Source of the DNA: Rhizobiales bacterium IMCC20636 | Lineage (GTDB): Bacteria; Pseudomonadota; Alphaproteobacteria; Rhizobiales; GCA-2746425 | Assembly: GCA_016865015.1 (NCBI GenBank) | Contig: CP018226.1 | Location: 3,627,001-3,691,000 of the forward strand | Direction of reading: 5' to 3' | Length of the DNA stretch: 64,000 nt | Part shown: positions 1-64,000 of the stretch, in pieces | Position numbering within the stretch: position 1 is the stretch's first letter | Layout of the letters: each line of letters begins with the position of its first letter | Translations under genes and position numbers: made by a program | Notes under the pieces: generated by a model | Seen by the model: only the letters and a program-made list of their open reading frames with translations | Database searches by the model: none | What the model was told of the DNA's origin: nothing

Positions 1-116
1 AAATCTCATATATCAAATTAGAAACATTCACTGGTCTTATCAATTGAAAAAGATCATGTGTCGCGCGATACGACTCAATCGATTCACTTCCACATGGCCT
101 AACATAGGAGATTGCC

Positions 117-518
117 ATGTCTGCGATACCCGGAAACAGTTTTGATACATCCCTCGCCCCGACGGTTGCCAAGAGCGCCTCGATGGTGAATGCCGCAGTG
201 CTTTCCATCGTGAAGCGCGCCTCCGCCGCGTTGAATTTCTGGTCCTATCGCCGCACAATGACACAGCTTGTGACGCTTGATGACCATATGCTGAAAGACA
301 TTGGCGTAACCCGTGGCGATATCCGGAAATCCTCCGCCCTGCCCTATTCGGATGATCCGACCACACAGCTTCGAATTTTGGCGATGGAGCGGAGTGCTTC
401 TGATCTGGTGTGGACAAAAAATGCGGAAGAGCGTCGGAGGCTGCAAGTGCAGCGCCCCAGAGCTTCAGGCTGTGAACCCTACAGATCCAGTGATCAGCGT
501 GACGTAAAACTTCGCTGA
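117..518 (+). CDS. DUF1127 (YjiS-like) protein
   Basis: The 133-residue product carries a DUF1127 segment at about residues 40-65 (WSYRRTMTQLVTLDDHMLKDIGV, shown by the LDDHMLKDIGVTRGDI core). DUF1127 proteins are small arginine-rich alphaproteobacterial proteins. In Rhodobacter one of them takes part in stress adaptation and RNA-level regulation. This copy is longer than the usual 50-70 residues, with an extra 35-residue N-terminus and a polar tail after the domain. A good ribosome site (TAGGAG) lies 6 bases before the ATG. A structured 3' region and a terminator follow. No enzymatic motif, signal peptide or membrane segment is seen. The exact role here is unknown. Confidence 0.8.
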   Translation: MSAIPGNSFDTSLAPTVAKSASMVNAAVLSIVKRASAALNFWSYRRTMTQLVTLDDHMLKDIGVTRGDIRKSSALPYSDDPTTQLRILAMERSASDLVWTKNAEERRRLQVQRPRASGCEPYRSSDQRDVKLR

Positions 519-530
519 TCGCCTGCCGGA

Positions 531-653
531 AAAGCCAACGGGGCAGCGAGCCCCCTCATGATGTGCAGATGCGCCATCTCCATCTTGGTCCATCTGCATG
601 GCTGCCCCAATTGGCTTTACGAACCGCCCGGTCCTTACACCGGGCGGTTTTTT
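531..653 (+). ncRNA. candidate structured 3'UTR RNA after the DUF1127 gene
   Basis: Between the DUF1127 stop and the terminator lies a long fold. Bases 531-547 pair with 601-618 as two 8-bp helices split by a small internal loop, and bases 564-571 pair perfectly with 591-598 inside it. The terminator hairpin at 622-653 closes the 3' end. In Rhodobacter, sRNAs are processed from the 3' region of a DUF1127 mRNA. The CCUCCUCCC loops of that family are absent here, so any relation is by arrangement only. It could also be just a stable 3'UTR. Confidence 0.45.
622..653 (+). terminator. rho-independent terminator
   Basis: A perfect 11-bp inverted repeat (622-632 with 639-649) with a 6-base loop is followed by six T residues on the plus strand (648-653). 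It ends the DUF1127 and candidate RNA transcript. On the minus strand no T-run follows, so it is not obviously bidirectional. Confidence 0.9.
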
Positions 654-677
654 CGTTTGCGCGCCTGAGAAGAATTC

Positions 678-3600
678 TTATTCAGCCAGAACGCGCGTAT
701 TGGGAAAGATGACCCGGATCAGGGTGCCCTTGGATGGGGTGCTTTCGATCAGGAATTGCGCCCGGTTGGCCTCAACCAGCGCCTTGGTCAATGGCAGGCC
801 GAGACCGGTGCCGCCTGTGGACATGTTCTTGCGGCCAGCGCCGCCCGGTTGCTCCGGATGTTCGATCTGACGAAACGGTTCCATTGCCTTGGCCAGATCC
901 GCTTCCCCCATACCGACGCCGGTATCACGAACGCGGATAATCAAAGAGCCGTCCTTCTCGACCACAGCAGAGACAATCACCTGTCCGCCTTCGGCTGTGA
1001 ACTTGATGGAGTTGGACAGAAGATTCAGTGCGATCTGCCGCACCGTCTTGGCATCGGCCACCACACGCGGCAAATCATCGCTGAAACTCGTGCGGATTAT
1101 AACCCGCCCTTCATTCGCCTGCGGCTGCATCAGCGCCACGCATTCCTTCAGAACCGCCACCAGATCAACAGCCGTGAAGCTCAATTCAAGCTGTCCGGCC
1201 TCAATCTTGGAGATGTCGAGCATGTCATTCACCAGATTGATGACATGTGCGCCGGACGTATGAATATCGTTGATGTAATCCTTGTAACGCGGGTTCCCGA
1301 TCGGGCCGAAACGCTCTTCCAGCATGACTTCCGAAAATCCCAGAATGGCATTCAACGGAGTGCGGATTTCGTGGCTGATCTTGGCGAGAAAATCCGACTT
1401 GGCGGTATTGGCTTTTTCAGCATTGTGGCGTGCGGCGATCAGATCGTCTTCGGCACGCTTCCACTGGGTGATGTCACGCAGCACCACGCAAAGGCGCATT
1501 TCCGAGACATCATCAGGATTTTCTTCACCAACCCGGCCGACGGTCATGAACAGGGGCATATAGCCGCCCTTTGCGGTCTGGCCGATAACCTCGCGCCCGT
1601 CATTGAGGACTGATGCAACACCTGCACCTGTGATCCCGGCCAGATAGTCACGGGCGGGTTTGTGGCTTTCCAGCGCAAGCAATGTCGTCAGATCGCGGCC
1701 AACAAGATTGGCCTGATCTTCATCAAACAGTGCTTCTGCACCATGATTGAGGGCAAGAATCTTTCCATCCACATCGATCATCAGCACACCTTCGGTGGCT
1801 GTGTTCAAAATGGCCAGAAGTTCATCTGCGGTCCAGATGCGATCACCCACCGCCATATGTGAGGCCGGTGCCAAATCCGCAGAATTGACAGGGTGAACGG
1901 TCAACAGGCTTGCCGGTTGTCCCTCCCAATCGATCCCGCTGATCGCGGCGCGCACCTTGTGGGCCGCATCGTCTTTTCCGGTCAGCTTCATGATGCCATC
2001 ATCGCCAATACGGTCCAGCGAAAACCCACCCATGGGCGTGGCGGCATTTGCGGCGACATAAGCCTGCGCATCGTCATAGCCAACCATGCGCGCGAGAGAC
2101 GTATTTGCAAACAGAACCTGATCGTCCCGCACTACCAGAACACCGGTATCGACCCGATCCAGCATGGTGCGCAGTGCAATCTCGGTCAGATCATCCTGTG
2201 CTGTATCCGGCGTTTCGTCAGGTTTGACTGGTGCCACATCGTGTGCAGGCGGTTCGGATGGTTTGACATTTGATGCCTGAGCAGGCTGCAGCGTTTCAAC
2301 GGGTTGGCTGACCGTTCGCACGACCGGACGTTTGCCAAGAGATTTGCCGATTTCCTCAAAGGCGCGGCGTTCCTCGGGAGTCAGGCCACTGATCTGACCC
2401 CGCACCCGTGCAGGAGCCTCCGGCGAGCGCGTATCTATGATGGCAGGAATTTCACCTGTTTCATCATTTTGATCAATTTCTGACCCTCCAGTTTCCGGAT
2501 CCGCGAAATGAGGTTGCGTGGCTTCGGAGGCTGCAAGATCCGTATCAGTGGTCTCAAAAACGTCTGCTGCCAGTTCATTGGTTGGATGCTCAGACGGCGT
2601 AGCGACGTGATTGTCCTGGACTGGCACCGGTTCAACTACGGCGTCTTCATTGCGCAACTGACAGGCGCCAAATCCGCGGTAGCCCTGAAAACGTTTCTCG
2701 GCATCAAAGACCGGCATGGCAGACAACTCGATCTCAGCCACTTTTTTCCGATTGGGCAAAGCCCAGACGATATGTTTGCCGCTCCAGATATCCTTTGAAG
2801 CGATTGTGCGTTGCATATCGCCGTCCGGATCCAGCTGGTAATCGCCAGCCAGATCCTGCCAGGTACGCCCCTCAATCGCCCCGCGCAAACCGACCAGGGT
2901 CTGGAACTCGGGCGAAACGAAGGTAAATTTGAAGATTTCATCCATGCGCCATACAAAGCGCATCAGTTCGGCCTCAGAAGACGCTGTAGTGTTGCGCGAC
3001 TTAATGATTTTGCCAGGTACTATGGTCTCAGGTACTATAGTGTCTGGCGCTACAGTGTCTGGCGCTTTTGGCTGCGGCGGCAGAGTGTCGTTGGCGGCTG
3101 TTGGGACTTTTATCTGCGAAGCAGCAAGCCGTCCGCCATGGTTTGGTCTGACAGCATGCGTTCCGCTGGAAGTCTGGGTTGCCACTTTCAAGGGTGCGTC
3201 TGCTGCATCCACCAACAGCAGGAAAACGTCATCATCGTCGTCGGCTGGCAGTCTCAGCGCCGTTAAAAGATGTCTTGTGCCGGACTGGATCGTGACCTGT
3301 TGCGATACTGGAAGAGCACTGTCTTCAGCCTCTTCCAACAGCTCTTGCAGGGCTTCTGCGGCATAGCGTAATTCATGAAAGGCCCCAGACGAGGCGATCA
3401 CGTCACCTGTGTTGCTGAAGAGCGCAGCGTAGTGGTGGCCTGACCCAAGCCAGTCGGCCAGCCTGTCTGCACGGCGTTGGAAATCCTGGGCGGCAGGCGC
3501 CGAAACCGGACGCAGCAGAACGCCGGCAACGCCCTCCATATTCCGCAATTTGCGAACATTCACCATTTCCAATAGGGTGGATGCACTGCGCCCCAGCCGG

Positions 3601-3875
3601 AGACGCTGAATCTGCTCCTTGTCATTGTGCAGCCAATTGAACAAAGGTCTGATCTGCTTGCGCAATGGAAAGTCTTGCGGAAACTCTTCGTTCAACAGTG
3701 TTTCCAGATCCTGCGTGCCAAGACGTTGTGCGCCAGCAGGGTTTGCCCAGAGCAGTTGCGCGCCGTCAGGTGACAATACAAGAGCCGGGTTCACGGACAA
3801 AGCAAGCGAGCGCAATGGCTCACAAGCTGTCCATGACATAAAGGCTCTGTTGTCACGACGTTTTGACAATTGCAT
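678..3875 (-). CDS. multi-PAS sensor histidine kinase, DivJ/PleC/PdhS type
   Basis: This is a large, apparently soluble kinase of about 1065 residues. PAS-like segments sit near residues 305-410, 565-640 and 680-800. A HisKA domain follows with the phospho-acceptor His near residue 835 (FLAKISHEIRTPLNAILGFS), then a HATPase_c domain with N box (NLLSNSIKF), DTGVGM and GTGLGL motifs. There is no receiver domain and no membrane segment. A Pro/Glu/Thr-rich linker separates the first two PAS regions. Sequence and size resemble the alphaproteobacterial cell-cycle kinases that act on DivK (PdhS of Brucella is about 1035 residues). The frame is open to a TTG at 3956, but the ATG at 3875 has a better upstream context; an ATG at 3839 is also possible. 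No response regulator is adjacent. Confidence 0.85.
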   Translation of the reverse strand: MQLSKRRDNRAFMSWTACEPLRSLALSVNPALVLSPDGAQLLWANPAGAQRLGTQDLETLLNEEFPQDFPLRKQIRPLFNWLHNDKEQIQRLRLGRSASTLLEMVNVRKLRNMEGVAGVLLRPVSAPAAQDFQRRADRLADWLGSGHHYAALFSNTGDVIASSGAFHELRYAAEALQELLEEAEDSALPVSQQVTIQSGTRHLLTALRLPADDDDDVFLLLVDAADAPLKVATQTSSGTHAVRPNHGGRLAASQIKVPTAANDTLPPQPKAPDTVAPDTIVPETIVPGKIIKSRNTTASSEAELMRFVWRMDEIFKFTFVSPEFQTLVGLRGAIEGRTWQDLAGDYQLDPDGDMQRTIASKDIWSGKHIVWALPNRKKVAEIELSAMPVFDAEKRFQGYRGFGACQLRNEDAVVEPVPVQDNHVATPSEHPTNELAADVFETTDTDLAASEATQPHFADPETGGSEIDQNDETGEIPAIIDTRSPEAPARVRGQISGLTPEERRAFEEIGKSLGKRPVVRTVSQPVETLQPAQASNVKPSEPPAHDVAPVKPDETPDTAQDDLTEIALRTMLDRVDTGVLVVRDDQVLFANTSLARMVGYDDAQAYVAANAATPMGGFSLDRIGDDGIMKLTGKDDAAHKVRAAISGIDWEGQPASLLTVHPVNSADLAPASHMAVGDRIWTADELLAILNTATEGVLMIDVDGKILALNHGAEALFDEDQANLVGRDLTTLLALESHKPARDYLAGITGAGVASVLNDGREVIGQTAKGGYMPLFMTVGRVGEENPDDVSEMRLCVVLRDITQWKRAEDDLIAARHNAEKANTAKSDFLAKISHEIRTPLNAILGFSEVMLEERFGPIGNPRYKDYINDIHTSGAHVINLVNDMLDISKIEAGQLELSFTAVDLVAVLKECVALMQPQANEGRVIIRTSFSDDLPRVVADAKTVRQIALNLLSNSIKFTAEGGQVIVSAVVEKDGSLIIRVRDTGVGMGEADLAKAMEPFRQIEHPEQPGGAGRKNMSTGGTGLGLPLTKALVEANRAQFLIESTPSKGTLIRVIFPNTRVLAE

Positions 3876-4130
3876 TCCATTCTTATTGTGGCCAGGCTTC
3901 AGTGTGCGTGGCCGGCAAAGTACTCGCTGAAAGTCGACGCGAATTCTGTTGGGCAACTTAATCTAAACAAAGCGCCCGTATTAAGTTTTTGTTAATACAA
4001 ACTGACCGGGGGGTCCATCTATTGTCCCAAATACGGCATTTTGATTGCAAACAGGGTTAAATTCGAACCCAATCCACAGGTTCCACAGCTCCCGAAAGAA
4101 GGGTGGAAAACCTTGAATCTGAATTTTTAT

Positions 4131-4169
4131 GTTGCACTGCACCATTTTTTCATTATATTGCAGTGCAAC
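4131..4169 (+). promoter_or_regulatory. PhaR-type operator and promoter of the first phasin gene
   Basis: A perfect 11-bp inverted repeat, 4131-4141 (GTTGCACTGCA) with 4159-4169, has a 17-base gap containing an AT-rich TATATT -10-like element. The TGCAnTGCA half-sites match the TGC-rich sequences bound by PhaR, the PHA-responsive repressor of phasin genes. Assignment to PhaR is inference; phaR is not in the window. Confidence 0.65.
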
Positions 4170-4201
4170 ACAGATTAACGCTAACTCACGAGGGTGTGAA
4201 G

Positions 4202-4576
4202 ATGAGCAAAAATTATGATATGACTGAACAGATGCGTGCCTTTGCCGAACAAGGCATGGAACAGGCCCGCAAGGCTTTTGACACTTACATCGAGACCATG
4301 CAGGAAACTGTCGGTAAGCTTGAAACTTCCAGCAGCGATCTGCAGTCAAAAACCAGTGAAGCTGGAAAGAAAGCCCTGTCTCTGACAGAAGACCACATGA
4401 GCGCGGCATTCAGCCAGGCTGAAAAACTGGTCACGGCCAAAGACCCCCAGGAAGCTCTCGAACTGCAGACCAAATATATCAGCCAACAGATTGATTCCGT
4501 TACAAAACAGGCGCAATCCATGGGCGAAGAAGCTGTCAACGCAGTGAAAGACATTCAGAGCAAGTTCAAAGTCTGA
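4202..4576 (+). CDS. phaP: phasin (PHA granule-associated protein)
   Basis: This 124-residue amphipathic helical protein has no Cys and no signal peptide. It has the phasin signature AKDPQEALELQTKYISQQ near residues 80-97 (Phasin_2 family). Phasins coat polyhydroxyalkanoate granules and control their number and size. The ATG at 4202 is chosen because it follows a GAGGG ribosome site by 8 bases and starts the family-like sequence. The upstream in-frame extension to 4103 would run through the operator and promoter. A second phasin gene follows 140 bases downstream, with its own operator. The pair suggests active PHA storage, although the synthase genes lie elsewhere. Confidence 0.9.
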   Translation: MSKNYDMTEQMRAFAEQGMEQARKAFDTYIETMQETVGKLETSSSDLQSKTSEAGKKALSLTEDHMSAAFSQAEKLVTAKDPQEALELQTKYISQQIDSVTKQAQSMGEEAVNAVKDIQSKFKV

Positions 4577-4590
4577 ATCATGCTGAAAAA

Positions 4591-4624
4591 TGGTGCATTG
4601 CAAAATAATTGTTGCAATGCACCA
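4591..4624 (+). promoter_or_regulatory. PhaR-type operator of the second phasin gene
   Basis: A perfect 13-bp inverted repeat (4591-4603, TGGTGCATTGCAA, with 4612-4624) has an 8-base spacer. It shares the TTGCAnTGCACC half-site with the palindrome before the first phasin gene. A TATATT element lies just downstream at about 4634. No T-run follows, so an operator is more likely than a terminator. Confidence 0.65.
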
Positions 4625-4716
4625 TAAATAGATTATATTTGATACTCAACGGCTTGCCGAGACATCATGCTCACGCTGCAGGCCACAAGAATTCGGCACA
4701 TACTGGAGTTATTGAC

Positions 4717-5292
4717 ATGACCACACAAAAACCAAAAACCACTCGCGCTCGTACTGCAAGCAAACCTGCAGAAACCGTAAAAACTGAAACAACAACTGCA
4801 CCGATCATCCCCGGCATGCCCGGCTTCGATGCTTTCAAGGTTCCCGAAATTCCGTTCGCAAATGCCTCCATGTTCGACATGTCGAAATTCGACACTGCAA
4901 AAATGGAAGTTCCTGCAATGGTTCGCGACATGGCTGAAAAAGCCGTTTCCCAGACCAAAGACGGATACGCAAAAGCGAAAGCGGCTGCTGAAGAATCTAT
5001 CGACGTTGTGGAAGAAACATTGGAAACTGTTCGTGAAACAGCTCTGGAAGTCCAGCACAAAGCCATGGACAGTGCCAAGGCAAACACAGACGCAGCTTAT
5101 GATTTCTTCAAAGACCTGTTCAGCGTGAAATCAGTTTCCGAAGCTGTTGAGTTGCAGACATCCTTTGCGCGCCAGCAGTTCGAAATGCTGAGTGCACAGT
5201 CAAATGATATGTCTTCTCTTGCAGGCAAGGCGATGACCGAGACTTTCAAACCAGCCAAACAGGCTGCTGAAAAAGTCATGAAAGCCGCATAA
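4717..5292 (+). CDS. phaP: phasin with disordered N-terminal tail
   Basis: The 191-residue product starts with a Thr/Lys/Ala-rich tail (residues 1-30, with TTQKPKTTRARTASKPAE). A Pro-rich hinge follows (IIPGMPGFDAFKVPEIPF), then a long amphipathic helical region containing the phasin-like SVKSVSEAVELQTSFARQQFE near residues 140-160. The basic tail recalls phasins and PHA-linked proteins that also touch DNA, but that is inference. The ATG at 4717 follows GGAG by 8 bases; the longer in-frame start at 4609 lies inside the operator. It is a separate transcription unit ended by the terminator at 5321-5343. Confidence 0.87.
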   Translation: MTTQKPKTTRARTASKPAETVKTETTTAPIIPGMPGFDAFKVPEIPFANASMFDMSKFDTAKMEVPAMVRDMAEKAVSQTKDGYAKAKAAAEESIDVVEETLETVRETALEVQHKAMDSAKANTDAAYDFFKDLFSVKSVSEAVELQTSFARQQFEMLSAQSNDMSSLAGKAMTETFKPAKQAAEKVMKAA

Positions 5293-5320
5293 TCCAAAAG
5301 CTCTCACACTTTTATCGAGA

Positions 5321-5343
5321 AACCCGGCTTCGTCCGGGTTTTT
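5321..5343 (+). terminator. rho-independent terminator after the second phasin gene
   Basis: The stem AACCCGG/CCGGGTT (5321-5327 with 5334-5340) has a CTTCGT loop and is followed by T residues. It lies 29 bases after the phasin stop codon. Confidence 0.88.
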
Positions 5344-5521
5344 CTTTGTCCACAATTCTCCAGCCCTGAAGTCCTGTTGAGCACCGGCTCGCCCCTCAGA
5401 TATCCATCACAATCAAGTCGGATCGGAGAGAATGTAAATTCACTTCAAAGTTTTGCTTGAAATGCTGCGAATGGCAGCCTAAAGACTTCCTCGCCTGCAG
5501 CTGTTATGTTGTTGGGCATGT

Positions 5522-5598
5522 GCAGCTGTAGCTCAGTTGGTTAGAGCGCCGGATTGTGGATCCGGAGGTCAGTGGTTCAACCCCACTCAGCTGTACCA
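5522..5598 (+). tRNA. tRNA-His (anticodon GTG)
   Basis: A complete 77-base cloverleaf has the acceptor stem 5522-5528 with 5588-5594, anticodon stem 5549-5553 with 5561-5565, and anticodon GTG at 5556-5558. The T arm carries GGTTCAA and the CCA end is encoded (5596-5598). The discriminator is A (5595), the first pair is G1:U72 and the base before G1 is T, so there is no encoded G-1. This is the divergent alphaproteobacterial tRNA-His form, read by a matching histidyl-tRNA synthetase without G-1. Confidence 0.96.
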
Positions 5599-5652
5599 TT
5601 TTTCCCCAAAATCATTTCAGACCGTTTGTTGTTGATACAGAGCCGTTTGACA

Positions 5653-6450
5653 TCAATTCGTTGTCTGGTCACGGCGTTGCTCTGTGCGCGTTATATAGGA
5701 TGCAATCAGAACACCGGTCGTCACCAGTGCCAGAAGAATGCTACACACAGCGTTGATTTCCGGCGTCACGCCCAAGCGAACCTGGCTGTAGATTTTCATC
5801 GGCAATGTGGTGGCACCCGGTCCTGATGTGAAGCTGGCGATGACAAGATCATCCAATGACAATGTAAAGGCCAACATCCACCCTGCGATGATGGCAGGTG
5901 CAATCACAGGCAGGGTGATCAGGAAAAATGTGCGGGCCGGCGGGCAACCAAGATCACTTGCAGCCTCTTCAAGTGAGCGGTCGAATGTGACCAGACGGGA
6001 TTGCACCACGACAGCGACAAAACACATGGTGAAGGTGATGTGGGCCAGCGTCACCGCCCAGAAGCCACGCGCAAAATCAATCGCCACAAACAACAGCAGC
6101 AATGACAGTCCGGTAATGACTTCGGGCATGACAAGCGGCGCATAGATCATTCCCGAGAACAGAGTGCGGCCTGCAAACCGCTTGTGCCGGGACAAGGCCA
6201 ACGCTGCCATTGTGCCCAGCACTGTGGCGATGGTTGCAGATAACAGGCCGACACGCAAAGTGACCCATGCGGCATCAATCAATCCTTGATTCTGCCACAT
6301 CTCGCGATACCATTTTGTGGAAAAACCGCCCCAGACCGTCACCAGGCGGGATTCGTTGAACGAGAAGATAACCAGCAAAAGGATGGGCAGATAAAGGAAT
6401 GAAAACCCGAAGACCAGAGAAGTGATGTTGAACCAGCCGGAGCGCTTCAC
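5653..6450 (-). CDS. potI: putrescine ABC transporter permease PotI
   Basis: This inner-membrane permease has 265 residues and about six membrane segments. The binding-protein-dependent transport loop is present as EEAASDLGCPPARTFFLITLPVIAPAIIAG near residues 175-205. It belongs to the PotC/PotI group, the second permease of putrescine/spermidine importers. The start is a GTG at 6450 overlapping the potH stop (GTGA), preceded by a GAGGAGAAA ribosome site. The longer open frame into potH is not coding. It is the last gene of potF-potG-potH-potI. Confidence 0.92.
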   Translation of the reverse strand: MKRSGWFNITSLVFGFSFLYLPILLLVIFSFNESRLVTVWGGFSTKWYREMWQNQGLIDAAWVTLRVGLLSATIATVLGTMAALALSRHKRFAGRTLFSGMIYAPLVMPEVITGLSLLLLFVAIDFARGFWAVTLAHITFTMCFVAVVVQSRLVTFDRSLEEAASDLGCPPARTFFLITLPVIAPAIIAGWMLAFTLSLDDLVIASFTSGPGATTLPMKIYSQVRLGVTPEINAVCSILLALVTTGVLIASYITRTEQRRDQTTN

Positions 6451-7361
6451 AAGACTTTCTCCTCTGCCCGCGCCTGCGCATTCTGGAACAGAGCAATAGG
6501 AACCACGAGGATCAGCAGCAGAATGACGGCCACTGCGCTTGCCACCGGCCAATCCCGATTGTTGAAGAACTCCACCCACAAGGTGCGCCCGATCATCAAT
6601 GTCTCTGATCCACCAAGCAGATCGGGAATGACAAATTCTCCCACCGCTGGGATGAAGACCAGGAAGCATCCGGCGGCAACGCCGGGAAGCGAGATCGGGA
6701 ATGTAATTGTCCAAAAGGCTTTCAGTTGGGTGCAGCCCAGATCTTGAGCTGCCTCAAGCAGACTGTCATCCATGCGTTCCAGAGAGGCATAAAGCGGCAA
6801 CACCAGAAAAGGCAGATAGGAATAGACGATGCCAATATAGACTGCAGCGTTGGTGTTGAGGATTGTCAGTGGCTCGGAAATGACCCCAATGGCAAGCAGC
6901 GCCTGGTTCAGCAATCCTTCCTTCTTGAGAATTCCGATCCACGCATAGACTCGAATGAGGAAGGACGTCCAGAAGGGCAAAATCACCAGCATCAGCAAGA
7001 TCGCACGCCATGATCTGGGTGCACGCGCCATGGCATATGCCATCGGATACCCGATCAGCAGTGTCATGAGGGTTGCGATGCCAGCAATGATCAGACTGGA
7101 AAGATAGGAGCGGTAGAACAGCGGCTCTTCGAACAGAAACACATAATTTTCAAAGCCGAACTCCCGAACCTGCTGCCAAAAAGCCACCAGACCATTGCTG
7201 ACATCCAATTTGGGGCTGTAGGGCGGTATGGAGATTGCCGGTTCTGAAAACGAAATTTTCAGAACGATCAGAAAAGGAATGAAAAACAACGCCAAAAGCC
7301 ACAGATAAGGCACGCCGATGAGCACAAACCGGGCACCAAAGATGCGTTTCAAGGCATTCAC
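6447..7361 (-). CDS. potH: putrescine ABC transporter permease PotH
   Basis: This 304-residue inner-membrane permease has six predicted helices and the EAA loop LLEAAQDLGCTQLKAFWTITFPISLPGVAAG. It is the PotB/PotH-type partner of PotI. The GTG start at 7361 overlaps the potG stop codon (GTGA), and its 3' end overlaps potI in the same way, so the three genes are probably translationally coupled. The open frame continues upstream into potG, but that part matches no permease. Confidence 0.92.
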   Translation of the reverse strand: MNALKRIFGARFVLIGVPYLWLLALFFIPFLIVLKISFSEPAISIPPYSPKLDVSNGLVAFWQQVREFGFENYVFLFEEPLFYRSYLSSLIIAGIATLMTLLIGYPMAYAMARAPRSWRAILLMLVILPFWTSFLIRVYAWIGILKKEGLLNQALLAIGVISEPLTILNTNAAVYIGIVYSYLPFLVLPLYASLERMDDSLLEAAQDLGCTQLKAFWTITFPISLPGVAAGCFLVFIPAVGEFVIPDLLGGSETLMIGRTLWVEFFNNRDWPVASAVAVILLLILVVPIALFQNAQARAEEKVL

Positions 7362-8560
7362 GAGGCCAGCAGGATGCCAGCATCCGCTCCCCAATACAGC
7401 CACACCTTATCTTCCCAGGACAAAGGCCGCTCGACCAGTCGGGTGGCATTGGTCTGGGTTGCCCGAATGATGAACCCGTCATTGATCTTGACGTGGTAGA
7501 CAGACACATTCCCCAGATAGGCGATGTCGTAGATCGTACCCTCAACAGCATTGACCGGATTGGCAGGGTCAATTCCATCCGGAACTTCCTGAGACAAGCG
7601 TACCTTTTCCGGCCGCATGGCAAACCAGCCCGCGTCCCCTGGTGACAGAGTGCCCGTCGTATCGCACTCGATCTGAACGGTCAGAGTTTGCTCAGGCTTT
7701 GGCCCCATGCCCGCACATTGCATGGTTGCGCCAGCCTCCGAGAACGCGGTCAACCGGCCCTCCATCAGATTTATGTCTCCAATGAAATCAGCAATATAGC
7801 GAGATGAGGGCTGTTCATAAATTTCAGCTGGCGTTGCGATCTGGACGATGCGGCCCTTGTCCATGACCGCGATGCGGTTCGCCACGGTCATGGCTTCTTC
7901 CTGATCGTGTGTGACAATCATGAACGTCGTGCCAAGACGCTCCTGCAGATCCATCAGTTCAAACTGGGTTTCCTCACGCAGTTTCTTGTCCAATGCGCCC
8001 AAAGGTTCGTCCAGCAGCAGCACCTTCGGGCGTTTTGCCAAGGATCGCGCAAGGGCCACCCGCTGGCGTTGCCCGCCGGACAATTGATGTGGCTTTCGCC
8101 TGGCAAACGCTTCCAGTTTGACAAGGCTCAGCATTTCCTCGACCCGTGCCTTCACCTCGGCATTTGGCACACGCTCCTGTTTGAGACCAAAGGCGATGTT
8201 CTGTTCCACGCTCATATGGGGAAACAGTGCATAGGACTGAAACATCATATTCACCGGACGCCGGTATGGCGGGGTTCCAGTCAGGTCAGTCCCGTCAAGC
8301 GACACACTTCCGCTGGTTGGCGCGTCAAATCCGGCCAGCATGCGCATCATGGTGGTTTTTCCGCAGCCGGATGGGCCCAACAGCGCAAAGAATTCACGCT
8401 CATAGATGTCCAGCGACAAATCATCCACCGCCGTAAAATCACCGAAGCGCTTTGTCACGTTTTGGAACGAGATAAAGGGTACGGCATCTGAATCTGTCCA
8501 TGGCGAAAACTCATTTCGAACAGGCCCCAGAGTTTTTGCCATCGTGTTCGCCGCTTTCAC
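7358..8560 (-). CDS. potG: putrescine ABC transporter ATPase PotG
   Basis: This ATP-binding subunit of about 400 residues energises putrescine import. It has Walker A GPSGCGKTT, signature [16 protein letters not shown], Walker B VLLLDEPLGALD, and the switch His in FMIVTHDQEEAM. The C-terminal third is a TOBE-like substrate-regulation domain typical of PotA/PotG. The first codon is a GTG at 8560; an ATG at 8542 gives a protein six residues shorter, and neither has a strong ribosome site. It lies 66 bases after potF and overlaps potH. Confidence 0.93.
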   Translation of the reverse strand: MKAANTMAKTLGPVRNEFSPWTDSDAVPFISFQNVTKRFGDFTAVDDLSLDIYEREFFALLGPSGCGKTTMMRMLAGFDAPTSGSVSLDGTDLTGTPPYRRPVNMMFQSYALFPHMSVEQNIAFGLKQERVPNAEVKARVEEMLSLVKLEAFARRKPHQLSGGQRQRVALARSLAKRPKVLLLDEPLGALDKKLREETQFELMDLQERLGTTFMIVTHDQEEAMTVANRIAVMDKGRIVQIATPAEIYEQPSSRYIADFIGDINLMEGRLTAFSEAGATMQCAGMGPKPEQTLTVQIECDTTGTLSPGDAGWFAMRPEKVRLSQEVPDGIDPANPVNAVEGTIYDIAYLGNVSVYHVKINDGFIIRATQTNATRLVERPLSWEDKVWLYWGADAGILLAS

Positions 8561-8626
8561 ATTTCTTTGATGCCACTGCCCGGCCGCTCAAGGCCGCGCA
8601 ATGTGTTGCCTTAGAAGCAGGCCTGT

Positions 8627-9730
8627 TTACTGGCCGGTCAATACCTTGGTCCAGGTTCGTGTCAGCAAACGCTGCTGGCGTGGCTCTGCAGCTGTCACGG
8701 TGAACAGGTTCGCAATTGCCTCCGCACTTGGATAGATCGCCGGATCATTTATCACATCATCATCCAGCAGCGGCTTTGATGCTTCGTTGCCATTGGCGTA
8801 ATAGACATAATTTGTCGCCTTCGCGATGACATCGGGACGCATCATGTAGTTCAAGAACTCATGGGCTTCGTCCACATTCTTTGCATCCGCAGGAATGGCC
8901 ATCTGATCAAACCACATCAAGGCGCCTTCTTTCGGGATTGCGTATTCGACTGTCACCCCATTATCAGCTTCTGCTGCCCGGTCCCGCGCCTGCAGAACAT
9001 CACCGGACCAGCCGACGGCAAGACATATGTCACCATTGGCGAGACCATTGATGTACTCTGCAGAATGGAACTTTTGAACATAAGGACGAATGCTTAAAAG
9101 CAGCTCTTCAGCCTGTGCAAGCAAATCAGCATCCTTGGAATCAGGATCCAGCCCCAGATATTGCAACGCCGCAGGGATCAATTCGGTTGGAGCATCGAGC
9201 AGATGAACACCGCAATCCTGGAATTTTGAAATGATTTCAGGTTCGAAGATCATCTGCCAGCTATCGACCGGTGCATCCGGCATGCGCTCGGCAATCTTCT
9301 CAACATTATAACCAAGGCCGGAGGTGCCCCACATGTAGTTGATGGAATAGGCGTTGTCAGGATCGTATTTGGCAACGCGGTCTTCAATGTCCGCCCACAT
9401 GTTTTTCAGATTGGGTAATTTTGAGCGATCCAGTTTTTGAAAAACACCCGCTTGTATCTGCCGTTCCAGAAAAGTTCCGGTTGGCACAACAACATCATAA
9501 CCGGTACTGCCAGCCAGTAGTTTGGTTTCAAGCACCTCGTTTGAATCAAACACATCATAAATGACCTTGATGCCGGTTTCGGCAGTGAAATCAGACAGGA
9601 TCGATTCATCAATGTAGTCAGACCAATTGAAGACATTGACACTGCGTTCCTGAGCATAGGCTGCCCCCGTGGAAACAACGAGGCCCAAGCCGAAAATGCT
9701 GACTTTCAAAACCGATTTATATCCGTACAT
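8627..9730 (-). CDS. potF: putrescine-binding periplasmic protein PotF
   Basis: This 367-residue extracytoplasmic solute-binding protein has a signal peptide ending near STGAAYA-QE. The mature part begins VNVFNWSDYIDESIL, the typical PotD/PotF start whose WSDYI contacts the polyamine. Later motifs such as YDVVVPTG and FLNYMMRPDVIAKATNYVYYANGN also fit. The ATG at 9730 follows GGGGA at good spacing; a TTG four codons upstream also opens the frame. It heads potFGHI and lies 136 bases downstream of a glutamine-synthetase-like gene on the same strand. Binding of putrescine rather than spermidine is inferred from the neighbouring catabolic genes. Confidence 0.92.
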   Translation of the reverse strand: MYGYKSVLKVSIFGLGLVVSTGAAYAQERSVNVFNWSDYIDESILSDFTAETGIKVIYDVFDSNEVLETKLLAGSTGYDVVVPTGTFLERQIQAGVFQKLDRSKLPNLKNMWADIEDRVAKYDPDNAYSINYMWGTSGLGYNVEKIAERMPDAPVDSWQMIFEPEIISKFQDCGVHLLDAPTELIPAALQYLGLDPDSKDADLLAQAEELLLSIRPYVQKFHSAEYINGLANGDICLAVGWSGDVLQARDRAAEADNGVTVEYAIPKEGALMWFDQMAIPADAKNVDEAHEFLNYMMRPDVIAKATNYVYYANGNEASKPLLDDDVINDPAIYPSAEAIANLFTVTAAEPRQQRLLTRTWTKVLTGQ

Positions 9731-9866
9731 ACAATTCCCCAAACAGATGCAGTGCCGATACGATCAAAACCACTTTGATCTCAAGCACAGATAATAAAAC
9801 GATAGGAGGGAAACCTGTATATCTCAAGATGTTTCTGAAACGCCGCTTTGATTCTGGAACCAGATC

Positions 9867-11213
9867 TTATGTGTAAGTGCTGTATTCCAGAGGCGTAATT
9901 TCCGCAGCAAATGCATCAATTTCGGCCTGTTTCAAGGCACAGATAATCTTGTGCCCAAGCGGGGTAAAGGCTTCTTTCGCAAAGGGACTGTCTCGGAACA
10001 ACTGCAATGCGGCTTTGGGGTCGTCCGGCAAACGGTCCTTGTTGCCGTCATAAGCATTGAGCTCAACCGGGTCACCCGGCTCGGCGGCATCGCGCAACCC
10101 TTTGCGAATAGCAGCCAGGACTGCCGTCAACACCAGATAGGGGTTGGCATCTGCGCCCGATATGCGGTGTTCAAGGCGTCTGGCTACAGGCGGCGAGGCA
10201 GGCACGCGGACAGCAACAGAGCGATTATTGTGTCCCCACACCGCTCTGGTTGGCGCATAAGAGCCAGGGTGCAGCCTGCGAAACCCGTTGATGGTGTTGA
10301 TGAAAGCCAATGTGCAATCCGCCATCGTCTCCAAAGTGCCTGCAATGGCATGACGTAAAAGTGTTTCACCGCCCTGGCCGGCGAATATATTATTACCAGC
10401 ATTGTCGAGCAGGCTGATGTGGATATGCATGCCGTTGCCAGCCTGATCAGCGAAGGGTTTTGCCATGAAGCTGGATTTCAGGCCGTGCGCTTTGGCGCAG
10501 TCAGAGATGATGCGCTTTAACAGAACAGCTTCATCGGCGGCACGCATCACATCGCTGAGATGTTTGAGATTCACTTCAAACTGACCAGGCGCGGCTTCGG
10601 AAACAATCGTATCCACCGAGACGCCCTGCATTGCGGCTGTCTTGTTGATCGCGGCAAACACAGCTGCGTACTTGTCCAGAGAACTGAGAGAATACATGTT
10701 CTGCCGATCCGGGCCGACATCTCGTTCGACCGGATGCGGAGCACCATCGGGGCCGGTTTTGTCCGGATCAAACAGGAAAAACTCAAGCTCAAAAGCGGCG
10801 CAGGCTGTCAATCCCTCGGCAGCCAATGCGGCGACCTGCCGTGACAGGATTTGCCGGGGATCACCACCAAACGCATCACCATTTTCATCGCACATGGTCA
10901 TGATGATTTGCGCCGTGTTCTGGGACGCAACTGCATTTCTGCATAATGTGCCGGGCACGGCAAAACACAATCCATCCCGATCACCGGTGTCGATGTGCAG
11001 GCCTGTCTCCTCAACCTCCCGACCCCAAACATCAAGACCGAAGACGGAGAGCGGGAAATTAACGCCTGTCTCAAATGCCTTGTTCAGCGTCGTGACTGGC
11101 GCCCATTTACCGCGCAAAACGCCGTTCAGATCGGTGATCAGAAACTCAATGATCGCGATATCGGGATTGGTGGCAAGAAAGGCGTCTGGTTCAGAATTGG
11201 AATGATTTGACAT
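9867..11213 (-). CDS. glutamine synthetase family protein, probable gamma-glutamylputrescine synthetase
   Basis: The 448-residue protein has the GS N-terminal beta-grasp (IAIIEFLITDLNGVLRGKW) and catalytic domain. Visible catalytic elements are FELEFFLFD, GQFEVNLKH, MAKPFADQAGNGMHIHISL, NNRSVAVRVP and RLEHRISGADANPYL. The non-canonical N-terminus and its place between potFGHI and a putrescine operon favour ligation of glutamate to an amine (PuuA type) rather than ammonium assimilation. The ATG at 11213 is preferred; a GTG 27 codons upstream (11294) would be almost abutting the divergent gene. Ribosome sites are weak. A second paralogue is divergent, so each may handle a different amine. Confidence 0.85.
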   Translation of the reverse strand: MSNHSNSEPDAFLATNPDIAIIEFLITDLNGVLRGKWAPVTTLNKAFETGVNFPLSVFGLDVWGREVEETGLHIDTGDRDGLCFAVPGTLCRNAVASQNTAQIIMTMCDENGDAFGGDPRQILSRQVAALAAEGLTACAAFELEFFLFDPDKTGPDGAPHPVERDVGPDRQNMYSLSSLDKYAAVFAAINKTAAMQGVSVDTIVSEAAPGQFEVNLKHLSDVMRAADEAVLLKRIISDCAKAHGLKSSFMAKPFADQAGNGMHIHISLLDNAGNNIFAGQGGETLLRHAIAGTLETMADCTLAFINTINGFRRLHPGSYAPTRAVWGHNNRSVAVRVPASPPVARRLEHRISGADANPYLVLTAVLAAIRKGLRDAAEPGDPVELNAYDGNKDRLPDDPKAALQLFRDSPFAKEAFTPLGHKIICALKQAEIDAFAAEITPLEYSTYT

Positions 11214-11312
11214 ATCGGTCTGCAGCGGAGCTTTTTGAGGAAAATTCACTTCATGTGTGACTACGCTCCGTGATACGGTTTGGCAATCACGCACTGCACC
11301 CCACAGGTTATT

Positions 11313-12707
11313 ATGACGGATTCCGATACTGCCGGCACAACGAACATGCTGCGTGGCGTTCCTGACATGGAGACAGCCAGAAAGTGGTTGGCCGAACGAC
11401 AGATTGAAGACCTCGAGTGTATGACGAGCGATCAGGCTGGCGTTGCCAGAGGCAAGCTGATGCCTGCCGAAAAATTCTTCAACACGCCCGATATGAATAT
11501 CCCGAGTTCAGTGCTGACGCAGACCATTACAGGCGATTATGCGCTGGACAATGAAACGTTCCAACATGATCCGGTAGATAGCGATCTGGTGCTAAAACCC
11601 GATTTATCGTCGCTGACAGTGGTCCCATGGGCGAGTGATCCGACCGGGCAGATCATCCATGATGCGTTTTACAAGAATGGCGATCCTGTCGACATCTCGC
11701 CGCGCAATGTTCTGAAGAAGGTTCTGGCCCTCTATGCTGACCTTGGCCTGCGCCCCATCATTGCGCCAGAGCTGGAATTTTATCTGGTCAAGCCGAACAC
11801 AGACCCTGATGACCCTCTGGAGCCACCCGTTGGCCGGTCCGGCAGATCAGAGAGTGGTCGTCAGCTGTATTCCATCTCCGCCGTCAATGAATTTGATGAT
11901 CTGTTTGATGACATCTACGATTATTCCGAGGCTCAGGGCCTGGCGATTGACACGCTGGTGCATGAAGAGGGTGCCGGGCAGATGGAGATCAATCTGCGTC
12001 ATGGCGATCCGCTGGAATTGGCCGATCAGGTGTTCCTGTTCAAGCGCACCATCCGCGAAGCCGCCTTGCGGCACAGCATGTATGCCACCTTCATGGCCAA
12101 ACCGATTGCCGGGGAGCCAGCCTCCTCAATGCATATTCACCAGTCAATCGTCGGATTGGAGTCTGGTCGCAACGAGTTTTCCGGCAAGGATGGAGAACCG
12201 ACCGATCTGTTCTACAATTTCATCGCCGGACAAAACGCCTTCCTGCCCAATGTGATGTGTATTCTCGCGCCCTATGTGAATTCCTATCGCCGTCTGGCGC
12301 GCAATACCGAAGTCGCGGTGAATGTGAATTGGGATTACGATAACCGCACCGTTGGATTGCGCGTTCCCATGGCAGGCGCGCAATCGCGCCGGGTGGAAAA
12401 CCGGATCCCATCGTCGGATGCCAATCCGTATCTGTCGATAGCGGCCAGCCTTGCCTGCGGATTGATCGGCATTCAAAAAAAGATGGACCCGCCACCACCC
12501 CTGTCCGGATCTGGTGAAGGCCTGCCCTACGGAGTTCCGCGCGGTCTGTTGGAGGCCGTGGATCTGTTTGAAAAATGTCCGGAGCTTATCGACATTCTGG
12601 GTGGACGGTTTGTGGCAACCTACTGTGCGATCAAACTGGAAGAATATGAAACCTTCATGGCTGTGATCAGCCCGTGGGAACGCGAATTTCTTTTGCTGAA
12701 TGTGTGA
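11313..12707 (+). CDS. glutamine synthetase family protein, probable gamma-glutamylputrescine synthetase
   Basis: This 464-residue member of the glutamine synthetase superfamily has PELEFYLV, GQMEINLRHGDPL, MAKPIAGEPASSMHIHQSI, DNRTVGLRVP and RVENRIPSSDANPYLSIAASLA. These place it in the PuuA/GlnA-like group of amine ligases. It is the first gene of a plus-strand operon with an aminotransferase (5-base gap) and an FAD amine oxidase. The ATG at 11313 gives the sensible N-terminus; the in-frame TTG at 11280 would overlap the divergent paralogue's region. The two paralogues differ clearly in sequence, so this is not a recent duplication. Confidence 0.86.
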   Translation: MTDSDTAGTTNMLRGVPDMETARKWLAERQIEDLECMTSDQAGVARGKLMPAEKFFNTPDMNIPSSVLTQTITGDYALDNETFQHDPVDSDLVLKPDLSSLTVVPWASDPTGQIIHDAFYKNGDPVDISPRNVLKKVLALYADLGLRPIIAPELEFYLVKPNTDPDDPLEPPVGRSGRSESGRQLYSISAVNEFDDLFDDIYDYSEAQGLAIDTLVHEEGAGQMEINLRHGDPLELADQVFLFKRTIREAALRHSMYATFMAKPIAGEPASSMHIHQSIVGLESGRNEFSGKDGEPTDLFYNFIAGQNAFLPNVMCILAPYVNSYRRLARNTEVAVNVNWDYDNRTVGLRVPMAGAQSRRVENRIPSSDANPYLSIAASLACGLIGIQKKMDPPPPLSGSGEGLPYGVPRGLLEAVDLFEKCPELIDILGGRFVATYCAIKLEEYETFMAVISPWEREFLLLNV

Positions 12708-12712
12708 GTCTT

Positions 12713-14104
12713 ATGAACCTGATATCGAACCAGTATCCGACCAAAGACCTGCAGGAAGCTGATGCCGCACATCATCTGCATCCCTTCAGTGATCATGAAT
12801 CGCTGAACCAGGAAAAAAGCCGGGTCATCGTGCGCGGTGAAGGCGTGTTTCTGTGGGACTCTGATGGCAACCGCATCATGGATGGCATGGCAGGGCTTTG
12901 GTGCGTGAATGTCGGCTATGGCCGCAGTGAAATCGCCGATGCGGTACATGAGCAAATGCTGCAATTGTCCTATTATAATACATTTTTCAAAACGACGCAT
13001 CCGCCAGCAATTGCCTTGGCAAAAAAGCTCGCCGAGCTTGCGCCTGACGGTTTCAATCGGGTGTTTTTTACGAACTCCGGCTCGGAAGCCAATGACACTG
13101 TCCTGCGTATGGTGCGTCATTACTGGACCATCAAAGGTGAGCCCGAAAAGCGCATCATTATTGGACGCAAGAATGGCTATCATGGCTCCACGCTGGCCGG
13201 CGCCAGCCTTGGCGGTATGAGTGGGATGCATGCACAGGGCGGGCTGGTTGATGGCATTCGGCATATCCGCCAACCCTATTGGTTTGATGAAGGCGGCGAG
13301 CATACCCCGGACGAATTCGGCCTTATCTGCGCACAGGCGCTGGAAACAGAAATCGAGTTGGTTGGCGCGGACAAAATTGCTGCCTTTATTGCCGAACCGC
13401 TGCAGGGGGCCGGCGGTGTCATCATTCCACCGGACACTTATTGGCCAGAGATCAACCGAATTTGCAAAGCTCACAATATTCTGCTGGTTGCAGATGAGGT
13501 TATCTGCGGCTTCGGCCGAACCGGAAACTGGTGGGGCAGCGAAACATTTGGCATAGAACCAGACCTGATGCCAATCGCAAAAGGCCTGTCTTCCGGCTAT
13601 CTGCCCATTGGTGGTGTGCTGGTCAATGACAGTGTCGGCAATGTCATAACAACAGGTGGCGGCGAGTTTTACCATGGGTTCACCTATTCCGGGCATCCGG
13701 CAGCCTGTGCCGCTGCGCTGAAGAACCTTGAAATTCTGCAGTCAGAAAAAATTGTGGAACGGGTCCGCGACGATATAGGCCCATACATGCAGGCCAAATG
13801 GGCCGCGCTTGGCGCGCATCCCCTTGTCGGTGAAGTCCGCATGGTCGGGCTGGTTGGTGCGCTGGAGCTTGTGCCTGCGAAACCCTCACGCAAGCGTTTT
13901 GACAATGAAGGTACCGTCGGCACGATCTGCCGCGATCATTCTTTCAAAAACGGCCTCATCATGCGCGCGGTACGGGATTCCATGATTATTTCACCGCCAT
14001 TGACCATCACGCGGGACGAAGCTGATTTGCTGATAGCGATTGTTGAAAAGACACTGGATGATACAGCGCATTCGCTTCGGCAATCCGGGCTTCTGTCTGC
14101 ATGA
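12713..14104 (+). CDS. spuC: class III aminotransferase, probable putrescine-pyruvate transaminase
   Basis: The 463-residue PLP enzyme has the class III pattern: FFTNSGSEANDTVLRM, YHGSTLAGASLGG, LLVADEVICGFGRTG and the lysine-containing DLMPIAKGLSSGYLPIGG. It resembles SpuC and YhxA-type putrescine or omega-amino-acid pyruvate aminotransferases, which turn putrescine into 4-aminobutanal. The ATG at 12713 is used because the N-terminus then matches the family; the open frame begins earlier inside the preceding gene. It overlaps the downstream oxidase by ATGA. Its presence with the gamma-glutamyl route implies two ways to start putrescine breakdown. Confidence 0.87.
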   Translation: MNLISNQYPTKDLQEADAAHHLHPFSDHESLNQEKSRVIVRGEGVFLWDSDGNRIMDGMAGLWCVNVGYGRSEIADAVHEQMLQLSYYNTFFKTTHPPAIALAKKLAELAPDGFNRVFFTNSGSEANDTVLRMVRHYWTIKGEPEKRIIIGRKNGYHGSTLAGASLGGMSGMHAQGGLVDGIRHIRQPYWFDEGGEHTPDEFGLICAQALETEIELVGADKIAAFIAEPLQGAGGVIIPPDTYWPEINRICKAHNILLVADEVICGFGRTGNWWGSETFGIEPDLMPIAKGLSSGYLPIGGVLVNDSVGNVITTGGGEFYHGFTYSGHPAACAAALKNLEILQSEKIVERVRDDIGPYMQAKWAALGAHPLVGEVRMVGLVGALELVPAKPSRKRFDNEGTVGTICRDHSFKNGLIMRAVRDSMIISPPLTITRDEADLLIAIVEKTLDDTAHSLRQSGLLSA

Positions 14105-15384
14105 AACACGCTGGCGGTTCTCCCTACCCGCTGGACAGCTATTACACGGCAACTGCTCCCTTGCCTGAAGAAAGGCCTGCTTTAACAGGCGCTCTTGATG
14201 TTGATGTGGCCATTATTGGTGGTGGCTATACCGGCCTCAGCGCAGCGCTTCATTTGGCCAAGGCTGGCAAGACTGTGGTGGTTCTGGAAGCCAATCGGGT
14301 TGGCTGGGGTGCGTCGGGGCGCAATGGCGGCCAAATCCATTCAGGTCAGCGTCAGGAACCGGAATGGTTTGAAGCGCGCTACAATCGCGCCATGTCCCAA
14401 CGCTTCTTCAAGATGGGGGAAGATGCCAAGCAATTGGTGCACAGCCTGATCCAGCATTACAAGATCGACTGCGACTTGAAGCCCGGTGTGATCCAGGCCG
14501 TGCACAAACAGCGTTACGTCACGGACTTTCAGGATCAAGTCGCACTTCTGAACGACCACTACGACCATCCGGTCAGCTGGCTTGATCAGGAAGAGACGGC
14601 AAACAGATTGGGAACAAACGCCTATTTTGGAGCCATCTTTGATCCAACAGCTGGCCATCTCCACCCACTGAAATTTGCATTGGGTCTGGCAGAAGCAGCC
14701 TTGTCGGAAGGGGCTGCAATCTATGAAAACACGCCTGTACAAGAGATCTCGGACTGGAACAATCCAACTCTGACAACCCCTGGCGGCACAGTGCGTGCGG
14801 ACAAGGTCTTGGTTTGCGGCAACGGATATGTCGGTGGGCTCATTCCGAAGGTTGATGCACGCGTCATGCCAATCAACAATTTCATTGCTGCAACACGCCC
14901 TTTGACTGAAGCTGAAAACCCGTTGCCGGGCGATGAGTGCGCATCAGACAGCCGGTTTGTGGTGAATTACTGGCGTATGAGCGCTGATAAGAGATTGTTG
15001 TTTGGCGGCGGCGAAAACTATTCGTCCAAATTTCCGAAAAATATTGAAGCTTTTGTGCGCAAGCCCCTTTTGGAGATTTACCCCCAGTTCAAAGATGTCG
15101 AGATCGAGTATGCTTGGGGCGGCACTCTGGCCGTCACGGTCCATCGTGTTCCATTCATACAGAAATTGAATGACCATGTCTTTGCGGCGGCAGGCTTTTC
15201 CGGCCAGGGTGTGACGCTGGCGCCGATGGCCGGTCAGATACTGGCAGAAGCGGCTCTGGGACAGCCCGAACGATTGAAGCTTTATGCCGACCTGCCACTT
15301 CCGCCATTTCCAGGCGGAAGCTTGTTGCGCTCGACCACTTTGGCACTCGCCATGGGATGGTATGCACTGCGTGACCGAATCTAG
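14101..15384 (+). CDS. puuB: FAD-dependent oxidoreductase, gamma-glutamylputrescine oxidase-like
   Basis: The 427-residue DAO-family flavoprotein has an N-terminal Rossmann motif (VDVAIIGGGYTGLSAALHLAKAGKTVVVLEA) near residues 33-63. The PuuB/OrdL-like GASGRNGGQIHSGQR and the C-terminal FAD-binding GFSGQGVTLAPMAGQI are also present. PuuB oxidises gamma-glutamylputrescine to its aldehyde, releasing H2O2 and ammonia. Neighbours supply the ligase and transporter. PuuC and PuuD equivalents are not in this operon. It is soluble and cytoplasmic, and ends the operon 12 bases from the convergent lactonase gene. Confidence 0.87.
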   Translation: MKHAGGSPYPLDSYYTATAPLPEERPALTGALDVDVAIIGGGYTGLSAALHLAKAGKTVVVLEANRVGWGASGRNGGQIHSGQRQEPEWFEARYNRAMSQRFFKMGEDAKQLVHSLIQHYKIDCDLKPGVIQAVHKQRYVTDFQDQVALLNDHYDHPVSWLDQEETANRLGTNAYFGAIFDPTAGHLHPLKFALGLAEAALSEGAAIYENTPVQEISDWNNPTLTTPGGTVRADKVLVCGNGYVGGLIPKVDARVMPINNFIAATRPLTEAENPLPGDECASDSRFVVNYWRMSADKRLLFGGGENYSSKFPKNIEAFVRKPLLEIYPQFKDVEIEYAWGGTLAVTVHRVPFIQKLNDHVFAAAGFSGQGVTLAPMAGQILAEAALGQPERLKLYADLPLPPFPGGSLLRSTTLALAMGWYALRDRI

Positions 15385-15396
15385 GGTTCTTGCGCG

Positions 15397-16287
15397 TCAG
15401 GAATGAGAGCGGGAGAACACGTTTTCCGGCAGACCCGCCACATCCACGCTCAATGAAAACACACTGCCTGCCTGCCGTTCGCCGGGCTGGGCAGCGCTGG
15501 TGACAAACAAGGTCTTCAAGTCCGGACCACCAAAGGTACAGCTGGTAAGATTGCTGACCGGCATATCCACGACCCTATCAATGGTGCCATCGGGTGCTAC
15601 TCTGACGATGCAGGACCCACCATAGCGCGCATTCCAGAGATACCCGTCGCTGTCGATGGCTGACCCATCGGGTTTGCCGCGTTCAAACCCGGAAAAGAAG
15701 TCTCGTTTGTTGGAGATTTCGCCGGTTGCGGCATCATAATCCCAGGCAAAGATGGTATTTTGCAGCGTGTCACCAAAATAGAAGATGGTCCCGTCAGGAG
15801 ACCAGCACAGCGTATTTGATATGCCAAGATCACGTTCCTCGACCGATACAGTGCCATCGTTCAGCACACGATAAAGGGTTCCAAGGTGAGGATTGTCGAC
15901 AGGTTTCCCCTGACCGTTCTCATCGACATTATTCTGCATGGAGCCAACCCAGAAGTCCCCAAACGGGCTGGGTCGGCCATCGTTCAAACGGCTGGCTGGC
16001 AGATTTGTCTCAGGCACGGCAAAGTCTGTTCGCTCGTCTGTTTCCGCGTTCCAGAGAATAAGTTTTGAACCCAGTGCCAACAAAAGAACGCCCGGCGTGT
16101 CTGTCAGAGATGTGGCACAGACCGGTTCGTCAAACATCCAGAACCGGACACTCTCTGTCGCCGGATGGTAACGCTGCAACAGGTATCGATTGATATCCGT
16201 CCAGTAAAGCGCCTGATCCTTTGCGGACCAAAGCGGCCCTTCCCCACACCAATTGCCTGCAGGCACTGCTATTTGAATATCACTCAT
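15397..16287 (-). CDS. SMP-30/gluconolactonase family protein
   Basis: The 296-residue six-bladed beta-propeller has the metal-site features of SMP-30 lactonases: Glu16 in WCGEGPLW, Asn in SRLNDGRPSPFGDFWVG, Asn in SNTLCWSPDG and Asp in GKPDGSAIDSDGYLWNA. Such enzymes hydrolyse sugar lactones (glucono-, galactono- or arabinonolactone) with a divalent metal. There is no signal peptide, so it acts in the cytoplasm. The ATG follows GAGGCGG. No sugar dehydrogenase is adjacent, so the substrate cannot be read from context. Confidence 0.88.
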   Translation of the reverse strand: MSDIQIAVPAGNWCGEGPLWSAKDQALYWTDINRYLLQRYHPATESVRFWMFDEPVCATSLTDTPGVLLLALGSKLILWNAETDERTDFAVPETNLPASRLNDGRPSPFGDFWVGSMQNNVDENGQGKPVDNPHLGTLYRVLNDGTVSVEERDLGISNTLCWSPDGTIFYFGDTLQNTIFAWDYDAATGEISNKRDFFSGFERGKPDGSAIDSDGYLWNARYGGSCIVRVAPDGTIDRVVDMPVSNLTSCTFGGPDLKTLFVTSAAQPGERQAGSVFSLSVDVAGLPENVFSRSHS

Positions 16288-16297
16288 GGATCCGCCT

Positions 16298-16336
16298 CAA
16301 AAAATGTCCCGTCAGGTGACATAGCCACCTGACGGG
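16298..16336 (-). terminator. rho-independent terminator of the 16372-17097 gene
   Basis: A perfect 11-bp inverted repeat (16308-16318 with 16326-16336) is followed on the minus strand by a run of T residues (A-run at about 16299-16304 on the plus strand). It lies between the secreted-protein gene and the lactonase gene and separates their transcripts. Confidence 0.85.
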
Positions 16337-16371
16337 TTCTACTCAATCTGTGTCTGCACTCAAATGGCAGA

Positions 16372-17097
16372 TTATTTGAATGTTGTGTAGCCGATAGTGA
16401 GTGTTTTCGGCGATCCACCCGAGATTCGGTTGACGCGGAACTGGCTGATACGGCCTTTATTGGTTTTCACACAGACGTAAGAGCCGACAGGAATATCCCT
16501 GAGTGACACACGTGCTGTGGTGTAGCGGGCACTGGAGCAGCCCTGATAACCGCGGTTCGAGCGATCTCCGACACCAATCTGCGCGCCATTTCTTGGTGCA
16601 AGATATAGCAGATCACGCGTTTCTGCCTGGAACCAGATGTCCGCACCGGCACTGCCTACCCGTCCCCGATCCAGATCGGCCAGATAGGTTTGCGGAATAT
16701 TGACTTCACCGGTTGAAAAGGTTTGTGGGCGTGGCGCTGCGGCTGATGCGCATCTGAAGCCGCCGGGCCTTGCCTCACAGGTGAAGCGCTCTGGCGCGTA
16801 GCGCTGAATGTTGCCGGAACCCCCATATTTGCACTGCAGTGCTGTGCGCCCGCCAATCTCAACCACTTCTGTGCTGCGCAATGATGTAACGATTGGCGTG
16901 TTCCACCAACCGTCAGGCAAAGCGGTCGTGACTTCGCGCCGCGCTTTATCAACAGGGCAACTGATTGTCCGCGTTGCAGCCTCAGCTTCTGTAGCGGACT
17001 GAAGAACAGCACCTCCGGCAAAGCCTGCGACCAGAACAGATGCGGCGCTGATGCTGCGCAGCCCTGTGGAAATATACTTCAAACATGCTATTCTCAT
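16372..17097 (-). CDS. secreted protein of unknown function
   Basis: The 241-residue product has a signal peptide (MRIACLKYIS, then a hydrophobic stretch to about residue 40, cleavage near AEA-A). The mature protein has Cys in ISCPVDKARRE, LQCKYGG, FTCEARPGGFRCASAA, YQGCSS and YVCVKTN, so several disulphides are likely. The central part contains IPQTYLADLDRGRVGSAGADIWFQAETRDLLYLAPRNGA, also seen in alphaproteobacterial hypothetical proteins. I recognise no catalytic motif. The ATG at 17097 follows GGGGAGAAG; the longer frame to 17172 lacks a signal. It is monocistronic with its own terminator. Confidence 0.75.
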   Translation of the reverse strand: MRIACLKYISTGLRSISAASVLVAGFAGGAVLQSATEAEAATRTISCPVDKARREVTTALPDGWWNTPIVTSLRSTEVVEIGGRTALQCKYGGSGNIQRYAPERFTCEARPGGFRCASAAAPRPQTFSTGEVNIPQTYLADLDRGRVGSAGADIWFQAETRDLLYLAPRNGAQIGVGDRSNRGYQGCSSARYTTARVSLRDIPVGSYVCVKTNKGRISQFRVNRISGGSPKTLTIGYTTFK

Positions 17098-17283
17098 AAC
17101 GTCTTCTCCCCTAAGTGAGTGTTGCCACCATACCCAGCGCTGGCTGAAGATAGTGGAATTCAGTGAAGTCACCTTAACGGCGGATCAAGTTAAATTCCCT
17201 GAACAATATGTTCAGATTGTATTCATATTCTTAATATGCGACGGCTTCCATTTTCTGAGCGTCAACAAAGTCTGGAGAATTTT

Positions 17284-18270
17284 ATGGGCCTTCTTGTGAA
17301 TGGCGAGTGGCATGATCAATGGCATGATACCAAATCGACAGGTGGCAAATTTGTTCGAACAGATTCCAAATTCCGCAATTGGGTCACTGCAGATGGTTCA
17401 GCCGGACCTTCTGGCGGCGATGGCTTCAAGGCAGAACCGGGCCGCTATCACCTCTATGTTTCCTATTCCTGCCCCTGGGCGCACAGAACTCTGATTTATC
17501 GCGCCCTGAAGGGATTGGAAGAGATCGTCGATGCTTCGATGGTCCATTGGATGAATGGTGAGAATGGATGGACATTTGACCCGGATGAAGAGGGAATTGT
17601 CGGCGACAAGCTTTATGACAGCGATCTGCTCTACAAGCTCTATTTGAAAGCAGACGCCAGTTTTTCGGGCCGCGTCACGATCCCCGTCTTGTGGGACGCT
17701 CAGCGCGAGACAATCGTCTCAAATGAATCATCTGAAATCATCCGAATGCTGAATTCCGCATTTGATGGTTTGGGAGCAAAATCAGGGGATTTCTATCCCC
17801 GTGAAAAGCGCGATGACATCGACCGGTTGAACGACATCATCTACAACACGGTCAATAATGGCGTCTACAAGGCTGGTTTTACAGTGACTCAGGACGCCTA
17901 TGAAGAGGCCGTTTTTCCCCTGTTTGAAACATTTGACATGCTGGAAGAGCGACTTGCCAATTCGCGCTTTCTGGTCGGAAATCAACCGACAGAAGTGGAT
18001 TGGCGGCTGTTCCCGACACTCTCCAGATTTGACCCGATTTATGTCGGCCACTTCAAATGCAATCTGGCGCGCCTGATCGACTATCCCAATTTGTGGGCCT
18101 ATACGCGCGATCTTCATCAATGGCCGGGCATTGCCGGCACCATCAATCTGGACCACGCAAAACAGCATTATTACATCAGCCAGAAGCGCGTGAATCCAAA
18201 TGGTATCGTCCCGGTTGGGCCCCTGTTGGATTGGTCAGAGCCTCATGGACGTGACAATGTAGGCTCCTGA
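17284..18270 (+). CDS. glutathionyl-hydroquinone reductase (omega/Xi-class GST, YqjG type)
   Basis: The 328-residue protein has the Xi-class GST layout. Catalytic Cys63 lies in SYSCPWAHR within the thioredoxin fold, with VTIPVLWD and the SNESSEIIRML glutathione-binding SES motif after it, then a helical domain with EVDWRLFPTLSRFDPIYVGHFKCN. These enzymes reduce glutathionyl-hydroquinones, releasing hydroquinone and glutathione disulphide. The ATG at 17284 follows CTGGAG by 6 bases; the frame is open upstream but that part is not conserved. It is convergent with znuA, 3 bases apart. Confidence 0.9.
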   Translation: MGLLVNGEWHDQWHDTKSTGGKFVRTDSKFRNWVTADGSAGPSGGDGFKAEPGRYHLYVSYSCPWAHRTLIYRALKGLEEIVDASMVHWMNGENGWTFDPDEEGIVGDKLYDSDLLYKLYLKADASFSGRVTIPVLWDAQRETIVSNESSEIIRMLNSAFDGLGAKSGDFYPREKRDDIDRLNDIIYNTVNNGVYKAGFTVTQDAYEEAVFPLFETFDMLEERLANSRFLVGNQPTEVDWRLFPTLSRFDPIYVGHFKCNLARLIDYPNLWAYTRDLHQWPGIAGTINLDHAKQHYYISQKRVNPNGIVPVGPLLDWSEPHGRDNVGS

Positions 18271-18273
18271 CTA

Positions 18274-19245
18274 TCAGGACGGCCCGGCAAGACACTCACG
18301 GAAACTGACGGCCATATTTCTGATGAGTTGGGCGTACAGATCCGAACCCTTTTCCAATTGAGATCCCAACGGATCGAGAACCCCTGACCGGGCGCTGGTG
18401 CCTTCACGTACGACATCAATGATTCGGCTCTGGAACTGCGGTTCGGAAAAGACACAGGCCGCGTCCAGTTGGTTCAGCTTTCGTTTGATCTGGGACAGTC
18501 GCGCGGCACCCGGCATGGTTTCCGGATTGATGGTCAGTGAGCCAGCGGCCTGTAGACCGAAGCGGTTTTCAAAATAGTGGTAGCCATCATGAAACACCAC
18601 AAATGGGCGATCACGAACCGGCTCCAGAAGCACATTCACCTCTGCGTTGAGCTGCTCCAATTGGCGTTGCATTGCTTCGGCATTGGCTGCGTATTGTTGC
18701 GCATGGTCCGGATCGAAATCTGACAGAACGGCAGCGATATGCGTGACGAGTATTCCGGCATTCACCGGATCAAGCCAGATATGGGGATCAAACGCCTCAT
18801 GATCAGCATCATGGGCGTCTTCATGCTCCTCGTGATCATCATGCTCTTCGTGGGCATCAAAGGTGCCACCTTCGCGAAAGGGCAATCGTGTAAGGCCAGG
18901 CACATCCTCCAATGCAACGATGCGAGCCTTCTCGCCAAGGGTTTCCAAGGGCTTTTCGAGGAACACTTCCAGGCCCTCTCCCACCCAAAATACAATATCA
19001 GCCTCCTGAAGACTGCGCGCCTGAGATGGCTTCAGACTGTAAGTATGTGGTGAGGACGCGCCATCCAGCAGCAAGTCCGCCTCACCGACACCAGACAAGA
19101 CACCCGATACAAGGGAATGGACCGGCTTGATGGATGTCATTATTTGCATGTTGTGGTCTTGAGCATGGCTGGCTGATGGGGCAGAGCCAAAACCAAAAAA
19201 AATGCCTGGCAACAGAACCAGTGTCAGAAAACGTGCAGAATGCAT
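18274..19245 (-). CDS. znuA: zinc ABC transporter substrate-binding protein ZnuA
   Basis: The 323-residue periplasmic protein has a signal peptide ending near SHA-QDH. It has the cluster A-I metal-binding layout: IKPVHSLVSGV, the metal-ligand His in SSPHTYSLKPSQA, a His/Asp/Glu-rich loop (residues about 130-150, HEEHDDHEEHEDAHDADHE), FDPHIWLDP and FHDGYHYFENRF. The His-rich loop is typical of ZnuA and favours zinc over manganese. No znuB, znuC or zur gene is beside it; the permease and ATPase must be elsewhere or lost. A possible Zur box lies just upstream. Confidence 0.92.
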   Translation of the reverse strand: MHSARFLTLVLLPGIFFGFGSAPSASHAQDHNMQIMTSIKPVHSLVSGVLSGVGEADLLLDGASSPHTYSLKPSQARSLQEADIVFWVGEGLEVFLEKPLETLGEKARIVALEDVPGLTRLPFREGGTFDAHEEHDDHEEHEDAHDADHEAFDPHIWLDPVNAGILVTHIAAVLSDFDPDHAQQYAANAEAMQRQLEQLNAEVNVLLEPVRDRPFVVFHDGYHYFENRFGLQAAGSLTINPETMPGAARLSQIKRKLNQLDAACVFSEPQFQSRIIDVVREGTSARSGVLDPLGSQLEKGSDLYAQLIRNMAVSFRECLAGPS

Positions 19246-19261
19246 GGGAAATCTCGATTTA

Positions 19262-19278
19262 ATGTTATAAAGTTACAT
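19262..19278 (-). promoter_or_regulatory. possible Zur operator upstream of znuA
   Basis: The 17-base AT-rich imperfect palindrome ATGTTATAAAGTTACAT lies 17 bases before the znuA start. Five of the six outermost base pairs are symmetric, and it resembles the alphaproteobacterial Zur consensus of ATGTTATA/TATAACAT half-sites. Position and gene fit zinc-dependent repression. The match is incomplete. Confidence 0.45.
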
Positions 19279-19441
19279 ACGGTCTATCCGGAATATTTTG
19301 GTGTGACAAGAGCGTTTTTGGAATTTTGTAAAATAGGGTCAAACATGGTAGTTCGAGCCAAAGATCGGTTTTGAAAATAGCTGTAAATATTGATGCGCGC
19401 CTTGATCGGTCGGGAAAAACCAAGTCAGGAAACATAATCCC

Positions 19442-19876
19442 ATGAAGCTAAAAGTCTATTTGTCCGGTGAAATCCACTCTGATTGGCGTCAGGAAATCAT
19501 GACAGGCGCGGCCGATTTGAATGTAATTTTTTCTGCTCCGGTTACGGACCATGAGGCATCGGATGATTGTGGCGTCACGATCATGGGACCGGAGGACGAG
19601 AAATTCTGGCATGACCACAAGGGTGCAAAACTGAATGCCATACGCACGCGCAAGGGTATTGAAGATGCAGATATTGTTGTTGTGCGCTTCGGCGACAAAT
19701 ACAAGCAATGGAACGCAGCGTTCGACGCTGGCTATGCGGCGGCGCTTGGCAAATCCCTGATCGTGCTTCACGGACCAGATCATCAGCACGCGCTAAAGGA
19801 AGTTGATGCTGCTGCCCTCGCCGTCGCTGAACGACCAGAACAGGTTGTCGAAATCCTGCGCTACGTACTGAGCTAG
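19442..19876 (+). CDS. ytoQ: YtoQ family protein
   Basis: The 144-residue cytoplasmic protein matches the YtoQ family, related to nucleoside 2-deoxyribosyltransferases. It shows the N-terminal VYLSGEIHSDWR, then FSAPVTDHEASDDCG, DADIVVVRFGDKYKQWNAAFDAGYAAALGKSLIVLH, with the conserved W-N-x-A-F-D-A-G-Y. No biochemical function is established for the family. An AGGAAA ribosome site precedes the ATG. It is convergent with the mannitol dehydrogenase gene, 13 bases apart. Confidence 0.88.
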   Translation: MKLKVYLSGEIHSDWRQEIMTGAADLNVIFSAPVTDHEASDDCGVTIMGPEDEKFWHDHKGAKLNAIRTRKGIEDADIVVVRFGDKYKQWNAAFDAGYAAALGKSLIVLHGPDHQHALKEVDAAALAVAERPEQVVEILRYVLS

Positions 19877-19889
19877 AAGACTATCCCTG

Positions 19890-21359
19890 TCAGGCCAGAT
19901 AGGCCTGCAGGGTTGCTTTGGTGCCTTTGGACCACAATGAATTCAGCGCCTGTGAAAACGCTGCTGCAAATATTGCGTTTTCACCCAATGGTCCGAAAAT
20001 ATCTGCCATTTCCAGAAACGCCGCCGGGTTATCTTTTGCCCGCAGGGCATGTTCGGTCAGACGTGCTACCTTTTCATCGACAATATCGATTGCATTGCCA
20101 GCATCATCTGTGCCTGCGCAATAGCGGCACCACAGCGCAACTTCCAGCGCCAGTCCGTCGACATTTTTCCCAGCGGCCAGCCGTTCCATGATGGTTGGTA
20201 GAATGAATTTGGGCTGCCGGTTGGAACCGTCAAGACACAGCCGTGGAATCGTATCGCCAACTGCCGTGTTCGAAAAACGTTCACGGACTTTCGCCAGATA
20301 CACCATGAAATCGACACCCGGCACAGAAGGCACGGTTGGAATGATTTCCGAGGTTTCCAGCTTGGCCAGAAAGCCGTCGACCAGAGGATCTGCCATTGCG
20401 TCATGAACGAAGTGATGTCCCATCAAGGCGGAGGGATAAGCAATCGCAGCGTGACCGCCATTTAGAATGCGCAGTTTCATCAACTCATAGGGTGCAACTT
20501 CTGACACAAACTGCACACCAACCTTTTCCAGTGCAGGCCGGCCGTTTGGAAACTTGTCCTCCATGACCCATTGGCGGAATGGCTCGCAGGCAACGGGCGC
20601 GGCATCAATAATGCCAAACTGCTCTTTCACCATCAGGCGCTCGCGATCCGAAGTCGCAGGCGTGATGCAGTCGACCATGCTGTTTGGAAAGGAGACATTG
20701 CCCTCAATCCACCCATGCAGTTGTGGCGACAAGTCCATTGCGAGTCCCAGAACAGCCTGGCGCGCAATAACGCCATTTTCCGGCAAATTATCGCAGGACA
20801 TCACGGTGAAGGGCGCAACACCATTGTCCCGCCGCTTCTGAATGGCTGCAATGAGTACGCCAAACACGGTTTCCGGCGCCTCAGGATGCTGCACATCATG
20901 AACAATTTCAGGGTGGTTGTGATCGAAACCGCCCGTGCGCTCATCGAGAAAATATCCGCCTTCGGTGATGGTCAGGGAGATAATGCGAATCTCGGGAGAA
21001 GACAGTCTTTCAATCACTGCCTGGCGGTCGATATCGACAAAGTCGATCATCGAACCACAGACTTTGGCGGTAAAGCCATTCGGATCCAACTCAACGACAG
21101 TTGTCAGCCAGTCCTGTTGCTGAAGTCTCTCACGCATGGCCACATCATAGGGTTTGATGCCAGCGCCAACCAGTGCCCAGTCATGATCTTCACCCAATGA
21201 AAACAGTTCATGAAGATAAACCGCCTGATGCGCCCGATGAAAATTTCCCACACCGATATGAAGAATGCCCGCTTTGAGTGCGCTGCGATCATACGTTGGC
21301 ACGGCCACATTCTCTGGCAAGCTTTGCAGAGCAGATTCGTTCAATTTTATAGGTGTCAT
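19890..21359 (-). CDS. mtlK: mannitol 2-dehydrogenase family protein
   Basis: This 489-residue long-chain polyol dehydrogenase oxidises D-mannitol (or D-arabinitol/sorbitol-type polyols) to the ketose with NAD. The NAD-binding start ILHIGVGNFHRAHQAVYLHEL, the catalytic KLRILNGGHAAIAYPSAL with its Lys, and the C-terminal helical domain are all visible. Length matches the family (480-495). It is the last gene of the polyol operon, 148 bases after smoK, with a hairpin in the gap. The ATG at 21359 follows GGATGAG; a TTG one codon upstream also opens the frame. Confidence 0.92.
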   Translation of the reverse strand: MTPIKLNESALQSLPENVAVPTYDRSALKAGILHIGVGNFHRAHQAVYLHELFSLGEDHDWALVGAGIKPYDVAMRERLQQQDWLTTVVELDPNGFTAKVCGSMIDFVDIDRQAVIERLSSPEIRIISLTITEGGYFLDERTGGFDHNHPEIVHDVQHPEAPETVFGVLIAAIQKRRDNGVAPFTVMSCDNLPENGVIARQAVLGLAMDLSPQLHGWIEGNVSFPNSMVDCITPATSDRERLMVKEQFGIIDAAPVACEPFRQWVMEDKFPNGRPALEKVGVQFVSEVAPYELMKLRILNGGHAAIAYPSALMGHHFVHDAMADPLVDGFLAKLETSEIIPTVPSVPGVDFMVYLAKVRERFSNTAVGDTIPRLCLDGSNRQPKFILPTIMERLAAGKNVDGLALEVALWCRYCAGTDDAGNAIDIVDEKVARLTEHALRAKDNPAAFLEMADIFGPLGENAIFAAAFSQALNSLWSKGTKATLQAYLA

Positions 21360-21383
21360 CAACTCATCCAGTTTTCACGAGCG

Positions 21384-21435
21384 GTGTTGTGGGTCTGTGC
21401 ACCCCAAGAGGCAAAGTGAGGCAGGGCCACAACAC
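21384..21435 (-). other. hairpin in the smoK-mtlK gap
   Basis: A perfect 9-bp inverted repeat (21384-21392, GTGTTGTGG, with 21427-21435) with a 34-base loop lies between the two genes. No T-run follows, so a transcript-processing or stability element is likelier than a terminator. Confidence 0.45.
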
Positions 21436-21507
21436 GTTAACTTCTGTCGAAACCAGCACAATTCTCATGCGATAGAACCAGTCTCTGCCACACTTTGGCT
21501 AGTCAGT

Positions 21508-22509
21508 TCAACGAACCGCCAAACCATCCTTGTCGAAGCTGTGAAGGCGATCCATATCCGGCGTCAGGTAAACATCGTCACCATGATGCAGATCGACATC
21601 GCCTGCAGCACGCACGGTCAACATTTCCATACCCTCGACATGCACACGCAGGAACGTGTCGGAGCCAAGGTGTTCCGACACCCCGACCTTGCCTTTCCAG
21701 GTGCCCTGCTCTTTCGAAATATGTGTGTGCTCAGGCCGGAACCCGATTGTGTGCGCACCCAGTTTTTCAGCTTCAGATCCAGAGATGATATTCATTTTAG
21801 GTGAGCCGATGAAGCCTGCCACAAAGACATTTGCGGGGCTGTGATAGAGCTCCATGGGAGACCCGACCTGCTCGATGTTACCGGCTTGAAGCACCACAAT
21901 CTTGTCCGCCATTGTCATGGCCTCAACCTGATCGTGGGTCACATAGATCATGGTGGTCTTCAGGCTTTGATGCAGCTCTGTAATTTCCAGACGCATGTTG
22001 ACGCGCAGTGCAGCATCCAGATTTGACAGTGGCTCATCGAACAGGAATGCTTCCGGCTCTCGCACAATTGCACGGCCAATGGCCACACGCTGACGCTGCC
22101 CACCAGACAATTGGCCAGGCCGACGATCGATATAGTCGGAAAGGTTCAGGACTTTTGCCGCACCATCAACCTTGGCTGCGATTTCTGCAGGATCAAGACC
22201 GGCCATTTTCAGCGGGAACGCGATATTCTTGCGCACGGACATGTGCGGATAAAGCGCGTAAGACTGGAACACCATCGCCAGTTTGCGTTTCGCAGGCGGC
22301 AAAGCAGTGGCGTCATTCCCATCAATCTCAATCAGACCGCTGGTGACGTCTTCCAGACCGGCAATCAGCCGAAGCAAGGTTGACTTGCCACATCCTGACG
22401 GACCAACGAAAACAACAAATTCACCATCTTTGATGCTGAGGTCCAGTGGCGGAATAACAACGGTATCGCCAAAGTGTTTCGTGACTTGTTTAAGTGTAAT
22501 ATTTCCCAT
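21508..22509 (-). CDS. smoK: polyol ABC transporter ATPase (MalK/SmoK type)
   Basis: The 333-residue sugar-transport ATPase has Walker [18 protein letters not shown], signature [16 protein letters not shown], Walker [13 protein letters not shown] and switch [19 protein letters not shown]. It has the C-terminal TOBE/regulatory region of the MalK-UgpC-SmoK group ([10 protein letters not shown]). The ATG follows GAGGAATT. It lies directly downstream of the permease genes and upstream of mannitol dehydrogenase, so mannitol or sorbitol is the likely cargo. Confidence 0.92.
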
Positions 22510-22530
22510 GATCGAATTCCTCTCCGAACC

Positions 22531-23362
22531 CTATTTCACTGCGCCGAATGTCAGACCACGTACCAGTTGCTTCTGGCTGAACCAGCCCAGAACAACAATT
22601 GGTGCGATTGCCATGGTCGATGCGGCAGACAATTTGGCGTAGAACAAACCCTCAGGGCTTGAGTAACTTGCGATGAAAGCTGTCAATGGTGCAGCTTTGG
22701 CGGCTGTCAGATTGAGTGTCCAGAACGCTTCGTTCCACGCCAGAATGACGTTGAGCAACAGCGTGGATGCAATGCCTGGTACGGCCATAGGTGTCAGAAC
22801 GTAGATCACTTCCGACCACAAGGTGGCACCATCCATACGGGCAGCTTCCAGAATTTCACCCGGAATTTCCTTGAAGTATGTGTAGAGCATCCAGACGATG
22901 ATCGGCAGATTGATCAGGGTCAGAACGATGACCAGAGCAAACCGCGTATCCAGCAGGCCCGTATCCCGGAAGATCAGATAGATCGGGATCAGCACACCGA
23001 CAGGTGGCAGCATCTTTGTAGAGAGCATCCACATCAAGATATCCTTGGTGCGTTTGCCAGGCACAAAGGCCATCGACCAGGCAGCCGGGATCGCAATAAG
23101 AAGCCCGAGAATGGTCGATCCCAAAGAGATGATGACCGAGTTCATGAAGTGCAGCGGATAGTTCGACCTTGACTGGACCTCTGTATAATTTTCCGTGGTC
23201 CACTCAAAGAACAGGAATGAGGGGGGCGATGCAATCGCCTTCCGCTTCGGTCTTGAAACTCGTCAGAAACGTCCACAGGATCGGGAAGAAAATCGCAATA
23301 CCGATTGTCCATGCGACCAGCGTGAAGACCAGTTTACGTTGGTTGGTAACAGCACGTGCCAT
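22531..23362 (-). pseudogene. smoG: polyol ABC transporter permease SmoG, frameshifted
   Basis: The second sugar permease (MalG family) is split by one extra base. From the ATG at 23362 the frame reads MARAVTNQRKLVFTLVAW, FFPILWTFLTSFKTEAE, then shifts. After removing one of the two adjacent C residues at 23238-23239 it continues AIASPPSFLFFEWTTENY into the downstream frame (MNSVIISLGSTIL from 23145), through the EAA loop EAARMDGATLWSEVIYVLTPMAVPGIA to the stop. The repaired protein is 276 residues, normal for the family. The rest of the operon is intact, so a sequencing or assembly error is as likely as a real mutation. Confidence 0.85.
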
Positions 23363-23366
23363 AGTC

Positions 23367-24239
23367 TCAAGCCTCCAGATTTTTCCCGATCATCCGCATC
23401 AGGAAGATCGCAACAATGTTTGCCAGGATGACTGCAATGATACCGCCTGCGGAACCACCACCGACATCGAATTGCAGAAGAGACTGGGCGTAAACCAGAT
23501 AGGTGATGTTGGTTGAGGCCGTACCCGGTCCACCATTGGTCGTCACCAGAATTTCGGCGAAGACTGACAGCAGGAATATCGTTTGGATAAGAATGACCAC
23601 CGTGATCGCCCGCGACAGATGCGGCAGGACGATATAGTAGAAGCGGCTCCATTTGCTGGCACCGTCCATTTCGGAGGCTTCAAGCTGTTCCTGGTCCAGT
23701 GACTGCATGGCGGTCAGCAAGATGAGTGTTGCAAATGGCAGCCATTGCCACGACACGATCAGGATGATCGACGCCAAAGGCGCGTGACTGAGAAACTCGA
23801 ACGGTTGCAACCCCAGCGCCTTGGCGGCATGGGCGAACAGGCCGTTGACCGGATCCATGAACATATTCTTCCACACCAGAGCCGAAACTGTTGGCATGAC
23901 GAAGAAGGGTGCAATCACGAGGATTCGAACAATCCCCTGCCCCCACATTGGCTGATCCAGAAGGATTGCAAGCGCAATGCCGAGAATAACGGTGATGAGC
24001 AGCACGCCAACGACAAGAATGATTGTGTTTGTAAAGGCGGCAACAAAAGCCGGATCTGTCAGAAAGTAGGTGTAGTTGTCCCATCCGGTGAAGGTCTCTT
24101 CGCCGGGCGAGAGCAGACTGTAACGCAGGAATGAGAAGTAGATCGTCATTGCGAGCGGTACGATCATCCAGGCCAGCAGCAATACAACGGCTGGTGAAAT
24201 CATGAAACGCGCAGCAGTCTTGGAATGTGCGGTAGCCAT
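23367..24239 (-). CDS. smoF: polyol ABC transporter permease SmoF
   Basis: The 290-residue MalF-type permease has six predicted helices and the EAA loop EASEMDGASKWSRFYYIVLPHLSRAITVVIL near residues 190-220. The N-terminus (MATAHSKTAARFMISPAVVLLLAWMIVPLAMTIYFS) and the FTGWDNY segment match SmoF/MtlF proteins. The ATG at 24239 follows a GGGGGGAA ribosome site. It is intact and lies 4 bases upstream of smoG. Confidence 0.92.
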   Translation of the reverse strand: MATAHSKTAARFMISPAVVLLLAWMIVPLAMTIYFSFLRYSLLSPGEETFTGWDNYTYFLTDPAFVAAFTNTIILVVGVLLITVILGIALAILLDQPMWGQGIVRILVIAPFFVMPTVSALVWKNMFMDPVNGLFAHAAKALGLQPFEFLSHAPLASIILIVSWQWLPFATLILLTAMQSLDQEQLEASEMDGASKWSRFYYIVLPHLSRAITVVILIQTIFLLSVFAEILVTTNGGPGTASTNITYLVYAQSLLQFDVGGGSAGGIIAVILANIVAIFLMRMIGKNLEA

Positions 24240-24350
24240 GCCAATTCCCCCCTTATGTCAGATTCAATAGTATCACTTATCGCAGATCAGACCGGCGGCA
24301 TCGAGGATGTCGGAGGCTGTTGGGTAAAACGAGCCCAGAAGTAAAGTGGG

Positions 24351-24377
24351 CGGGACCGAACGTAAAGACCGGTCCCG
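24351..24377 (-). other. hairpin between smoE and smoF
   Basis: An 8-bp GC-rich inverted repeat (24351-24358 with 24370-24377) with an 11-base loop lies just after the smoE stop, without a T-run. Such hairpins after binding-protein genes stabilise the upstream message, giving more binding protein than permease. Confidence 0.55.
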
Positions 24378-24392
24378 CGGGAGAGAGTATGA

Positions 24393-25703
24393 TTACTTGA
24401 TGTAACCGGACCTCTTCATTTCACGCTCAGTGAGATTCTGAGCGTTCTGCAGAGCTTCTTCGACTGATATTGATCCAGCCAGAGCAGCGGAGAATTGCTG
24501 TCCGGTAGATGTCGCGATGCCCTGGAATTCAGGAATAGCAACGAACTGGACGCCAACATATGGAACCGGATCGATTGTCGGGTTCTGCGGATCGGCAGAG
24601 TTGATGCTTTCGAGTGTCATTTTTGCAAATGGCACCTTTGCATATTCCGGGTTCTCATACAGTGAAGTACGCGTGCCAGGAGGAACATTTGCCCAGCCTT
24701 CATTGGCAGCTACAAGTTCCAGATACTCTTTGGATGTGGCCCAGGCGACGAATTTCTTCGCAGCGTCAGCTTTTTCCGTACCTGCAGGAATGGCCAATGA
24801 CCAAGCCCAAAGCCAGTTACCGCGTTTGCCAAGACCTGTATCTGGTGCAAGAGCGAAACCGACCTGATCAGCAACCTGGCTGTCATTCGGGTTTGTCACG
24901 AAGGATGCAGCAACGGTTGCATCAATCCACATGCCACATTTTCCAGTCTGGAAGAGGGACAGGTTTTCATTGAAGCCGTTGTTGGATGCACCTGGAGGGC
25001 CCGCATCGTTCAGAAGGTTCACATAGAAGTTCAGAGTTTCTGTCCATGCTTCGCCAGTGAACTGTGGGTTCCAATCCATATCGAACCATTTGGCACCGAA
25101 GGAATTGGCCATGGCTGTCAGGAAAGCCATGTTCTCGCCCCAACCGGCTTTACCGCGGAAACAAGCACCGTAGATTTCGTTGTCCTTGTCAGTCATTGCG
25201 CGCGCAGCTTCGCCAATGAATTCCCAAGTTGGTGCTTCCGGCATCGTCAGACCGGCTTTTTCCATCAGGTCCTTGCGATACATGACCATGGAGCTCTCAC
25301 CATAGAATGGCGCTGCATAAAGCTCGCCATCAACAGTCAGGCCGCCACGGATCGCTGGCAGAATATCATCAACGTCGTAGGACGCAGGCAGATCGTTCAG
25401 AGAAACCAGCCAACCTTTGCTGCCCCAGATGGGAACTTCATAAGTGCCGATGGTCATGACATCGTATTGTCCACCTTTGGTGGCGACGTCAGTGGTGACA
25501 CGCTGGCGCAGAATGTTTTCTTCCAGTGTCACCCACTCAAGTTCAATGTCAGGATTTTGAGCGGTGAATTCACCGGCCAATTTTTGCATCCGGATCATGT
25601 CACCGTTGTTCACGGTTGCGATTGTGATCGTCTCGGCCAGAGCCGGGGACGCCAACAACGCAAGCGCGGAAACGCCCAACAAGGCGCGTGTAAAAAGTTT
25701 CAT
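24393..25703 (-). CDS. smoE: polyol-binding periplasmic protein SmoE
   Basis: The 436-residue extracytoplasmic binding protein has a clear signal peptide (MKLFTRALLGVSALALLASPALA-ETI). It belongs to the family 1 sugar-binding proteins and resembles SmoE/MtlE. Typical segments are YDVMTIGTYEVPIWGSKGWLVSLND, YAAPFYGESSMVMYRKDL and GTEKADAAKKFVAWATSKEY. The ATG at 25703 follows GGGAGGA and starts the signal peptide; the open frame to 25808 is not conserved. It precedes smoF, with a stabilising hairpin in between. Confidence 0.92.
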   Translation of the reverse strand: MKLFTRALLGVSALALLASPALAETITIATVNNGDMIRMQKLAGEFTAQNPDIELEWVTLEENILRQRVTTDVATKGGQYDVMTIGTYEVPIWGSKGWLVSLNDLPASYDVDDILPAIRGGLTVDGELYAAPFYGESSMVMYRKDLMEKAGLTMPEAPTWEFIGEAARAMTDKDNEIYGACFRGKAGWGENMAFLTAMANSFGAKWFDMDWNPQFTGEAWTETLNFYVNLLNDAGPPGASNNGFNENLSLFQTGKCGMWIDATVAASFVTNPNDSQVADQVGFALAPDTGLGKRGNWLWAWSLAIPAGTEKADAAKKFVAWATSKEYLELVAANEGWANVPPGTRTSLYENPEYAKVPFAKMTLESINSADPQNPTIDPVPYVGVQFVAIPEFQGIATSTGQQFSAALAGSISVEEALQNAQNLTEREMKRSGYIK

Positions 25704-25862
25704 AAGGTCCTCCCAGAACCGCTTGAGCATTTGCTTAGATAGCGGGCAAATATTCAATGATAAGCGGAGCGATGTCAATAGGGTACAAAATATTCCGCAC
25801 AATCGCACGCCTTAAGGTAGCATTAATGGTGGAAATAATGTCCAATGTCCACAAGATTGAGG

Positions 25863-26819
25863 CTATTTGTTGAGGAGCATCTCTGCGGTAGCTTCATTGG
25901 TAATCAATGAATTGATCAATCGTCCGCGCAAGGCAGCCCAGATTGAATCAACCTTGGCTTCACCAACTGCAATGCCAATCACAGGGTGGTCCAGATCAGG
26001 TAAAAGTGGCGCACTCGCCACCCGGTCATTGATAAGGCCGTCTATGAGTTTGCCATCCTTGCCATAGACCCAACTTGTGATTTCACCAATGACACCGACG
26101 CGGTGAAGCGACTTGGCCTCTTCCCTGGTGACAAATCCATCCAGGACAAGCTGTGCATTCTCATTCATCTGCCCAACACCCACAAAGGTCACGTCCGCCT
26201 GACGGGCAAGTTCGAGGATGTTGTGAACCGGTTCCTGACCGTGCAACAGAACTTTTTCCTCATGCGAATTCACAAACACTGGCAGCGGCATCGGGAAATG
26301 CCGTGCGTTGACCCGGTCTGCCATTCGGATGATCACATTATAGGCTGTTGCAGATCCATCAGACATCATGTTTCCCAACAGCGATACAATGCGGTGCTGG
26401 GGACAATCCATCGTGGGCAATTGTTCGACACAAGCCCGCAATGCGCGCCCTGTCCCGATGGCAATTATCTTGGGATGATTCGATTTCAGGTGCCGTTCCA
26501 TTTCAGCAGCACCGGCCTGCGCGATGCCAACCATGGAAGACGGGGCATCAGGATCGGACGGCACGACTGCACATACCAACAGATTGAACCGTTCAGTCAG
26601 CGCGCGTTCCAGTTCCATGCATTTGGCAATGGGATGATCAACACGCACTTTGATCAGCCGCTCACTGACTGCGAGGGAGACCAGCCGTTGTGCTGATTGT
26701 CTTGAAACGCCCAGCTTGCGCGCAATCTCATCCTGCGTGTTTCCGGCAACATAATATAACCATCCTGCCCGCGCTGCCTCATCGAGACGGCTGGCTTCAT
26801 TGTCGGATTTAACGGCCAC
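25863..26819 (-). CDS. SorC-family sugar-binding transcriptional regulator
   Basis: The 318-residue protein has an N-terminal helix-turn-helix (GNTQDEIARKLGVSRQSAQRLVSLA, residues about 28-52) followed by the SorC/DeoR-type sugar-phosphate-sensing domain (IGTGRALRACVEQL, VGVGQMNENAQLVLDGFVT, GIAVGEAKVDSIWAALRG). It probably controls the polyol operon in response to a phosphorylated or free polyol. The GTG at 26819 overlaps the 3' end of the HAD gene and gives the family-like N-terminus; the frame is open further upstream without support. It lies between the HAD gene and smoE, 159 bases upstream of the latter. Confidence 0.87.
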   Translation of the reverse strand: MAVKSDNEASRLDEAARAGWLYYVAGNTQDEIARKLGVSRQSAQRLVSLAVSERLIKVRVDHPIAKCMELERALTERFNLLVCAVVPSDPDAPSSMVGIAQAGAAEMERHLKSNHPKIIAIGTGRALRACVEQLPTMDCPQHRIVSLLGNMMSDGSATAYNVIIRMADRVNARHFPMPLPVFVNSHEEKVLLHGQEPVHNILELARQADVTFVGVGQMNENAQLVLDGFVTREEAKSLHRVGVIGEITSWVYGKDGKLIDGLINDRVASAPLLPDLDHPVIGIAVGEAKVDSIWAALRGRLINSLITNEATAEMLLNK

Positions 26820-27516
26820 TGATATCCCCGATACTTTGTTTTTGTTGTTTGAGAGCAGGCGCCATTTCAAAGAATTTTGACCATTTGTCAAAAACCCGGA
26901 CCTCAGGGATACTATCATCACCTGCCTGTGCAAGCCCCTGCATATGGCTTGCGCCGGTAAAACGCCATACCAGCATTCCAGCAGCCAGTCCTGCTTCCAC
27001 GCCTGGCAAACTGTCTTCGATAACCAGGCATTTGCTAGGGTCTGCCTTCATTTTTTCAGCAGTATGAAAAAACAGATCAGGAGCTGGTTTGCCGTTCTTC
27101 ACTTCCGAAGCGGTGAACACATCCCTGCCGAAGAAATGCGCCAAACCTGTCAATTCGAGAGATTTTCGCACTCTTGCAGGCGTACTGCTGGTGGCTACGC
27201 AAGTAGGAATGGAGAGGTTTTCCAGAACGTCAAAAACCCCAATTGTGGCCTTCAGTTCAGAACTGAATGCTCCGAATAATCTGAGTTTAAATGATGCTTC
27301 AAAATCTGTCGGCAAATCCACGTCAAATGTGTTTCGAATCGCTTCGGCCACCTTGGGAAAACTGCGACCCAGAAAGTTGTTCTGGAAATATTTGAAATCG
27401 ACCGATATGCCAACTTCCTGCAACTGAGAAATCAAGACTTTCGAGCTGATGATCTCACTGTCTATGAGCACACCATCACAGTCGAAAATCACAAGTTCTA
27501 TTTCAGGGGTCTGCAT
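26809..27516 (-). CDS. HAD-superfamily phosphatase (beta-phosphoglucomutase-like)
   Basis: The 235-residue protein is a HAD subfamily IA hydrolase. Motif I is FDCDGVLIDSE (nucleophile and acid-base Asp), motif II ATSSTPARV, the Lys is in KNGKPAPDLFF, and motif III/IV is CLVIEDSLPGVEAGLAAGM. Such enzymes dephosphorylate sugar phosphates or isomerise beta-glucose-1-phosphate. As first gene of the polyol operon it may clear a polyol phosphate or produce the regulator's effector. The exact substrate cannot be read. It overlaps the sorC-type gene by 11 bases. Confidence 0.88.
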   Translation of the reverse strand: MQTPEIELVIFDCDGVLIDSEIISSKVLISQLQEVGISVDFKYFQNNFLGRSFPKVAEAIRNTFDVDLPTDFEASFKLRLFGAFSSELKATIGVFDVLENLSIPTCVATSSTPARVRKSLELTGLAHFFGRDVFTASEVKNGKPAPDLFFHTAEKMKADPSKCLVIEDSLPGVEAGLAAGMLVWRFTGASHMQGLAQAGDDSIPEVRVFDKWSKFFEMAPALKQQKQSIGDISGR

Positions 27517-27800
27517 AATTCACTACGTCTTGAAACAATTGAAAACGATCAGGGTCTGAACTCAATCAGAGGGATTGAATTTGCGTTGGTAACCAAGCCC
27601 GACTGCGGCTGCCGGATGGGCGTTTTCCGGGGCAGGATGACGGCGCAAGGACTTGGAACCTGATGGCTTCCTGCAGCTTTGTTCCCGACCCACAGCACAT
27701 TCATGAATTCAACCTCCCAATTGAATGCTGACCCTAACGGCTTCGCTGCACAATCACACCAAAAAAATCACTGTCGATTCTGTCTGGATGTTGAATAGAC

Positions 27801-27831
27801 TTGACCTTCCAGTTGCTGGAAGCCTTAAACC
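27801..27831 (+). promoter_or_regulatory. CueR/HmrR-type copper promoter
   Basis: A perfect 7-bp palindrome with a 3-base centre (27806-27822, CTTCCAG-TTG-CTGGAAG) sits between -35 TTGACC (27801-27806) and a -10-like TAAACC (27826-27831), giving a 19-base spacer. This is the classic MerR-type layout recognised by CueR/HmrR. It faces the copper ATPase 85 bases downstream. The rest of the 399-base gap (27517-27915) holds no gene that I can support. Confidence 0.88.
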
Positions 27832-27915
27832 AACCTCTAACTTATCAAATGTCAGGCGGATATCGGGCCTTTGCCCGGTCAGTGCCTCATATCTGCAGCA
27901 TCTTCAGGAACCCAA

Positions 27916-30264
27916 ATGGACCATCAACACAGCGCCAATTGCGAGCATGTATCACATGACATCGATACGGGGCACGACAGCGTCATCGATCCCGTTTGCG
28001 GCATGACGGTCAAGGTGAATGCGGGCAAGCCCAGCTTTACTTATGGCGATACCGAGTATCTGTTTTGTGGACAATCCTGCAAGAAACGGTTTGAGGCCGA
28101 TCCGGTGTTCTATCTTTCGGGCAATCACAAAAAGAAACAGAAAGCCGCTCCAAAGAACGCGCTTTATACCTGCCCCATGGATCCGGAAATCATTCAGGAA
28201 GGCCCAGGCACCTGCCCGGTTTGTGGCATGGCGCTGGAGCCCATGGATGGGGTATCCGAGGGTCCAAATTATGAATTGGAAGACTTCACCCGTCGTTTGT
28301 GGGTGAGTATTGGCGCGGCCATTCCTCTCCTGATCCTGACAATGGGCCCGATGATCGGCTTACCGATCCGCGAGTGGATTGGCGAAAAGACGGCCCTTTG
28401 GCTGGAACTGGCTCTGGCCACGCCGGTGGTTCTTTGGGTAGCAAAACCATTTTTCCAGCGTGGTTGGACTTCGGTACGCACCTGGAATTTGAACATGTGG
28501 ACTCTGATCATGCTGGGGGTCGGAGCGGCCTATCTTTACAGCCTGATCGCAGTTCTTGCGCCCGGTCTGTTTCCGGCAGAAGTCATGATCGGTGGACATC
28601 CGCCGGTCTATTTTGAAGCTGCCGTTGTCATCATCGCGCTGATTTTTGTTGGCCAGGTGCTGGAGTTGCGGGCGCGCGAACGCACAGGCGATGCCATCAA
28701 GGCGCTGCTGGATCTTGCCCCCAAAACGGCCCGACGCATCAACCCGGACGGCTCGGAGTATGACGCGCCACTGGAAAACATCCTGCCGGGAGATCATCTG
28801 CGTGTCACGCCCGGGGCGAGCATTCCTGTTGATGGGATTGTGCTGGAAGGCACCTCGGCAGTTGATGAAAGCATGATTTCCGGCGAACCACTGCCGGTTC
28901 AGAAAGTGGCGACTGACGTCGTCACCGGCGGCACGCTGAACAAGACCGGCAGTCTGATCATGGAAGCCAGCCATGTGGGGCAGGACACCATGCTGGCCAA
29001 GATTGTCCAGATGGTCGCTTCTGCGCAGCGCTCCCGGGCACCGATCCAGGGGCTGGCAGACAAGGTGTCTTCCTATTTTGTGCCTGCAGTTGTTGCCGCG
29101 GCGATTATTGCTTTTTTTGCATGGATCTTATGGGGACCAGAGCCGAGCTTCGTGTTCGCGATCATTTCTGCAGTCTCTGTTCTGATCATTGCCTGCCCAT
29201 GCGCTTTGGGACTGGCAACGCCCATGTCGATCATGACCGCAACCGGACGCGGTGCCGAAGCAGGCATTTTGATCAAAGAGGCCTCCGCGCTGGAGCGGTT
29301 GGCCAAGGTTGACACACTGATCGTTGACAAGACAGGGACGCTGACCAATGGAACACCTGAATTAACCGACGTGATACCACTGGCGGACCGGGATGAAGCG
29401 TCCTTGCTGGTCTTTGCAGCTTCCCTGGAAAAAGGCTCTGAACATCCACTGGCTGATGCAATAGTCGCCGGTGCAAACAACAGAAAACTTGCACTGACAC
29501 CGGCACAGGATTTCCAGTCTGTCACAGGCAAAGGTGTTTCCGGCACGATTGACGGGTTCAAAGTCACACTGGGCAACCGCGCGATGCTTCAGGAAACCGG
29601 CGCAGATGCAACACACGCAGAAGACCAGGCTGATGCGCTTCGCAAATCCGGCAAGACTGTCATGTATCTGCTTGTTGACGGTTCACTAGCTGGCTTGATC
29701 GCTGTTGCGGATACCATCAAGACAAGCACACCGGATGCCATCAAGGCTCTTCATGAGGCGGGCTTGACCATCATCATGGCGACTGGCGACAACGAAATCA
29801 CGGCTGCTTCTGTCGCGGCAGAACTTGGTATCGATGAAGTCAGGGCCGGTGTTCTGCCACAGGACAAGCAGCAATTGGTCAGGGATTTGCAGGCAAAAGG
29901 CCATGTCGTTGCGATGGCTGGTGATGGCGTCAATGACGCTCCAGCCCTTGCCGCAGCCGATGTTGGCATTGCCATGGGAACGGGCGCAGATGTCGCCGTG
30001 GAAAGTGCGGGCATTACGCTGCTGGGTGGTGATCTGGCCGGCATCGCCAAGGCCAGACGCCTTGCGGTGTCAACCATTGGCAATATCAAGCAGAATCTGT
30101 TTTTCGCATTTGCCTATAACAGTCTCGGCGTGCCGCTGGCCGCTGGCGTCTTGTATCCGCTCACCGGCACGCTGCTGTCTCCGATGCTGGCTGCAGCCGC
30201 AATGAGTCTTTCTTCTGTTTCAGTCATATCCAATGCTTTGCGGTTACGCCGCCTTAAACTGTAA
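27916..30264 (+). CDS. copA: copper-exporting P1B-type ATPase with YHS and heavy-metal-binding N-terminus
   Basis: The 782-residue P-type ATPase has no HMA domain at the N-terminus. Instead there is a His/Cys-rich start, a YHS domain (DPVCGM at 25-30, FCGQSC at 50-55) and a heavy-metal-binding motif (YTCPMDP at 84-90, CPVCGM at 100-105). The core has the CPC metal site at 427-429, DKTGT with the phosphorylated Asp471, SEHPLADAIV, TGDNEITA and GDGVNDAPAL. Eight membrane helices and the C-terminal FAYNSLGVPLAAG and MSLSSVSVISNALRLRRL are normal. It exports Cu(I) (or Ag) to the periplasm. The ATG at 27916 follows AGGA. It is driven by the CueR-type promoter and followed by its regulator. Confidence 0.93.
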   Translation: MDHQHSANCEHVSHDIDTGHDSVIDPVCGMTVKVNAGKPSFTYGDTEYLFCGQSCKKRFEADPVFYLSGNHKKKQKAAPKNALYTCPMDPEIIQEGPGTCPVCGMALEPMDGVSEGPNYELEDFTRRLWVSIGAAIPLLILTMGPMIGLPIREWIGEKTALWLELALATPVVLWVAKPFFQRGWTSVRTWNLNMWTLIMLGVGAAYLYSLIAVLAPGLFPAEVMIGGHPPVYFEAAVVIIALIFVGQVLELRARERTGDAIKALLDLAPKTARRINPDGSEYDAPLENILPGDHLRVTPGASIPVDGIVLEGTSAVDESMISGEPLPVQKVATDVVTGGTLNKTGSLIMEASHVGQDTMLAKIVQMVASAQRSRAPIQGLADKVSSYFVPAVVAAAIIAFFAWILWGPEPSFVFAIISAVSVLIIACPCALGLATPMSIMTATGRGAEAGILIKEASALERLAKVDTLIVDKTGTLTNGTPELTDVIPLADRDEASLLVFAASLEKGSEHPLADAIVAGANNRKLALTPAQDFQSVTGKGVSGTIDGFKVTLGNRAMLQETGADATHAEDQADALRKSGKTVMYLLVDGSLAGLIAVADTIKTSTPDAIKALHEAGLTIIMATGDNEITAASVAAELGIDEVRAGVLPQDKQQLVRDLQAKGHVVAMAGDGVNDAPALAAADVGIAMGTGADVAVESAGITLLGGDLAGIAKARRLAVSTIGNIKQNLFFAFAYNSLGVPLAAGVLYPLTGTLLSPMLAAAAMSLSSVSVISNALRLRRLKL

Positions 30265-30306
30265 CGTCGCCACAGTGCGACCCCTCATCACAGGAGGCAT
30301 ACCAAA

Positions 30307-30702
30307 ATGAATATCGGACAGGCCTCGAAGGCATCGCAATTGCCGACAAAAACCATTCGTTACTATGAAGAGATCAAGCTGATCTCGCCGATGCGGGCCG
30401 AAAATGGCTATCGCACTTACTGCGAAACGGACATTCACCGTCTGCGTTTCCTGCAACGGGCCAGAGGTCTCGGGTTTTCGATTGATGAATGTCGCTTGCT
30501 GCTCTCTCTTTACGAGGATGAGAAACGCGCCAGTTCCGATGTCAAACAACTGGCGCTCGACAAGATCGGCGAAATCGATCGCAAATTGTCAGAACTGGAA
30601 TCGCTGAAAGCAACCCTGACGGCGCTCGCCAGAGATTGCCATGGCGACGACAAGCCAGCCTGTCCGATTATTGACGATCTGGCCGGGAGAACCAACCATT
30701 GA
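30307..30702 (+). CDS. hmrR: CueR/HmrR family copper-responsive regulator
   Basis: The 131-residue MerR-family protein has the winged helix MNIGQASKASQLPTKTIRYYEEIKLISP and a coiled-coil dimer helix. The Cu(I)/Ag(I)/Au(I) site is Cys111-X7-Cys119 (CHGDDKPAC), and a Ser is present at position 77, which marks monovalent-metal sensors. It activates the promoter at 27801-27831. A strong AGGAGG site precedes the ATG. Its stop overlaps the TTG start of the next cytochrome gene, coupling the regulator to the downstream periplasmic genes. Confidence 0.93.
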   Translation: MNIGQASKASQLPTKTIRYYEEIKLISPMRAENGYRTYCETDIHRLRFLQRARGLGFSIDECRLLLSLYEDEKRASSDVKQLALDKIGEIDRKLSELESLKATLTALARDCHGDDKPACPIIDDLAGRTNH

Positions 30703-31112
30703 CCTTGCGCAACATGGCACTGCTGGCTGGAGCAATAGTGATCGCTCTTGGAATTTGGCTGTTCACGTCAACGACTGCGCCGGAGGCCACGGGCGAGCCT
30801 ATGGTAGAGGTGACTGTGCCGAAATTGAACATTGTGGAAACAGCCGGGCAGTTGTTGTTTGACAGCAATTGTGCAACTTGCCACGGCAAGAATGCGGCTG
30901 GACAGGATGGCGTGGCACCGCCCCTCGTCCACCTGATTTATGAGCCCGGACACCATGCCGATATTTCCTTTCAAAGGGCGGCAAAACTTGGCGTGAGAGC
31001 GCATCATTGGCCCTTTGGGAACATGCCTCCTGTTGAAGGTATCGACGAAGCGAATGTCAGCAAGATCATCAGCTACGTTCGAGCACTTCAGCGCGCAAAC
31101 GGAATTAATTGA
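30699..31112 (+). CDS. membrane-anchored monohaem cytochrome c
   Basis: The 137-residue protein has an N-terminal membrane segment (residues 6-24), a short linker and a class I cytochrome c domain. The haem motif is CATCH at 58-62 and the likely axial ligand is Met109 (FGNMPP). It would sit on the periplasmic face of the inner membrane. Translation probably starts at a TTG (30699) overlapping the hmrR stop, with GGGAG upstream; an ATG at 30714 is the alternative and would shorten the cytoplasmic tail only. The C-terminal VSKIISYVRALQ helix is typical. Confidence 0.85.
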   Translation: MTLRNMALLAGAIVIALGIWLFTSTTAPEATGEPMVEVTVPKLNIVETAGQLLFDSNCATCHGKNAAGQDGVAPPLVHLIYEPGHHADISFQRAAKLGVRAHHWPFGNMPPVEGIDEANVSKIISYVRALQRANGIN

Positions 31113-31113
31113 C

Positions 31114-31455
31114 ATGCGTTTGCTGTTGCTTCTGATCTCCAGCTTTTCTCTGGTTCTGGCAGGAGCAATGTTTTCGCATCAGGATGCCTTTGCCCTTGGG
31201 GACCACCAGCATGGGCAGGTTCTGATTTTGGATGACGTGGATGATCATGACCATGTCACCCTGCCTCAGAGTTTGCAAAATGCCGACACAGCCCAACTGC
31301 ATTGTGGCTCGAACATATTGGCACTTGTGAATTGTATGGAATGCCACTTCCGTATCACCGACAATGATTTGCCGTTCCGCCAAAAGTCTTTCGAAAACGG
31401 GGTTTGGGCAAAACTCGATCCTCCGCCTCCACGGAGAGTTCCAGAAGCGAGATAG
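31114..31455 (+). CDS. small secreted His-rich protein with a CXXCH motif, unknown function
   Basis: The 113-residue product has a signal peptide (residues 1-27, cleavage near AFA-L). The mature part begins with a His/Asp-rich stretch (H31, H33, H45, H47), then Cys64 and a CMECH motif at 74-78. No Met follows the motif, so an axial ligand for a normal c-type haem is not obvious. The motif may bind haem, or together with Cys64 and the His residues bind copper. The C-terminus is Pro/Arg-rich. The ATG at 31114 lies 1 base after the preceding stop. I recognise no family. Confidence 0.7.
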   Translation: MRLLLLLISSFSLVLAGAMFSHQDAFALGDHQHGQVLILDDVDDHDHVTLPQSLQNADTAQLHCGSNILALVNCMECHFRITDNDLPFRQKSFENGVWAKLDPPPPRRVPEAR

Positions 31456-31504
31456 ATAAACGGCCCTATCCGGCCATCGTTTTGGAACAATGAGGACTGA
31501 AAAC

Positions 31505-32116
31505 ATGACACCGAAAATTATCACATCGGCAATTGCTGCCGCCTTGCTTGCATCAGCGGCAGCTTACGCACATAGCGGCGCAACCGGCGTCGTCAAGCAA
31601 CGCATGGATGCAATGGGCAAACTGGGAGATGTGACAAAATTTCTGACTGAAATGATGCGGGGAGACGTCAGCTACAACGCGGAGCTTGTGCGTCAGAATG
31701 CAGCACAAATTCGTCAGCATGCCGGACCGAGCATTACGAAGCTTTTCCCGAAGGACAGCCTGATGAAACCCTCTGAGGCGCGCCCCGTGATCTGGTCTGA
31801 TTGGGAAGAGTTTGAAATCCTGGCCATGCGGCTGGAGGCTTTGGCGATTGGTCTTGAAGCATCCGCGGAGAATGGACTTATGAGTTCCGGCACTGCGCCC
31901 GCATCTGGCATGATGGGTACCGGCGGCAGCACTAACGCAATGATGGGTTCGGGTGGCAATGCTGGGGGAATGATGTCCTCAGGCGGCATGATGGCCGGCC
32001 AGAACACCCTGCCCGTTGCTGCTGACCTGGCTTCAATGCCTGCCGATGGCGTCTTTAACATGCTGACGCAGACCTGCGCATCCTGCCACACGAAATTTCG
32101 TTCCGAGAAGAACTGA
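31505..32116 (+). CDS. cytochrome c'-like protein with Met-rich insert
   Basis: The 203-residue periplasmic protein has a signal peptide (to about AYA-HSG, residue 22), a four-helix cytochrome c' body (VVKQRMDAMGKLGDVTKFLTEM) and a C-terminal haem motif CASCH at 191-195. Between helices 3 and 4, residues 126-163 form a Gly/Ser/Met insert with Met-Met pairs at 136, 146, 156 and 162. Such Met clusters bind Cu(I) in CopA, CueO and related proteins, so copper binding is inferred. Typical cytochromes c' are about 150 residues, so the insert explains the extra length. The ATG at 31505 follows GAGGA. Confidence 0.85.
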   Translation: MTPKIITSAIAAALLASAAAYAHSGATGVVKQRMDAMGKLGDVTKFLTEMMRGDVSYNAELVRQNAAQIRQHAGPSITKLFPKDSLMKPSEARPVIWSDWEEFEILAMRLEALAIGLEASAENGLMSSGTAPASGMMGTGGSTNAMMGSGGNAGGMMSSGGMMAGQNTLPVAADLASMPADGVFNMLTQTCASCHTKFRSEKN

Positions 32117-32119
32117 CGG

Positions 32120-33007
32120 ATGCGAAAACTAGTCGTATTGCTGTTGGTCGCCCTGGTGTTAACCGGGGCGACAATAGCGGCTTTGACTTTTTGGCCGATC
32201 GGCAAAGCACGGGATCTGACCGGACTGACCGGCAATGCGGATCGGGGTGCCTATCTTGCACGCATGTCCGGATGCATTGCCTGCCATACCGATTCTGAAA
32301 ATGGTGGCGCACCGCTGGCAGGCGGTGTTTCGCTGGCGACGGATTTTGGGACCTTTTATTCTCCAAATCTGACAACAGACACATCCCACGGCATCGGCAG
32401 CTGGACGGTTCAATCCTTCGCAAAAGCCGTCCGACAAGGCGTATCTCCGGAAGGGGAGCCATACTACCCAGCCTTTCCCTATCCGTTCTATGCAAAGTTC
32501 AGCGATCAGGATGTCGCTGATCTATGGGCTGCCTTTCAAACTGTTCCGCCCGTTGCTTTGCCCTCGACGGATCAAAATGTCGTCTTTCCGTTCAATTTCC
32601 GCAACGGTCTGAAATTGTGGCAGGCGGCGTTCCTGAAGCGATCCGGATTCCAGCCGGTTGAAGCACAAAGTGATGCGTGGAACCGGGGGAAGTTCATTGT
32701 CGAAGGACCTGCACATTGTGGCGCATGCCACACACCTCGCAATACGTTAGGGGCACGACAGGCTGAACTCAGATTGCACGGCGCGGACAAGTTGCCGGGT
32801 GGCGGAAAATCTCCGCCGATCACCACCATTGCACTGGTGGAGAATGGCTGGACCGAAAACACACTCGCTTATGCCTTGCGCACAGGTGTGCTGCCAGATG
32901 GGGATACATTCGGCGGATCAATGGGCGAGGTGGTGCGCGATGGAACAGCTTTTCTGGCACAGGATGACCTGAATGCCATTGCCACTTTTCTGATGAACCA
33001 GGAGTAG
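32120..33007 (+). CDS. dihaem cytochrome c, membrane-anchored
   Basis: The 295-residue protein has an uncleaved-looking N-terminal hydrophobic segment (residues 4-24) and two cytochrome c domains with haem motifs CIACH (52-56) and CGACH (200-204). The layout resembles the cytochrome subunit of alcohol/aldehyde dehydrogenases and other inner-membrane dihaem c proteins (YPAFPYPFYAKFSDQDVADLWAAFQTVP). It begins 3 bases after the cytochrome c' stop and ends 4 bases before the multicopper oxidase, so the three are cotranscribed. It may pass electrons from or to that oxidase. Confidence 0.88.
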   Translation: MRKLVVLLLVALVLTGATIAALTFWPIGKARDLTGLTGNADRGAYLARMSGCIACHTDSENGGAPLAGGVSLATDFGTFYSPNLTTDTSHGIGSWTVQSFAKAVRQGVSPEGEPYYPAFPYPFYAKFSDQDVADLWAAFQTVPPVALPSTDQNVVFPFNFRNGLKLWQAAFLKRSGFQPVEAQSDAWNRGKFIVEGPAHCGACHTPRNTLGARQAELRLHGADKLPGGGKSPPITTIALVENGWTENTLAYALRTGVLPDGDTFGGSMGEVVRDGTAFLAQDDLNAIATFLMNQE

Positions 33008-33011
33008 AAAC

Positions 33012-34418
33012 ATGTCGATTAACAGACGATCTCTTCTCAAATCCGGCGCAGGTGGTGCTGCCTTTGCCCTGCTGCCTGCAAATTTCAGGGCCGCATTGGC
33101 ATCTGATGGCTTTCTTGAAATAGTTGCCGGTCCTTCACAGCAAAAACTCTATTCAGGCAATGCACCACAATCCGATCTGTGGAGCTACAACGGCTCCACG
33201 CCCGGACCAGAAATCAGAGTCAAACGCGGGGAACGGGTCAAAGTCAGGCTTATCAACAAGCTTGAAGAAGCGACATCTATCCATTGGCATGGAATCCGTA
33301 TTGCCAACGACATGGATGGGGTTTCCGGCCTGACACAGAAGGCCGTGGAGCCCGGTGCCAGCTTTGAATATGATTTCATCGTGCCGGATGCCGGGACCTA
33401 TTGGTACCACGCTCATAACAAGAGCTGGAATCAGGTTGCGCGGGGGCTTTACGGCGCCCTCATCGTGGAAGGCGATGCACCTGATTTTGACACTGAGCAT
33501 GACCGGACTTTGATCCTGGATGACTGGCGGCTGGACCAGACCGGCAAACTGGACACAGCCAGCCTTGGTTCATTGATGGATTGGAGCCATGGCGGTCGTC
33601 TTGGCAATTGGCTGACCGTGAACGGCGAGAGTCGGCCAAATTACTCACTGAACGCAAACGAAGCCTACAGGTTTCGACTGATCAACACATCCAACGCCCG
33701 CGTGCTCGAATTGGATATTGAACAATTTGGTGCAAAAGTTCTGGGATTTGACGGGCAAATCCTTAAAGCCCCAACAGATTTGCCTTATCAGCCATTGTTG
33801 CTTGGCCCAGCACAAAGGGTGGATTTGTTAGTGATTCCCAACGCAGCGGTTTCAATGAGTCTCGACGAAATTTCGGGTGGTGAAGCGTTCTCTCTTGCCA
33901 GTTTCGAGGTGATCGGGAAGCCAGATAGCAAGCCTGGCTTGCCAGCGTTGATTTTGAACAATCTGCCGGAACCAGACCGTGATAATGCCCGCACTTTCAA
34001 GCTGGACATGACTGGCGGCGCTATGGGTCGAATGGGCGATATCGTCTATAATGGCAAAAAGCTGGACGGCTTGGATTTCAGGGACACCGGGCAAGTCTGG
34101 GCCTTTAACGGTATTGCCAATCTGGCCGACACGCCGTTCTTTTCTGTCAGACGGCATGAAACCGTGTTTCTGGATACTGTCAACAACACAGCATTTCTCC
34201 ATGCCATGCATCTCCACGGACATCATTTTCGCATATTGGAGCGCAGCGGAAGCGATGTTGATGAAGGCCAGCCATGGCGCGATACATTTCTGATTGGCCC
34301 GGCCCAAACCACACAAATTGCGTTTGTCGCTGACAATGTCGGCAAATGGCTTTTGCACTGCCATATGCTGGAACATGCTGCAGCTGGAATGAACACATGG
34401 TTTGAAGTCACCGATTGA
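33012..34418 (+). CDS. multicopper oxidase (laccase/CueO-like), Tat-exported
   Basis: The 468-residue three-cupredoxin oxidase has a twin-arginine signal (NRRSLLKSG, residues 4-12). All four copper-binding motifs are intact: HWHG (91-94), HAHN (133-136), HLHGHHF (400-406) and HCHMLEHAAAGM (449-460). Cys450 and Met460 complete the type 1 site. No Met-rich helix is present in this protein, unlike CueO; the Met-rich segment sits in the neighbouring cytochrome c' instead. Likely role: oxidation of periplasmic Cu(I) to the less toxic Cu(II). Confidence 0.93.
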   Translation: MSINRRSLLKSGAGGAAFALLPANFRAALASDGFLEIVAGPSQQKLYSGNAPQSDLWSYNGSTPGPEIRVKRGERVKVRLINKLEEATSIHWHGIRIANDMDGVSGLTQKAVEPGASFEYDFIVPDAGTYWYHAHNKSWNQVARGLYGALIVEGDAPDFDTEHDRTLILDDWRLDQTGKLDTASLGSLMDWSHGGRLGNWLTVNGESRPNYSLNANEAYRFRLINTSNARVLELDIEQFGAKVLGFDGQILKAPTDLPYQPLLLGPAQRVDLLVIPNAAVSMSLDEISGGEAFSLASFEVIGKPDSKPGLPALILNNLPEPDRDNARTFKLDMTGGAMGRMGDIVYNGKKLDGLDFRDTGQVWAFNGIANLADTPFFSVRRHETVFLDTVNNTAFLHAMHLHGHHFRILERSGSDVDEGQPWRDTFLIGPAQTTQIAFVADNVGKWLLHCHMLEHAAAGMNTWFEVTD

Positions 34419-34624
34419 CTTCACGGCAAGGTGAACAATTCTGTCTGGATTTCAATGCCAATTGTGAGTATGGAAAAATAACGAGAAAATTGATCTGTCT
34501 TCTGCTGTTGCTGTTATTCAACGCTATCCATGGATTGACTGGCGTTCATCGCGCATTCGCAATCACCGTATCTGAATGTCAGCAGGGTTCTGTGTTGGCC
34601 AATGACCGGGTTGTATCTGCATGA
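34415..34624 (+). CDS. possible small exported protein
   Basis: The frame overlaps the multicopper oxidase stop and could encode 69 residues. Its middle looks like a signal peptide (KITRKLICLLLLLLFNAIHG, ending near AFA), leaving a mature part of only about 20 residues with one Cys. No convincing ribosome site or ATG starts the signal-like part. It may be a real small copper-island protein, or the decayed start of a longer one. The 266-base gap 34419-34684 holds nothing else recognisable. Confidence 0.25.
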   Translation: MTSRQGEQFCLDFNANCEYGKITRKLICLLLLLLFNAIHGLTGVHRAFAITVSECQQGSVLANDRVVSA

Positions 34625-34684
34625 TGAGTGTACATGCGGAAGATTTTATGAACCCGCCCGATTTGGCGCAAAGGTGATTGACAT

Positions 34685-35371
34685 ATGAGTTTTAATAAAT
34701 TTGCAGAGCACAGACCTTCACGGCGTGCCTTTGTGCTGGGAAGTGCCAGTATTCTGGGTCTCTCTCTGGCCGGCTGCACAACAGCGTCCAACGACAGTGC
34801 AAGCTCTGCTGACACTGTATCTGACAGCTACAAGTCGATGTATGGTCCGCTGCCCAATGAAAAATTCCCGATTCCCGGCGTCGATCTGGAGAAAGTGCCT
34901 TCACAGTTCAGACGCCGCAGCGTGACTTATCGCACCAATGAAAAGCCGGGAACGATCATCGTCGACACCTCTGCACACTACCTCTATCTGGTCGAGCCAG
35001 GTGGCAAGGCCATGCGCTATGGTGTTGGTCTTGGCCGTGCAGGGTTTGAATGGTCCGGCCGAGCCAGAGTTGCCTGGAAGCGGCCATGGCCAACCTGGAC
35101 GCCGCCCGATGAGATGATTGCCAGGCGTCCGGATTTGCGCAAATACAGCGCCGATAATGGCGGAATGCAGCCCGGGCTTGCCAATCCGCTCGGCGCGCGT
35201 GCGCTTTACATTTTTGAAGGCAACAAGGACACCTTGTACCGCATCCATGGAACACCGGAATACTGGACAATCGGCAAATCGGTTTCCAGTGGTTGCGTGC
35301 GCATGATCAATCAGGATGTGATTGATCTGTACAAACGCGTGCGCTCCAATGCAGAGATCGTTGTGGTGTAA
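34685..35371 (+). CDS. L,D-transpeptidase (YkuD family) lipoprotein
   Basis: The 228-residue protein starts with a basic segment, RRAFVLGSAS and a lipobox LAGC (Cys near 36), so it is an exported lipoprotein, perhaps through Tat. The YkuD domain has TIIVDTSAHYLYLVEPGGKAMRYGVGLGRAG and the catalytic HGTPEYWTIGKSVSSGCVRM with Cys204. It makes 3-3 peptidoglycan cross-links or attaches proteins to peptidoglycan. Copper is known to inhibit this enzyme class through the catalytic Cys, which gives a reason for its place in a copper island. AAGG precedes the ATG. Confidence 0.9.
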   Translation: MSFNKFAEHRPSRRAFVLGSASILGLSLAGCTTASNDSASSADTVSDSYKSMYGPLPNEKFPIPGVDLEKVPSQFRRRSVTYRTNEKPGTIIVDTSAHYLYLVEPGGKAMRYGVGLGRAGFEWSGRARVAWKRPWPTWTPPDEMIARRPDLRKYSADNGGMQPGLANPLGARALYIFEGNKDTLYRIHGTPEYWTIGKSVSSGCVRMINQDVIDLYKRVRSNAEIVVV

Positions 35372-35373
35372 CC

Positions 35374-35880
35374 ATGCCGGTGCCTAAAACCGGATTAATG
35401 GTTTTCTGGTCTACATTGCTGGTTTTGGGAGGTGGCGCATTTATGTTTGCCTCCCAAAACCTTTTTTTTGGAACTGAAACACCGACTGGGCTTCTCAACC
35501 CCGCAGATTCGAACAAGGTTCAAATTGGCAGCAAGGTCTATTCTTCCAATTGCGCATCCTGCCATGGCGAAAATCTGGAAGGCCAACCGAATTGGCGCAG
35601 TCCGGGGGAAGACGGGCTCCTGCCCGCGCCGCCCCATGATGAAACAGGACACACCTGGCATCATACCGACGATGTCCTGTTTGGAATCACCAAATATGGC
35701 CTCGCCGAATTTTCAGGACTTGAAGGCTACGCAAGCGCCATGCCGATCTACAAGGATGTCCTGAGCGATGAGGACATAAAAGCGGTATTATCCTTCATCA
35801 AATCTCGCTGGCCGGCCGAAATTCAGGCCCGGCATACCGAGATGAATGAGAAAGCCACGCAAAACAAATCCGCCGAGTAG
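35374..35880 (+). CDS. membrane-anchored monohaem cytochrome c
   Basis: The 168-residue protein has one N-terminal membrane helix (residues 8-30) and a cytochrome c domain with CASCH at 60-64. A possible axial Met lies in ASAMPIYKDVLSDEDIKAVLSFIKSRWP. The acidic/His stretch HDETGHTWHHTDD precedes it. It starts 2 bases after the transpeptidase stop and ends the copper island. Proteins of this form often accompany copper-resistance multicopper oxidases. Confidence 0.88.
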   Translation: MPVPKTGLMVFWSTLLVLGGGAFMFASQNLFFGTETPTGLLNPADSNKVQIGSKVYSSNCASCHGENLEGQPNWRSPGEDGLLPAPPHDETGHTWHHTDDVLFGITKYGLAEFSGLEGYASAMPIYKDVLSDEDIKAVLSFIKSRWPAEIQARHTEMNEKATQNKSAE

Positions 35881-35917
35881 ACGACTGACGGGATAGATGG
35901 GGCTTGCGGCTGACCTG

Positions 35918-36958
35918 CTATCTGTCGACTTCCGCACGCGGATCCAGCAAGGCGGTCAGAATATTTTCCTGTGTGATTTCACCGACAATCACACCGTCCT
36001 TTTCAACACCGACAGCATCGCCACCGGTTTTCAGCAATTCCATGACGTTCTGAATGGCCTCCTGCCCGGTGACCGTCACCGTCGGTGTCTTGTCGGCGAC
36101 AGGATGCATGATGTGTTCGGCACACAGGACATTCAGCGGGTTCATATGCGCTACGAAATCAGCCACATAATCATCGGCTGGGGCGGAAAAGATTTCCTGT
36201 GGTGTACCGCATTGAATAATCCGTCCACCTTCCATGATGGCAATGCGGTCGCCGATCTTGAAAGCTTCATCCAGATCATGGCTGACAAATATGATGGTAC
36301 GCTTCAGGCTGCTCTGCAGGTCCAGCAATTCATCCTGAAGACGGGTGCGGATCAGTGGATCAAGCGCTGAAAAGGGTTCATCCATCAGCAAAATCGGGGC
36401 CTCAGTGACAAAGGCCCGGGCCAGACCAACGCGTTGCTGCATACCGCCGGACAATTCGCCAACACGGTGATCACCCCAGTCGGCCAGGCCAACAAGTTTC
36501 AGCTGTTCATCGACCCGGCGGTTCCGCTCGTCCAGACCGACACCGCCCAGTTCCAGACCAAGCCCGACATTCTCCCGCACACTGCGCCAGGGCAGCAGAC
36601 CAAATTGCTGAAACACCATGGCAACACGCGTCAGCCGCATCTTTCGCAGCGTTGCCTTGTCAGCCGATGTGATGTCGACCATGTTGTCGCCATTGTTGAC
36701 ACGGACAGACCCGCGCACCACCGGATTGAGCCCATTGACCGCCCGCAACAAGGTGGATTTCCCGGAACCGGACAGACCCATCAGAACCAGAATTTCACCA
36801 GCCTTCACATCAAGTGAGCAATCATGCACGCCCAGCACCTGATTGGTGGCGTCCTGAACTTCGGCTCGAGTCTTGCCCTCATCCATCAGTGGCAGAGCGC
36901 TTTTCGGGTCTTTCCCGAACACAATGGAGACGGCATCAAATTCAACAGCGTTATTCAT
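35918..36958 (-). CDS. choV: choline ABC transporter ATPase ChoV
   Basis: The 346-residue ATPase of the ProV/OpuAA group has Walker A MGLSGSGKSTLLRAVNGL, signature LSGGMQQRVGLARAF, Walker B ILLMDEPFSALDP and switch FVSHDLDEAFKIGD. A C-terminal CBS-like region follows (about residues 275-340, VTVTGQEAIQNVMELLKTGGDAVGVEKDGVIVGEIT). It energises choline or betaine uptake. It overlaps choW by ATGA and is the last gene of choX-choW-choV. It is convergent with the copper-island cytochrome, 37 bases apart. Confidence 0.92.
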   Translation of the reverse strand: MNNAVEFDAVSIVFGKDPKSALPLMDEGKTRAEVQDATNQVLGVHDCSLDVKAGEILVLMGLSGSGKSTLLRAVNGLNPVVRGSVRVNNGDNMVDITSADKATLRKMRLTRVAMVFQQFGLLPWRSVRENVGLGLELGGVGLDERNRRVDEQLKLVGLADWGDHRVGELSGGMQQRVGLARAFVTEAPILLMDEPFSALDPLIRTRLQDELLDLQSSLKRTIIFVSHDLDEAFKIGDRIAIMEGGRIIQCGTPQEIFSAPADDYVADFVAHMNPLNVLCAEHIMHPVADKTPTVTVTGQEAIQNVMELLKTGGDAVGVEKDGVIVGEITQENILTALLDPRAEVDR

Positions 36959-37791
36959 TTGCGGCGCTCCACGCGCAGCATGCGATCCAGCATGATTGCG
37001 ACAATAACAATGACAAATCCACTTTCGAAGCCGAGCGCAGCATTCACCTGATTAAGCGCGCGAACAACAGGCACGCCCAGCCCGTCAGCGCCAACAAGGG
37101 CGGCGATGACCACCATGGACAGCGACAGCATGATGGTCTGGTTGAGACCGGCCATGATCTGCGGCACAGCGTAGGGCAGTTCCACTTTGACCAGTTTCTG
37201 CCACCCTGTTGCGCCAAAAGCGTCGGCTGCCTCCAGTAAGGGTTGCGGCGTTGAAGACACGCCCAGATGAGTGAGACGAATGGGGGCCGGAACCACAAAA
37301 ATCACAGTAGCCATCAGACCGGGCACCATTCCGATGCCAAAAAACACAATCGCCGGGATGAGATACACAAAGGTCGGCAAGGTCTGCATCAGATCCAGAA
37401 CCGGGCGCATGACGCGGAACAGATTGGGCCGGTGCGCCGCTGCGATGCCAATGGGCACGCCAACCGCCATACACACGACACAGGCAGACAGTACGAGTGT
37501 CAGGCTTTCCGTGGTTTCTTCCCAATAATCCTGATTGAGAATGAAGAGGAAGCCCAGCAAAATGAGCAGACAGGTTTTCCAGGAGTGCTGGAGAAACCAG
37601 GTCAATCCAACAAAGAACGCGATGATAATCAGCGGGTGTGGGGTCTGCAGAACCCAGAGAATACCGTCGATGAGGGTTTCCAGACCCAGGGCCAGCCCGT
37701 CAAAGAACCACGCACCATTTGCCTGCAACCAGTCGAATACGGTTCGGGCGGTCGAGCCGACCGGAATCTTGTTTGCCGTCAGCCATTCCAT
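36955..37791 (-). CDS. choW: choline ABC transporter permease ChoW
   Basis: The 278-residue ProW/OpuAB-type permease has five to six membrane helices and the EAA loop LEAADAFGATGWQKLVKVELPYAVPQIMAGLNQTIMLSLSM near residues 185-225. LALGLETLIDGILWVLQTPHP at the N-terminus is typical of the choline/betaine permeases. It lies 83 bases after choX and overlaps choV by 4 bases. Confidence 0.92.
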   Translation of the reverse strand: MEWLTANKIPVGSTARTVFDWLQANGAWFFDGLALGLETLIDGILWVLQTPHPLIIIAFFVGLTWFLQHSWKTCLLILLGFLFILNQDYWEETTESLTLVLSACVVCMAVGVPIGIAAAHRPNLFRVMRPVLDLMQTLPTFVYLIPAIVFFGIGMVPGLMATVIFVVPAPIRLTHLGVSSTPQPLLEAADAFGATGWQKLVKVELPYAVPQIMAGLNQTIMLSLSMVVIAALVGADGLGVPVVRALNQVNAALGFESGFVIVIVAIMLDRMLRVERRK

Positions 37792-37829
37792 AGGTCTTTA
37801 AGCCCGCCAATGAGAATTATAGAGGAAAG

Positions 37830-37858
37830 CCTCCCGAACCACTGAAGGGAACGGGAGG
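37830..37858 (-). other. hairpin between choX and choW
   Basis: The inverted repeat 37830-37836 (CCTCCCG) with 37852-37858 lies just after the choX stop codon on the minus strand, without a clear T-run. It probably stabilises the binding-protein message or partly attenuates the operon. Confidence 0.5.
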
Positions 37859-37874
37859 TCATTTGTCGCAAGTC

Positions 37875-38807
37875 TTACAGGCCGAGTTCTGCTGCCACGG
37901 CAGACATGGCATCGCCACCATCCTGTGTGGTTACACCATCAAGCCAGCCGGACAACACATCCGGATTGGCTTTAAGCCATGTCGTTGCTGCATCTTCCGG
38001 GTCTTCATTGTCATTCAGGATAGCGCCCATGATTTCGTTTTCCATGGCGAGCGTGAATTTCAGATTGCCCAGCAATTTGCCAACATTCGGGCATTCAGTG
38101 ACATAGCCGGCGCGGGTGTTGGTATAGACTGTAGCACCGCCAAAATCCGGACCGAAATGGTCATCGCCACCGGACAGATAGGTCAGGTCGAAATTGGCAT
38201 TCATCGGATGCGGTTCCCAGCCCAGAAACACAACAGGCTCGTCGCGTTTATCAGCCCGGCCAACCTGTGCCAGCATGCCTTGTTCCGAAGATTCAGCAAC
38301 TTCAAAATCTTTCAGGCCAAAGGCATCGGCTTCGATCATTTCAATGATCAACCGGTTGCCATCATTGCCCGGCTCAATGCCGTAAATCTTGCCTTCCAAT
38401 GCATCCATGTGTGTCGCGATGCTGGCAAAGTCTGTAATACCAAGCTTTGCTCCGGCAGCATTGGTGGCCAGCGTGTATTTTGCGCCTTCGAGGTTTTCGC
38501 GCACCGTATCCACCGTCTTGGCTTCACGATAAGGGGCAATATCGGCTTCCATTGTTGGCATCCAGTTGCCGAGGAAAACATCAATATCGCCGCGCGCCAT
38601 GGACGTGTAGGTTACCGGCACGGACAGGACTTTCACATCTGTGTCATAGCCCAATGCGTCCAGCAAAACCGTTGTGGCGGCTGTTGTGGCGGTGATGTCT
38701 GTCCACCCCACATCGGAGAAGGTCACACTCTCACAATTTGCCTGGACGGCCGTGGAAAGCGCACCAAGCACCAATAGGCTGGTCGCTGTGGTTTTTAAAA
38801 ATCTCAT
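37875..38807 (-). CDS. choX: choline-binding periplasmic protein ChoX
   Basis: The 310-residue protein has a signal peptide (MRFLKTTATSLLVLGALSTAVQA-NCE). The OpuAC-type fold resembles ChoX of Sinorhizobium: SVTFSDVGWTDITATTAATTVLLDALGY, GDIDVFLGNWMPTMEADIAPY and FLGWEPHPMNANFDLTYLSGGDD, whose aromatic residues form the choline cage. It is divergent from betI with a palindromic operator between. Confidence 0.92.
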   Translation of the reverse strand: MRFLKTTATSLLVLGALSTAVQANCESVTFSDVGWTDITATTAATTVLLDALGYDTDVKVLSVPVTYTSMARGDIDVFLGNWMPTMEADIAPYREAKTVDTVRENLEGAKYTLATNAAGAKLGITDFASIATHMDALEGKIYGIEPGNDGNRLIIEMIEADAFGLKDFEVAESSEQGMLAQVGRADKRDEPVVFLGWEPHPMNANFDLTYLSGGDDHFGPDFGGATVYTNTRAGYVTECPNVGKLLGNLKFTLAMENEIMGAILNDNEDPEDAATTWLKANPDVLSGWLDGVTTQDGGDAMSAVAAELGL

Positions 38808-38879
38808 GATGGGTCCCTATGTATTATTGATCGGTTGATGTTCGGCAGGTGGATGGCCGAATAAAGTTTCCGGTTTTTA

Positions 38880-38899
38880 TTAATTGACGAGTCAATTAA
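38880..38899. promoter_or_regulatory. candidate BetI operator
   Basis: A perfect palindrome TTAATTGA-CGAG-TCAATTAA lies between the divergent choX and betI starts, 73 bases from choX and 70 from betI. It resembles known BetI sites built on ATTGA..TCAAT half-sites. One site could control both the uptake and the oxidation operons. Choline would relieve repression. Confidence 0.7.
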
Positions 38900-38968
38900 A
38901 AACATATTCCCTGAACATAGCAAGCCCCTGCCTTTTTGCCCGCAAATGCCCCACCAGAGAGGACTGAA

Positions 38969-39613
38969 ATGCCGAAGGTCGGAATGGAGCCCATTCGCCG
39001 AAAAGCCCTGATCAAGGCTACCATTCTGGAAATCGGTGAAATCGGTTCACTGGATGTTACGGTGAGCCGCATCGCGAAACGCGCGGGTGTCTCAAGTGGG
39101 CTGGCACATCATTATCTCGGCGGAAAAGACCAGATTCTGCTGGCGGCCATGCGCCATATTCTGAAAGTCTTTGGCGAGCATGTGCGCCATGAATTATCGC
39201 TGGTGGATACGCCGCTGGATCGCCTCGAAGCCATCATCCTGGCCAGTTTTCACCCACGCAACTTCGCTCCTGAAGTGGTGGCCGCCTGGTTGGCGTTTTA
39301 TGTTCAGGCACAAAAATCGAAGCAGGCGCAACGTCTGCTGCAGGTCTATGCAAAGCGCCTGCACTCGAACCTTCTGTTCAGCCTGATTCAGTTGACTGAT
39401 CCCAGCCGGGCAGAGCATATTGCGCAGGGTCTGGCAGCGATGATCGACGGATTTTACATCCGCAAGGCGCTGCAGGACATAGCGCCCAGTCGGCTTGATA
39501 CGATTGCAACGGTGGCCGAATATCTCCATCTACAGCTGAGCCAGACGCCAAATCGGCCGGGATCTCATATGACCCGGCCAACCCCCTTCGAACCACAATT
39601 TGTAAAGACCTGA
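38969..39613 (+). CDS. betI: TetR-family choline-responsive repressor BetI
   Basis: The 214-residue regulator has the BetI start MPKVGMEPIRRKALIKATILEIGEIGSLDVTVSRIAKRAGVSSGLAHHYLGGKDQ shown by its GVSSGLAHHYLGGK recognition helix. The C-terminal ligand domain includes WLAFYVQAQ and GLAAMIDGFYIRKAL. The ATG at 38969 follows GAGAGGA and gives the canonical N-terminus; the in-frame ATG at 38936 adds 11 unconserved residues. It is followed 3 bases later by betB. Confidence 0.93.
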   Translation: MPKVGMEPIRRKALIKATILEIGEIGSLDVTVSRIAKRAGVSSGLAHHYLGGKDQILLAAMRHILKVFGEHVRHELSLVDTPLDRLEAIILASFHPRNFAPEVVAAWLAFYVQAQKSKQAQRLLQVYAKRLHSNLLFSLIQLTDPSRAEHIAQGLAAMIDGFYIRKALQDIAPSRLDTIATVAEYLHLQLSQTPNRPGSHMTRPTPFEPQFVKT

Positions 39614-39616
39614 ACA

Positions 39617-41071
39617 ATGCGAGCACAACCGAAAGCAAGCCATTTTATCAACGGTGTCTATGTGGAAGACACGGCAGGCACACCTATAGACATCGTCTAT
39701 CCGGCCAATGGAGAGCTGATCGGGCGGGTGCATTCTGCCACGCCCTCAATCATTGATCAGGCGCTTGCCGCTGCACAAGCGGCGCAGAAAGCCTGGGCGC
39801 GGACAAGCGCTACGCAGCGCGGACGCATCTTGCGCAAAGCCGCGGACATGATCCGGGAGCGCAATCGTGAGCTCAGCACTCTGGAAACACTGGATACCGG
39901 AAAACCGTTGCAGGAAACCCTTGTGGCTGATGCGACATCGGGCGCGGATGCACTGGAATATTTTGGCGGACTTGCTGCCAGCATCACCGGTGAATACATC
40001 CCGCTGGGCGATGATTTTGTCTACACAATTCGCGAACCCCTTGGTGTTTGCGTGGGCATTGGCGCCTGGAATTACCCGACCCAGATTGCCTGCTGGAAAG
40101 GCGCGCCTGCCCTCGCCTGTGGCAATGCCGTGATATTCAAGCCTTCCGAAACCACACCTTTGTGCGCATTGAAAATTGCAGAAATCCTGATTGAGGCAGG
40201 CCTGCCAGTCGGACTTTACAATGTGGTTCAGGGCCTTGGCGATGTGGGATCAGCGCTGGTCTCCGATCCGCGTGTGGACAAGGTGTCGCTCACCGGCTCG
40301 GTGCCCACAGGCAAAAAGGTTTATGCAGCAGCCGGTGCCGGCGTAAAACATGTCACCATGGAACTTGGTGGCAAATCACCGCTTTTGGTGTTCGACGATG
40401 CCGATGTCGAAGATTCCGTTGGCGGAGCCATGCTGGGCAATTTCTACTCCTCCGGACAAGTCTGCTCCAACGGCACGCGGGTATTCGTCCAAGATGGCAT
40501 TCTTCCCAAATTTCTCGACCGGCTTGCGGCACGTACCAGCGCAATCCGGCTCGGTGATCCGATGGATGAAGAGACCCAGATGGGACCGATGGTGACCGAA
40601 GCGCAGATGGACAAGGTTCTGGCCTATATCGAAATCGGCAAAGCGGAAGGTGCGCGGCTGGTCACCGGAGGCAAACGTGCGATGGGCAAAAACGGCTTCT
40701 ATATCGAGCCAACCGTGTTTGCCGATGTCACCGATGACATGCGCATCGCCCGTGAAGAGATTTTTGGACCGGTTATGTGCGTGCTGAGCTTCAGCGAGGA
40801 AGGCGAAGCTATTGCGCGGGCCAATGACACCGAATTCGGCCTGTCTGCGGGCGTGTTTACCAAAGATCTGACGCGTGCCCACCGGGTCATAGCAGAGCTG
40901 GAAGCCGGGTCCTGCTGGATCAATACCTATAATCTTGCGCCCGTGGAGGCTCCGTTTGGCGGCGTCAAACAATCCGGTGTCGGACGGGAAAATTCCAAAG
41001 CGGCGATCGAGCATTACACACAATTGAAATCTGTCTATGTGGCCATGGGTTCAGTTGAGGCGCCATACTGA
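39617..41071 (+). CDS. betB: betaine aldehyde dehydrogenase BetB
   Basis: The 484-residue NAD-dependent aldehyde dehydrogenase oxidises betaine aldehyde to glycine betaine. It has [21 protein letters not shown], the oxyanion [20 protein letters not shown], catalytic Glu in [13 protein letters not shown], catalytic Cys in [15 protein letters not shown], and the C-terminal [32 protein letters not shown]. Length and motifs are normal. It overlaps betA by one base (TGATG). Confidence 0.95.
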
Positions 41072-42732
41072 TGCAAGCGGACTTTGTTATAATCGGTGCC
41101 GGTTCTGCTGGCTGTGCCATGGCGTATCGCCTGTCGGAAAATGGCAAGCACTCGGTGCTTGTGATCGAGTATGGCGGTACGGATGCCGGGCCCTTCATTC
41201 AAATGCCAGCTGCCCTGTCCTACCCGATGAATATGGCGCGCTATGACTGGGGCTACAAATCCGAGCCGGAACCCTATCTCGGCGGACGGGAACTTGTTGT
41301 GCCACGGGGAAAGGTTATTGGCGGCTCGTCATCCATCAATGGCATGGTGTATGTGCGCGGCAATGCGAAGGACTTCGATCATTGGGCCGAAAGCGGCGCT
41401 GATGGCTGGGCCTATGCTGATGTGCTGCCTTATTACAAACGCATGGAACACTGGCACGATGGTGGTCATGGCGGCGATCCGTCCTGGCGCGGCACCGACG
41501 GACCGCTGCATGTCACAAGGGGGCCACGCAAGAACCCTCTGTTTCAGGCCTTTGTCGATGCCGGTCAACAGGCAGGCTATCAGGTCACTGATGACTATAA
41601 TGGCGAGCAGCAGGAAGGCTTTGGCCCGATGGAGCAGACTGTGTGGCGCGGTCGGCGCTGGTCTGCTGCCAATGCCTATCTCAAACCGGCGTTGAAGCGA
41701 GACAATTGCTCGGTTGTCCGGGCCCTGGCGCAACGCGTGGTGTTTGAAGATGGCCGCGCTGTTGGTGTGGAAATCAAACGTGGCGACACGGTGGAAACCG
41801 TCCGTGCAAACCGGGAAGTGATCATCGCCGCCTCTTCCATCAACACGCCAAAACTCTTGATGCTGTCAGGTATTGGTCCGTCGGACCATCTGGCAGAACA
41901 CGGGATTTCAGTGGTCGCAGACCGTCCGGGTGTGGGGCAAAATCTGCAGGATCATCTGGAACTGTATATACAGATGGCCGCGAGCCAGCCCATTACGCTT
42001 TACAAATACTGGAACCTTTGGGGCAAGGCCCTGATCGGGGCCCAGTGGCTGTTTACCCGCAAGGGCATGGGGGCTTCCAACCAATTTGAATCTGCCGCTT
42101 TCATCCGCTCCAAGGCCGGTGTCGAATATCCCGATATACAGTATCATTTTTTGCCTATTGCGGTGCGCTATGATGGCCAGGCAGCGGCCGAAGGGCATGG
42201 ATTCCAGGCCCATGTCGGGCCGATGCGTTCAGTCTCACGCGGCGCAGTCACCCTGCGGTCGGGAAACCCGGATGACGCACCCAAAATAAACTTCAACTAT
42301 ATGAGCCACGACAGTGACTGGGAAGATTTCAGGACCTGCATCAGGCTGACGCGGGAGATTTTCGCTCAGGATGCTTTTGCGCCCTACACATCACACGAAA
42401 TCCAGCCGGGCAAAGCATTGCAGAGTGACGATGAGCTGGATGGCTTTATTCGCGATCATGCTGAAAGCGCGTATCACCCTTGCGGAACGGCCAAAATGGG
42501 CAGCGTGACTGATCTTATGGCCGTGGTTGATCCGACCTGCCGGGTCATTGGCGTCGAGGGTTTGCGGGTGGCTGACAGTTCCATCTTCCCGCGCATTACC
42601 AATGGCAATCTCAATGCGCCATCCATCATGGTTGGTGAGAAAGCGTCTGACCATATTCTCGGGATTGAACCGCTGAGCCGGTCCAACGCGCACCCATGGC
42701 TGAACCCGGATTGGACGTCAGCGCAGAGGTAG
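41071..42732 (+). CDS. betA: choline dehydrogenase BetA
   Basis: The 553-residue GMC flavoprotein oxidises choline to betaine aldehyde. It has the FAD motif [20 protein letters not shown] at the N-terminus, GMC signature 1 ([22 protein letters not shown]), signature 2 ([18 protein letters not shown]) and the C-terminal catalytic His region ([11 protein letters not shown], then [19 protein letters not shown]). It completes betIBA; no choline sulphatase lies between the genes, unlike the rhizobial betICBA order. Confidence 0.95.
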
Positions 42733-42791
42733 CCAAACGACCACTCATAATTGCGCATCTTGCACGACTCACGTTAAGGCTTCATGGTTCT

Positions 42792-42820
42792 GTTTCATCG
42801 CTGGCAGACAGCGATGAAAC
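42792..42820. other. 12-bp perfect hairpin between betA and the DMT gene
   Basis: A perfect 12-bp inverted repeat (42792-42803 with 42809-42820) with a 5-base loop lies 59 bases after the betA stop and 31 bases before the next ATG. No T-run follows on either strand (CAAACTTTAC on plus). It may end bet transcription weakly, or act as an operator or leader element of the transporter gene. Confidence 0.6.
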
Positions 42821-42851
42821 CAAACTTTACTCGATCAAATCAGGCCCAGCC

Positions 42852-43775
42852 ATGAATCCACTGCGCGGCATTCTTCTGAAACTCTTGTCAGTGACAATCT
42901 TTGTCGGAATGGCAAGCTGCGTCAAAGCCGTTGCCGACACTATTCCACCGGGAGAAACCGTTTTCTTCAGGTCTTTGTTTGCCATTCCGGTGATTTTTGT
43001 ATGGCTTGCCTGGCAACATGATCTGAAAGAGGGCCTCAAGACAAAAAACCCGATGGGCCATGTCTGGCGCGGGCTGGTGGGAACCACGGCGATGGCCATG
43101 AGTTTCACGGCGCTTGGGCTCTTGCCGCTCCCTGAAGTGACTGCGATCGGCTACGCAGCACCAGTCCTGACCGTGATCTTTGCAGCCATGTTTCTGGGCG
43201 AACCGGTCCGGGTGTTTCGTCTGTCAGCTGTGGTACTTGGACTCGTCGGGGTGGTCGTCATCCTGACCCCGCGTCTCACTGTCATGAGCGTTGATGCTGC
43301 CGACAAAATGGAGGCAATTGGTGCCTTCCTGACCTTGATCGCAGCCGTCTTTGCGGCTTTGGCACAGGTGTTCATCCGCAAGCTGGTGGGCACAGAAACT
43401 ACCGCTGCCATTGTGTTTTATTTCTCCGTCACAGCCACATTGCTCTCGCTGCTGACGCTGCCTTATGGCTGGGTTGTGCCGGAATTGCCTGAACTCGCCC
43501 TTTTGATAATGGCGGGCATTTTTGGAGGCATTGCACAGATTTTGCTGACCATGTCCTATCGGTTTGCCGACACATCTGTCATTGCCCCGTTTGAATATAT
43601 CTCGATCCTGCTGGCCGTCATTGTTGGCTACACGGTGTTTGGCGAAGTACCGACATCCACAACCCTCGCTGGGGTGGCCCTTGTGATCCTGGCCGGATTG
43701 ATCATTATCTATCGTGAACGCAAACTGGGCATCGAACGCTCCCGCCAGCGGGAGGCCATGACACCTCAGGGTTAG
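42852..43775 (+). CDS. DMT-superfamily (EamA) transporter
   Basis: The 307-residue inner-membrane protein has ten predicted helices formed by two EamA repeats (first about residues 8-138, with FFRSLFAIPVIFVWLAW and MSFTALGLLPLPEVTAIGYAAPVLTVIFAAMFLGEPV; second about 150-290, with SYRFADTSVIAPFEYISILLAVIVGYTVFGEVP). It is related to RhaT/RarD-like permeases and S-adenosylmethionine or metabolite exporters. The substrate is unknown. The ATG at 42852 is preferred because the upstream open frame crosses the hairpin and betA end. It precedes the thiolase operon by 18 bases. Confidence 0.87.
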   Translation: MNPLRGILLKLLSVTIFVGMASCVKAVADTIPPGETVFFRSLFAIPVIFVWLAWQHDLKEGLKTKNPMGHVWRGLVGTTAMAMSFTALGLLPLPEVTAIGYAAPVLTVIFAAMFLGEPVRVFRLSAVVLGLVGVVVILTPRLTVMSVDAADKMEAIGAFLTLIAAVFAALAQVFIRKLVGTETTAAIVFYFSVTATLLSLLTLPYGWVVPELPELALLIMAGIFGGIAQILLTMSYRFADTSVIAPFEYISILLAVIVGYTVFGEVPTSTTLAGVALVILAGLIIIYRERKLGIERSRQREAMTPQG

Positions 43776-43793
43776 AGGCTTGAAAGGAACACA

Positions 43794-44966
43794 ATGACAT
43801 CAGATCCCGTGATCGTTGGATGGGCGCACAGCAAATTTGGCAAAAGTGATGCGGAAGATGTGGAAGCGCTCATGGCCGAAATTGGCGGAGCGGCATTGGA
43901 GCATGCAGGCGTTGCGCCTGACGATGTTGATTTTGCCGCTGTGGGTGTTCTCAACAACGGATTTTCCAATCAGGGCTTTGAAGCTGCGCTTCTGGGCGTT
44001 GCGGTGCCGGGGCTTGAGCACACGCCAGCCATTCGCACTGAAAATGCCTGTGCCACGGGTTCTGCGGCGCTCTATACCGCGGCCGATTTCATTGCCAGCG
44101 GGCGTGGGCGCATTGCATTGGTGGTGGGCGCGGAGAAAATGTCCGCCACATCAAACGCAAAAGTCGGCGACATCCTGCTCAGCGCCTCCTATCGCAAGGA
44201 AGAGGGAGATGTCAGCGGTGGATTTGCCGGTATTTTCGCTCAGATCACACAGTCCTATTTTCAGAAGAACGGGGATCGAAGCGCCGAAATGGCCATGATT
44301 GCGGCCAAGAACCACGCCAATGGCGTCCATAATCCCTTCGCTCACATGCAGCGCGATTTTGGTTTTGATTTCTGCAATACCGTCTCGGAAAAGAACCCGC
44401 TGGTAGCCCCACCGCTGAGGCGAACAGACTGCTCGCTGGTATCCGATGGCGCTGCGGCACTGGTGCTGGCGGACCGGGAAACTGCCAATGATCTGTTTCG
44501 GGCCATCCGGTTCCGTGCGCGGGCGAACCGCAATGATGTGTTTCCACTGTCACGACGGGATATGTCCGCATTCGAAGGTGCGCACAAGGCATGGGCTTTG
44601 GCGAAGGACACAGCCGGCATTGATCTTGATGCGCTGGACTTTGTTGAAACCCATGACTGTTTCACAATTGCAGAGATGATTGAATATGAGGCGATGGGTC
44701 TGACGAAAAGAGGCGAAGGATGGAAAGCGGCTCGTGAGGGCTGGACGCAGAAGGACGGAAAGCTGCCGGTAAACCCGTCCGGCGGATTGAAATCCAAGGG
44801 CCACCCTATTGGTGCAACCGGTGTGTCGATGCATGTCATGGCGGCCATGCAATTGATGGGTGAGGCCGGTGCAATGCAAATCCCGGATGCGAACATGGGG
44901 GCTGTCTTCAATATGGGCGGTGCTGCGGTTTCGAACTATGTCTCCATTCTAGAGCGCGTAAAATAG
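43794..44966 (+). CDS. thiolase family protein (acetyl-CoA acetyltransferase/SCP-x type)
   Basis: The 390-residue protein has the thiolase nucleophile Cys in RTENACATGSAALYTAADFI, the C-terminal His in GGLKSKGHPIGATGVSMHVM, and FVETHDCFTIAEMIEYEAMGL. The Asn-rich C-terminal VFNMGGAAVSNYVSILERVK also fits. The SCP2-thiolase subgroup cleaves or condenses acyl-CoA and lacks some canonical thiolase residues. AAAGGAA precedes the ATG. It is followed 12 bases later by an acyl-CoA synthetase, suggesting breakdown of an unusual carboxylic acid. Confidence 0.87.
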   Translation: MTSDPVIVGWAHSKFGKSDAEDVEALMAEIGGAALEHAGVAPDDVDFAAVGVLNNGFSNQGFEAALLGVAVPGLEHTPAIRTENACATGSAALYTAADFIASGRGRIALVVGAEKMSATSNAKVGDILLSASYRKEEGDVSGGFAGIFAQITQSYFQKNGDRSAEMAMIAAKNHANGVHNPFAHMQRDFGFDFCNTVSEKNPLVAPPLRRTDCSLVSDGAAALVLADRETANDLFRAIRFRARANRNDVFPLSRRDMSAFEGAHKAWALAKDTAGIDLDALDFVETHDCFTIAEMIEYEAMGLTKRGEGWKAAREGWTQKDGKLPVNPSGGLKSKGHPIGATGVSMHVMAAMQLMGEAGAMQIPDANMGAVFNMGGAAVSNYVSILERVK

Positions 44967-44978
44967 GGACACAGATTT

Positions 44979-46559
44979 ATGCAACGCATGTCCAACCGCG
45001 TCATGAACCTTGCTCACTTGCTGGAGCAATCTGCGAGACAATTTTCTGACAGGCCGGGCCTGGTTTGGGGAGACACTCAATGGTCATGGTCGGCGCTCAA
45101 TGCGCGGGTGAACGCCATGGCATGCGCGTTGGCCGAGACATATGGTGTGCAAAAGGGTGACCGGATTGTCGTTCAGTCCCAGAATTGCAATCAATTGTTT
45201 GAATCAGCCTTTGCCTGCTGGCGTCTGGGCGCAATCTGGGTACCTGCCAATTTCCGCGGAAGTCCGGATGATCTGTCCTGGATTGTGCGGTCCTGCGGCG
45301 CAAAGGGGATGATCATCCAACCCGGTTTTGCTGATCATGCACAGCATTGCGCCCCTGATCTGACCTTCATGATTTCAATCGGCCCATCGGAAATCGGCAC
45401 GGATTATGACGCACTCGTTGAACAATATAGCGCGGCAACTTCGCCGCTGGTCGATGTAGATTATGATGATCCGTGCTGGCTGTTCTACACATCGGGAACG
45501 ACAGGCCACCCGAAAGCTGGCGTTCTGACACATGGCCAGTTGAACTTTGTGGTAAACAACCACCTCGCCGATCTGATGCCCGGAACAACCGAGACTGACG
45601 CCTCGATTGCCGTTGCGCCACTGTCTCATGGTGCAGGCGTGCATATGATGATGCAGGTGGCGCGGGGTGTTCCCACCATCCTGCCCGCATCCTCCGGCTT
45701 TGATGCTGCGGAAATCTGGCAATTGATCGAGCGCTGGCGGGTCAGCAATCTGTTTACAGTTCCGACCATTGTCAAATTGCTGGTTGAGCATCCCTCTGTT
45801 GATCAGGTCGATCACAGTTCGCTGCGCCACGTGATCTATGCCGGCGCGCCGATGTATCGGGCCGATCAGATTACCGCACTGGAGAAACTTGGCCCGGTTC
45901 TGGTGCAATATTTCGGTCTTGGCGAAGTGACCGGGGCCATTACAGTCCTGCGCCCGGACCAGCATGAAGATGGCAGCGCGGATGCGCGCCGTGAAGGCAC
46001 CTGCGGCACAGCAAGAACAGGCATGCAGGTTCAGATTCAGGACGAAACCGGCACGGAAGTTGCTCCGGGAGAAACCGGTGAGTTCTGCGTGATCGGACCT
46101 GCGGTGTTTGCCGGCTATTGGGACAACCCGAAAGCCAATGCCGCAGCATTCCGCAATGGCTGGTTCCGGACCGGCGATCTGGGACACATGGATGCAGACG
46201 GGTATTTCTATCTGACCGGTCGGGAATCCGACATGTATATTTCCGGCGGCTCAAACATTCATCCGCGAGAGATTGAAGAGAAATTGCTGCTGCATCCAGA
46301 CATTTCCGAGGTTGCCATTTTTGGTTATCCCGATCCGAAATGGGGAGAAATCGGTGTGGCGGTCTGCGTCACCACAAATGGAGAACCGCTCGACCCCAAA
46401 GTCTTGAGCAATTGTTTGGCTGAAAAAGTCGCCAGCTACAAATTGCCAAAATCCATTGTGTTCTGGGATGAGCTTCCAAAATCCGGTTATGGCAAGATCA
46501 CCAAGAAACTCGTTCGCGCCGAGTATGAGCGGCGTTTGTCAGAGGGAGCGCGGGGATAA
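44979..46559 (+). CDS. acyl-CoA synthetase (AMP-forming)
   Basis: The 526-residue ANL-superfamily enzyme activates a carboxylic acid with ATP and CoA. Motifs are LFYTSGTTGHPKAGVLTH (P-loop), YFGLGEVTGAITVL, the WFRTGDLGHMDADGYFYLTGRESDMYISGGSNIHPREIE hinge and the catalytic Lys near the end (PKSGYGKITKKLVR). Sequence is closest in style to medium-chain or aryl/cyclohexane-carboxylate ligases, but the substrate cannot be told. It overlaps the next gene by one base (TAATG). Confidence 0.88.
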   Translation: MQRMSNRVMNLAHLLEQSARQFSDRPGLVWGDTQWSWSALNARVNAMACALAETYGVQKGDRIVVQSQNCNQLFESAFACWRLGAIWVPANFRGSPDDLSWIVRSCGAKGMIIQPGFADHAQHCAPDLTFMISIGPSEIGTDYDALVEQYSAATSPLVDVDYDDPCWLFYTSGTTGHPKAGVLTHGQLNFVVNNHLADLMPGTTETDASIAVAPLSHGAGVHMMMQVARGVPTILPASSGFDAAEIWQLIERWRVSNLFTVPTIVKLLVEHPSVDQVDHSSLRHVIYAGAPMYRADQITALEKLGPVLVQYFGLGEVTGAITVLRPDQHEDGSADARREGTCGTARTGMQVQIQDETGTEVAPGETGEFCVIGPAVFAGYWDNPKANAAAFRNGWFRTGDLGHMDADGYFYLTGRESDMYISGGSNIHPREIEEKLLLHPDISEVAIFGYPDPKWGEIGVAVCVTTNGEPLDPKVLSNCLAEKVASYKLPKSIVFWDELPKSGYGKITKKLVRAEYERRLSEGARG

Positions 46560-47410
46560 TGCGTTACATCCAACAGCCCGGCCCGGTCAAAAGCGCGCGT
46601 CATTTTGTCAGCCTGACAGATGCGGTACCGGCTACCATCACTGTGGAAGCCGGACTGCCGGTTCTGCCCGGACTTGCTGCTGAACTGGGAAGGCTTGGTG
46701 CCACATCAGCCTATCTGTATGTCCAGGATGCAGCTGTGCGACGGTTGGAATATGTCATGCCAGCGGCCTCCCCCGATAAACAGCACACGGCTTGGTGGAG
46801 CGAGACGCATGCTCTCGCCGGGTCGGGGCGAATCAAACAGGCCGGTCTGGTTTTCGGCTGGCGCGATGACGCGCCGTTCATCCATTGCCATGGGTCATGG
46901 ACCGATGAGAGCGGAATTCTGTATGCAGGTCATATGCTGCCTGATCGCTGTATTCTGGACGGTCCTACGACCTTCACTGGATGGCTGTTTCCGGATGCGC
47001 GGTTTGAGGGTCGCTTTGACCCGGAGACAAATTTCACCCTGTTTCATCCCCATGGTGGACTTGCCGAATCAGATGCGACGGCAGCACTGATTCGTTTGCG
47101 CCCGAATGTGGAAATCGGTCAGGAACTGGCAAAAATCTGCGCGATGCTGGGCTGGACCAAGGCGGACATACACGGCATTGGCAGCCTGATTGGCGCAGCC
47201 TTTGCCAATGGCGACACGCTGGAAAGCTATGCGACGGAATTTCTTGTGCGGCAGGGATCGATCAATCTGAAAGACCCGCAATCAGGCCCGCAGATTGATA
47301 TCCTGATTGTCGGTCTGGATGGCGAATTCATGCATGGCCCGCTGCTCAAAGACAAAAACGCAGTGTTGATGACCTGCGAATTGGTTTTACTGCGCACAGA
47401 CTTGGGCTGA
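46559..47410 (+). CDS. tandem PPC/DUF296-like domain protein
   Basis: The 283-residue cytoplasmic protein seems to hold two related halves. The first (about 15-150) has FIHCHGSWTDESGILYAGHMLPDRCI; the second (about 160-280) has GIGSLIGAAFANG, DILIVGLDGEFMHGPL and LMTCELVLL. The first half resembles the PPC (plant and prokaryote conserved, DUF296) fold with its HxHG-like metal or ligand site. The second keeps the fold but not the His motif. Function is unknown. Its tight coupling to an acyl-CoA synthetase and thiolase hints at a CoA or acyl-binding role, which is inference only. Confidence 0.65.
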   Translation: MRYIQQPGPVKSARHFVSLTDAVPATITVEAGLPVLPGLAAELGRLGATSAYLYVQDAAVRRLEYVMPAASPDKQHTAWWSETHALAGSGRIKQAGLVFGWRDDAPFIHCHGSWTDESGILYAGHMLPDRCILDGPTTFTGWLFPDARFEGRFDPETNFTLFHPHGGLAESDATAALIRLRPNVEIGQELAKICAMLGWTKADIHGIGSLIGAAFANGDTLESYATEFLVRQGSINLKDPQSGPQIDILIVGLDGEFMHGPLLKDKNAVLMTCELVLLRTDLG

Positions 47411-47417
47411 TTACTCC

Positions 47418-48971
47418 CTAACGGCTCTGTATGCCTGTCGGGGTAATGCTCATGCGGCTGGTTGCGTGATGGGCGAATGACATGCGGTGGTTCAGCATGA
47501 GATTTGCATAGTGCAGCAGGTCGCTTGTGTGGGACGGATCAGTAGCCAGATTGGTCAGTTCGTTCGGATCCGCTTTCATGTCGTAGAGCAGTGGCGGCAG
47601 GCCGCCATTGAAATGAACATATTTGAAGCGGTCATCACGGATGACAGCAAAATTTGACTGGAACTGCGACAGGCCAAGCTCTTCCTGAAAACGCGTTGGT
47701 TTCAAAGCGTCGCCAAAGTCCACTTCAGAAAAGACATATTCGCGCCAGGATTCAGGCGTTTCTCCCCGCAAAAACGGCAACAGGGACTTGCCATTGAAAC
47801 TGATGTTTGGCTCTTCACCAACCCAATCCAGAAGGGTGGGTGTGACATCAATGGTTTCGGTGAAATGATTGACTTGCTTGCCATGGCTTTGCGGGTTGTG
47901 CGGATCGCGGATGATCAGGGGAACATGAAGGGCGGCCTCGAAAGGCGCTTCCTTGCCCCACATGTAATGGTCACCCAGCATTTCACCATGATCGGCTGTG
48001 ACCACAATCAACGTGTCATCATATTGCCCGCTGTCACGCAAATAATCCAGAATACGGCCGACATGATGATCCACCTCCATTGCTAGTCCGGCATAAACGG
48101 CACGCAATTCAGCAATATCTTCGTCTGACAATGACTCCTGATTGCCATCAAACCCGATGAAAAGATGCTGATTGGAGGGCTCAACGTAATTTGCTGCGAA
48201 AAAAGGATGGGTCATCTTGTGATGATCGAGATTCTGCGGCCGGATCGGCGCAGGCAATGCTGATGGCGCGATAGCCTTGTTATAAGGCGCGGGTGCTACC
48301 AGAGGTGGGTGTGGGCGGATGAAGGTCACCAAAGACAACCAGTCCTCATCTTCCCGAGCGCATAATTCCTCAAGCGTGCGGTCGGTCAAAAATGCGGTGT
48401 CGCTATCGTCAGCTGTGTAGAGGGCAGGATCGGTGATGGCCGGTGTGTTGCTGCCGTCTGCTGCCACTGGTTTGAACAGATCCCAATAGGCTGGCGGAAT
48501 GTCATATCCTTTGGTCTTCAGGTTCCCGATCCAGGACGTATTACTGTCCAACCGCAGTCTGACGATTTCAGCGAATCCGGGGGCCAGGCCTTCATAGTTT
48601 TTCAAATCGGGATCATTGGGGTGGAGAAAGTGAGGATCGGCACTGACATCGGTGTAGCCAAACAGCATGGGTTCATACCCTGCCTTGCGGAACTCAGAGC
48701 CCATGGTGGGATGCTGTCTGGGAAGCGGGCTGCCATTGCGAATTGACCGATGGTTCATGGCGTAGAGTCCGGTCAGCAGGCTGGCACGCGAAGGACCGCA
48801 TGGAGATGTCACAGTATAGTGGCGGTTGAAACAGGTGCTTTCTCGCATCAAGGCCTGTAAATGCGGCATTTCCATCTGCTCGGACAAGGCGCCATGGAGA
48901 CAGTCTGCGCGAAATTGATCAATAACGATCAGCAGGACTTTGTTTCTCAATTTTTGCTCCAACTCATGCAA
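47418..48971 (-). CDS. phosphonate monoester hydrolase/sulfatase family enzyme
   Basis: The alkaline-phosphatase superfamily enzyme (about 510-517 residues) has metal ligands in LLIVIDQFRADC and TADHGEMLGDHYMWGK, and the formylglycine site SPCGPSRASLLTGLYAMNHR (Cys58 from the longest start). GLYAMNHRSIRNGSPLPRQHPTMGSEFRKAGY and the C-terminal VIRDDRFKYVHFNGGLPPLLYDMKADPNELTNLA closely follow the Rhizobium/Burkholderia phosphonate monoester hydrolases, which also cleave phosphodiesters and sulphate esters. No signal peptide. The start is a non-ATG codon: TTG 48971, or TTG 48950, which has GGAG six bases upstream and looks better. Confidence 0.87.
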   Translation of the reverse strand: MHELEQKLRNKVLLIVIDQFRADCLHGALSEQMEMPHLQALMRESTCFNRHYTVTSPCGPSRASLLTGLYAMNHRSIRNGSPLPRQHPTMGSEFRKAGYEPMLFGYTDVSADPHFLHPNDPDLKNYEGLAPGFAEIVRLRLDSNTSWIGNLKTKGYDIPPAYWDLFKPVAADGSNTPAITDPALYTADDSDTAFLTDRTLEELCAREDEDWLSLVTFIRPHPPLVAPAPYNKAIAPSALPAPIRPQNLDHHKMTHPFFAANYVEPSNQHLFIGFDGNQESLSDEDIAELRAVYAGLAMEVDHHVGRILDYLRDSGQYDDTLIVVTADHGEMLGDHYMWGKEAPFEAALHVPLIIRDPHNPQSHGKQVNHFTETIDVTPTLLDWVGEEPNISFNGKSLLPFLRGETPESWREYVFSEVDFGDALKPTRFQEELGLSQFQSNFAVIRDDRFKYVHFNGGLPPLLYDMKADPNELTNLATDPSHTSDLLHYANLMLNHRMSFAHHATSRMSITPTGIQSR

Positions 48972-49283
48972 CTTCTGATATTTTTACCGTGAAATAATAG
49001 TCTTTTTTTCAGGAAGATAGTCTGTTCGACTTTAGGATAATCATCAAATTTTCTTATTCCTTGATAAGAATAATCGATTTCACTGATAATTCGACGGTTC
49101 GTACGGTTTCATCAACTACGGCAGGGGGCTGTGGTCGAACCGAGTTTCAGAAACCACAATTTCACGGTTATTTACATTTGACGGCTCCCCCCAAAGGGGC
49201 TTTGATGATGTCATGTAGTAAAAGCTTCACATCGACACGCTAGACACTGACAGTTCTGATGCACATCCTGAGGAGATAAAACT
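48972..49283. other. intergenic region between divergent PMH-like and transporter genes
   Basis: This 312-base AT-rich gap must hold both divergent promoters. I see no credible ORF, RNA gene or strong long palindrome in it. The only structure noted is a short G/C stem around CCCCCAAAGGGG near 49190. Confidence 0.5.
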
Positions 49284-51326
49284 ATGAAGAAACTATTATT
49301 AACCGGCGTAGCGCTTGTTGCGCTATCCAGTACGGCCTATGCCGCTGGATGCCCGGAAGCAACCGTAGCGGACATGAATGGTGTCCCGGCTGGTGAATTT
49401 CCACAACAATTCGAACTGGCTGAATTTCAGGCAGCAGCAAGCTGCACCCTGTCATTTCAGGAAAATCCGGACATCGGTGATTTGAACGCAAAGATCCAGG
49501 GCAACCCTGATCTTCCAGCGCTGGCAGACCGCATGCCTTCAGAGCCGCTTGTTGTTGCCCCATACGATATGATCGGCAGCTATGGCGGAACGCTGGATGC
49601 GCTGTCCAATGCGACAGAAGCCGGTACATCCGATTTCCTGTCCACGCGCCACGTCAATCTGGTCCGCTACTCTGATGATCTTCAGACCATCGTTCCAAAT
49701 GTCGCGAAAAGCTGGTCTTGGAATGATGACTACACGGAAGTGACTTTTTCCCTGCGTGCAGGTCACAAATGGTCTGATGGCGTACCCTTCACCGCTGAAG
49801 ATGTGAAGTTCTGGTACGACAATCTGGCGCTTGATCCCAATGTCAACGAGAAGCCCAAGGATTACGTGCTAGTTGGCGGCGAGCGCATGACTGTTGAAGT
49901 GATCGATCCACAGACAGTCAAATTCATTCTGCCGGCACCAAAGCCCGGTCTGATTGCTCACTTTGCAACATCGTTTGCACAGGGCTTCCAGCCAAAGCAT
50001 TTCCTGGGTCAATTCCACCCGGATATCAGCGCTGATGCGGATGAAAAGGCCAAGGCATTGGGTTTTGAGAATGGCTACGACGTCATCAAAGCCTATTTTG
50101 GTAACTCAGACTGGACAGATACCCCGTCACCGCTGCTGAACAGCCCGGACAAGGTTGCCAACATGCCGGCTGCCGTGGTTCCAACTCTGGAATCCTTCAT
50201 CACGGTTGCGGACACCACTGAGGGCCGCCACTATGTTGCAAACCCATACTTCTTCATGGTGGACACAGCTGGCAATCAGCTGCCTTACATCAGTGAGCAG
50301 GATGAAGTTTACGCCAATGACAATCAGGTGCGTTTGCTGAAACTGGTCAATGGCGAAGTGGACTACAAGACACAGTCCCTGCAATTGTCCGATGCACCAC
50401 TGTTGCTGGAAAATCAGGAAAAAGGCGACTACTCGATTCAGTTGAAGCCAAAAATCGCGATGCACGCTTTCTCGTTCAACGTGACCTCTGCTGACGAAGA
50501 GAAACGCAAGGTCTTCAATGATTTCAACTTCCGCAAGGCGATGTCAGTTGCCATCAACCGTGAAGAACTGAACGAAGTAGCTTACTTCGGTCAAGGTACA
50601 ATTCAGCAGTTTACCGGCTTCTCTCCGGTGCCGGGTTTTGTCGACGAGAAATGGAAGACTTTTGCAACGGAATTTGCCCCTGATGAAGCAAATTCATTGC
50701 TTGATGGTGTCGGTCTTGCTGATGCAGACGGCGACGGCTTCCGCGATCTGCCGAATGGTGATCCGCTGGTTCTGAACCTGCAATTTGCCACACAGGGCAT
50801 TGCCGGACAGGTTGTCGAGCTGGTTGGTCAGTACTGGTCAAATGTCGGTATCAAGACAACTGTCAAAGAAGTTACACCGGATGAGTATCGTTCGGCCCAG
50901 TCTTCCAATCAGCTGGATGTCGGTCTTTGGGAAAAAGGTCAGCCACTTGGTATTATCCTTGGCAATAACGAGCTTTGGGTTCCACCATTTGAAAACTATT
51001 TCGCACACCGCGTTGGTATGTTGTGGGCTGAATATGTGGACACTGACGGCGCCAAGGGCGTGAAGCCACCGGAATATGTCATGCAGTTGATCGACGATAT
51101 CAACGCATTCCAGTCCGAGCCTGTTGGCACAGATAAATCCAACATGCTGGGCGCACGTATGGTTGAGAACATGACCGGCAATCTGCTGTTCATCGGCACG
51201 GCTCTGACGCCTGATCCGATCTATGTGAACAACAAGCTGAAGAATGTTCCGGAATTCAAAACCGCTTCCTATGAGTATTACAGGACATACCCATACCGCG
51301 GAGCACAGTGGTTCCTGGAAGAATAA
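49284..51326 (+). CDS. peptide-type ABC transporter substrate-binding protein (SBP_bac_5)
   Basis: The 680-residue extracytoplasmic protein has a signal peptide (MKKLLLTGVALVALSSTAYA-AGC). Its SBP_bac_5 features include VPNVAKSWSWNDDYTEVTFSLRAGHKWSDGVPFTAEDVKFWYDNL and FNDFNFRKAMSVAINREELNEVAYFGQG. It is about 100-150 residues longer than DppA/OppA, as in a proteobacterial subgroup paired with long permeases. GAGGAG precedes the ATG. The cargo could be oligopeptides, but the divergent phosphonate hydrolase suggests other esters are possible. Confidence 0.9.
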   Translation: MKKLLLTGVALVALSSTAYAAGCPEATVADMNGVPAGEFPQQFELAEFQAAASCTLSFQENPDIGDLNAKIQGNPDLPALADRMPSEPLVVAPYDMIGSYGGTLDALSNATEAGTSDFLSTRHVNLVRYSDDLQTIVPNVAKSWSWNDDYTEVTFSLRAGHKWSDGVPFTAEDVKFWYDNLALDPNVNEKPKDYVLVGGERMTVEVIDPQTVKFILPAPKPGLIAHFATSFAQGFQPKHFLGQFHPDISADADEKAKALGFENGYDVIKAYFGNSDWTDTPSPLLNSPDKVANMPAAVVPTLESFITVADTTEGRHYVANPYFFMVDTAGNQLPYISEQDEVYANDNQVRLLKLVNGEVDYKTQSLQLSDAPLLLENQEKGDYSIQLKPKIAMHAFSFNVTSADEEKRKVFNDFNFRKAMSVAINREELNEVAYFGQGTIQQFTGFSPVPGFVDEKWKTFATEFAPDEANSLLDGVGLADADGDGFRDLPNGDPLVLNLQFATQGIAGQVVELVGQYWSNVGIKTTVKEVTPDEYRSAQSSNQLDVGLWEKGQPLGIILGNNELWVPPFENYFAHRVGMLWAEYVDTDGAKGVKPPEYVMQLIDDINAFQSEPVGTDKSNMLGARMVENMTGNLLFIGTALTPDPIYVNNKLKNVPEFKTASYEYYRTYPYRGAQWFLEE

Positions 51327-51333
51327 ACAAGCC

Positions 51334-51376
51334 AAAAGGCGTCAGCATCAAAACCTATTGATCTGACGCCTTTTTT
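51334..51376 (+). terminator. intra-operon rho-independent terminator
   Basis: The stem 51334-51345 with 51363-51374 (AAAAGGCGTCAG/CTGACGCCTTTT) is followed by a T-run to 51376. It lies just after the binding-protein stop and before the permeases, so it should limit read-through and make the binding protein more abundant. Confidence 0.87.
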
Positions 51377-51383
51377 ATAATCT

Positions 51384-51407
51384 GGGATCTGCCAATCGGC
51401 AGATCCC
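51384..51407 (+). other. second hairpin before the permease gene
   Basis: A perfect 10-bp inverted repeat (51384-51393, GGGATCTGCC, with 51398-51407) with a 4-base loop lies 7 bases after the terminator. It has no T-run. It may protect a processed 5' end of the permease message or act as an extra barrier. Confidence 0.6.
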
Positions 51408-51438
51408 CACCTCTAGACTGCCAGGTTGGGTTAGATAT

Positions 51439-52446
51439 ATGGGGCGCTTCTTACAATTCACGTTTATGCGGGCAGTGATGGCGATTTTTACGCTGCTCAC
51501 AGTGTCGCTGATCGTGTTTACATTGATGGAGTTGGTTCCCGGCAGTTGCGCGGAACGGTATCTGGCTTTCAAGAACACTCAGGGCGCACAAATTTCGATT
51601 GATGATATCCAGGCGGAAGAACGCCGCCTTGGCCTCGACCGCCCGTTTGCGGTGCGTTGGGTCAGTTGGGTCAGCAATGTGATGCTGCGTGGTGAATTCG
51701 GTGACAGCTGTATTCTGCGTCTCGATATCAATCAGCTTCTGAGCGATAAATTCTGGATCAGTCTGGCAATATGTCTGGCAGCTCTGATTGCCGCATATCT
51801 CATAGCCATACCGGTGGGGATCATATCGGCGTCATCGAATAATGCATTTGCCAATAACTCACTCCGGCTGGTTTCCTATCTGGGCCTGGCGCTGCCAAAC
51901 TTCCTGCTCGCTCTCATCATCATGCTGATTTCCACAGTGTTTTTCGGCGATTCCCTCACGGGACTGTTCTCGAAAGAATACCGTGATGCCGCGTGGTCGA
52001 TGGCCAAGTTCTGGGACTTCCTGTCCCGAGCCTGGCTACCAATCTTCATTCTGGGGTGGTCTGCAACAGCCTTTGCGCTGCAGACTGTCAGAGCATTGAT
52101 GCTGGATGAAAACGGCAAGCTCTATGTTACGGCGGCCTCTGCCAGGGGTATTGGCGGCTGGAATCTCCTGTGGCGCTATCCCGCACGCCATGCGCTCGGG
52201 CCAGTGATCAATTCCCTCGGGTTTGACCTCAACCGTATTTTCAACGAATTGCCGATCATCGCCCTGATCCTGACACTGACCGAAGCAGGTGCGCTGCTGA
52301 TTGAAGCACTGGCGCGCTCGAATGATCAGCAATTGGCCGGCGCGATCATCTTTCTTCTGACGGCAACGATTGTGATTCTCAATTTCGTGACCGACATTCT
52401 TCTGGCTTTGATGGACCCGCGCGTGCGTCGCGGAATGATGGGGTAA
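51439..52446 (+). CDS. peptide-type ABC transporter permease (DppB/OppB-like)
   Basis: The 335-residue permease has an N-terminal TMS (FMRAVMAIFTLLTVSLIVFTLMELVPG) and the DppB-type start with VPGSCAERYLAF. Six helices and the EAA-like loop TAASARGIGGWNLLWRYPARHALGPVINSLGFDL are present. A periplasmic insert of about 50 residues follows TMS1. It lies 112 bases after the binding-protein gene, with two hairpins between, and 3 bases before the second permease. Confidence 0.9.
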   Translation: MGRFLQFTFMRAVMAIFTLLTVSLIVFTLMELVPGSCAERYLAFKNTQGAQISIDDIQAEERRLGLDRPFAVRWVSWVSNVMLRGEFGDSCILRLDINQLLSDKFWISLAICLAALIAAYLIAIPVGIISASSNNAFANNSLRLVSYLGLALPNFLLALIIMLISTVFFGDSLTGLFSKEYRDAAWSMAKFWDFLSRAWLPIFILGWSATAFALQTVRALMLDENGKLYVTAASARGIGGWNLLWRYPARHALGPVINSLGFDLNRIFNELPIIALILTLTEAGALLIEALARSNDQQLAGAIIFLLTATIVILNFVTDILLALMDPRVRRGMMG

Positions 52447-52449
52447 ATC

Positions 52450-53646
52450 ATGAGCACAACAACTGCAGACCCAAATGATCTGGCAAAAGCTGCCAAGCTG
52501 AAAGAGGCCTATTTTACCGCCTCTCAAGGGCAGTTGATCTGGTCGCGCTTCAAAAGCAATAGAACCGCGATGATTGCGCTCTGGGCGCTGCTGCTCATGA
52601 TTAGCATGGGCATCTTCGCTCCATTCCTGTCGCCCTATGATCCCACGATTGCAGGTCGTGACGTTAATTATGAGAATGGCGCACCGCAAATCCCGAAATT
52701 CTGGGATGAGAATGGTTTTTCTGCCCGGCCATTCATCTATTCATCAACGCGAGAGCGCTCGATCAAGACGAACTTCCGATGGGTCACGACAATTGACCGC
52801 GAACAGCGCCGCTACATAGAGTTTTTTGTCGACGGCTGGGAGTACAGCCTGATTGATGTTAATTGGGACTTGCCCGGTAAATTGCTGGATATCGATATCA
52901 AGACGCTGACATTTGACACACATCTGTTTGGTGTGGCGGAGGGCGGCGTACATCTGTTTGGAACCGATTCCAGCGGCAAGGATATTTTCGGCCGAACTCT
53001 GCATGCCATCTGGACATCGCTTGCGGTTGGCACACTTGGAGTTCTGATTTCCTTTGTGTTGGCTTTGATCATAGGAGGAGCAGCCGGCTATTTCGGTGGC
53101 TGGATTGATTCCTCGTTGCAAATGCTCACCGATGCCATTCGAACGGTTCCGCCGATTCCGCTGTTCATGGCGCTGGCGGCCTTCATGCCGGATTCGTGGA
53201 GTTCGGAAACCCGCTTCTTCTTTATCTCGATTATTCTGGGACTGATCGGCTGGCCGACACTGGCACGGCGTATACGTACCCATTTGCTGACGGAACGCAG
53301 TCAGGAATATGTACTGGCAGCCGAATTATGCGGAGCGTCCTCAGGACATGTGATCCGCAAACATCTGCTGCCCAGTTTCACCAGTTACATCATCGTCGAT
53401 CTGATGATTTCATTTCCCTATATGGTGCGGTCTGAAACTGCGCTTTCCTTTATCGGCCTCGGCCTGAAAGACCCTGTGAATTCGCTTGGGTCCATGATGC
53501 AGAATGTGTCGCAAGCCGATGTTCTGCTGAATTACCAATGGTATTTCATTCCCGTCATCTTCTTCGTTGCTCTTGTCCTGGCCTTCGTTTTTGTTGGCGA
53601 TGGTTTGCGAGATGCAGCTGACCCCTATTCAAGCGTGAAAAAATAA
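52450..53646 (+). CDS. peptide-type ABC transporter permease (DppC/OppC-like), long form
   Basis: The 398-residue permease has the OppC N-terminal region (LIWSRFKSNRTAMIALWALLLMISMGIFAPFLSPYDP) and the C-terminal permease core with the loop YVLAAELCGASSGHVIRKHLLPSFTSYIIVDLMISFPYMVRSETALSFIGLGL. About 110 periplasmic residues between TMS1 and TMS2 make it longer than DppC (about 300). The extended loop parallels the longer binding protein. It overlaps the next ATPase gene by one base (TAATG). Confidence 0.9.
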   Translation: MSTTTADPNDLAKAAKLKEAYFTASQGQLIWSRFKSNRTAMIALWALLLMISMGIFAPFLSPYDPTIAGRDVNYENGAPQIPKFWDENGFSARPFIYSSTRERSIKTNFRWVTTIDREQRRYIEFFVDGWEYSLIDVNWDLPGKLLDIDIKTLTFDTHLFGVAEGGVHLFGTDSSGKDIFGRTLHAIWTSLAVGTLGVLISFVLALIIGGAAGYFGGWIDSSLQMLTDAIRTVPPIPLFMALAAFMPDSWSSETRFFFISIILGLIGWPTLARRIRTHLLTERSQEYVLAAELCGASSGHVIRKHLLPSFTSYIIVDLMISFPYMVRSETALSFIGLGLKDPVNSLGSMMQNVSQADVLLNYQWYFIPVIFFVALVLAFVFVGDGLRDAADPYSSVKK

Positions 53647-54641
53647 TGACCTTGCTGACTGTTGATAATCTCACGCTGAAATTCGATACCGACGAAGGAC
53701 GCATCACTGCGGTGGATGGCGTTTCCTTTGAAGTCAATGCAGGAGAAGTTCTGGGACTTGTTGGTGAATCGGGTTCCGGAAAATCCGTGACGGCCAAATC
53801 CCTCATGAAGCTCAATCCCGGCAATGCAATCTACACCCCCGAGAGCAAGATCACCCTGTCGCTTGAGGAAGGGGACGTGGATGTTCTGTCTCTGAAAGGC
53901 AACAAAGCACTGCGCGTCGTGCGTGGTGGTGCTGTGTCGATGATCTTTCAGGAGCCGATGGCCAGTTTTGCGCCAGCGATTACCATTGGTGCCCAGATGG
54001 TCGAGCAATTGATGCTGCACAAAACGGTCACAAAGAAGGAAGCCAAGGCGATTTCGGTGGATATGCTGGAACGGGTCGGCATTTCAGATGCTGCGAAACG
54101 GTTTGACCAATATGCATTTGAATTGTCCGGTGGCATGCGCCAGCGCGCCATGATTGCGATGGCCCTGTCGACCAACCCGAAGCTGTTGATCGCTGATGAA
54201 CCGACCACCGCTCTGGATGTGACCATTCAGGCGCAAGTCATCGATCTGATGAAGGATCTTGTGGCCGAGTTCCATATGGGTATCCTGTTCATCACTCATG
54301 ATCTTGGCGTGATTGCGCAAACAGCCGACAAGGTTGCTGTGATGTATCTTGGCAAGGTCATTGAATATGGCTCGGTGCGAGAGGTCATTCGAACGCCCGT
54401 GCATCCCTATACACAGGGCCTGATCAACGCGATCCCCAAACTGGATGATCTGGATGCGGAGTTGACACCTATCCCCGGTGATATTCCCAGTCCCCTGGAA
54501 CGACCCACGGGCTGTGTGTTTCACACCCGCTGCCCAATCGCGGAACCAGTCTGCAGCCAACAGGTTCCTGAAATGACTGCATTTGATACCAACCACACGG
54601 CAGCTTGTATTGTTGCTGCCCGTCAGCGGAGTGCGGCATGA
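53646..54641 (+). CDS. peptide-type ABC transporter ATPase (DppD/OppD-like)
   Basis: The 331-residue ATPase has Walker A LVGESGSGKSVTAKSLM, signature ELSGGMRQRAMIAMALS, Walker B LLIADEPTTALDVTIQAQ and switch FITHDLGVIAQ. The C-terminal oligopeptide-binding helper region carries the 4Fe-4S-type Cys spacing GCVFHTRCPIAEPVC. It overlaps the next gene (ATGA). Confidence 0.92.
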   Translation: MTLLTVDNLTLKFDTDEGRITAVDGVSFEVNAGEVLGLVGESGSGKSVTAKSLMKLNPGNAIYTPESKITLSLEEGDVDVLSLKGNKALRVVRGGAVSMIFQEPMASFAPAITIGAQMVEQLMLHKTVTKKEAKAISVDMLERVGISDAAKRFDQYAFELSGGMRQRAMIAMALSTNPKLLIADEPTTALDVTIQAQVIDLMKDLVAEFHMGILFITHDLGVIAQTADKVAVMYLGKVIEYGSVREVIRTPVHPYTQGLINAIPKLDDLDAELTPIPGDIPSPLERPTGCVFHTRCPIAEPVCSQQVPEMTAFDTNHTAACIVAARQRSAA

Positions 54642-55636
54642 CCGAAAAGCCGATTATTTCCGCCCGCGATCTGTCCGTGCATTTCACGCTGCGCGGTGGC
54701 GCATTGTTCTCGACGCAAACGTTGAAAGCTGTTGAAGGCGTCAATCTGGATATTCCGAAAGGTTCCTTTTTCGGGCTGGTTGGAGAAAGTGGCTCCGGCA
54801 AGACCACCTTGGGGCGTGCCTTTCTGAAGGCTCTGAAAATCACACGCGGCGAAGCCCGGTTCAATGATGGTGAAGTCGATTACGATCTTGTGACGCTTCC
54901 CAAGGACAAATTGCGGGACTACCGCAAGCGCGCACAGTTGATTTTTCAGGATCCTTATGCTGCGCTCAGTCCACGCATGACAGTGCGCGATATTATTGCC
55001 GAACCACTTGAGGTGATGGGGCTGACATCCTCACGTGAGGAAACCGATGAGCGGGTTCGTGAAATAGCTGACAAATGCCGCCTCAATCTGGAGCATCTGC
55101 GGCGCTTTCCACATGCATTTTCCGGCGGTCAGCGGCAGCGTATTTCGATTGCGCGGGCGCTTGTGTCCAATCCACGTTTTGTCGTCGCCGATGAAAGTGT
55201 CGCGGCACTGGATGTATCCATTCAGGCGGATATCCTCAACCTGCTGAAGGATTTGCAGAAAGAACTGGGGCTGACCTATCTGTTTATCAGCCACGACCTG
55301 TCCGTGGTTGCCCATATTTGCGACCATGTGGCTGTGATGTATCTGGGGCGTCTAGTGGAAACAGCACCAACGCGCGAATTGTTTGCCGCACCGCGCCACC
55401 CCTATACCAAGGCTCTGCTGTCCGCGATCCCCTCGCTAGACCCGGACAATCATGGCGATGCGCAGAAACTGGAAGGTGAAATCCCCTCCCCAACCAACCC
55501 CCCATCAGGCTGCAAATTTCACACGCGCTGCCCTTATGCAATTGATATCTGCAAAAGTGTCGAGCCCGAACTGGCACATTCCGGCATGGAACACGAAGTC
55601 GCCTGTCACCGCTGGGAAGAACTTGCGGAAGCTTGA
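54638..55636 (+). CDS. peptide-type ABC transporter ATPase (DppF/OppF-like)
   Basis: The 332-residue second ATPase has Walker A LVGESGSGKTTLGRAFL, signature FSGGQRQRISIARALV, Walker B FVVADESVAALDVSIQADIL and switch FISHDLSVVAHICD, with the same C-terminal Cys cluster (GCKFHTRCPYAIDIC). The Walker B region reads DESVAALD instead of DEPxSALD, a known variant. The ATG at 54638 overlaps the previous stop. It ends the transporter operon; the repeat-rich gap follows. Confidence 0.92.
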   Translation: MTEKPIISARDLSVHFTLRGGALFSTQTLKAVEGVNLDIPKGSFFGLVGESGSGKTTLGRAFLKALKITRGEARFNDGEVDYDLVTLPKDKLRDYRKRAQLIFQDPYAALSPRMTVRDIIAEPLEVMGLTSSREETDERVREIADKCRLNLEHLRRFPHAFSGGQRQRISIARALVSNPRFVVADESVAALDVSIQADILNLLKDLQKELGLTYLFISHDLSVVAHICDHVAVMYLGRLVETAPTRELFAAPRHPYTKALLSAIPSLDPDNHGDAQKLEGEIPSPTNPPSGCKFHTRCPYAIDICKSVEPELAHSGMEHEVACHRWEELAEA

Positions 55637-55707
55637 GTTTCAGGCGAACGGGTCCGGCTTTGGTGCCGATTGTTTGGCTGCATACCGGGATCTGGACCGT
55701 CGGCTCT

Positions 55708-55740
55708 GTGGATACTCGGAATAAATCCGAGTATGACGGT
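55708..55740 (-). repeat. palindromic repeat, copy A
   Basis: The core ATACTCGGA-ATAAA-TCCGAGTAT (55712-55734) is a 9-bp perfect inverted repeat with a 5-base loop, flanked by GTGG and GACGG. The orientation is opposite to copies B and D. It belongs to the class of short dispersed palindromes common in alphaproteobacterial intergenic regions. Confidence 0.88.
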
Positions 55741-55950
55741 GGGGGTGGTGGAGATGCAGGGTGGATTTGCCTGAAAAGCTGCTCCTTGGACAGTTGATAA
55801 TCAGGCAGCGACGCATTGATTGCAATTGCACCGTCTCATCTTGCAACGCTCAAATGACAGCACTCATGCATTAGCGCTTCCAGTCACAGCACTCAAGACA
55901 CAACAGCGCGTTACAACACTTCCGCAACAGTAGTCTACTCACCGCACTCC

Positions 55951-56014
55951 CCCTCATTCCCTTCACATCCCTCATACCCTTCGCATCTTTCGCGTCTATG
56001 GCGTCCTTCGCGTC
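55951..56014 (-). repeat. degenerate 9-bp tandem repeat
   Basis: About seven imperfect 9-base units related to GACGCGAAG (minus strand; variants GACGCCATA, GATGCGAAG, GATGTGAAG) lie head to tail. They can be read as a Lys-Asp-Ala-like repeat in one frame, but there is no gene context, so this is probably a non-coding minisatellite-like tract. Confidence 0.6.
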
Positions 56015-56055
56015 ACAGCCCTGCCGCATCTTCCGCGTCGTACCAACCCTCAAAG

Positions 56056-56087
56056 CCGTCATACTCGGATTTATTCCGAGTATCCAC
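56056..56087 (+). repeat. palindromic repeat, copy B
   Basis: The core at 56061-56083 (ATACTCGGA-TTTAT-TCCGAGTAT) is the same as copy A but inverted, flanked by CCGTC and CCACACGCTCAGG. It starts a longer segment of about 130 bases that is repeated after copy D. Confidence 0.88.
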
Positions 56088-56193
56088 ACGCTCAGGATCG
56101 ACCAGGCCATATAGACCACGCCCCAAGGATGGCAGTGAGGCCCCATGCCCCCACTGCCACCATGATCATCATCCTTCAGACGGACAGACAGAC
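56056..56193 (+). repeat. first copy of a ~130-base duplicated segment
   Basis: From copy B onward the sequence (ACGCTCAGGATCGA, ATAGACCACGC, GGCAGTGAGG, CTGCCACC, TTGATCAT-like, TTCAGACGGACAGAC) recurs in order after copy D at 56519-56650 with substitutions and small gaps. The shared part ends inside the stub of an aldehyde dehydrogenase gene. Confidence 0.7.
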
Positions 56194-56277
56194 ATATTTC
56201 ATTTCCAGATAATCATCGATGCCATGGTGGCTGCCTTCACGGTCGAGGCCGGATTGTTTAACGCCGCCGAGTGAAAC
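56176..56277 (-). pseudogene. C-terminal stub of an aldehyde dehydrogenase (GabD-like)
   Basis: Translated on the minus strand, 56277-56176 gives [20 protein letters not shown] then [13 protein letters not shown] and a stop. This is the conserved C-terminal end of succinate-semialdehyde/aldehyde dehydrogenases (canonical FGGVKxSGxGREGxxxGIxxYLExKYVC). The rest of the gene is missing; repeat copy C lies directly upstream. It has the same strand as the sugar-acid genes at 56912-58596, whose pathway ends in a semialdehyde needing such an enzyme. Confidence 0.8.
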
Positions 56278-56315
56278 AAATTCGGTTGAACATCGACAGC
56301 TGGGCCGTCGGCCCT

Positions 56316-56347
56316 GTGGATTCTCGGAATAAATCCGAGAACGACGG
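56316..56347 (-). repeat. palindromic repeat, copy C
   Basis: The core at 56320-56342 (ATTCTCGGA-ATAAA-TCCGAGAAC) is a slightly changed version of copy A in the same orientation, with the same GCCGTCGGCCCTGTGG-type left flank and GACGGC right flank. Confidence 0.85.
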
Positions 56348-56518
56348 CAGGGGTGGTAGCGTCTCGTACTGATACGAAAATGTTGTGGCAGAAGCGCTGT
56401 GACTGGAGCGCTCTGAATTGAGGCGATGCACTTGCAACTGATATGTCTCCACCAGAAACCTTGCTCTCAAGTGCCAGGTTTCGCAGGCACATCCATCCCA
56501 CACCTCCAACCCTCTAAG

Positions 56519-56550
56519 CCGTCATACTCGGATTTATTCCGAGTATCCAC
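56519..56550 (+). repeat. palindromic repeat, copy D
   Basis: The core at 56524-56546 is identical to copy B and is followed by the same CCACACGCTCAGGATCGA flank. Copies A/B and C/D form two inverted pairs spanning about 380 and 235 bases. Confidence 0.88.
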
Positions 56551-56650
56551 ACGCTCAGGATCGATCTGTCCCATAGACCACGCGCATGGGGCAGCAGTGA
56601 GGTCCCACGGCCCCTCTGCCACCTTGATCATCTTGGTTCAGACGGACAGA
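56519..56650 (+). repeat. second copy of the ~130-base duplicated segment
   Basis: This is the partner of 56056-56193, with matching blocks in order ending at TTCAGACGGACAGAC. After it, 56650-56870 shows no gene that I can support. Confidence 0.7.
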
Positions 56651-56870
56651 CCAAAGGCGTCACAAAGATACAAGCGGCCAGTCTGGCAAGAGCCAGGCAG
56701 ATGGGTTGCCGTTGAAATTGTTCTCGGTGGAATTCAATGTGGAACGGCCAATCCGGACTTTCGCGAATCGGCCATCGTGCGGTCAGTTCGAAGAGCCGTC
56801 GAACCTCGATCATGGTTGATCTGGTTGGGCAACTTTAATTTTGAAAATTTCGGCCCTGGAATGAGAATAA

Positions 56871-56904
56871 AGTCGCGACGCGCTTTAAAAAGCCCGTCGC
56901 GACT
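56871..56904 (-). terminator. hairpin terminator of the aldolase operon
   Basis: The perfect 10-bp stem 56871-56880 (AGTCGCGACG) with 56895-56904 encloses a 14-base AT-rich loop, 8 bases downstream of the aldolase stop. On the minus strand it is followed by TTATTCTC, a weak T-rich tail. Confidence 0.7.
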
Positions 56905-56911
56905 ATGCCAT

Positions 56912-57700
56912 TTATGTCTGAGGTTTTACAAATTTCTGTGCAAGTGCTTCTGCGCCACCAAGCAACAGGCCCATATCATTGCCAACAGCGGTGAACAGCG
57001 TTCCAATTTCGATGCAGCGACTTGCAAACTCGATGTTCGGCGTCAGAATGCCGGCGGGCTTTCCGGCGGCCCTGATACGGCCAATGGCGCTTTCTATTAT
57101 CGCGACGACTTCCGGGTTCAAGGAGTCACCAACAAAGCCAAGGCTGGCGGCCAGATCTGACGGTCCGATGAAAATGCCATCCACACCATCGACTTCAGCA
57201 ATCGCTTCGATTTGTTCAAGCGCCTCAGCGGTTTCCACTTGTACCAACAAGCATAATTCTTCTTCTGCACGGCGCAGATAATTCTCGGTGCGACCGAATC
57301 CGGAGGCCCGGGTCATCGTGGCGACACCGCGGACACCGGCAGGCGGGTACCGCATGGCAGACACAGCTTCTCTGGCTTCCTCTGCTGACTGGACCATCGG
57401 CAGCAGCAGGGTTTGGGCTCCAATATCCAGATATTGCTTGATCACGACCCGATCATTGACCGGCGGGCGGACAATGAGTGTCGTTGAACTGCCTCTGGCG
57501 GCCTGAAGCTGCAACATCATCAGACGGATATCCGTTGGCGAATGTTCGGCATCGAGCAGCAACCAGTCAAAGCCGGCCATCGACAGCAACTCAGACACAT
57601 ATGGATCCGGCAAAGTGGACCAAAGTCCGATTTGCTGACGGCCTTCGCGAAGCGCCTTCTTAAAGGCATTCTTTGGCATTTCAGACATCATCAATCCCAT
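56912..57700 (-). CDS. HpcH/HpaI family aldolase
   Basis: The 262-residue class II pyruvate aldolase has GFDWLLLDAEHSPTD, the substrate Arg in TTLIVRPPVNDRVVIKQYLDIGAQTLLLPMV, metal Glu in VQVETAEALEQI and GIFIGPSDLAASLG. GarL, of this family, cleaves 5-keto-4-deoxyglucarate into pyruvate and tartronate semialdehyde; others cleave hydroxy-oxo-heptanedioate. Next to kdgD the GarL-like role is most likely. Its first 10 bases overlap the kdgD end; ATGs at 57700, 57691 and 57688 are possible starts. Confidence 0.88.
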   Translation of the reverse strand: MGLMMSEMPKNAFKKALREGRQQIGLWSTLPDPYVSELLSMAGFDWLLLDAEHSPTDIRLMMLQLQAARGSSTTLIVRPPVNDRVVIKQYLDIGAQTLLLPMVQSAEEAREAVSAMRYPPAGVRGVATMTRASGFGRTENYLRRAEEELCLLVQVETAEALEQIEAIAEVDGVDGIFIGPSDLAASLGFVGDSLNPEVVAIIESAIGRIRAAGKPAGILTPNIEFASRCIEIGTLFTAVGNDMGLLLGGAEALAQKFVKPQT

Positions 57701-58596
57701 TTCTTGATCAGTTGCCGCATCATTTCATCCTCTTCCTCAGTCAAATCCATCAATGGGCTGCGTACCGGGCCTGCAGCAAAGCCCCGCATCCGGACACCCG
57801 CCTTGACCGCAGCTACCTCATAACCCGTCTTGCGGTCTCTGATGGCAGCGAAAGGGTAGTAAAAATCGGTCAGAAGCTTATCGCATGTGGCATCATCACC
57901 CGCGACAAATGCCTTGTGAAATGCCAGCGCGATTTCCGGGACAAAATTGAATACGGCCGATGAATAGGTTGCAACTCCAGCACCGCGATAGGCCTGGGCA
58001 AACAATTCATGGGTTGGCATTCCGCCGATATAGGCCAGGCGATCGCCCATTTTCAAGGTAACACGACGCACCGTGTCAATGTCGCCGGTGCCGTCTTTGA
58101 AACCGACCAGATTCGGACATTGATCGGAAAGCCGGGCAACAGTATCGGCGGACACGCGGCTTGCACCCCTGTTATAGATGATGACGGCCATGTTAGTGGA
58201 ATTGCAGACTGTTCTGATATGCGCCTCAATCCCGTCGTCGGGCGCGCCGATCAGGTAATGCGGCAGCAACAGAATGCCATCACCGCCAGCTTCCTCAATT
58301 CCCTGCGCCATTTCGCAAGCGAGTTTGGTGCCATAGCCGCAACCGGAAATGATGGGTGATCCGCTGGACGCTGCTTTTGCAGTGCGTACGACTTCCACGA
58401 CTTCAGACGGGGTCAGCGAAAACAGCTCTCCCGTCCCACCGGCCACGATCAACGCAGCAATGGGATAGTCGGACAACCACTCCAAATGAGACCGAAAGGC
58501 CGTTGTGTTCACATTGTTATCTGCATCAAACGGCGTCACAGGAAATGACAGCAGGCCTGTTCGGATGATGGATCTCAGATCATTGGGGGCTATCAT
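57691..58596 (-). CDS. kdgD: 5-dehydro-4-deoxyglucarate dehydratase (DapA family)
   Basis: The 301-residue (beta/alpha)8 class I enzyme has the Schiff-base Lys in NLVGFKDGTGDID, the Tyr in MAVIIYNRGA and GGTGELFSLTPSE. The C-terminal signature GYEVAAVKAGVRMRGFAAGPVRSPLMDLTEEE is typical of KdgD and differs from DapA. KdgD decarboxylates and dehydrates 5-keto-4-deoxyglucarate to 2-oxoglutarate semialdehyde. It is the upstream partner of the HpcH/HpaI aldolase, so two enzymes may share one intermediate. Confidence 0.9.
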   Translation of the reverse strand: MIAPNDLRSIIRTGLLSFPVTPFDADNNVNTTAFRSHLEWLSDYPIAALIVAGGTGELFSLTPSEVVEVVRTAKAASSGSPIISGCGYGTKLACEMAQGIEEAGGDGILLLPHYLIGAPDDGIEAHIRTVCNSTNMAVIIYNRGASRVSADTVARLSDQCPNLVGFKDGTGDIDTVRRVTLKMGDRLAYIGGMPTHELFAQAYRGAGVATYSSAVFNFVPEIALAFHKAFVAGDDATCDKLLTDFYYPFAAIRDRKTGYEVAAVKAGVRMRGFAAGPVRSPLMDLTEEEDEMMRQLIKKWD

Positions 58597-58620
58597 TTCA
58601 ATTCCATTTCATTATTGGGC

Positions 58621-58680
58621 AGCCGCTGGTGATGAGACAGGTACCTTACGGTCCAGATGTCAGTTCATGTCCCAGCGGCT
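58621..58680. other. inverted repeat between kdgD and the RraA-like gene
   Basis: A perfect 9-bp inverted repeat (58621-58629, AGCCGCTGG, with 58672-58680) with a 42-base loop occupies the 143-base gap. No T-run follows on the minus strand, the transcribed one. It may be an operon-internal processing element. Confidence 0.4.
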
Positions 58681-58739
58681 TTTGGTCGATTACCGTTTCA
58701 GGCACATCAGAGTCTTGGGAGGGTTTTCTCTGTTTGGTC

Positions 58740-59462
58740 TCAGCGGCCCTTTTCGAGGCGCCACTTTGCAAATATTTCGAGGTTCTTCTCGTCGGTAGGC
58801 GGATAGAGCCCGATGATAGTTGCTCCACCCAAAACCATCTCAGACACAAAGTCCTCGTAAGCTGTCATTTCAACAGCTTCGCTCGCCACTTCATCGACGA
58901 TGTGCGCCGGGATCACGATGACGCTGTCATCATCGCCAACCAGCGTATCACCGGGAAAGACAGCGACATCACCGCACCCGATCGGGCCATTGATCTCAAT
59001 CGCCTCATGCAGTGTCAAATTAGTCGGGCTGGACGCGCGGGAATGGTAGGCTGGCATCTCCAGCTCACCAACCACCATGCTGTCGCGAAACCCGCCGTCG
59101 GTCACAACACCTGCGCCGCCACGCATCATCAGACGCTTAATCAGAATGTCACCTGACGAAGCCGCCCGTGCATCCTTGCGACAATCCATGATCAGCACGG
59201 ATCCCGGCGGACATTGTTCAATCGCCTGGCGCTGCTTGTGTTTTGGATTGCGGAACTCGGCCAGAGTATTACGGTCTTCACGCGCGGGCATGTAGCGCAG
59301 GGTGAAGGCAGGTCCAACCATGTTGCGACCTTTGCGGGCCACTGGACGTACATCCTGGATCACCTGGTTGCGCAAGCCTCGTTTGTAAAGCGCAGTTGCA
59401 AGCGTCGCTACTGACACATCCATCAGCTTTTCTCGCGTCTCGGCAGACAGGTTATCAACCAT
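58740..59462 (-). CDS. RraA family protein (aldolase/decarboxylase-like)
   Basis: The 240-residue protein has the RraA/HMG-aldolase motif GAGVVTDGGFRDS (Gly-rich with Asp and Arg for a divalent metal and pyruvate moiety), SSGDILIKRLMMRGG and GDDDSVIVIPA. Members are 4-hydroxy-4-methyl-2-oxoglutarate/oxaloacetate aldolase-decarboxylases, or the RNase E regulator. The sugar-acid neighbours favour an enzyme. GAGGATC precedes the ATG. It is divergent from the GntR regulator. Confidence 0.86.
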   Translation of the reverse strand: MVDNLSAETREKLMDVSVATLATALYKRGLRNQVIQDVRPVARKGRNMVGPAFTLRYMPAREDRNTLAEFRNPKHKQRQAIEQCPPGSVLIMDCRKDARAASSGDILIKRLMMRGGAGVVTDGGFRDSMVVGELEMPAYHSRASSPTNLTLHEAIEINGPIGCGDVAVFPGDTLVGDDDSVIVIPAHIVDEVASEAVEMTAYEDFVSEMVLGGATIIGLYPPTDEKNLEIFAKWRLEKGR

Positions 59463-59488
59463 ATTGATCCTCGATTATTTCAGTGTTG

Positions 59489-59650
59489 TCAGTTCCGTAT
59501 CAGCACGTCACGTGCAACCAGAAGCTTGCTTTCCAAATCCTCTGGACCATATTTCAAAAAGACTGTTTGATTATTGCGGCTGGCAGAGCGCGAACCATCG
59601 GATGCAAACCACCGCTCAGACCTCAAGCTATGACAGGTTTTTCTTGGCAT
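59489..59650 (-). pseudogene. small ORF, possible remnant of an IlvD/Edd-type dehydratase N-terminus
   Basis: A 53-codon frame (start ATG 59650) sits in the leader of the RraA-like gene, 26 bases before its start. It begins MPRKTCHSLRSERWFASDGS. The LRSERWF segment resembles the N-terminal LRSxxWF of IlvD/Edd-family sugar-acid dehydratases, and the rest shows only weak similarity. It may be a decayed dehydratase or a leader ORF. The rest of the 349-base gap 59463-59811 holds the palindrome at 59715 and no other gene. Confidence 0.25.
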
Positions 59651-59714
59651 CGGGTTTTCCAAAAAGTTCACAATGTTTTATGCTAGATGCATCTTGTGTT
59701 TTCAGCGCATAAAA

Positions 59715-59730
59715 CACTAATATATTAGTG
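59715..59730. promoter_or_regulatory. perfect 16-bp palindrome, candidate GntR operator
   Basis: CACTAATATATTAGTG is a perfect palindrome centred 260 bases upstream of the RraA-like start and 90 bases before the GntR start, in AT-rich DNA. FadR-subfamily GntR proteins bind short palindromes of this kind. Autoregulation plus control of the sugar-acid operon is inferred. Confidence 0.65.
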
Positions 59731-59811
59731 CTTCAGTAATGACAACAAAAAACCGGGTCGAAATTGATTTGTCCCGCAGGATTACTGCAGGGGCGAATAG
59801 AAGGAATTGGT

Positions 59812-60531
59812 ATGAACATCCCGACCATGGACATGCAGACTTCCCCCTTTGCGGCCTCAACTGGGGGTTCCGCCGCAACCCGAATTTATCTCGACCTCCG
59901 GCAGCGGATCATTGATCTCAACCTCCCACCCGACACAACGCTTTCACGCGCCGATCTGACGGAACGCTACAAGGTCAGTCAAACGCCGGTGCGTGAAGCG
60001 TTGCAGCGGTTGGAACAGGATGGGCTGGTCAAGATTTTTCCGCAATCCCGCACTCTGGTCACACGCATTGACGAATACCAGATGTATGAAGCCTATTTTC
60101 TGCGGATCGCGGTTGAAACCGAAGTCTGTCGCCGTTTGGCCAATGATTGCGATCCGGCAGTGCTGTCAAAAGCAAAGTCGATCCTGCGCATGCAGCATGC
60201 CATTGTGCATGATTCTGAACAGGTCGATATGTTCTACGATTTCGATGAGGCATTCCACAAAACGCTGTTTGATGGCGTGAGCCAAAGCGGACTGCACCAA
60301 TTGCTGCAGTCAAAATCCGGACATCTGGGGCGAATTCGACGGCTTGGCCCTCCGCCGGAAGGCAAATTCGATATGATCCTTGAAGGCCATGCAAGCATCA
60401 TCACAGGAATTGAATCCGGCGATGAGAACAAAGCCATTGCAGCGATCAGAGATCATTTGAAAGACACGGTTTCTATTTCACGCGTTGAAGCGCTTCGCAG
60501 CCAGTTTCCAGACTATTTCAGCGCCACCTGA
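59812..60531 (+). CDS. GntR-family regulator (FadR/FCD subfamily)
   Basis: The 239-residue protein has an N-terminal winged helix (ATRIYLDLRQRIIDLNLPPDTTLSRADLTERYKVSQTPVREALQRLEQDGLV, shown by SQTPVREALQRLEQDGLV) and an FCD ligand domain with likely metal/effector residues in FDEAFHKTLFDG, GHLGRIRR and LEGHASIITGIESGD. It probably senses a sugar acid or pyruvate-type intermediate. The ATG at 59812 follows AGAAGGAA; the frame is open to 59764. It is convergent with the DUF475 gene, 20 bases apart. Confidence 0.9.
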   Translation: MNIPTMDMQTSPFAASTGGSAATRIYLDLRQRIIDLNLPPDTTLSRADLTERYKVSQTPVREALQRLEQDGLVKIFPQSRTLVTRIDEYQMYEAYFLRIAVETEVCRRLANDCDPAVLSKAKSILRMQHAIVHDSEQVDMFYDFDEAFHKTLFDGVSQSGLHQLLQSKSGHLGRIRRLGPPPEGKFDMILEGHASIITGIESGDENKAIAAIRDHLKDTVSISRVEALRSQFPDYFSAT

Positions 60532-60551
60532 AGGCAGACAACGCTGTTTGA

Positions 60552-61592
60552 TCAGCCTGTCACCAGATGTTTGTTATAGCGGATCGACGAATAAAGCGAC
60601 GCACCAATCAATCCGGCACCCAGCGCTCCGGTGACAATTTCCGGAATGTGAAACAATGATTGTGCGAACATGATCACAGAGAGTGCCAGTATCGAATAGA
60701 ACGCGCCATGCTCGAGATAGCGGAATTGCGCCAGTGCTTTGCGCTTGACCAACATGATGGTCATCGAGCGCACATACATTGCGCCGATCCCCAAGCCAAT
60801 GGCGACCAGAAAAAGGTTCTGCGTCAGTGCAAAAGCACCAATCACACCATCAAAGCTGAAACTGGCATCAAGCACTTCAAGATACATGAAGGCACCCAAC
60901 CCGCCAACGCGCGCAACATCGCGCGCCTCTTGTGAGGAATCCAGCGCATGGCCGAGCAAATCGACGGCAATGAATGTCAGCAATCCCAGCAATGAGGAGA
61001 ACAGGAAGGTTGTTGCATCCTGTTTTGGCAGGCAACTTGCAAACACCATCACCAGCACCAGAACAAGGCCGACCTGCAGACCGCGCAATGAAGCACATTG
61101 GCGCAACCGGCATTCCAGCGCACAGAACCAATCCACTTTCTTGCTCTCATCGATGAAATAGGTAAGCCCGACCATCATCAGGAATGTGCCGCCAAAGGCC
61201 GAAATCGACACATGGGCCTCGCCGATCAAACGGGCATATTCAGCAGGCTCCGTGGCAGCCAGATGGATGGCGGCGAAAGGACCGATCTGTGCCGCAATCG
61301 CGACAATGGCAAGCGGGAAGACGATACGCATCCCAAAGACTGCAATCAGAATACCCCATGTCAAAAACCGTTGCTGCCAAACGGGAGACATGTCCTTCAG
61401 CTTGTTCGCATTCACGATGGCATTGTCGAAACTGAGCGATATCTCCAAAACTGCCAAGACAGCACAAATCAGGAAGAAAGTTGTTGCGCCAGCCCCTGTA
61501 CCGGTCGTGTGCCATCCCAACCAGGATGCCAGAATCAGCCCTAAGACGGTGACCAGAAATGGCCAGCGAAAAAACCAAAGTGCTCCTGCCAT
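60552..61592 (-). CDS. DUF475 (TerC-like) integral membrane protein
   Basis: The 346-residue membrane protein has about nine hydrophobic segments. It has the TerC-superfamily acidic motifs LEISLSFDNAIVNANKL (residues about 50-65) and EVLDASFSFDGVIGAFALT (about 235-253), with paired Asp residues inside the membrane. Relatives (DUF475, Alx, TerC) are linked to metal or Mn transport and tellurite resistance. The function here is not established. AGAGAGAA precedes the ATG. It lies 21 bases after the dehydrogenase gene. Confidence 0.85.
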   Translation of the reverse strand: MAGALWFFRWPFLVTVLGLILASWLGWHTTGTGAGATTFFLICAVLAVLEISLSFDNAIVNANKLKDMSPVWQQRFLTWGILIAVFGMRIVFPLAIVAIAAQIGPFAAIHLAATEPAEYARLIGEAHVSISAFGGTFLMMVGLTYFIDESKKVDWFCALECRLRQCASLRGLQVGLVLVLVMVFASCLPKQDATTFLFSSLLGLLTFIAVDLLGHALDSSQEARDVARVGGLGAFMYLEVLDASFSFDGVIGAFALTQNLFLVAIGLGIGAMYVRSMTIMLVKRKALAQFRYLEHGAFYSILALSVIMFAQSLFHIPEIVTGALGAGLIGASLYSSIRYNKHLVTG

Positions 61593-61613
61593 GAAGTTCT
61601 CTCTGTCTGTGGT

Positions 61614-62555
61614 TCAATTGACCGGAGTCAAAACGGGCTGCCCTTGGAAAAAGGCTGCCAGATTGTCGACGACCAATTGCGCCATCGCGCCGCGAGTCTC
61701 AAATGTCGCGGATGCGTGATGTGGATATAACACCGTATTTTCCAACTGCCAGAGCGCCGGATTAATATTCGGCTCATTCCAGTAAACATCCAGTCCAGCT
61801 GACCCCAGATCACCAGATTTCAGCGCTGCGATCATGGCTGTCTCATCGACAACACTTCCGCGCGCAATATTGATCAAGGTTCCCTGTGGCCCAAGCGCTG
61901 AAATGATGTCTGCGCTAATCAGCCCCTGCGTATTGGCTCCCCCGGACGTGGCGACAATCAGGATGTCTGCCCAACTGGCCAGTTTTTTGAGATCGGGTTC
62001 GAACCTGTAATCGACATCGGGTTTCCGGGTTCTGCCAGTATAGGCAATCTCGGGTCCCATCGGCGCCGCGCGTGAAGCGATTGCCTGACCGATCCGTCCA
62101 AGCCCGACAATACCGAGCCGTTTGCCTCGCATGGCCGACAATAACGGATATGGGCCTTTACGGCCCCAATCACCGCTGCGCACATAGCGGTCAGCCTGCA
62201 CCAGATGACGGCGGGCTGCCAACAACAACATGATGGCCGTGTCGGCAACATCATCGGTCAGGACATCAGGCGTGTTGGTAACAACAATGCCGCGTTCGGT
62301 GCATGCCGGAATGTCGATTGTGTCATATCCAACGCCAGATGAGGCCACGATCCGCAGCTTTGGTAATTGCCTTATCTGGTCTGCATTCAGGCCTTTTCCG
62401 CCCGTTGTAACAACAGCAACAATCCTGTCTGACAACTCCGTCAGCAAGGCTTGCGGATCGGGGGCAAGATCATATCGATGCAAGGTGTAAGTGGCATCCA
62501 GCACAGCCATTTGCATTGGCTGGTTTGGTGCAATAACCAATATCTCAGACTTCAT
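61614..62555 (-). CDS. D-isomer-specific 2-hydroxyacid dehydrogenase
   Basis: The 313-residue NAD(P)-dependent reductase has the Rossmann motif GIVGLGRIGQAIASRA and the catalytic triad: Arg in ATSGGANTQGLIS-type loop/INIARGSVVDE, Glu in WNEPNINPALW, and His in LYPHHASATFETRGAM. It resembles glyoxylate/hydroxypyruvate reductases (GhrB) and related 2-keto-gluconate reductases. A role with tartronate semialdehyde or hydroxypyruvate from sugar acids is possible. Its start overlaps the ABC ATPase stop by ATGA. Confidence 0.88.
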   Translation of the reverse strand: MKSEILVIAPNQPMQMAVLDATYTLHRYDLAPDPQALLTELSDRIVAVVTTGGKGLNADQIRQLPKLRIVASSGVGYDTIDIPACTERGIVVTNTPDVLTDDVADTAIMLLLAARRHLVQADRYVRSGDWGRKGPYPLLSAMRGKRLGIVGLGRIGQAIASRAAPMGPEIAYTGRTRKPDVDYRFEPDLKKLASWADILIVATSGGANTQGLISADIISALGPQGTLINIARGSVVDETAMIAALKSGDLGSAGLDVYWNEPNINPALWQLENTVLYPHHASATFETRGAMAQLVVDNLAAFFQGQPVLTPVN

Positions 62556-64000
62556 GGTCTGGCAGCCTCCATTTCAAGTCGCGCTGCACGGCGCTTTGCC
62601 TGCACAGCCGGGTCGGGGTCAAGACTCGCGGCCAGCAATGCGCGCGTATAGTCATCACGCGGCGTCTCGAAGATCTCTCGCACTGTGCCCTCTTCGACAA
62701 TCCTGCCCTGCTGCATCACCACAACCCTGTCTGCAAAATCGCGGACCACAGGCAGGTCGTGAGCGATGAATATGTAGGAAAGCCCGAACTCGTTGCGCAA
62801 GCCTTCCAGCAGATCAATCACCTGTGCCTGAATCGAAACATCAAGCGCAGACACAGCCTCGTCACAAACCACCAGTTTGGGTTCCAGCGCCAGCACTCTG
62901 GCAATTGCAATGCGCTGTCGCTGTCCACCGGAGAACTGGTGTGGGTAACGCCGGGCATGATCTGCGGACAGGCCAACCAGTTCCAGAAGTTCGGCCACAC
63001 GGTCGCGCCATTTGACCTTGGGCAGAATCTCGGGATGGATCGCCCAGGCTTCGGAAATCAGCTCATAGACGGACATGCGCGGATTAAGTGACTGGGTTGG
63101 ATCCTGAAATACCATCTGGATTTCCCGGCGGATGCCGAACAGTTCCTTTGGCGACATCTGGAACAAATCGCGTCCGTTATAGAAAGCGGCCCCGCTTGTT
63201 GGCTCTTCCAATCGCAACAGGGTTTTAGCAAGGGTGGATTTGCCCGACCCACTTTCGCCGACAATTGCGACTATTTCACCGGGCATAACCGTCAGGCTCA
63301 CATCCTTGAGCGCTTCGATAGTGCCAAAATTCTTGGTGACATTCTCCAACCGCAACAATGGTTGGCCGCTGGCAGCAAGGGGTTCAGCCATCTCACCACT
63401 GCCGGGCGCTGCCGCAATCAAACGCTTGGTATAGGGATGCTGCGGATTGGCATAGACTTCGGCTGCGGGACCGGTTTCAACGATTTCTCCGGCATTCATG
63501 ACAACCACATTATCGGCCACTTCGGCCACCACGCCCAGATCATGGGTGATCAACAGCAATCCCATGCCAGTTTCGAGTTGCAGTTCTTTCAGCAAAGCCA
63601 AAATTTGAGCCTGAACCGTCACGTCCAATGCTGTGGTCGGTTCATCTGCAATCAGGATATCGGGTTTGAGCGCCAGTGCCATTGCAATCATCAGACGTTG
63701 ACGCTGGCCGCCGGAAAACTGATGTGGATAGGCCTTCATTCTGACTTCGGGGTCGGGGATACCGACCCGGCCCAGCAATTCGATTGCGCGCCGTTTTGCC
63801 TGATCTGAGGGCATGCCATGGGTGGTCATCATCTCGATGATCTGCCAACCAACGCTGTAAACCGGATTGAGATGCGCCAGAGGGTCCTGAAAGATCATGG
63901 CGATCCTGGCACCATTGATGGCGCGCCGCTCTTCACTGGGCATCTCCAGCAAGCTCTTGCCGCGATACAGCACTTCACCGCTGGTTATTTCACCGGGCGG
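62552..64000 (-). CDS. fused double-ATPase ABC protein (DppD-DppF/GsiA type), 5' end outside window
   Basis: At least 482 residues are visible; the frame stays open through the window end. Two ABC domains are fused. The first has IFQDPLAHLNPVYSVGWQI, signature FSGGQRQRLMIAMALA and Walker B ILIADEPTTALDVTVQAQ; its Walker A lies beyond the window. The second has Walker A IVGESGSGKSTLAKTLLRLE, FSGGQRQRIAIARVLA and VVCDEAVSALDVSIQAQ. Such fusions serve dipeptide, nickel or glutathione importers. The permeases and binding protein must lie to the right of the window. Confidence 0.9.
   Translation of the reverse strand, partial: PPGEITSGEVLYRGKSLLEMPSEERRAINGARIAMIFQDPLAHLNPVYSVGWQIIEMMTTHGMPSDQAKRRAIELLGRVGIPDPEVRMKAYPHQFSGGQRQRLMIAMALALKPDILIADEPTTALDVTVQAQILALLKELQLETGMGLLLITHDLGVVAEVADNVVVMNAGEIVETGPAAEVYANPQHPYTKRLIAAAPGSGEMAEPLAASGQPLLRLENVTKNFGTIEALKDVSLTVMPGEIVAIVGESGSGKSTLAKTLLRLEEPTSGAAFYNGRDLFQMSPKELFGIRREIQMVFQDPTQSLNPRMSVYELISEAWAIHPEILPKVKWRDRVAELLELVGLSADHARRYPHQFSGGQRQRIAIARVLALEPKLVVCDEAVSALDVSIQAQVIDLLEGLRNEFGLSYIFIAHDLPVVRDFADRVVVMQQGRIVEEGTVREIFETPRDDYTRALLAASLDPDPAVQAKRRAARLEMEAARP

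What the first reader, a model, noticed from the sequence alone, without database searches (positions are those of the whole stretch)
27801..35880. Copper island built around c-type cytochromes plus a multicopper oxidase
Behind one CueR-type promoter are a Cu ATPase, HmrR, five exported proteins carrying six CXXCH motifs and a Tat multicopper oxidase. Classical cue/cop/cus loci use CopB, CopC/D, CusF or azurin partners, none of which appear here. The set suggests a periplasmic electron-transfer chain in which Cu(I) oxidation feeds, or is drained by, cytochromes c instead of O2 alone. This is the best candidate in the window for a poorly described system.
Basis: partly seen in the sequence, partly recalled or inferred. 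Interest (0 to 1): 0.75.

Follow-up and report, generated by a model that had tools for sequence, protein, structure and literature searches.

The report
Copper-sensing leader ahead of copper cytochromes
This is a copper-detoxification operon of an alphaproteobacterium in which one of the supposed cytochromes looks instead like a short copper-sensing leader peptide that probably controls translation of the real cytochromes and the copper oxidase behind it.

Summary
The copper operon at 27801-35880 is real and its gene order recurs in Hyphomicrobiales and Rhodobacterales, also on plasmids. (1) The second 'cytochrome' (31114-31455) is not one: its CXXCH is absent from all 14 homologues found by tblastn. 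It is a CutF-type leader: hydrophobic N-terminus, His-rich body, a Cys exactly 43 residues before the Arg of a C-terminal PPP(P)R in 32 of 33 leaders, ending 49 nt before the cytochrome c' gene. Its Pro codons favour CCT where that creates CCUCC, complementary to the next gene's Shine-Dalgarno (30 of 34 leaders, 12.4 expected). (2) The cytochrome c' carries a Met-rich loop, which co-occurs with the neighbouring dihaem gene (18 of 19 against 3 of 10 after collapsing at 60% identity). (3) An L,D-transpeptidase, an enzyme class that copper inhibits, belongs to the set. Cytochrome c'/dihaem and the oxidase also occur apart, so they are not obligate partners at one locus. Best reading: a CueR-switched operon with a second, translational copper switch, making periplasmic Cu(I)-handling proteins. 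New variant of a known kind; function inferred, not shown.

The parts
27801..27830 (+). CueR-type promoter, TTGACCTTCCAGTTGCTGGAAGCCTTAA; box 27804-27822
   Evidence: Only exact box in window and genome; box with at most one mismatch upstream of the ATPase in 16 of 31 relatives whose ATPase match is at least 60% identical, duplicates included
27916..30264 (+). Cu(I)-exporting P1B ATPase (YHS + HMBD metal-binding domains; no HMA domain reported)
   Evidence: Pfam and NCBIfam; the other two ATPase hits in the genome are 35-38% identical
30307..30702 (+). CueR (HmrR) Cu(I)-responsive MerR-family regulator
   Evidence: TIGR02044 161.9 bits, cut-off 147.4
30699..31112 (+). membrane-anchored monohaem cytochrome c (ATG at 30714 is an alternative start)
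   Evidence: PF00034; CXXCH in 47 of 47 sequences, window included
31114..31455 (+).
31420..31434 (+). PPPPR codons CCT CCG CCT CCA CGG, predicted stall motif and anti-Shine-Dalgarno
   Evidence: RNA fold; codon bias in relatives; pairing tests
31492..31496 (+). Shine-Dalgarno GAGGA of the cytochrome c' gene, predicted to pair with the Pro codons
   Evidence: sequence; RNA fold
31505..32116 (+). cytochrome c' (CXXCHxxFR at the C-terminus)
   Evidence: PF01322; AlphaFold model, mean pLDDT 77.8, helix blocks mostly 92-99; nearest PDB folds are cytochromes c'
31874..32014 (+). Met-rich (MMGxG) loop without confident structure between helix C and the haem helix, about residues 124-170
   Evidence: alignment A1; low pLDDT; association with dihaem
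32120..33007 (+). dihaem cytochrome c, homologous to the N-terminal part of fructose/aldehyde/alcohol dehydrogenase cytochrome subunits
   Evidence: PDB 7w2j_C E 5e-50, 8gy3_A 3e-49
33012..34418 (+). three-domain multicopper oxidase with a Tat-type N-terminus
   Evidence: Pfam; best PDB match 4f7k_A 'Laccase' E 1.6e-95; T1/T2/T3 ligand motifs HWHG, HAH, HLHGHH, HCHxxxH read from the sequence
34415..34624 (+). truncated remnant of a second CutF-type leader (its CxxxC and RPP end are lost)
   Evidence: 49-56% identity to the intact leaders at the same place in L098, L044, L100
34685..35371 (+). periplasmic L,D-transpeptidase (YkuD)
   Evidence: PF03734 E 3e-23; in 27 of 51 relatives
35374..35880 (+). 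membrane-anchored monohaem cytochrome c, starts 2 nt after the transpeptidase
   Evidence: PF00034; CXXCH in 39 of 41 sequences, window included

Best explanation
A copper-detoxification operon with two copper switches. Read from sequence: a CueR box and CueR gene with a Cu(I)-exporting ATPase and the genes behind it; inside the operon a CutF-type exported leader peptide precedes the block cytochrome c' - dihaem cytochrome - multicopper oxidase. Inferred for the leader, by analogy with R. capsulatus CutF: when periplasmic copper binds the emerging chain (Cys64 with nearby His), translation pauses at PPPPR; the paused ribosome covers the CCUCC in the Pro codons, frees the Shine-Dalgarno of the cytochrome c' gene and so raises translation of the block. 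Inferred for the block: Cu(I) is captured on the Met-rich loop of cytochrome c' and oxidised to Cu(II), the electron passing through the dihaem and the membrane-anchored monohaem cytochromes to a terminal oxidase, while the multicopper oxidase oxidises Cu(I) directly with O2. The L,D-transpeptidase probably keeps cell-wall cross-linking going under copper. The confidence given is for operon function plus leader identity; I put the cytochrome relay alone at about 0.35 to 0.4 and the exact anti-Shine-Dalgarno mechanism at about 0.4.
For: CueR box unique in the genome. Leader found in 34 of 46 distinct cytochrome c' loci, window included; of 33 read in full, Cys is exactly 43 residues before Arg in 32 and 42 in one, the most constant position outside the PPP(P)R itself. 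CruR/DUF2946 and CutF are reported to have 45 residues between metal motif and stall motif (passages of PMC9426467; PMC9973294). Pro-tract codons: CCT 46 of 133 against 529 of 3561 in neighbouring genes, p 3e-8; third Pro 21 of 34, p 7e-10; last Pro, where CCT cannot make CCUCC, 6 of 34; after collapsing leaders at 40% identity 12 of 20 at the third Pro against 20 of 167 in other Pro-Pro pairs, p 4e-6, and 3 of 20 at the last. Native tracts pair more strongly with the 20 nt before the cytochrome start than synonymous tracts: p 4e-6, n 32 with a valid start codon; p 8e-4, n 20 after collapsing at 40% (one search gave p 4e-7 with n 34, two of them with a wrong start). The second leader type repeats the pattern: CCT at first Pro 13 of 23, at second 0 of 23; 7 of 13 and 0 of 13 after collapsing at 40%, p 0.004. 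Met-rich loop with dihaem: 18 of 19 against 3 of 10, p 5e-4, one per 60% cluster. Ccm genes beside the module on three plasmids. Three hits to the haem-copper oxidase family PF00115 in the genome as possible sinks. Copper inhibits L,D-transpeptidases (passages of PMC11390936).
Against: The leader matches neither DUF2946 nor another Pfam family and lacks CutF's CXXXC. Whole-segment RNA folding is not unusually stable (z -1.1; 32 of 200 shuffles as good). Accessibility of the Shine-Dalgarno against synonymous tracts is borderline and depends on how the site is picked: p 0.059, window 0.62 unpaired; p 0.024 with n 32 and 0.011 with n 20, window 0.26, with a GGAGG-like pick. CCT is only weakly raised at another Pro that could also make CCUCC (8 of 34). 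12 of 46 cytochrome c' loci have no such leader. Oxidase and cytochrome c'/dihaem occur apart. Cytochrome midpoint potentials are unknown; electron flow from Cu(I) is not shown. The loci were collected by homology and are related, so counts are not fully independent; I formed the anti-Shine-Dalgarno idea on the window and tested it on relatives (window kept in the counts) and on a second leader type. The Met-rich cut-off was set after seeing the counts, which fall into 0-4 and 7-16 Met.
Confidence: 0.7

Rival explanations
1. One reading: the multicopper oxidase and the cytochromes form one obligate chain in which Cu(I) oxidation by the oxidase feeds or is drained by cytochromes c.
For: Dihaem and cytochrome c' stand at about the same distance before the oxidase in 25 of 51 close loci each.
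Against: Each half occurs without the other at its locus (L100; L142; L129 and L131-L134), and the genome of L100 has no cytochrome c' match at all (G003). The oxidase keeps all ligand motifs for its own O2 reduction.
Confidence: 0.25
2. The cytochromes do not handle copper; they are copper-induced replacement electron carriers that keep respiration running while copper blocks c-type cytochrome assembly, and the Met-rich loop is only a copper sponge.
For: Under copper, c-type cytochromes are lost from membranes of R. capsulatus lacking CutO or CutF (passages of PMC8456105); ccm genes travel with the module; dihaem resembles dehydrogenase electron-transfer subunits.
Against: The Met-rich loop associates with the dihaem, which a mere sponge would not predict.
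Confidence: 0.3
3. The leader is a stable periplasmic Cu chaperone (the first proposal made for CutF), not a nascent-chain switch.
For: His-rich body and conserved Cys.
Against: Exact Cys-to-Arg spacing with otherwise divergent sequence and codon-level constraint are not expected of a chaperone; for CutF itself later work favours translational control (passages).
Confidence: 0.15
4. The CCT bias reflects slow decoding for stalling rather than pairing with the Shine-Dalgarno.
For: Pro codons are the presumed stall site; the accessibility test is borderline (p 0.059, 0.024).
Against: CCT is not enriched at the last Pro of leader 1 (6 of 34) and absent at the second Pro of leader 2 (0 of 23); 18 DUF2946-type RxPP ends show no CCT bias (4 and 5 of 18; rough background, and a few of these are doubtful frames).
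Confidence: 0.3

Closest known systems
Rhodobacter capsulatus cutFOG (CutF leader, CutO oxidase, CutG)
   Same: Short exported leader with a metal-binding Cys motif and a C-terminal Pro-rich end directly upstream of periplasmic copper proteins; a Shine-Dalgarno that can be masked; multicopper oxidase downstream; DUF411 proteins, which I take to be CutG-like (recalled link), are annotated in three of the plasmid clusters.
   Different: Here the leader precedes cytochrome c' and dihaem genes, has HCG instead of CXXXC, lies inside a CueR operon behind copA-cueR, and the putative anti-Shine-Dalgarno lies in the Pro codons (where it lies in cutF I could not check); relatives carry a second leader before the transpeptidase.
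Bordetella pertussis CruR (DUF2946, RAPP)
   Same: Upstream ORF, Cys motif and C-terminal Pro motif at fixed spacing.
   Different: CruR acts through Rho termination and lowers expression with copper (passages); no DUF2946 match here; no CCT bias in 18 DUF2946-type RxPP ends.
E. coli cue system (CueR, CopA, CueO)
   Same: CueR box, Cu ATPase, periplasmic oxidase.
   Different: Adds four cytochromes, a leader and a transpeptidase; the ATPase has YHS/HMBD domains where E. coli CopA has HMA domains (recalled).
Laccase with solved structure 4f7k
   Same: Closest PDB sequence to the oxidase.
   Different: Its source and genomic role were not examined here.
Copper clusters on Roseobacter-group plasmids (D. 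shibae pDSHI03, Phaeobacter gallaeciensis pP11_b)
   Same: Cytochrome c' - dihaem - oxidase - cytochrome order with CueR and Cu ATPase (checked by tblastn; by annotation and size only).
   Different: ATPase-CueR at the other end; ccm genes and DsbA added.

Membership tests
CutF-like leader proteins | Shorter than 150 aa | tested here: met
   113 aa; 106-146 aa in the 33 leaders read in full
[quoted passage not shown]
   PPPP at residues 103-106 of 113
CutF-like leader proteins | N-terminal Sec signal peptide | tested here: inconclusive
   Hydrophobic N-terminus in all 33, but hydrophobicity was part of how starts were chosen; no SignalP available
CutF-like leader proteins | Downstream gene on same strand, intergenic space under 1000 nt | tested here: met
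   49 nt to the cytochrome c' gene
CutF-like leader proteins | CXXXC metal motif of CutF (iterative searches in PMC8456105 also admitted Cys variants) | tested here: not met
   Leader 1 has one Cys at the fixed place, mostly in HCG; leader 2 of relatives does have CxxxC. I therefore call it CutF-type, not CutF
CutF-like leader proteins | Stem-loop masking the downstream Shine-Dalgarno | tested here: inconclusive
   Predicted pairing in the window; better than synonymous by duplex energy, borderline by accessibility (p 0.059, 0.024)
CutF-like leader proteins | Copper-dependent control of the downstream gene | not testable with these tools
   needs reporter assays
DUF2946 (PF11162) | Match to the Pfam model | tested here: not met
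   no match in the window leader or in the five relatives' leaders scanned at E 10; none in the own genome at E 0.001
c-type cytochrome (ORF 31114-31455) | Conserved CXXCH | tested here: not met
   1 of 15 sequences, the window's own
Cytochrome c' | Four-helix bundle with C-terminal CXXCH | tested here: met
   PF01322; CXXCH in 36 of 36 sequences; model and PDB matches
Cytochrome c' | Five-coordinate high-spin haem | not testable with these tools
   Invariant Met34/Met37 in helix A could instead give a sixth ligand as in c556 (recalled)
CueO-type cuprous oxidase | Met-rich Cu(I)-binding insert in the oxidase | tested here: inconclusive
   None seen by eye in the sequence; the NCBIfam CueO equivalog is far below its cut-off (156.7 against 525); the Met-rich stretch lies in the cytochrome c' instead
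CueR regulon | CueR box at the operon promoter | tested here: met
CueR regulon | Copper induction | not testable with these tools
   needs RNA or reporter data

The most novel reading that the evidence does not exclude
A copper cytochrome/oxidase cassette controlled by a nascent-chain copper sensor in which the stall codons are themselves the anti-Shine-Dalgarno, so that the paused ribosome uncovers the next gene by sitting on the CCUCC; in many relatives two such leaders punctuate one cluster. What they control is a respiratory cuprous oxidase: a cytochrome c' with a Met-rich Cu(I) loop that hands Cu(I) electrons through a dihaem cytochrome to the respiratory chain, working with or without a multicopper oxidase.
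Probability: 0.3. Interest if true: 0.82.

Novelty: new variant of a known kind. Interest (0 to 1): 0.62.

Why it matters
It would extend copper sensing by nascent exported proteins from one studied oxidase gene to a widespread, often plasmid-borne cytochrome cassette, give a simple and testable physical mechanism (stall codons as anti-Shine-Dalgarno), and make the question of whether periplasmic Cu(I) can be oxidised through cytochromes directly testable with one protein, the Met-rich cytochrome c'. It also warns that a lone CXXCH is not a cytochrome.

Tried and rejected
Rejected: ORF 31114-31455 as a cytochrome. Rejected: DUF2946 membership by Pfam. Tried: whole-segment RNA folding of the leader end, not significant; Shine-Dalgarno accessibility against synonymous tracts, p 0.059 with one way of picking the site and 0.024 with another. 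Tried: DUF411 in the own genome, no hit, but the control genomes did not ring either, so absence is not shown. Promoter/terminator scan of the operon found 2 and 9 sites against 5.3 and 8.6 in shuffles. Literature: ten searches; judged by titles and opening lines, none listed a paper on a CutF-type leader before a cytochrome gene or on a Met-rich cytochrome c' in copper resistance, but no search was worded for both at once, and the supplementary neighbour lists of PMC9973294 were not available to me, so these leaders may be among its 5,334 listed proteins. A greedy ORF caller mis-called genes and was replaced by tblastn. The insert boundaries were uneven; one search repeats the count with a fixed 60-residue window. 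Considered and not pursued: Mn(II) or Fe(II) oxidation by the oxidase; the CueR box argues for copper.

Error found on checking: the cytochrome c' start that my script chose in L060 and L094 is not a start codon, so their intergenic distance of 0 and their pairing values are void, and row L060 of alignments A1 and A2 begins too far upstream; the leaders and codon counts are not affected. One search repeats the pairing tests without them.

Rows dropped: five duplicate loci (L099, L101, L103, L106, L107); L099, L101, L106, L107 and the near-duplicate L066; these and L103. One search kept all 51 cytochrome c' rows for its first table, and its box count (16 of 31) includes the duplicates L099, L101 and L107. 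One search used 67 of 80 distinct loci (51 plus 16), leaving out those with short flanks. One of the 34 leaders was not read in full. In one search I fetched nine cytochrome c' places that are not near an oxidase place; they are a choice, not all such places. Of nine (L129-L137) seven have the dihaem next to the cytochrome c', two (L135, L136) do not.

Full report
What is there. The operon reads, on the + strand: CueR-type promoter (box 27804-27822), Cu ATPase 27916-30264, cueR 30307-30702, monohaem cytochrome c 30699-31112, ORF 31114-31455, cytochrome c' 31505-32116, dihaem cytochrome 32120-33007, multicopper oxidase 33012-34418, a short remnant 34415-34624, L,D-transpeptidase 34685-35371, monohaem cytochrome 35374-35880. 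That it is one transcript is inferred from strand and spacing. The box is the only exact match to ACCTTCC-N7-GGAAG in the genome of 4.79 Mb; with up to one mismatch the genome has 18 places against 24 for the reversed control, so only the exact match means anything. The two other ATPase hits in the genome are 35-38% identical.

Conservation. After removing duplicates 80 loci were compared. Of the 51 with an oxidase at least 50% identical and enough flank, 25 have the dihaem at about the same distance upstream (0.8-1.1 kb) and 25 the cytochrome c' before it; nine have all seven partners on the same strand; six have none. Of 16 more distant loci with enough flank, four have cytochrome c' and dihaem in place and six have no partner. 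The block is on plasmids of Roseibium (checked) and Dinoroseobacter (checked) and, by annotation and gene size, of Phaeobacter gallaeciensis, Pseudosulfitobacter and Aliiroseovarius. In Dinoroseobacter, P. gallaeciensis and Aliiroseovarius, cytochrome-maturation genes (ccmF, dsbE, ccmH-type, ccmI; in the Aliiroseovarius stretch only the last two are in view) stand near it; in the stretches of P. inhibens, R. litoralis and Pseudosulfitobacter none is annotated. Phaeobacter inhibens, Hoeflea and Roseobacter litoralis plasmids carry the oxidase, transpeptidases and a cytochrome without the cytochrome c'/dihaem pair next to it; the P. inhibens plasmid has a cytochrome c' match some 28 kb away, and R. 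litoralis has CopC and CopD at that place.

Modularity. In the same genus the relative L100 lacks ORF 31114-31455, cytochrome c' and dihaem together, while ATPase, CueR, first cytochrome, oxidase, transpeptidase and last cytochrome are kept; its genome has no cytochrome c' match at E 1e-10 (G003). Conversely the cytochrome c' and dihaem stand without an oxidase in the stretch in L142, beside a Cu ATPase and a CusA-type pump, and in L129 and L131-L134 (L130 has a partial oxidase match). Of the six genomes behind L129-L134, five have an oxidase place elsewhere and one (G255, L131) has none listed at E 1e-80. In a reciprocal search, of the 19 best cytochrome c' places in 297 genomes of the order (126 bits or more), 13 lie within 10 kb of an oxidase place (my count from the two listings).

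The misread cytochrome. Tblastn found 14 homologues of ORF 31114-31455; none has CXXCH, all have HC and a C-terminal PPPPR. Searching each cytochrome c' locus for an upstream ORF ending in PPP(P)R found one in 34 of 46 distinct loci, window included. Thirty-three were read in full: 106-146 aa as started there, hydrophobic N-terminus, 4-17 His. Counting back from the Arg, position 43 is Cys in 32 of 33 and position 44 is His in 29, position 42 Gly in 28; outside this HCG motif the best position reaches 26. The window's Cys64 is this Cys; C74 and C77 of its CXXCH are not shared. This is the design of copper-sensing nascent-chain leaders. For CutF of R. capsulatus, passages of PMC9973294 describe an exported, rapidly degraded leader whose Cys motif and Pro-rich end are both needed for copper-dependent translation of cutO by opening a stem-loop over its Shine-Dalgarno; [quoted passage not shown] Passages of PMC12992588 report that CruR arrests translation in vitro; passages of PMC10987492 state that arrest of CruR and CutF had not been shown at that time.

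The codons. In the window the RNA fold pairs the Pro codons (CCUCC) with the Shine-Dalgarno GAGGA of the cytochrome c' gene. The fold as a whole is not unusual (z -1.1). Across 34 leaders CCT makes up 46 of 133 tract codons, against 529 of 3561 Pro codons in four neighbouring genes (p 3e-8). By position: first of four 11 of 31, second 8 of 34, third 21 of 34, last 6 of 34; at the last, CCT cannot form CCUCC. 30 of 34 tracts contain CCTCC, 12.4 expected. Collapsing leaders at 70, 50 and 40% identity leaves 17 of 29, 14 of 25 and 12 of 20 with CCT at the third Pro, against 20 of 167 Pro-Pro pairs elsewhere. Duplex energy between tract and the 20 nt before the start codon is better than for synonymous tracts: mean -6.1 against -4.7 kcal/mol, p 4e-6 for the 32 loci with a valid start codon, p 8e-4 for 20 after collapsing at 40% (one search had two loci with a wrong start). 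In the median locus a fifth of random synonymous tracts do as well. Accessibility of the site in a folded segment gives 0.17 against 0.22, p 0.059, or, with the site picked as the best GGAGG match and the two bad loci left out, 0.21 against 0.24, p 0.024, and 0.19 against 0.25, p 0.011 after collapsing; I count it as borderline. A second leader type, between oxidase and transpeptidase, was found in 23 of 83 loci examined, defined by Cys at 41 and 37 residues before the last PP, that is CxxxC as in CutF; there CCT is at the first Pro in 13 of 23 and at the second in 0 of 23, and in 10 of 16, 8 of 14 and 7 of 13 at the first after collapsing at 70, 50 and 40% (p 1e-4, 0.001, 0.004; 0 at the second throughout). 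DUF2946-type RxPP ends, readable in 18 of 30 loci fetched, show no CCT bias. In the window this second leader is only a remnant.

The cytochrome c'. It matches PF01322, models as a confident helix bundle with a stretch at about residues 124-170 that has no confident structure, and its nearest PDB folds are cytochromes c'. That stretch is Met-rich in most relatives. Met-rich stretches go with a dihaem gene next door: 38 of 40 against 3 of 11 over all 51 rows, 28 of 29 against 3 of 10 after collapsing at 80% identity, 18 of 19 against 3 of 10 at 60% (p 5e-4). The exceptions are L036 (Met-rich, no dihaem; L101 is the same locus) and L109, L134, L137 (dihaem, few Met). The dihaem is homologous to the N-terminal part of the cytochrome subunits of fructose, aldehyde and alcohol dehydrogenases, that is, to electron-transfer subunits; a paralogue of 43% identity lies elsewhere in the genome.

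How it probably works. Seen in sequence: operon layout, CueR box, leader design, codon constraint, Met-loop/dihaem association. Inferred: copper binding by the leader, stalling, unmasking of the Shine-Dalgarno, Cu(I) capture by the Met-rich loop, electron flow to the respiratory chain (three PF00115 hits in the genome), and the role of the transpeptidase. For the last, passages of PMC11390936 and PMC9302775 state that copper inhibits L,D-transpeptidases, so a copper-induced copy is plausible; the primary paper they cite (Peters 2018) was not read.

Verdict. Ordinary in its frame (a CueR copper operon), unusual in its contents.

Noticed in passing
window 34415-34624: Truncated remnant of a second CutF-type leader; same-genus relatives L098 and L044 have the intact leader and an extra L,D-transpeptidase copy at this place, so the window genome seems to have lost a stretch here.
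   Followed up: partly
L141 3410-7603; L144 1-4056; L146 1-1580: Plasmid copies of the cassette have cytochrome c maturation genes nearby (ccmF, dsbE, ccmH-type, ccmI as far as in view), as if the copper cassette brings its own haem-attachment machinery.
   Followed up: partly
L143 8721-11317: Roseobacter litoralis pRLO149_83 has CopC and CopD directly before the oxidase, where other clusters have cytochrome c' and dihaem.
   Followed up: no
L003, L143: A Rieske-type 'ubiquinol-cytochrome c reductase iron-sulfur subunit' gene is annotated some 7-8 kb upstream of the oxidase on two Roseobacteraceae plasmids.
   Followed up: no
G000:C1:3156274-3157137: A second dihaem homologue (43% identity) elsewhere in the window's genome; context not examined.
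   Followed up: no
window 35918-38807: Convergent ABC-transporter-like ORFs (346, 278 and 310 aa) directly downstream; ORFs of the same or similar sizes lie at the same place in the genus relatives L098, L044 and L100 (by size only, crude ORF caller), suggesting that the copper operon sits at a stable chromosomal site in this genus.
   Followed up: partly
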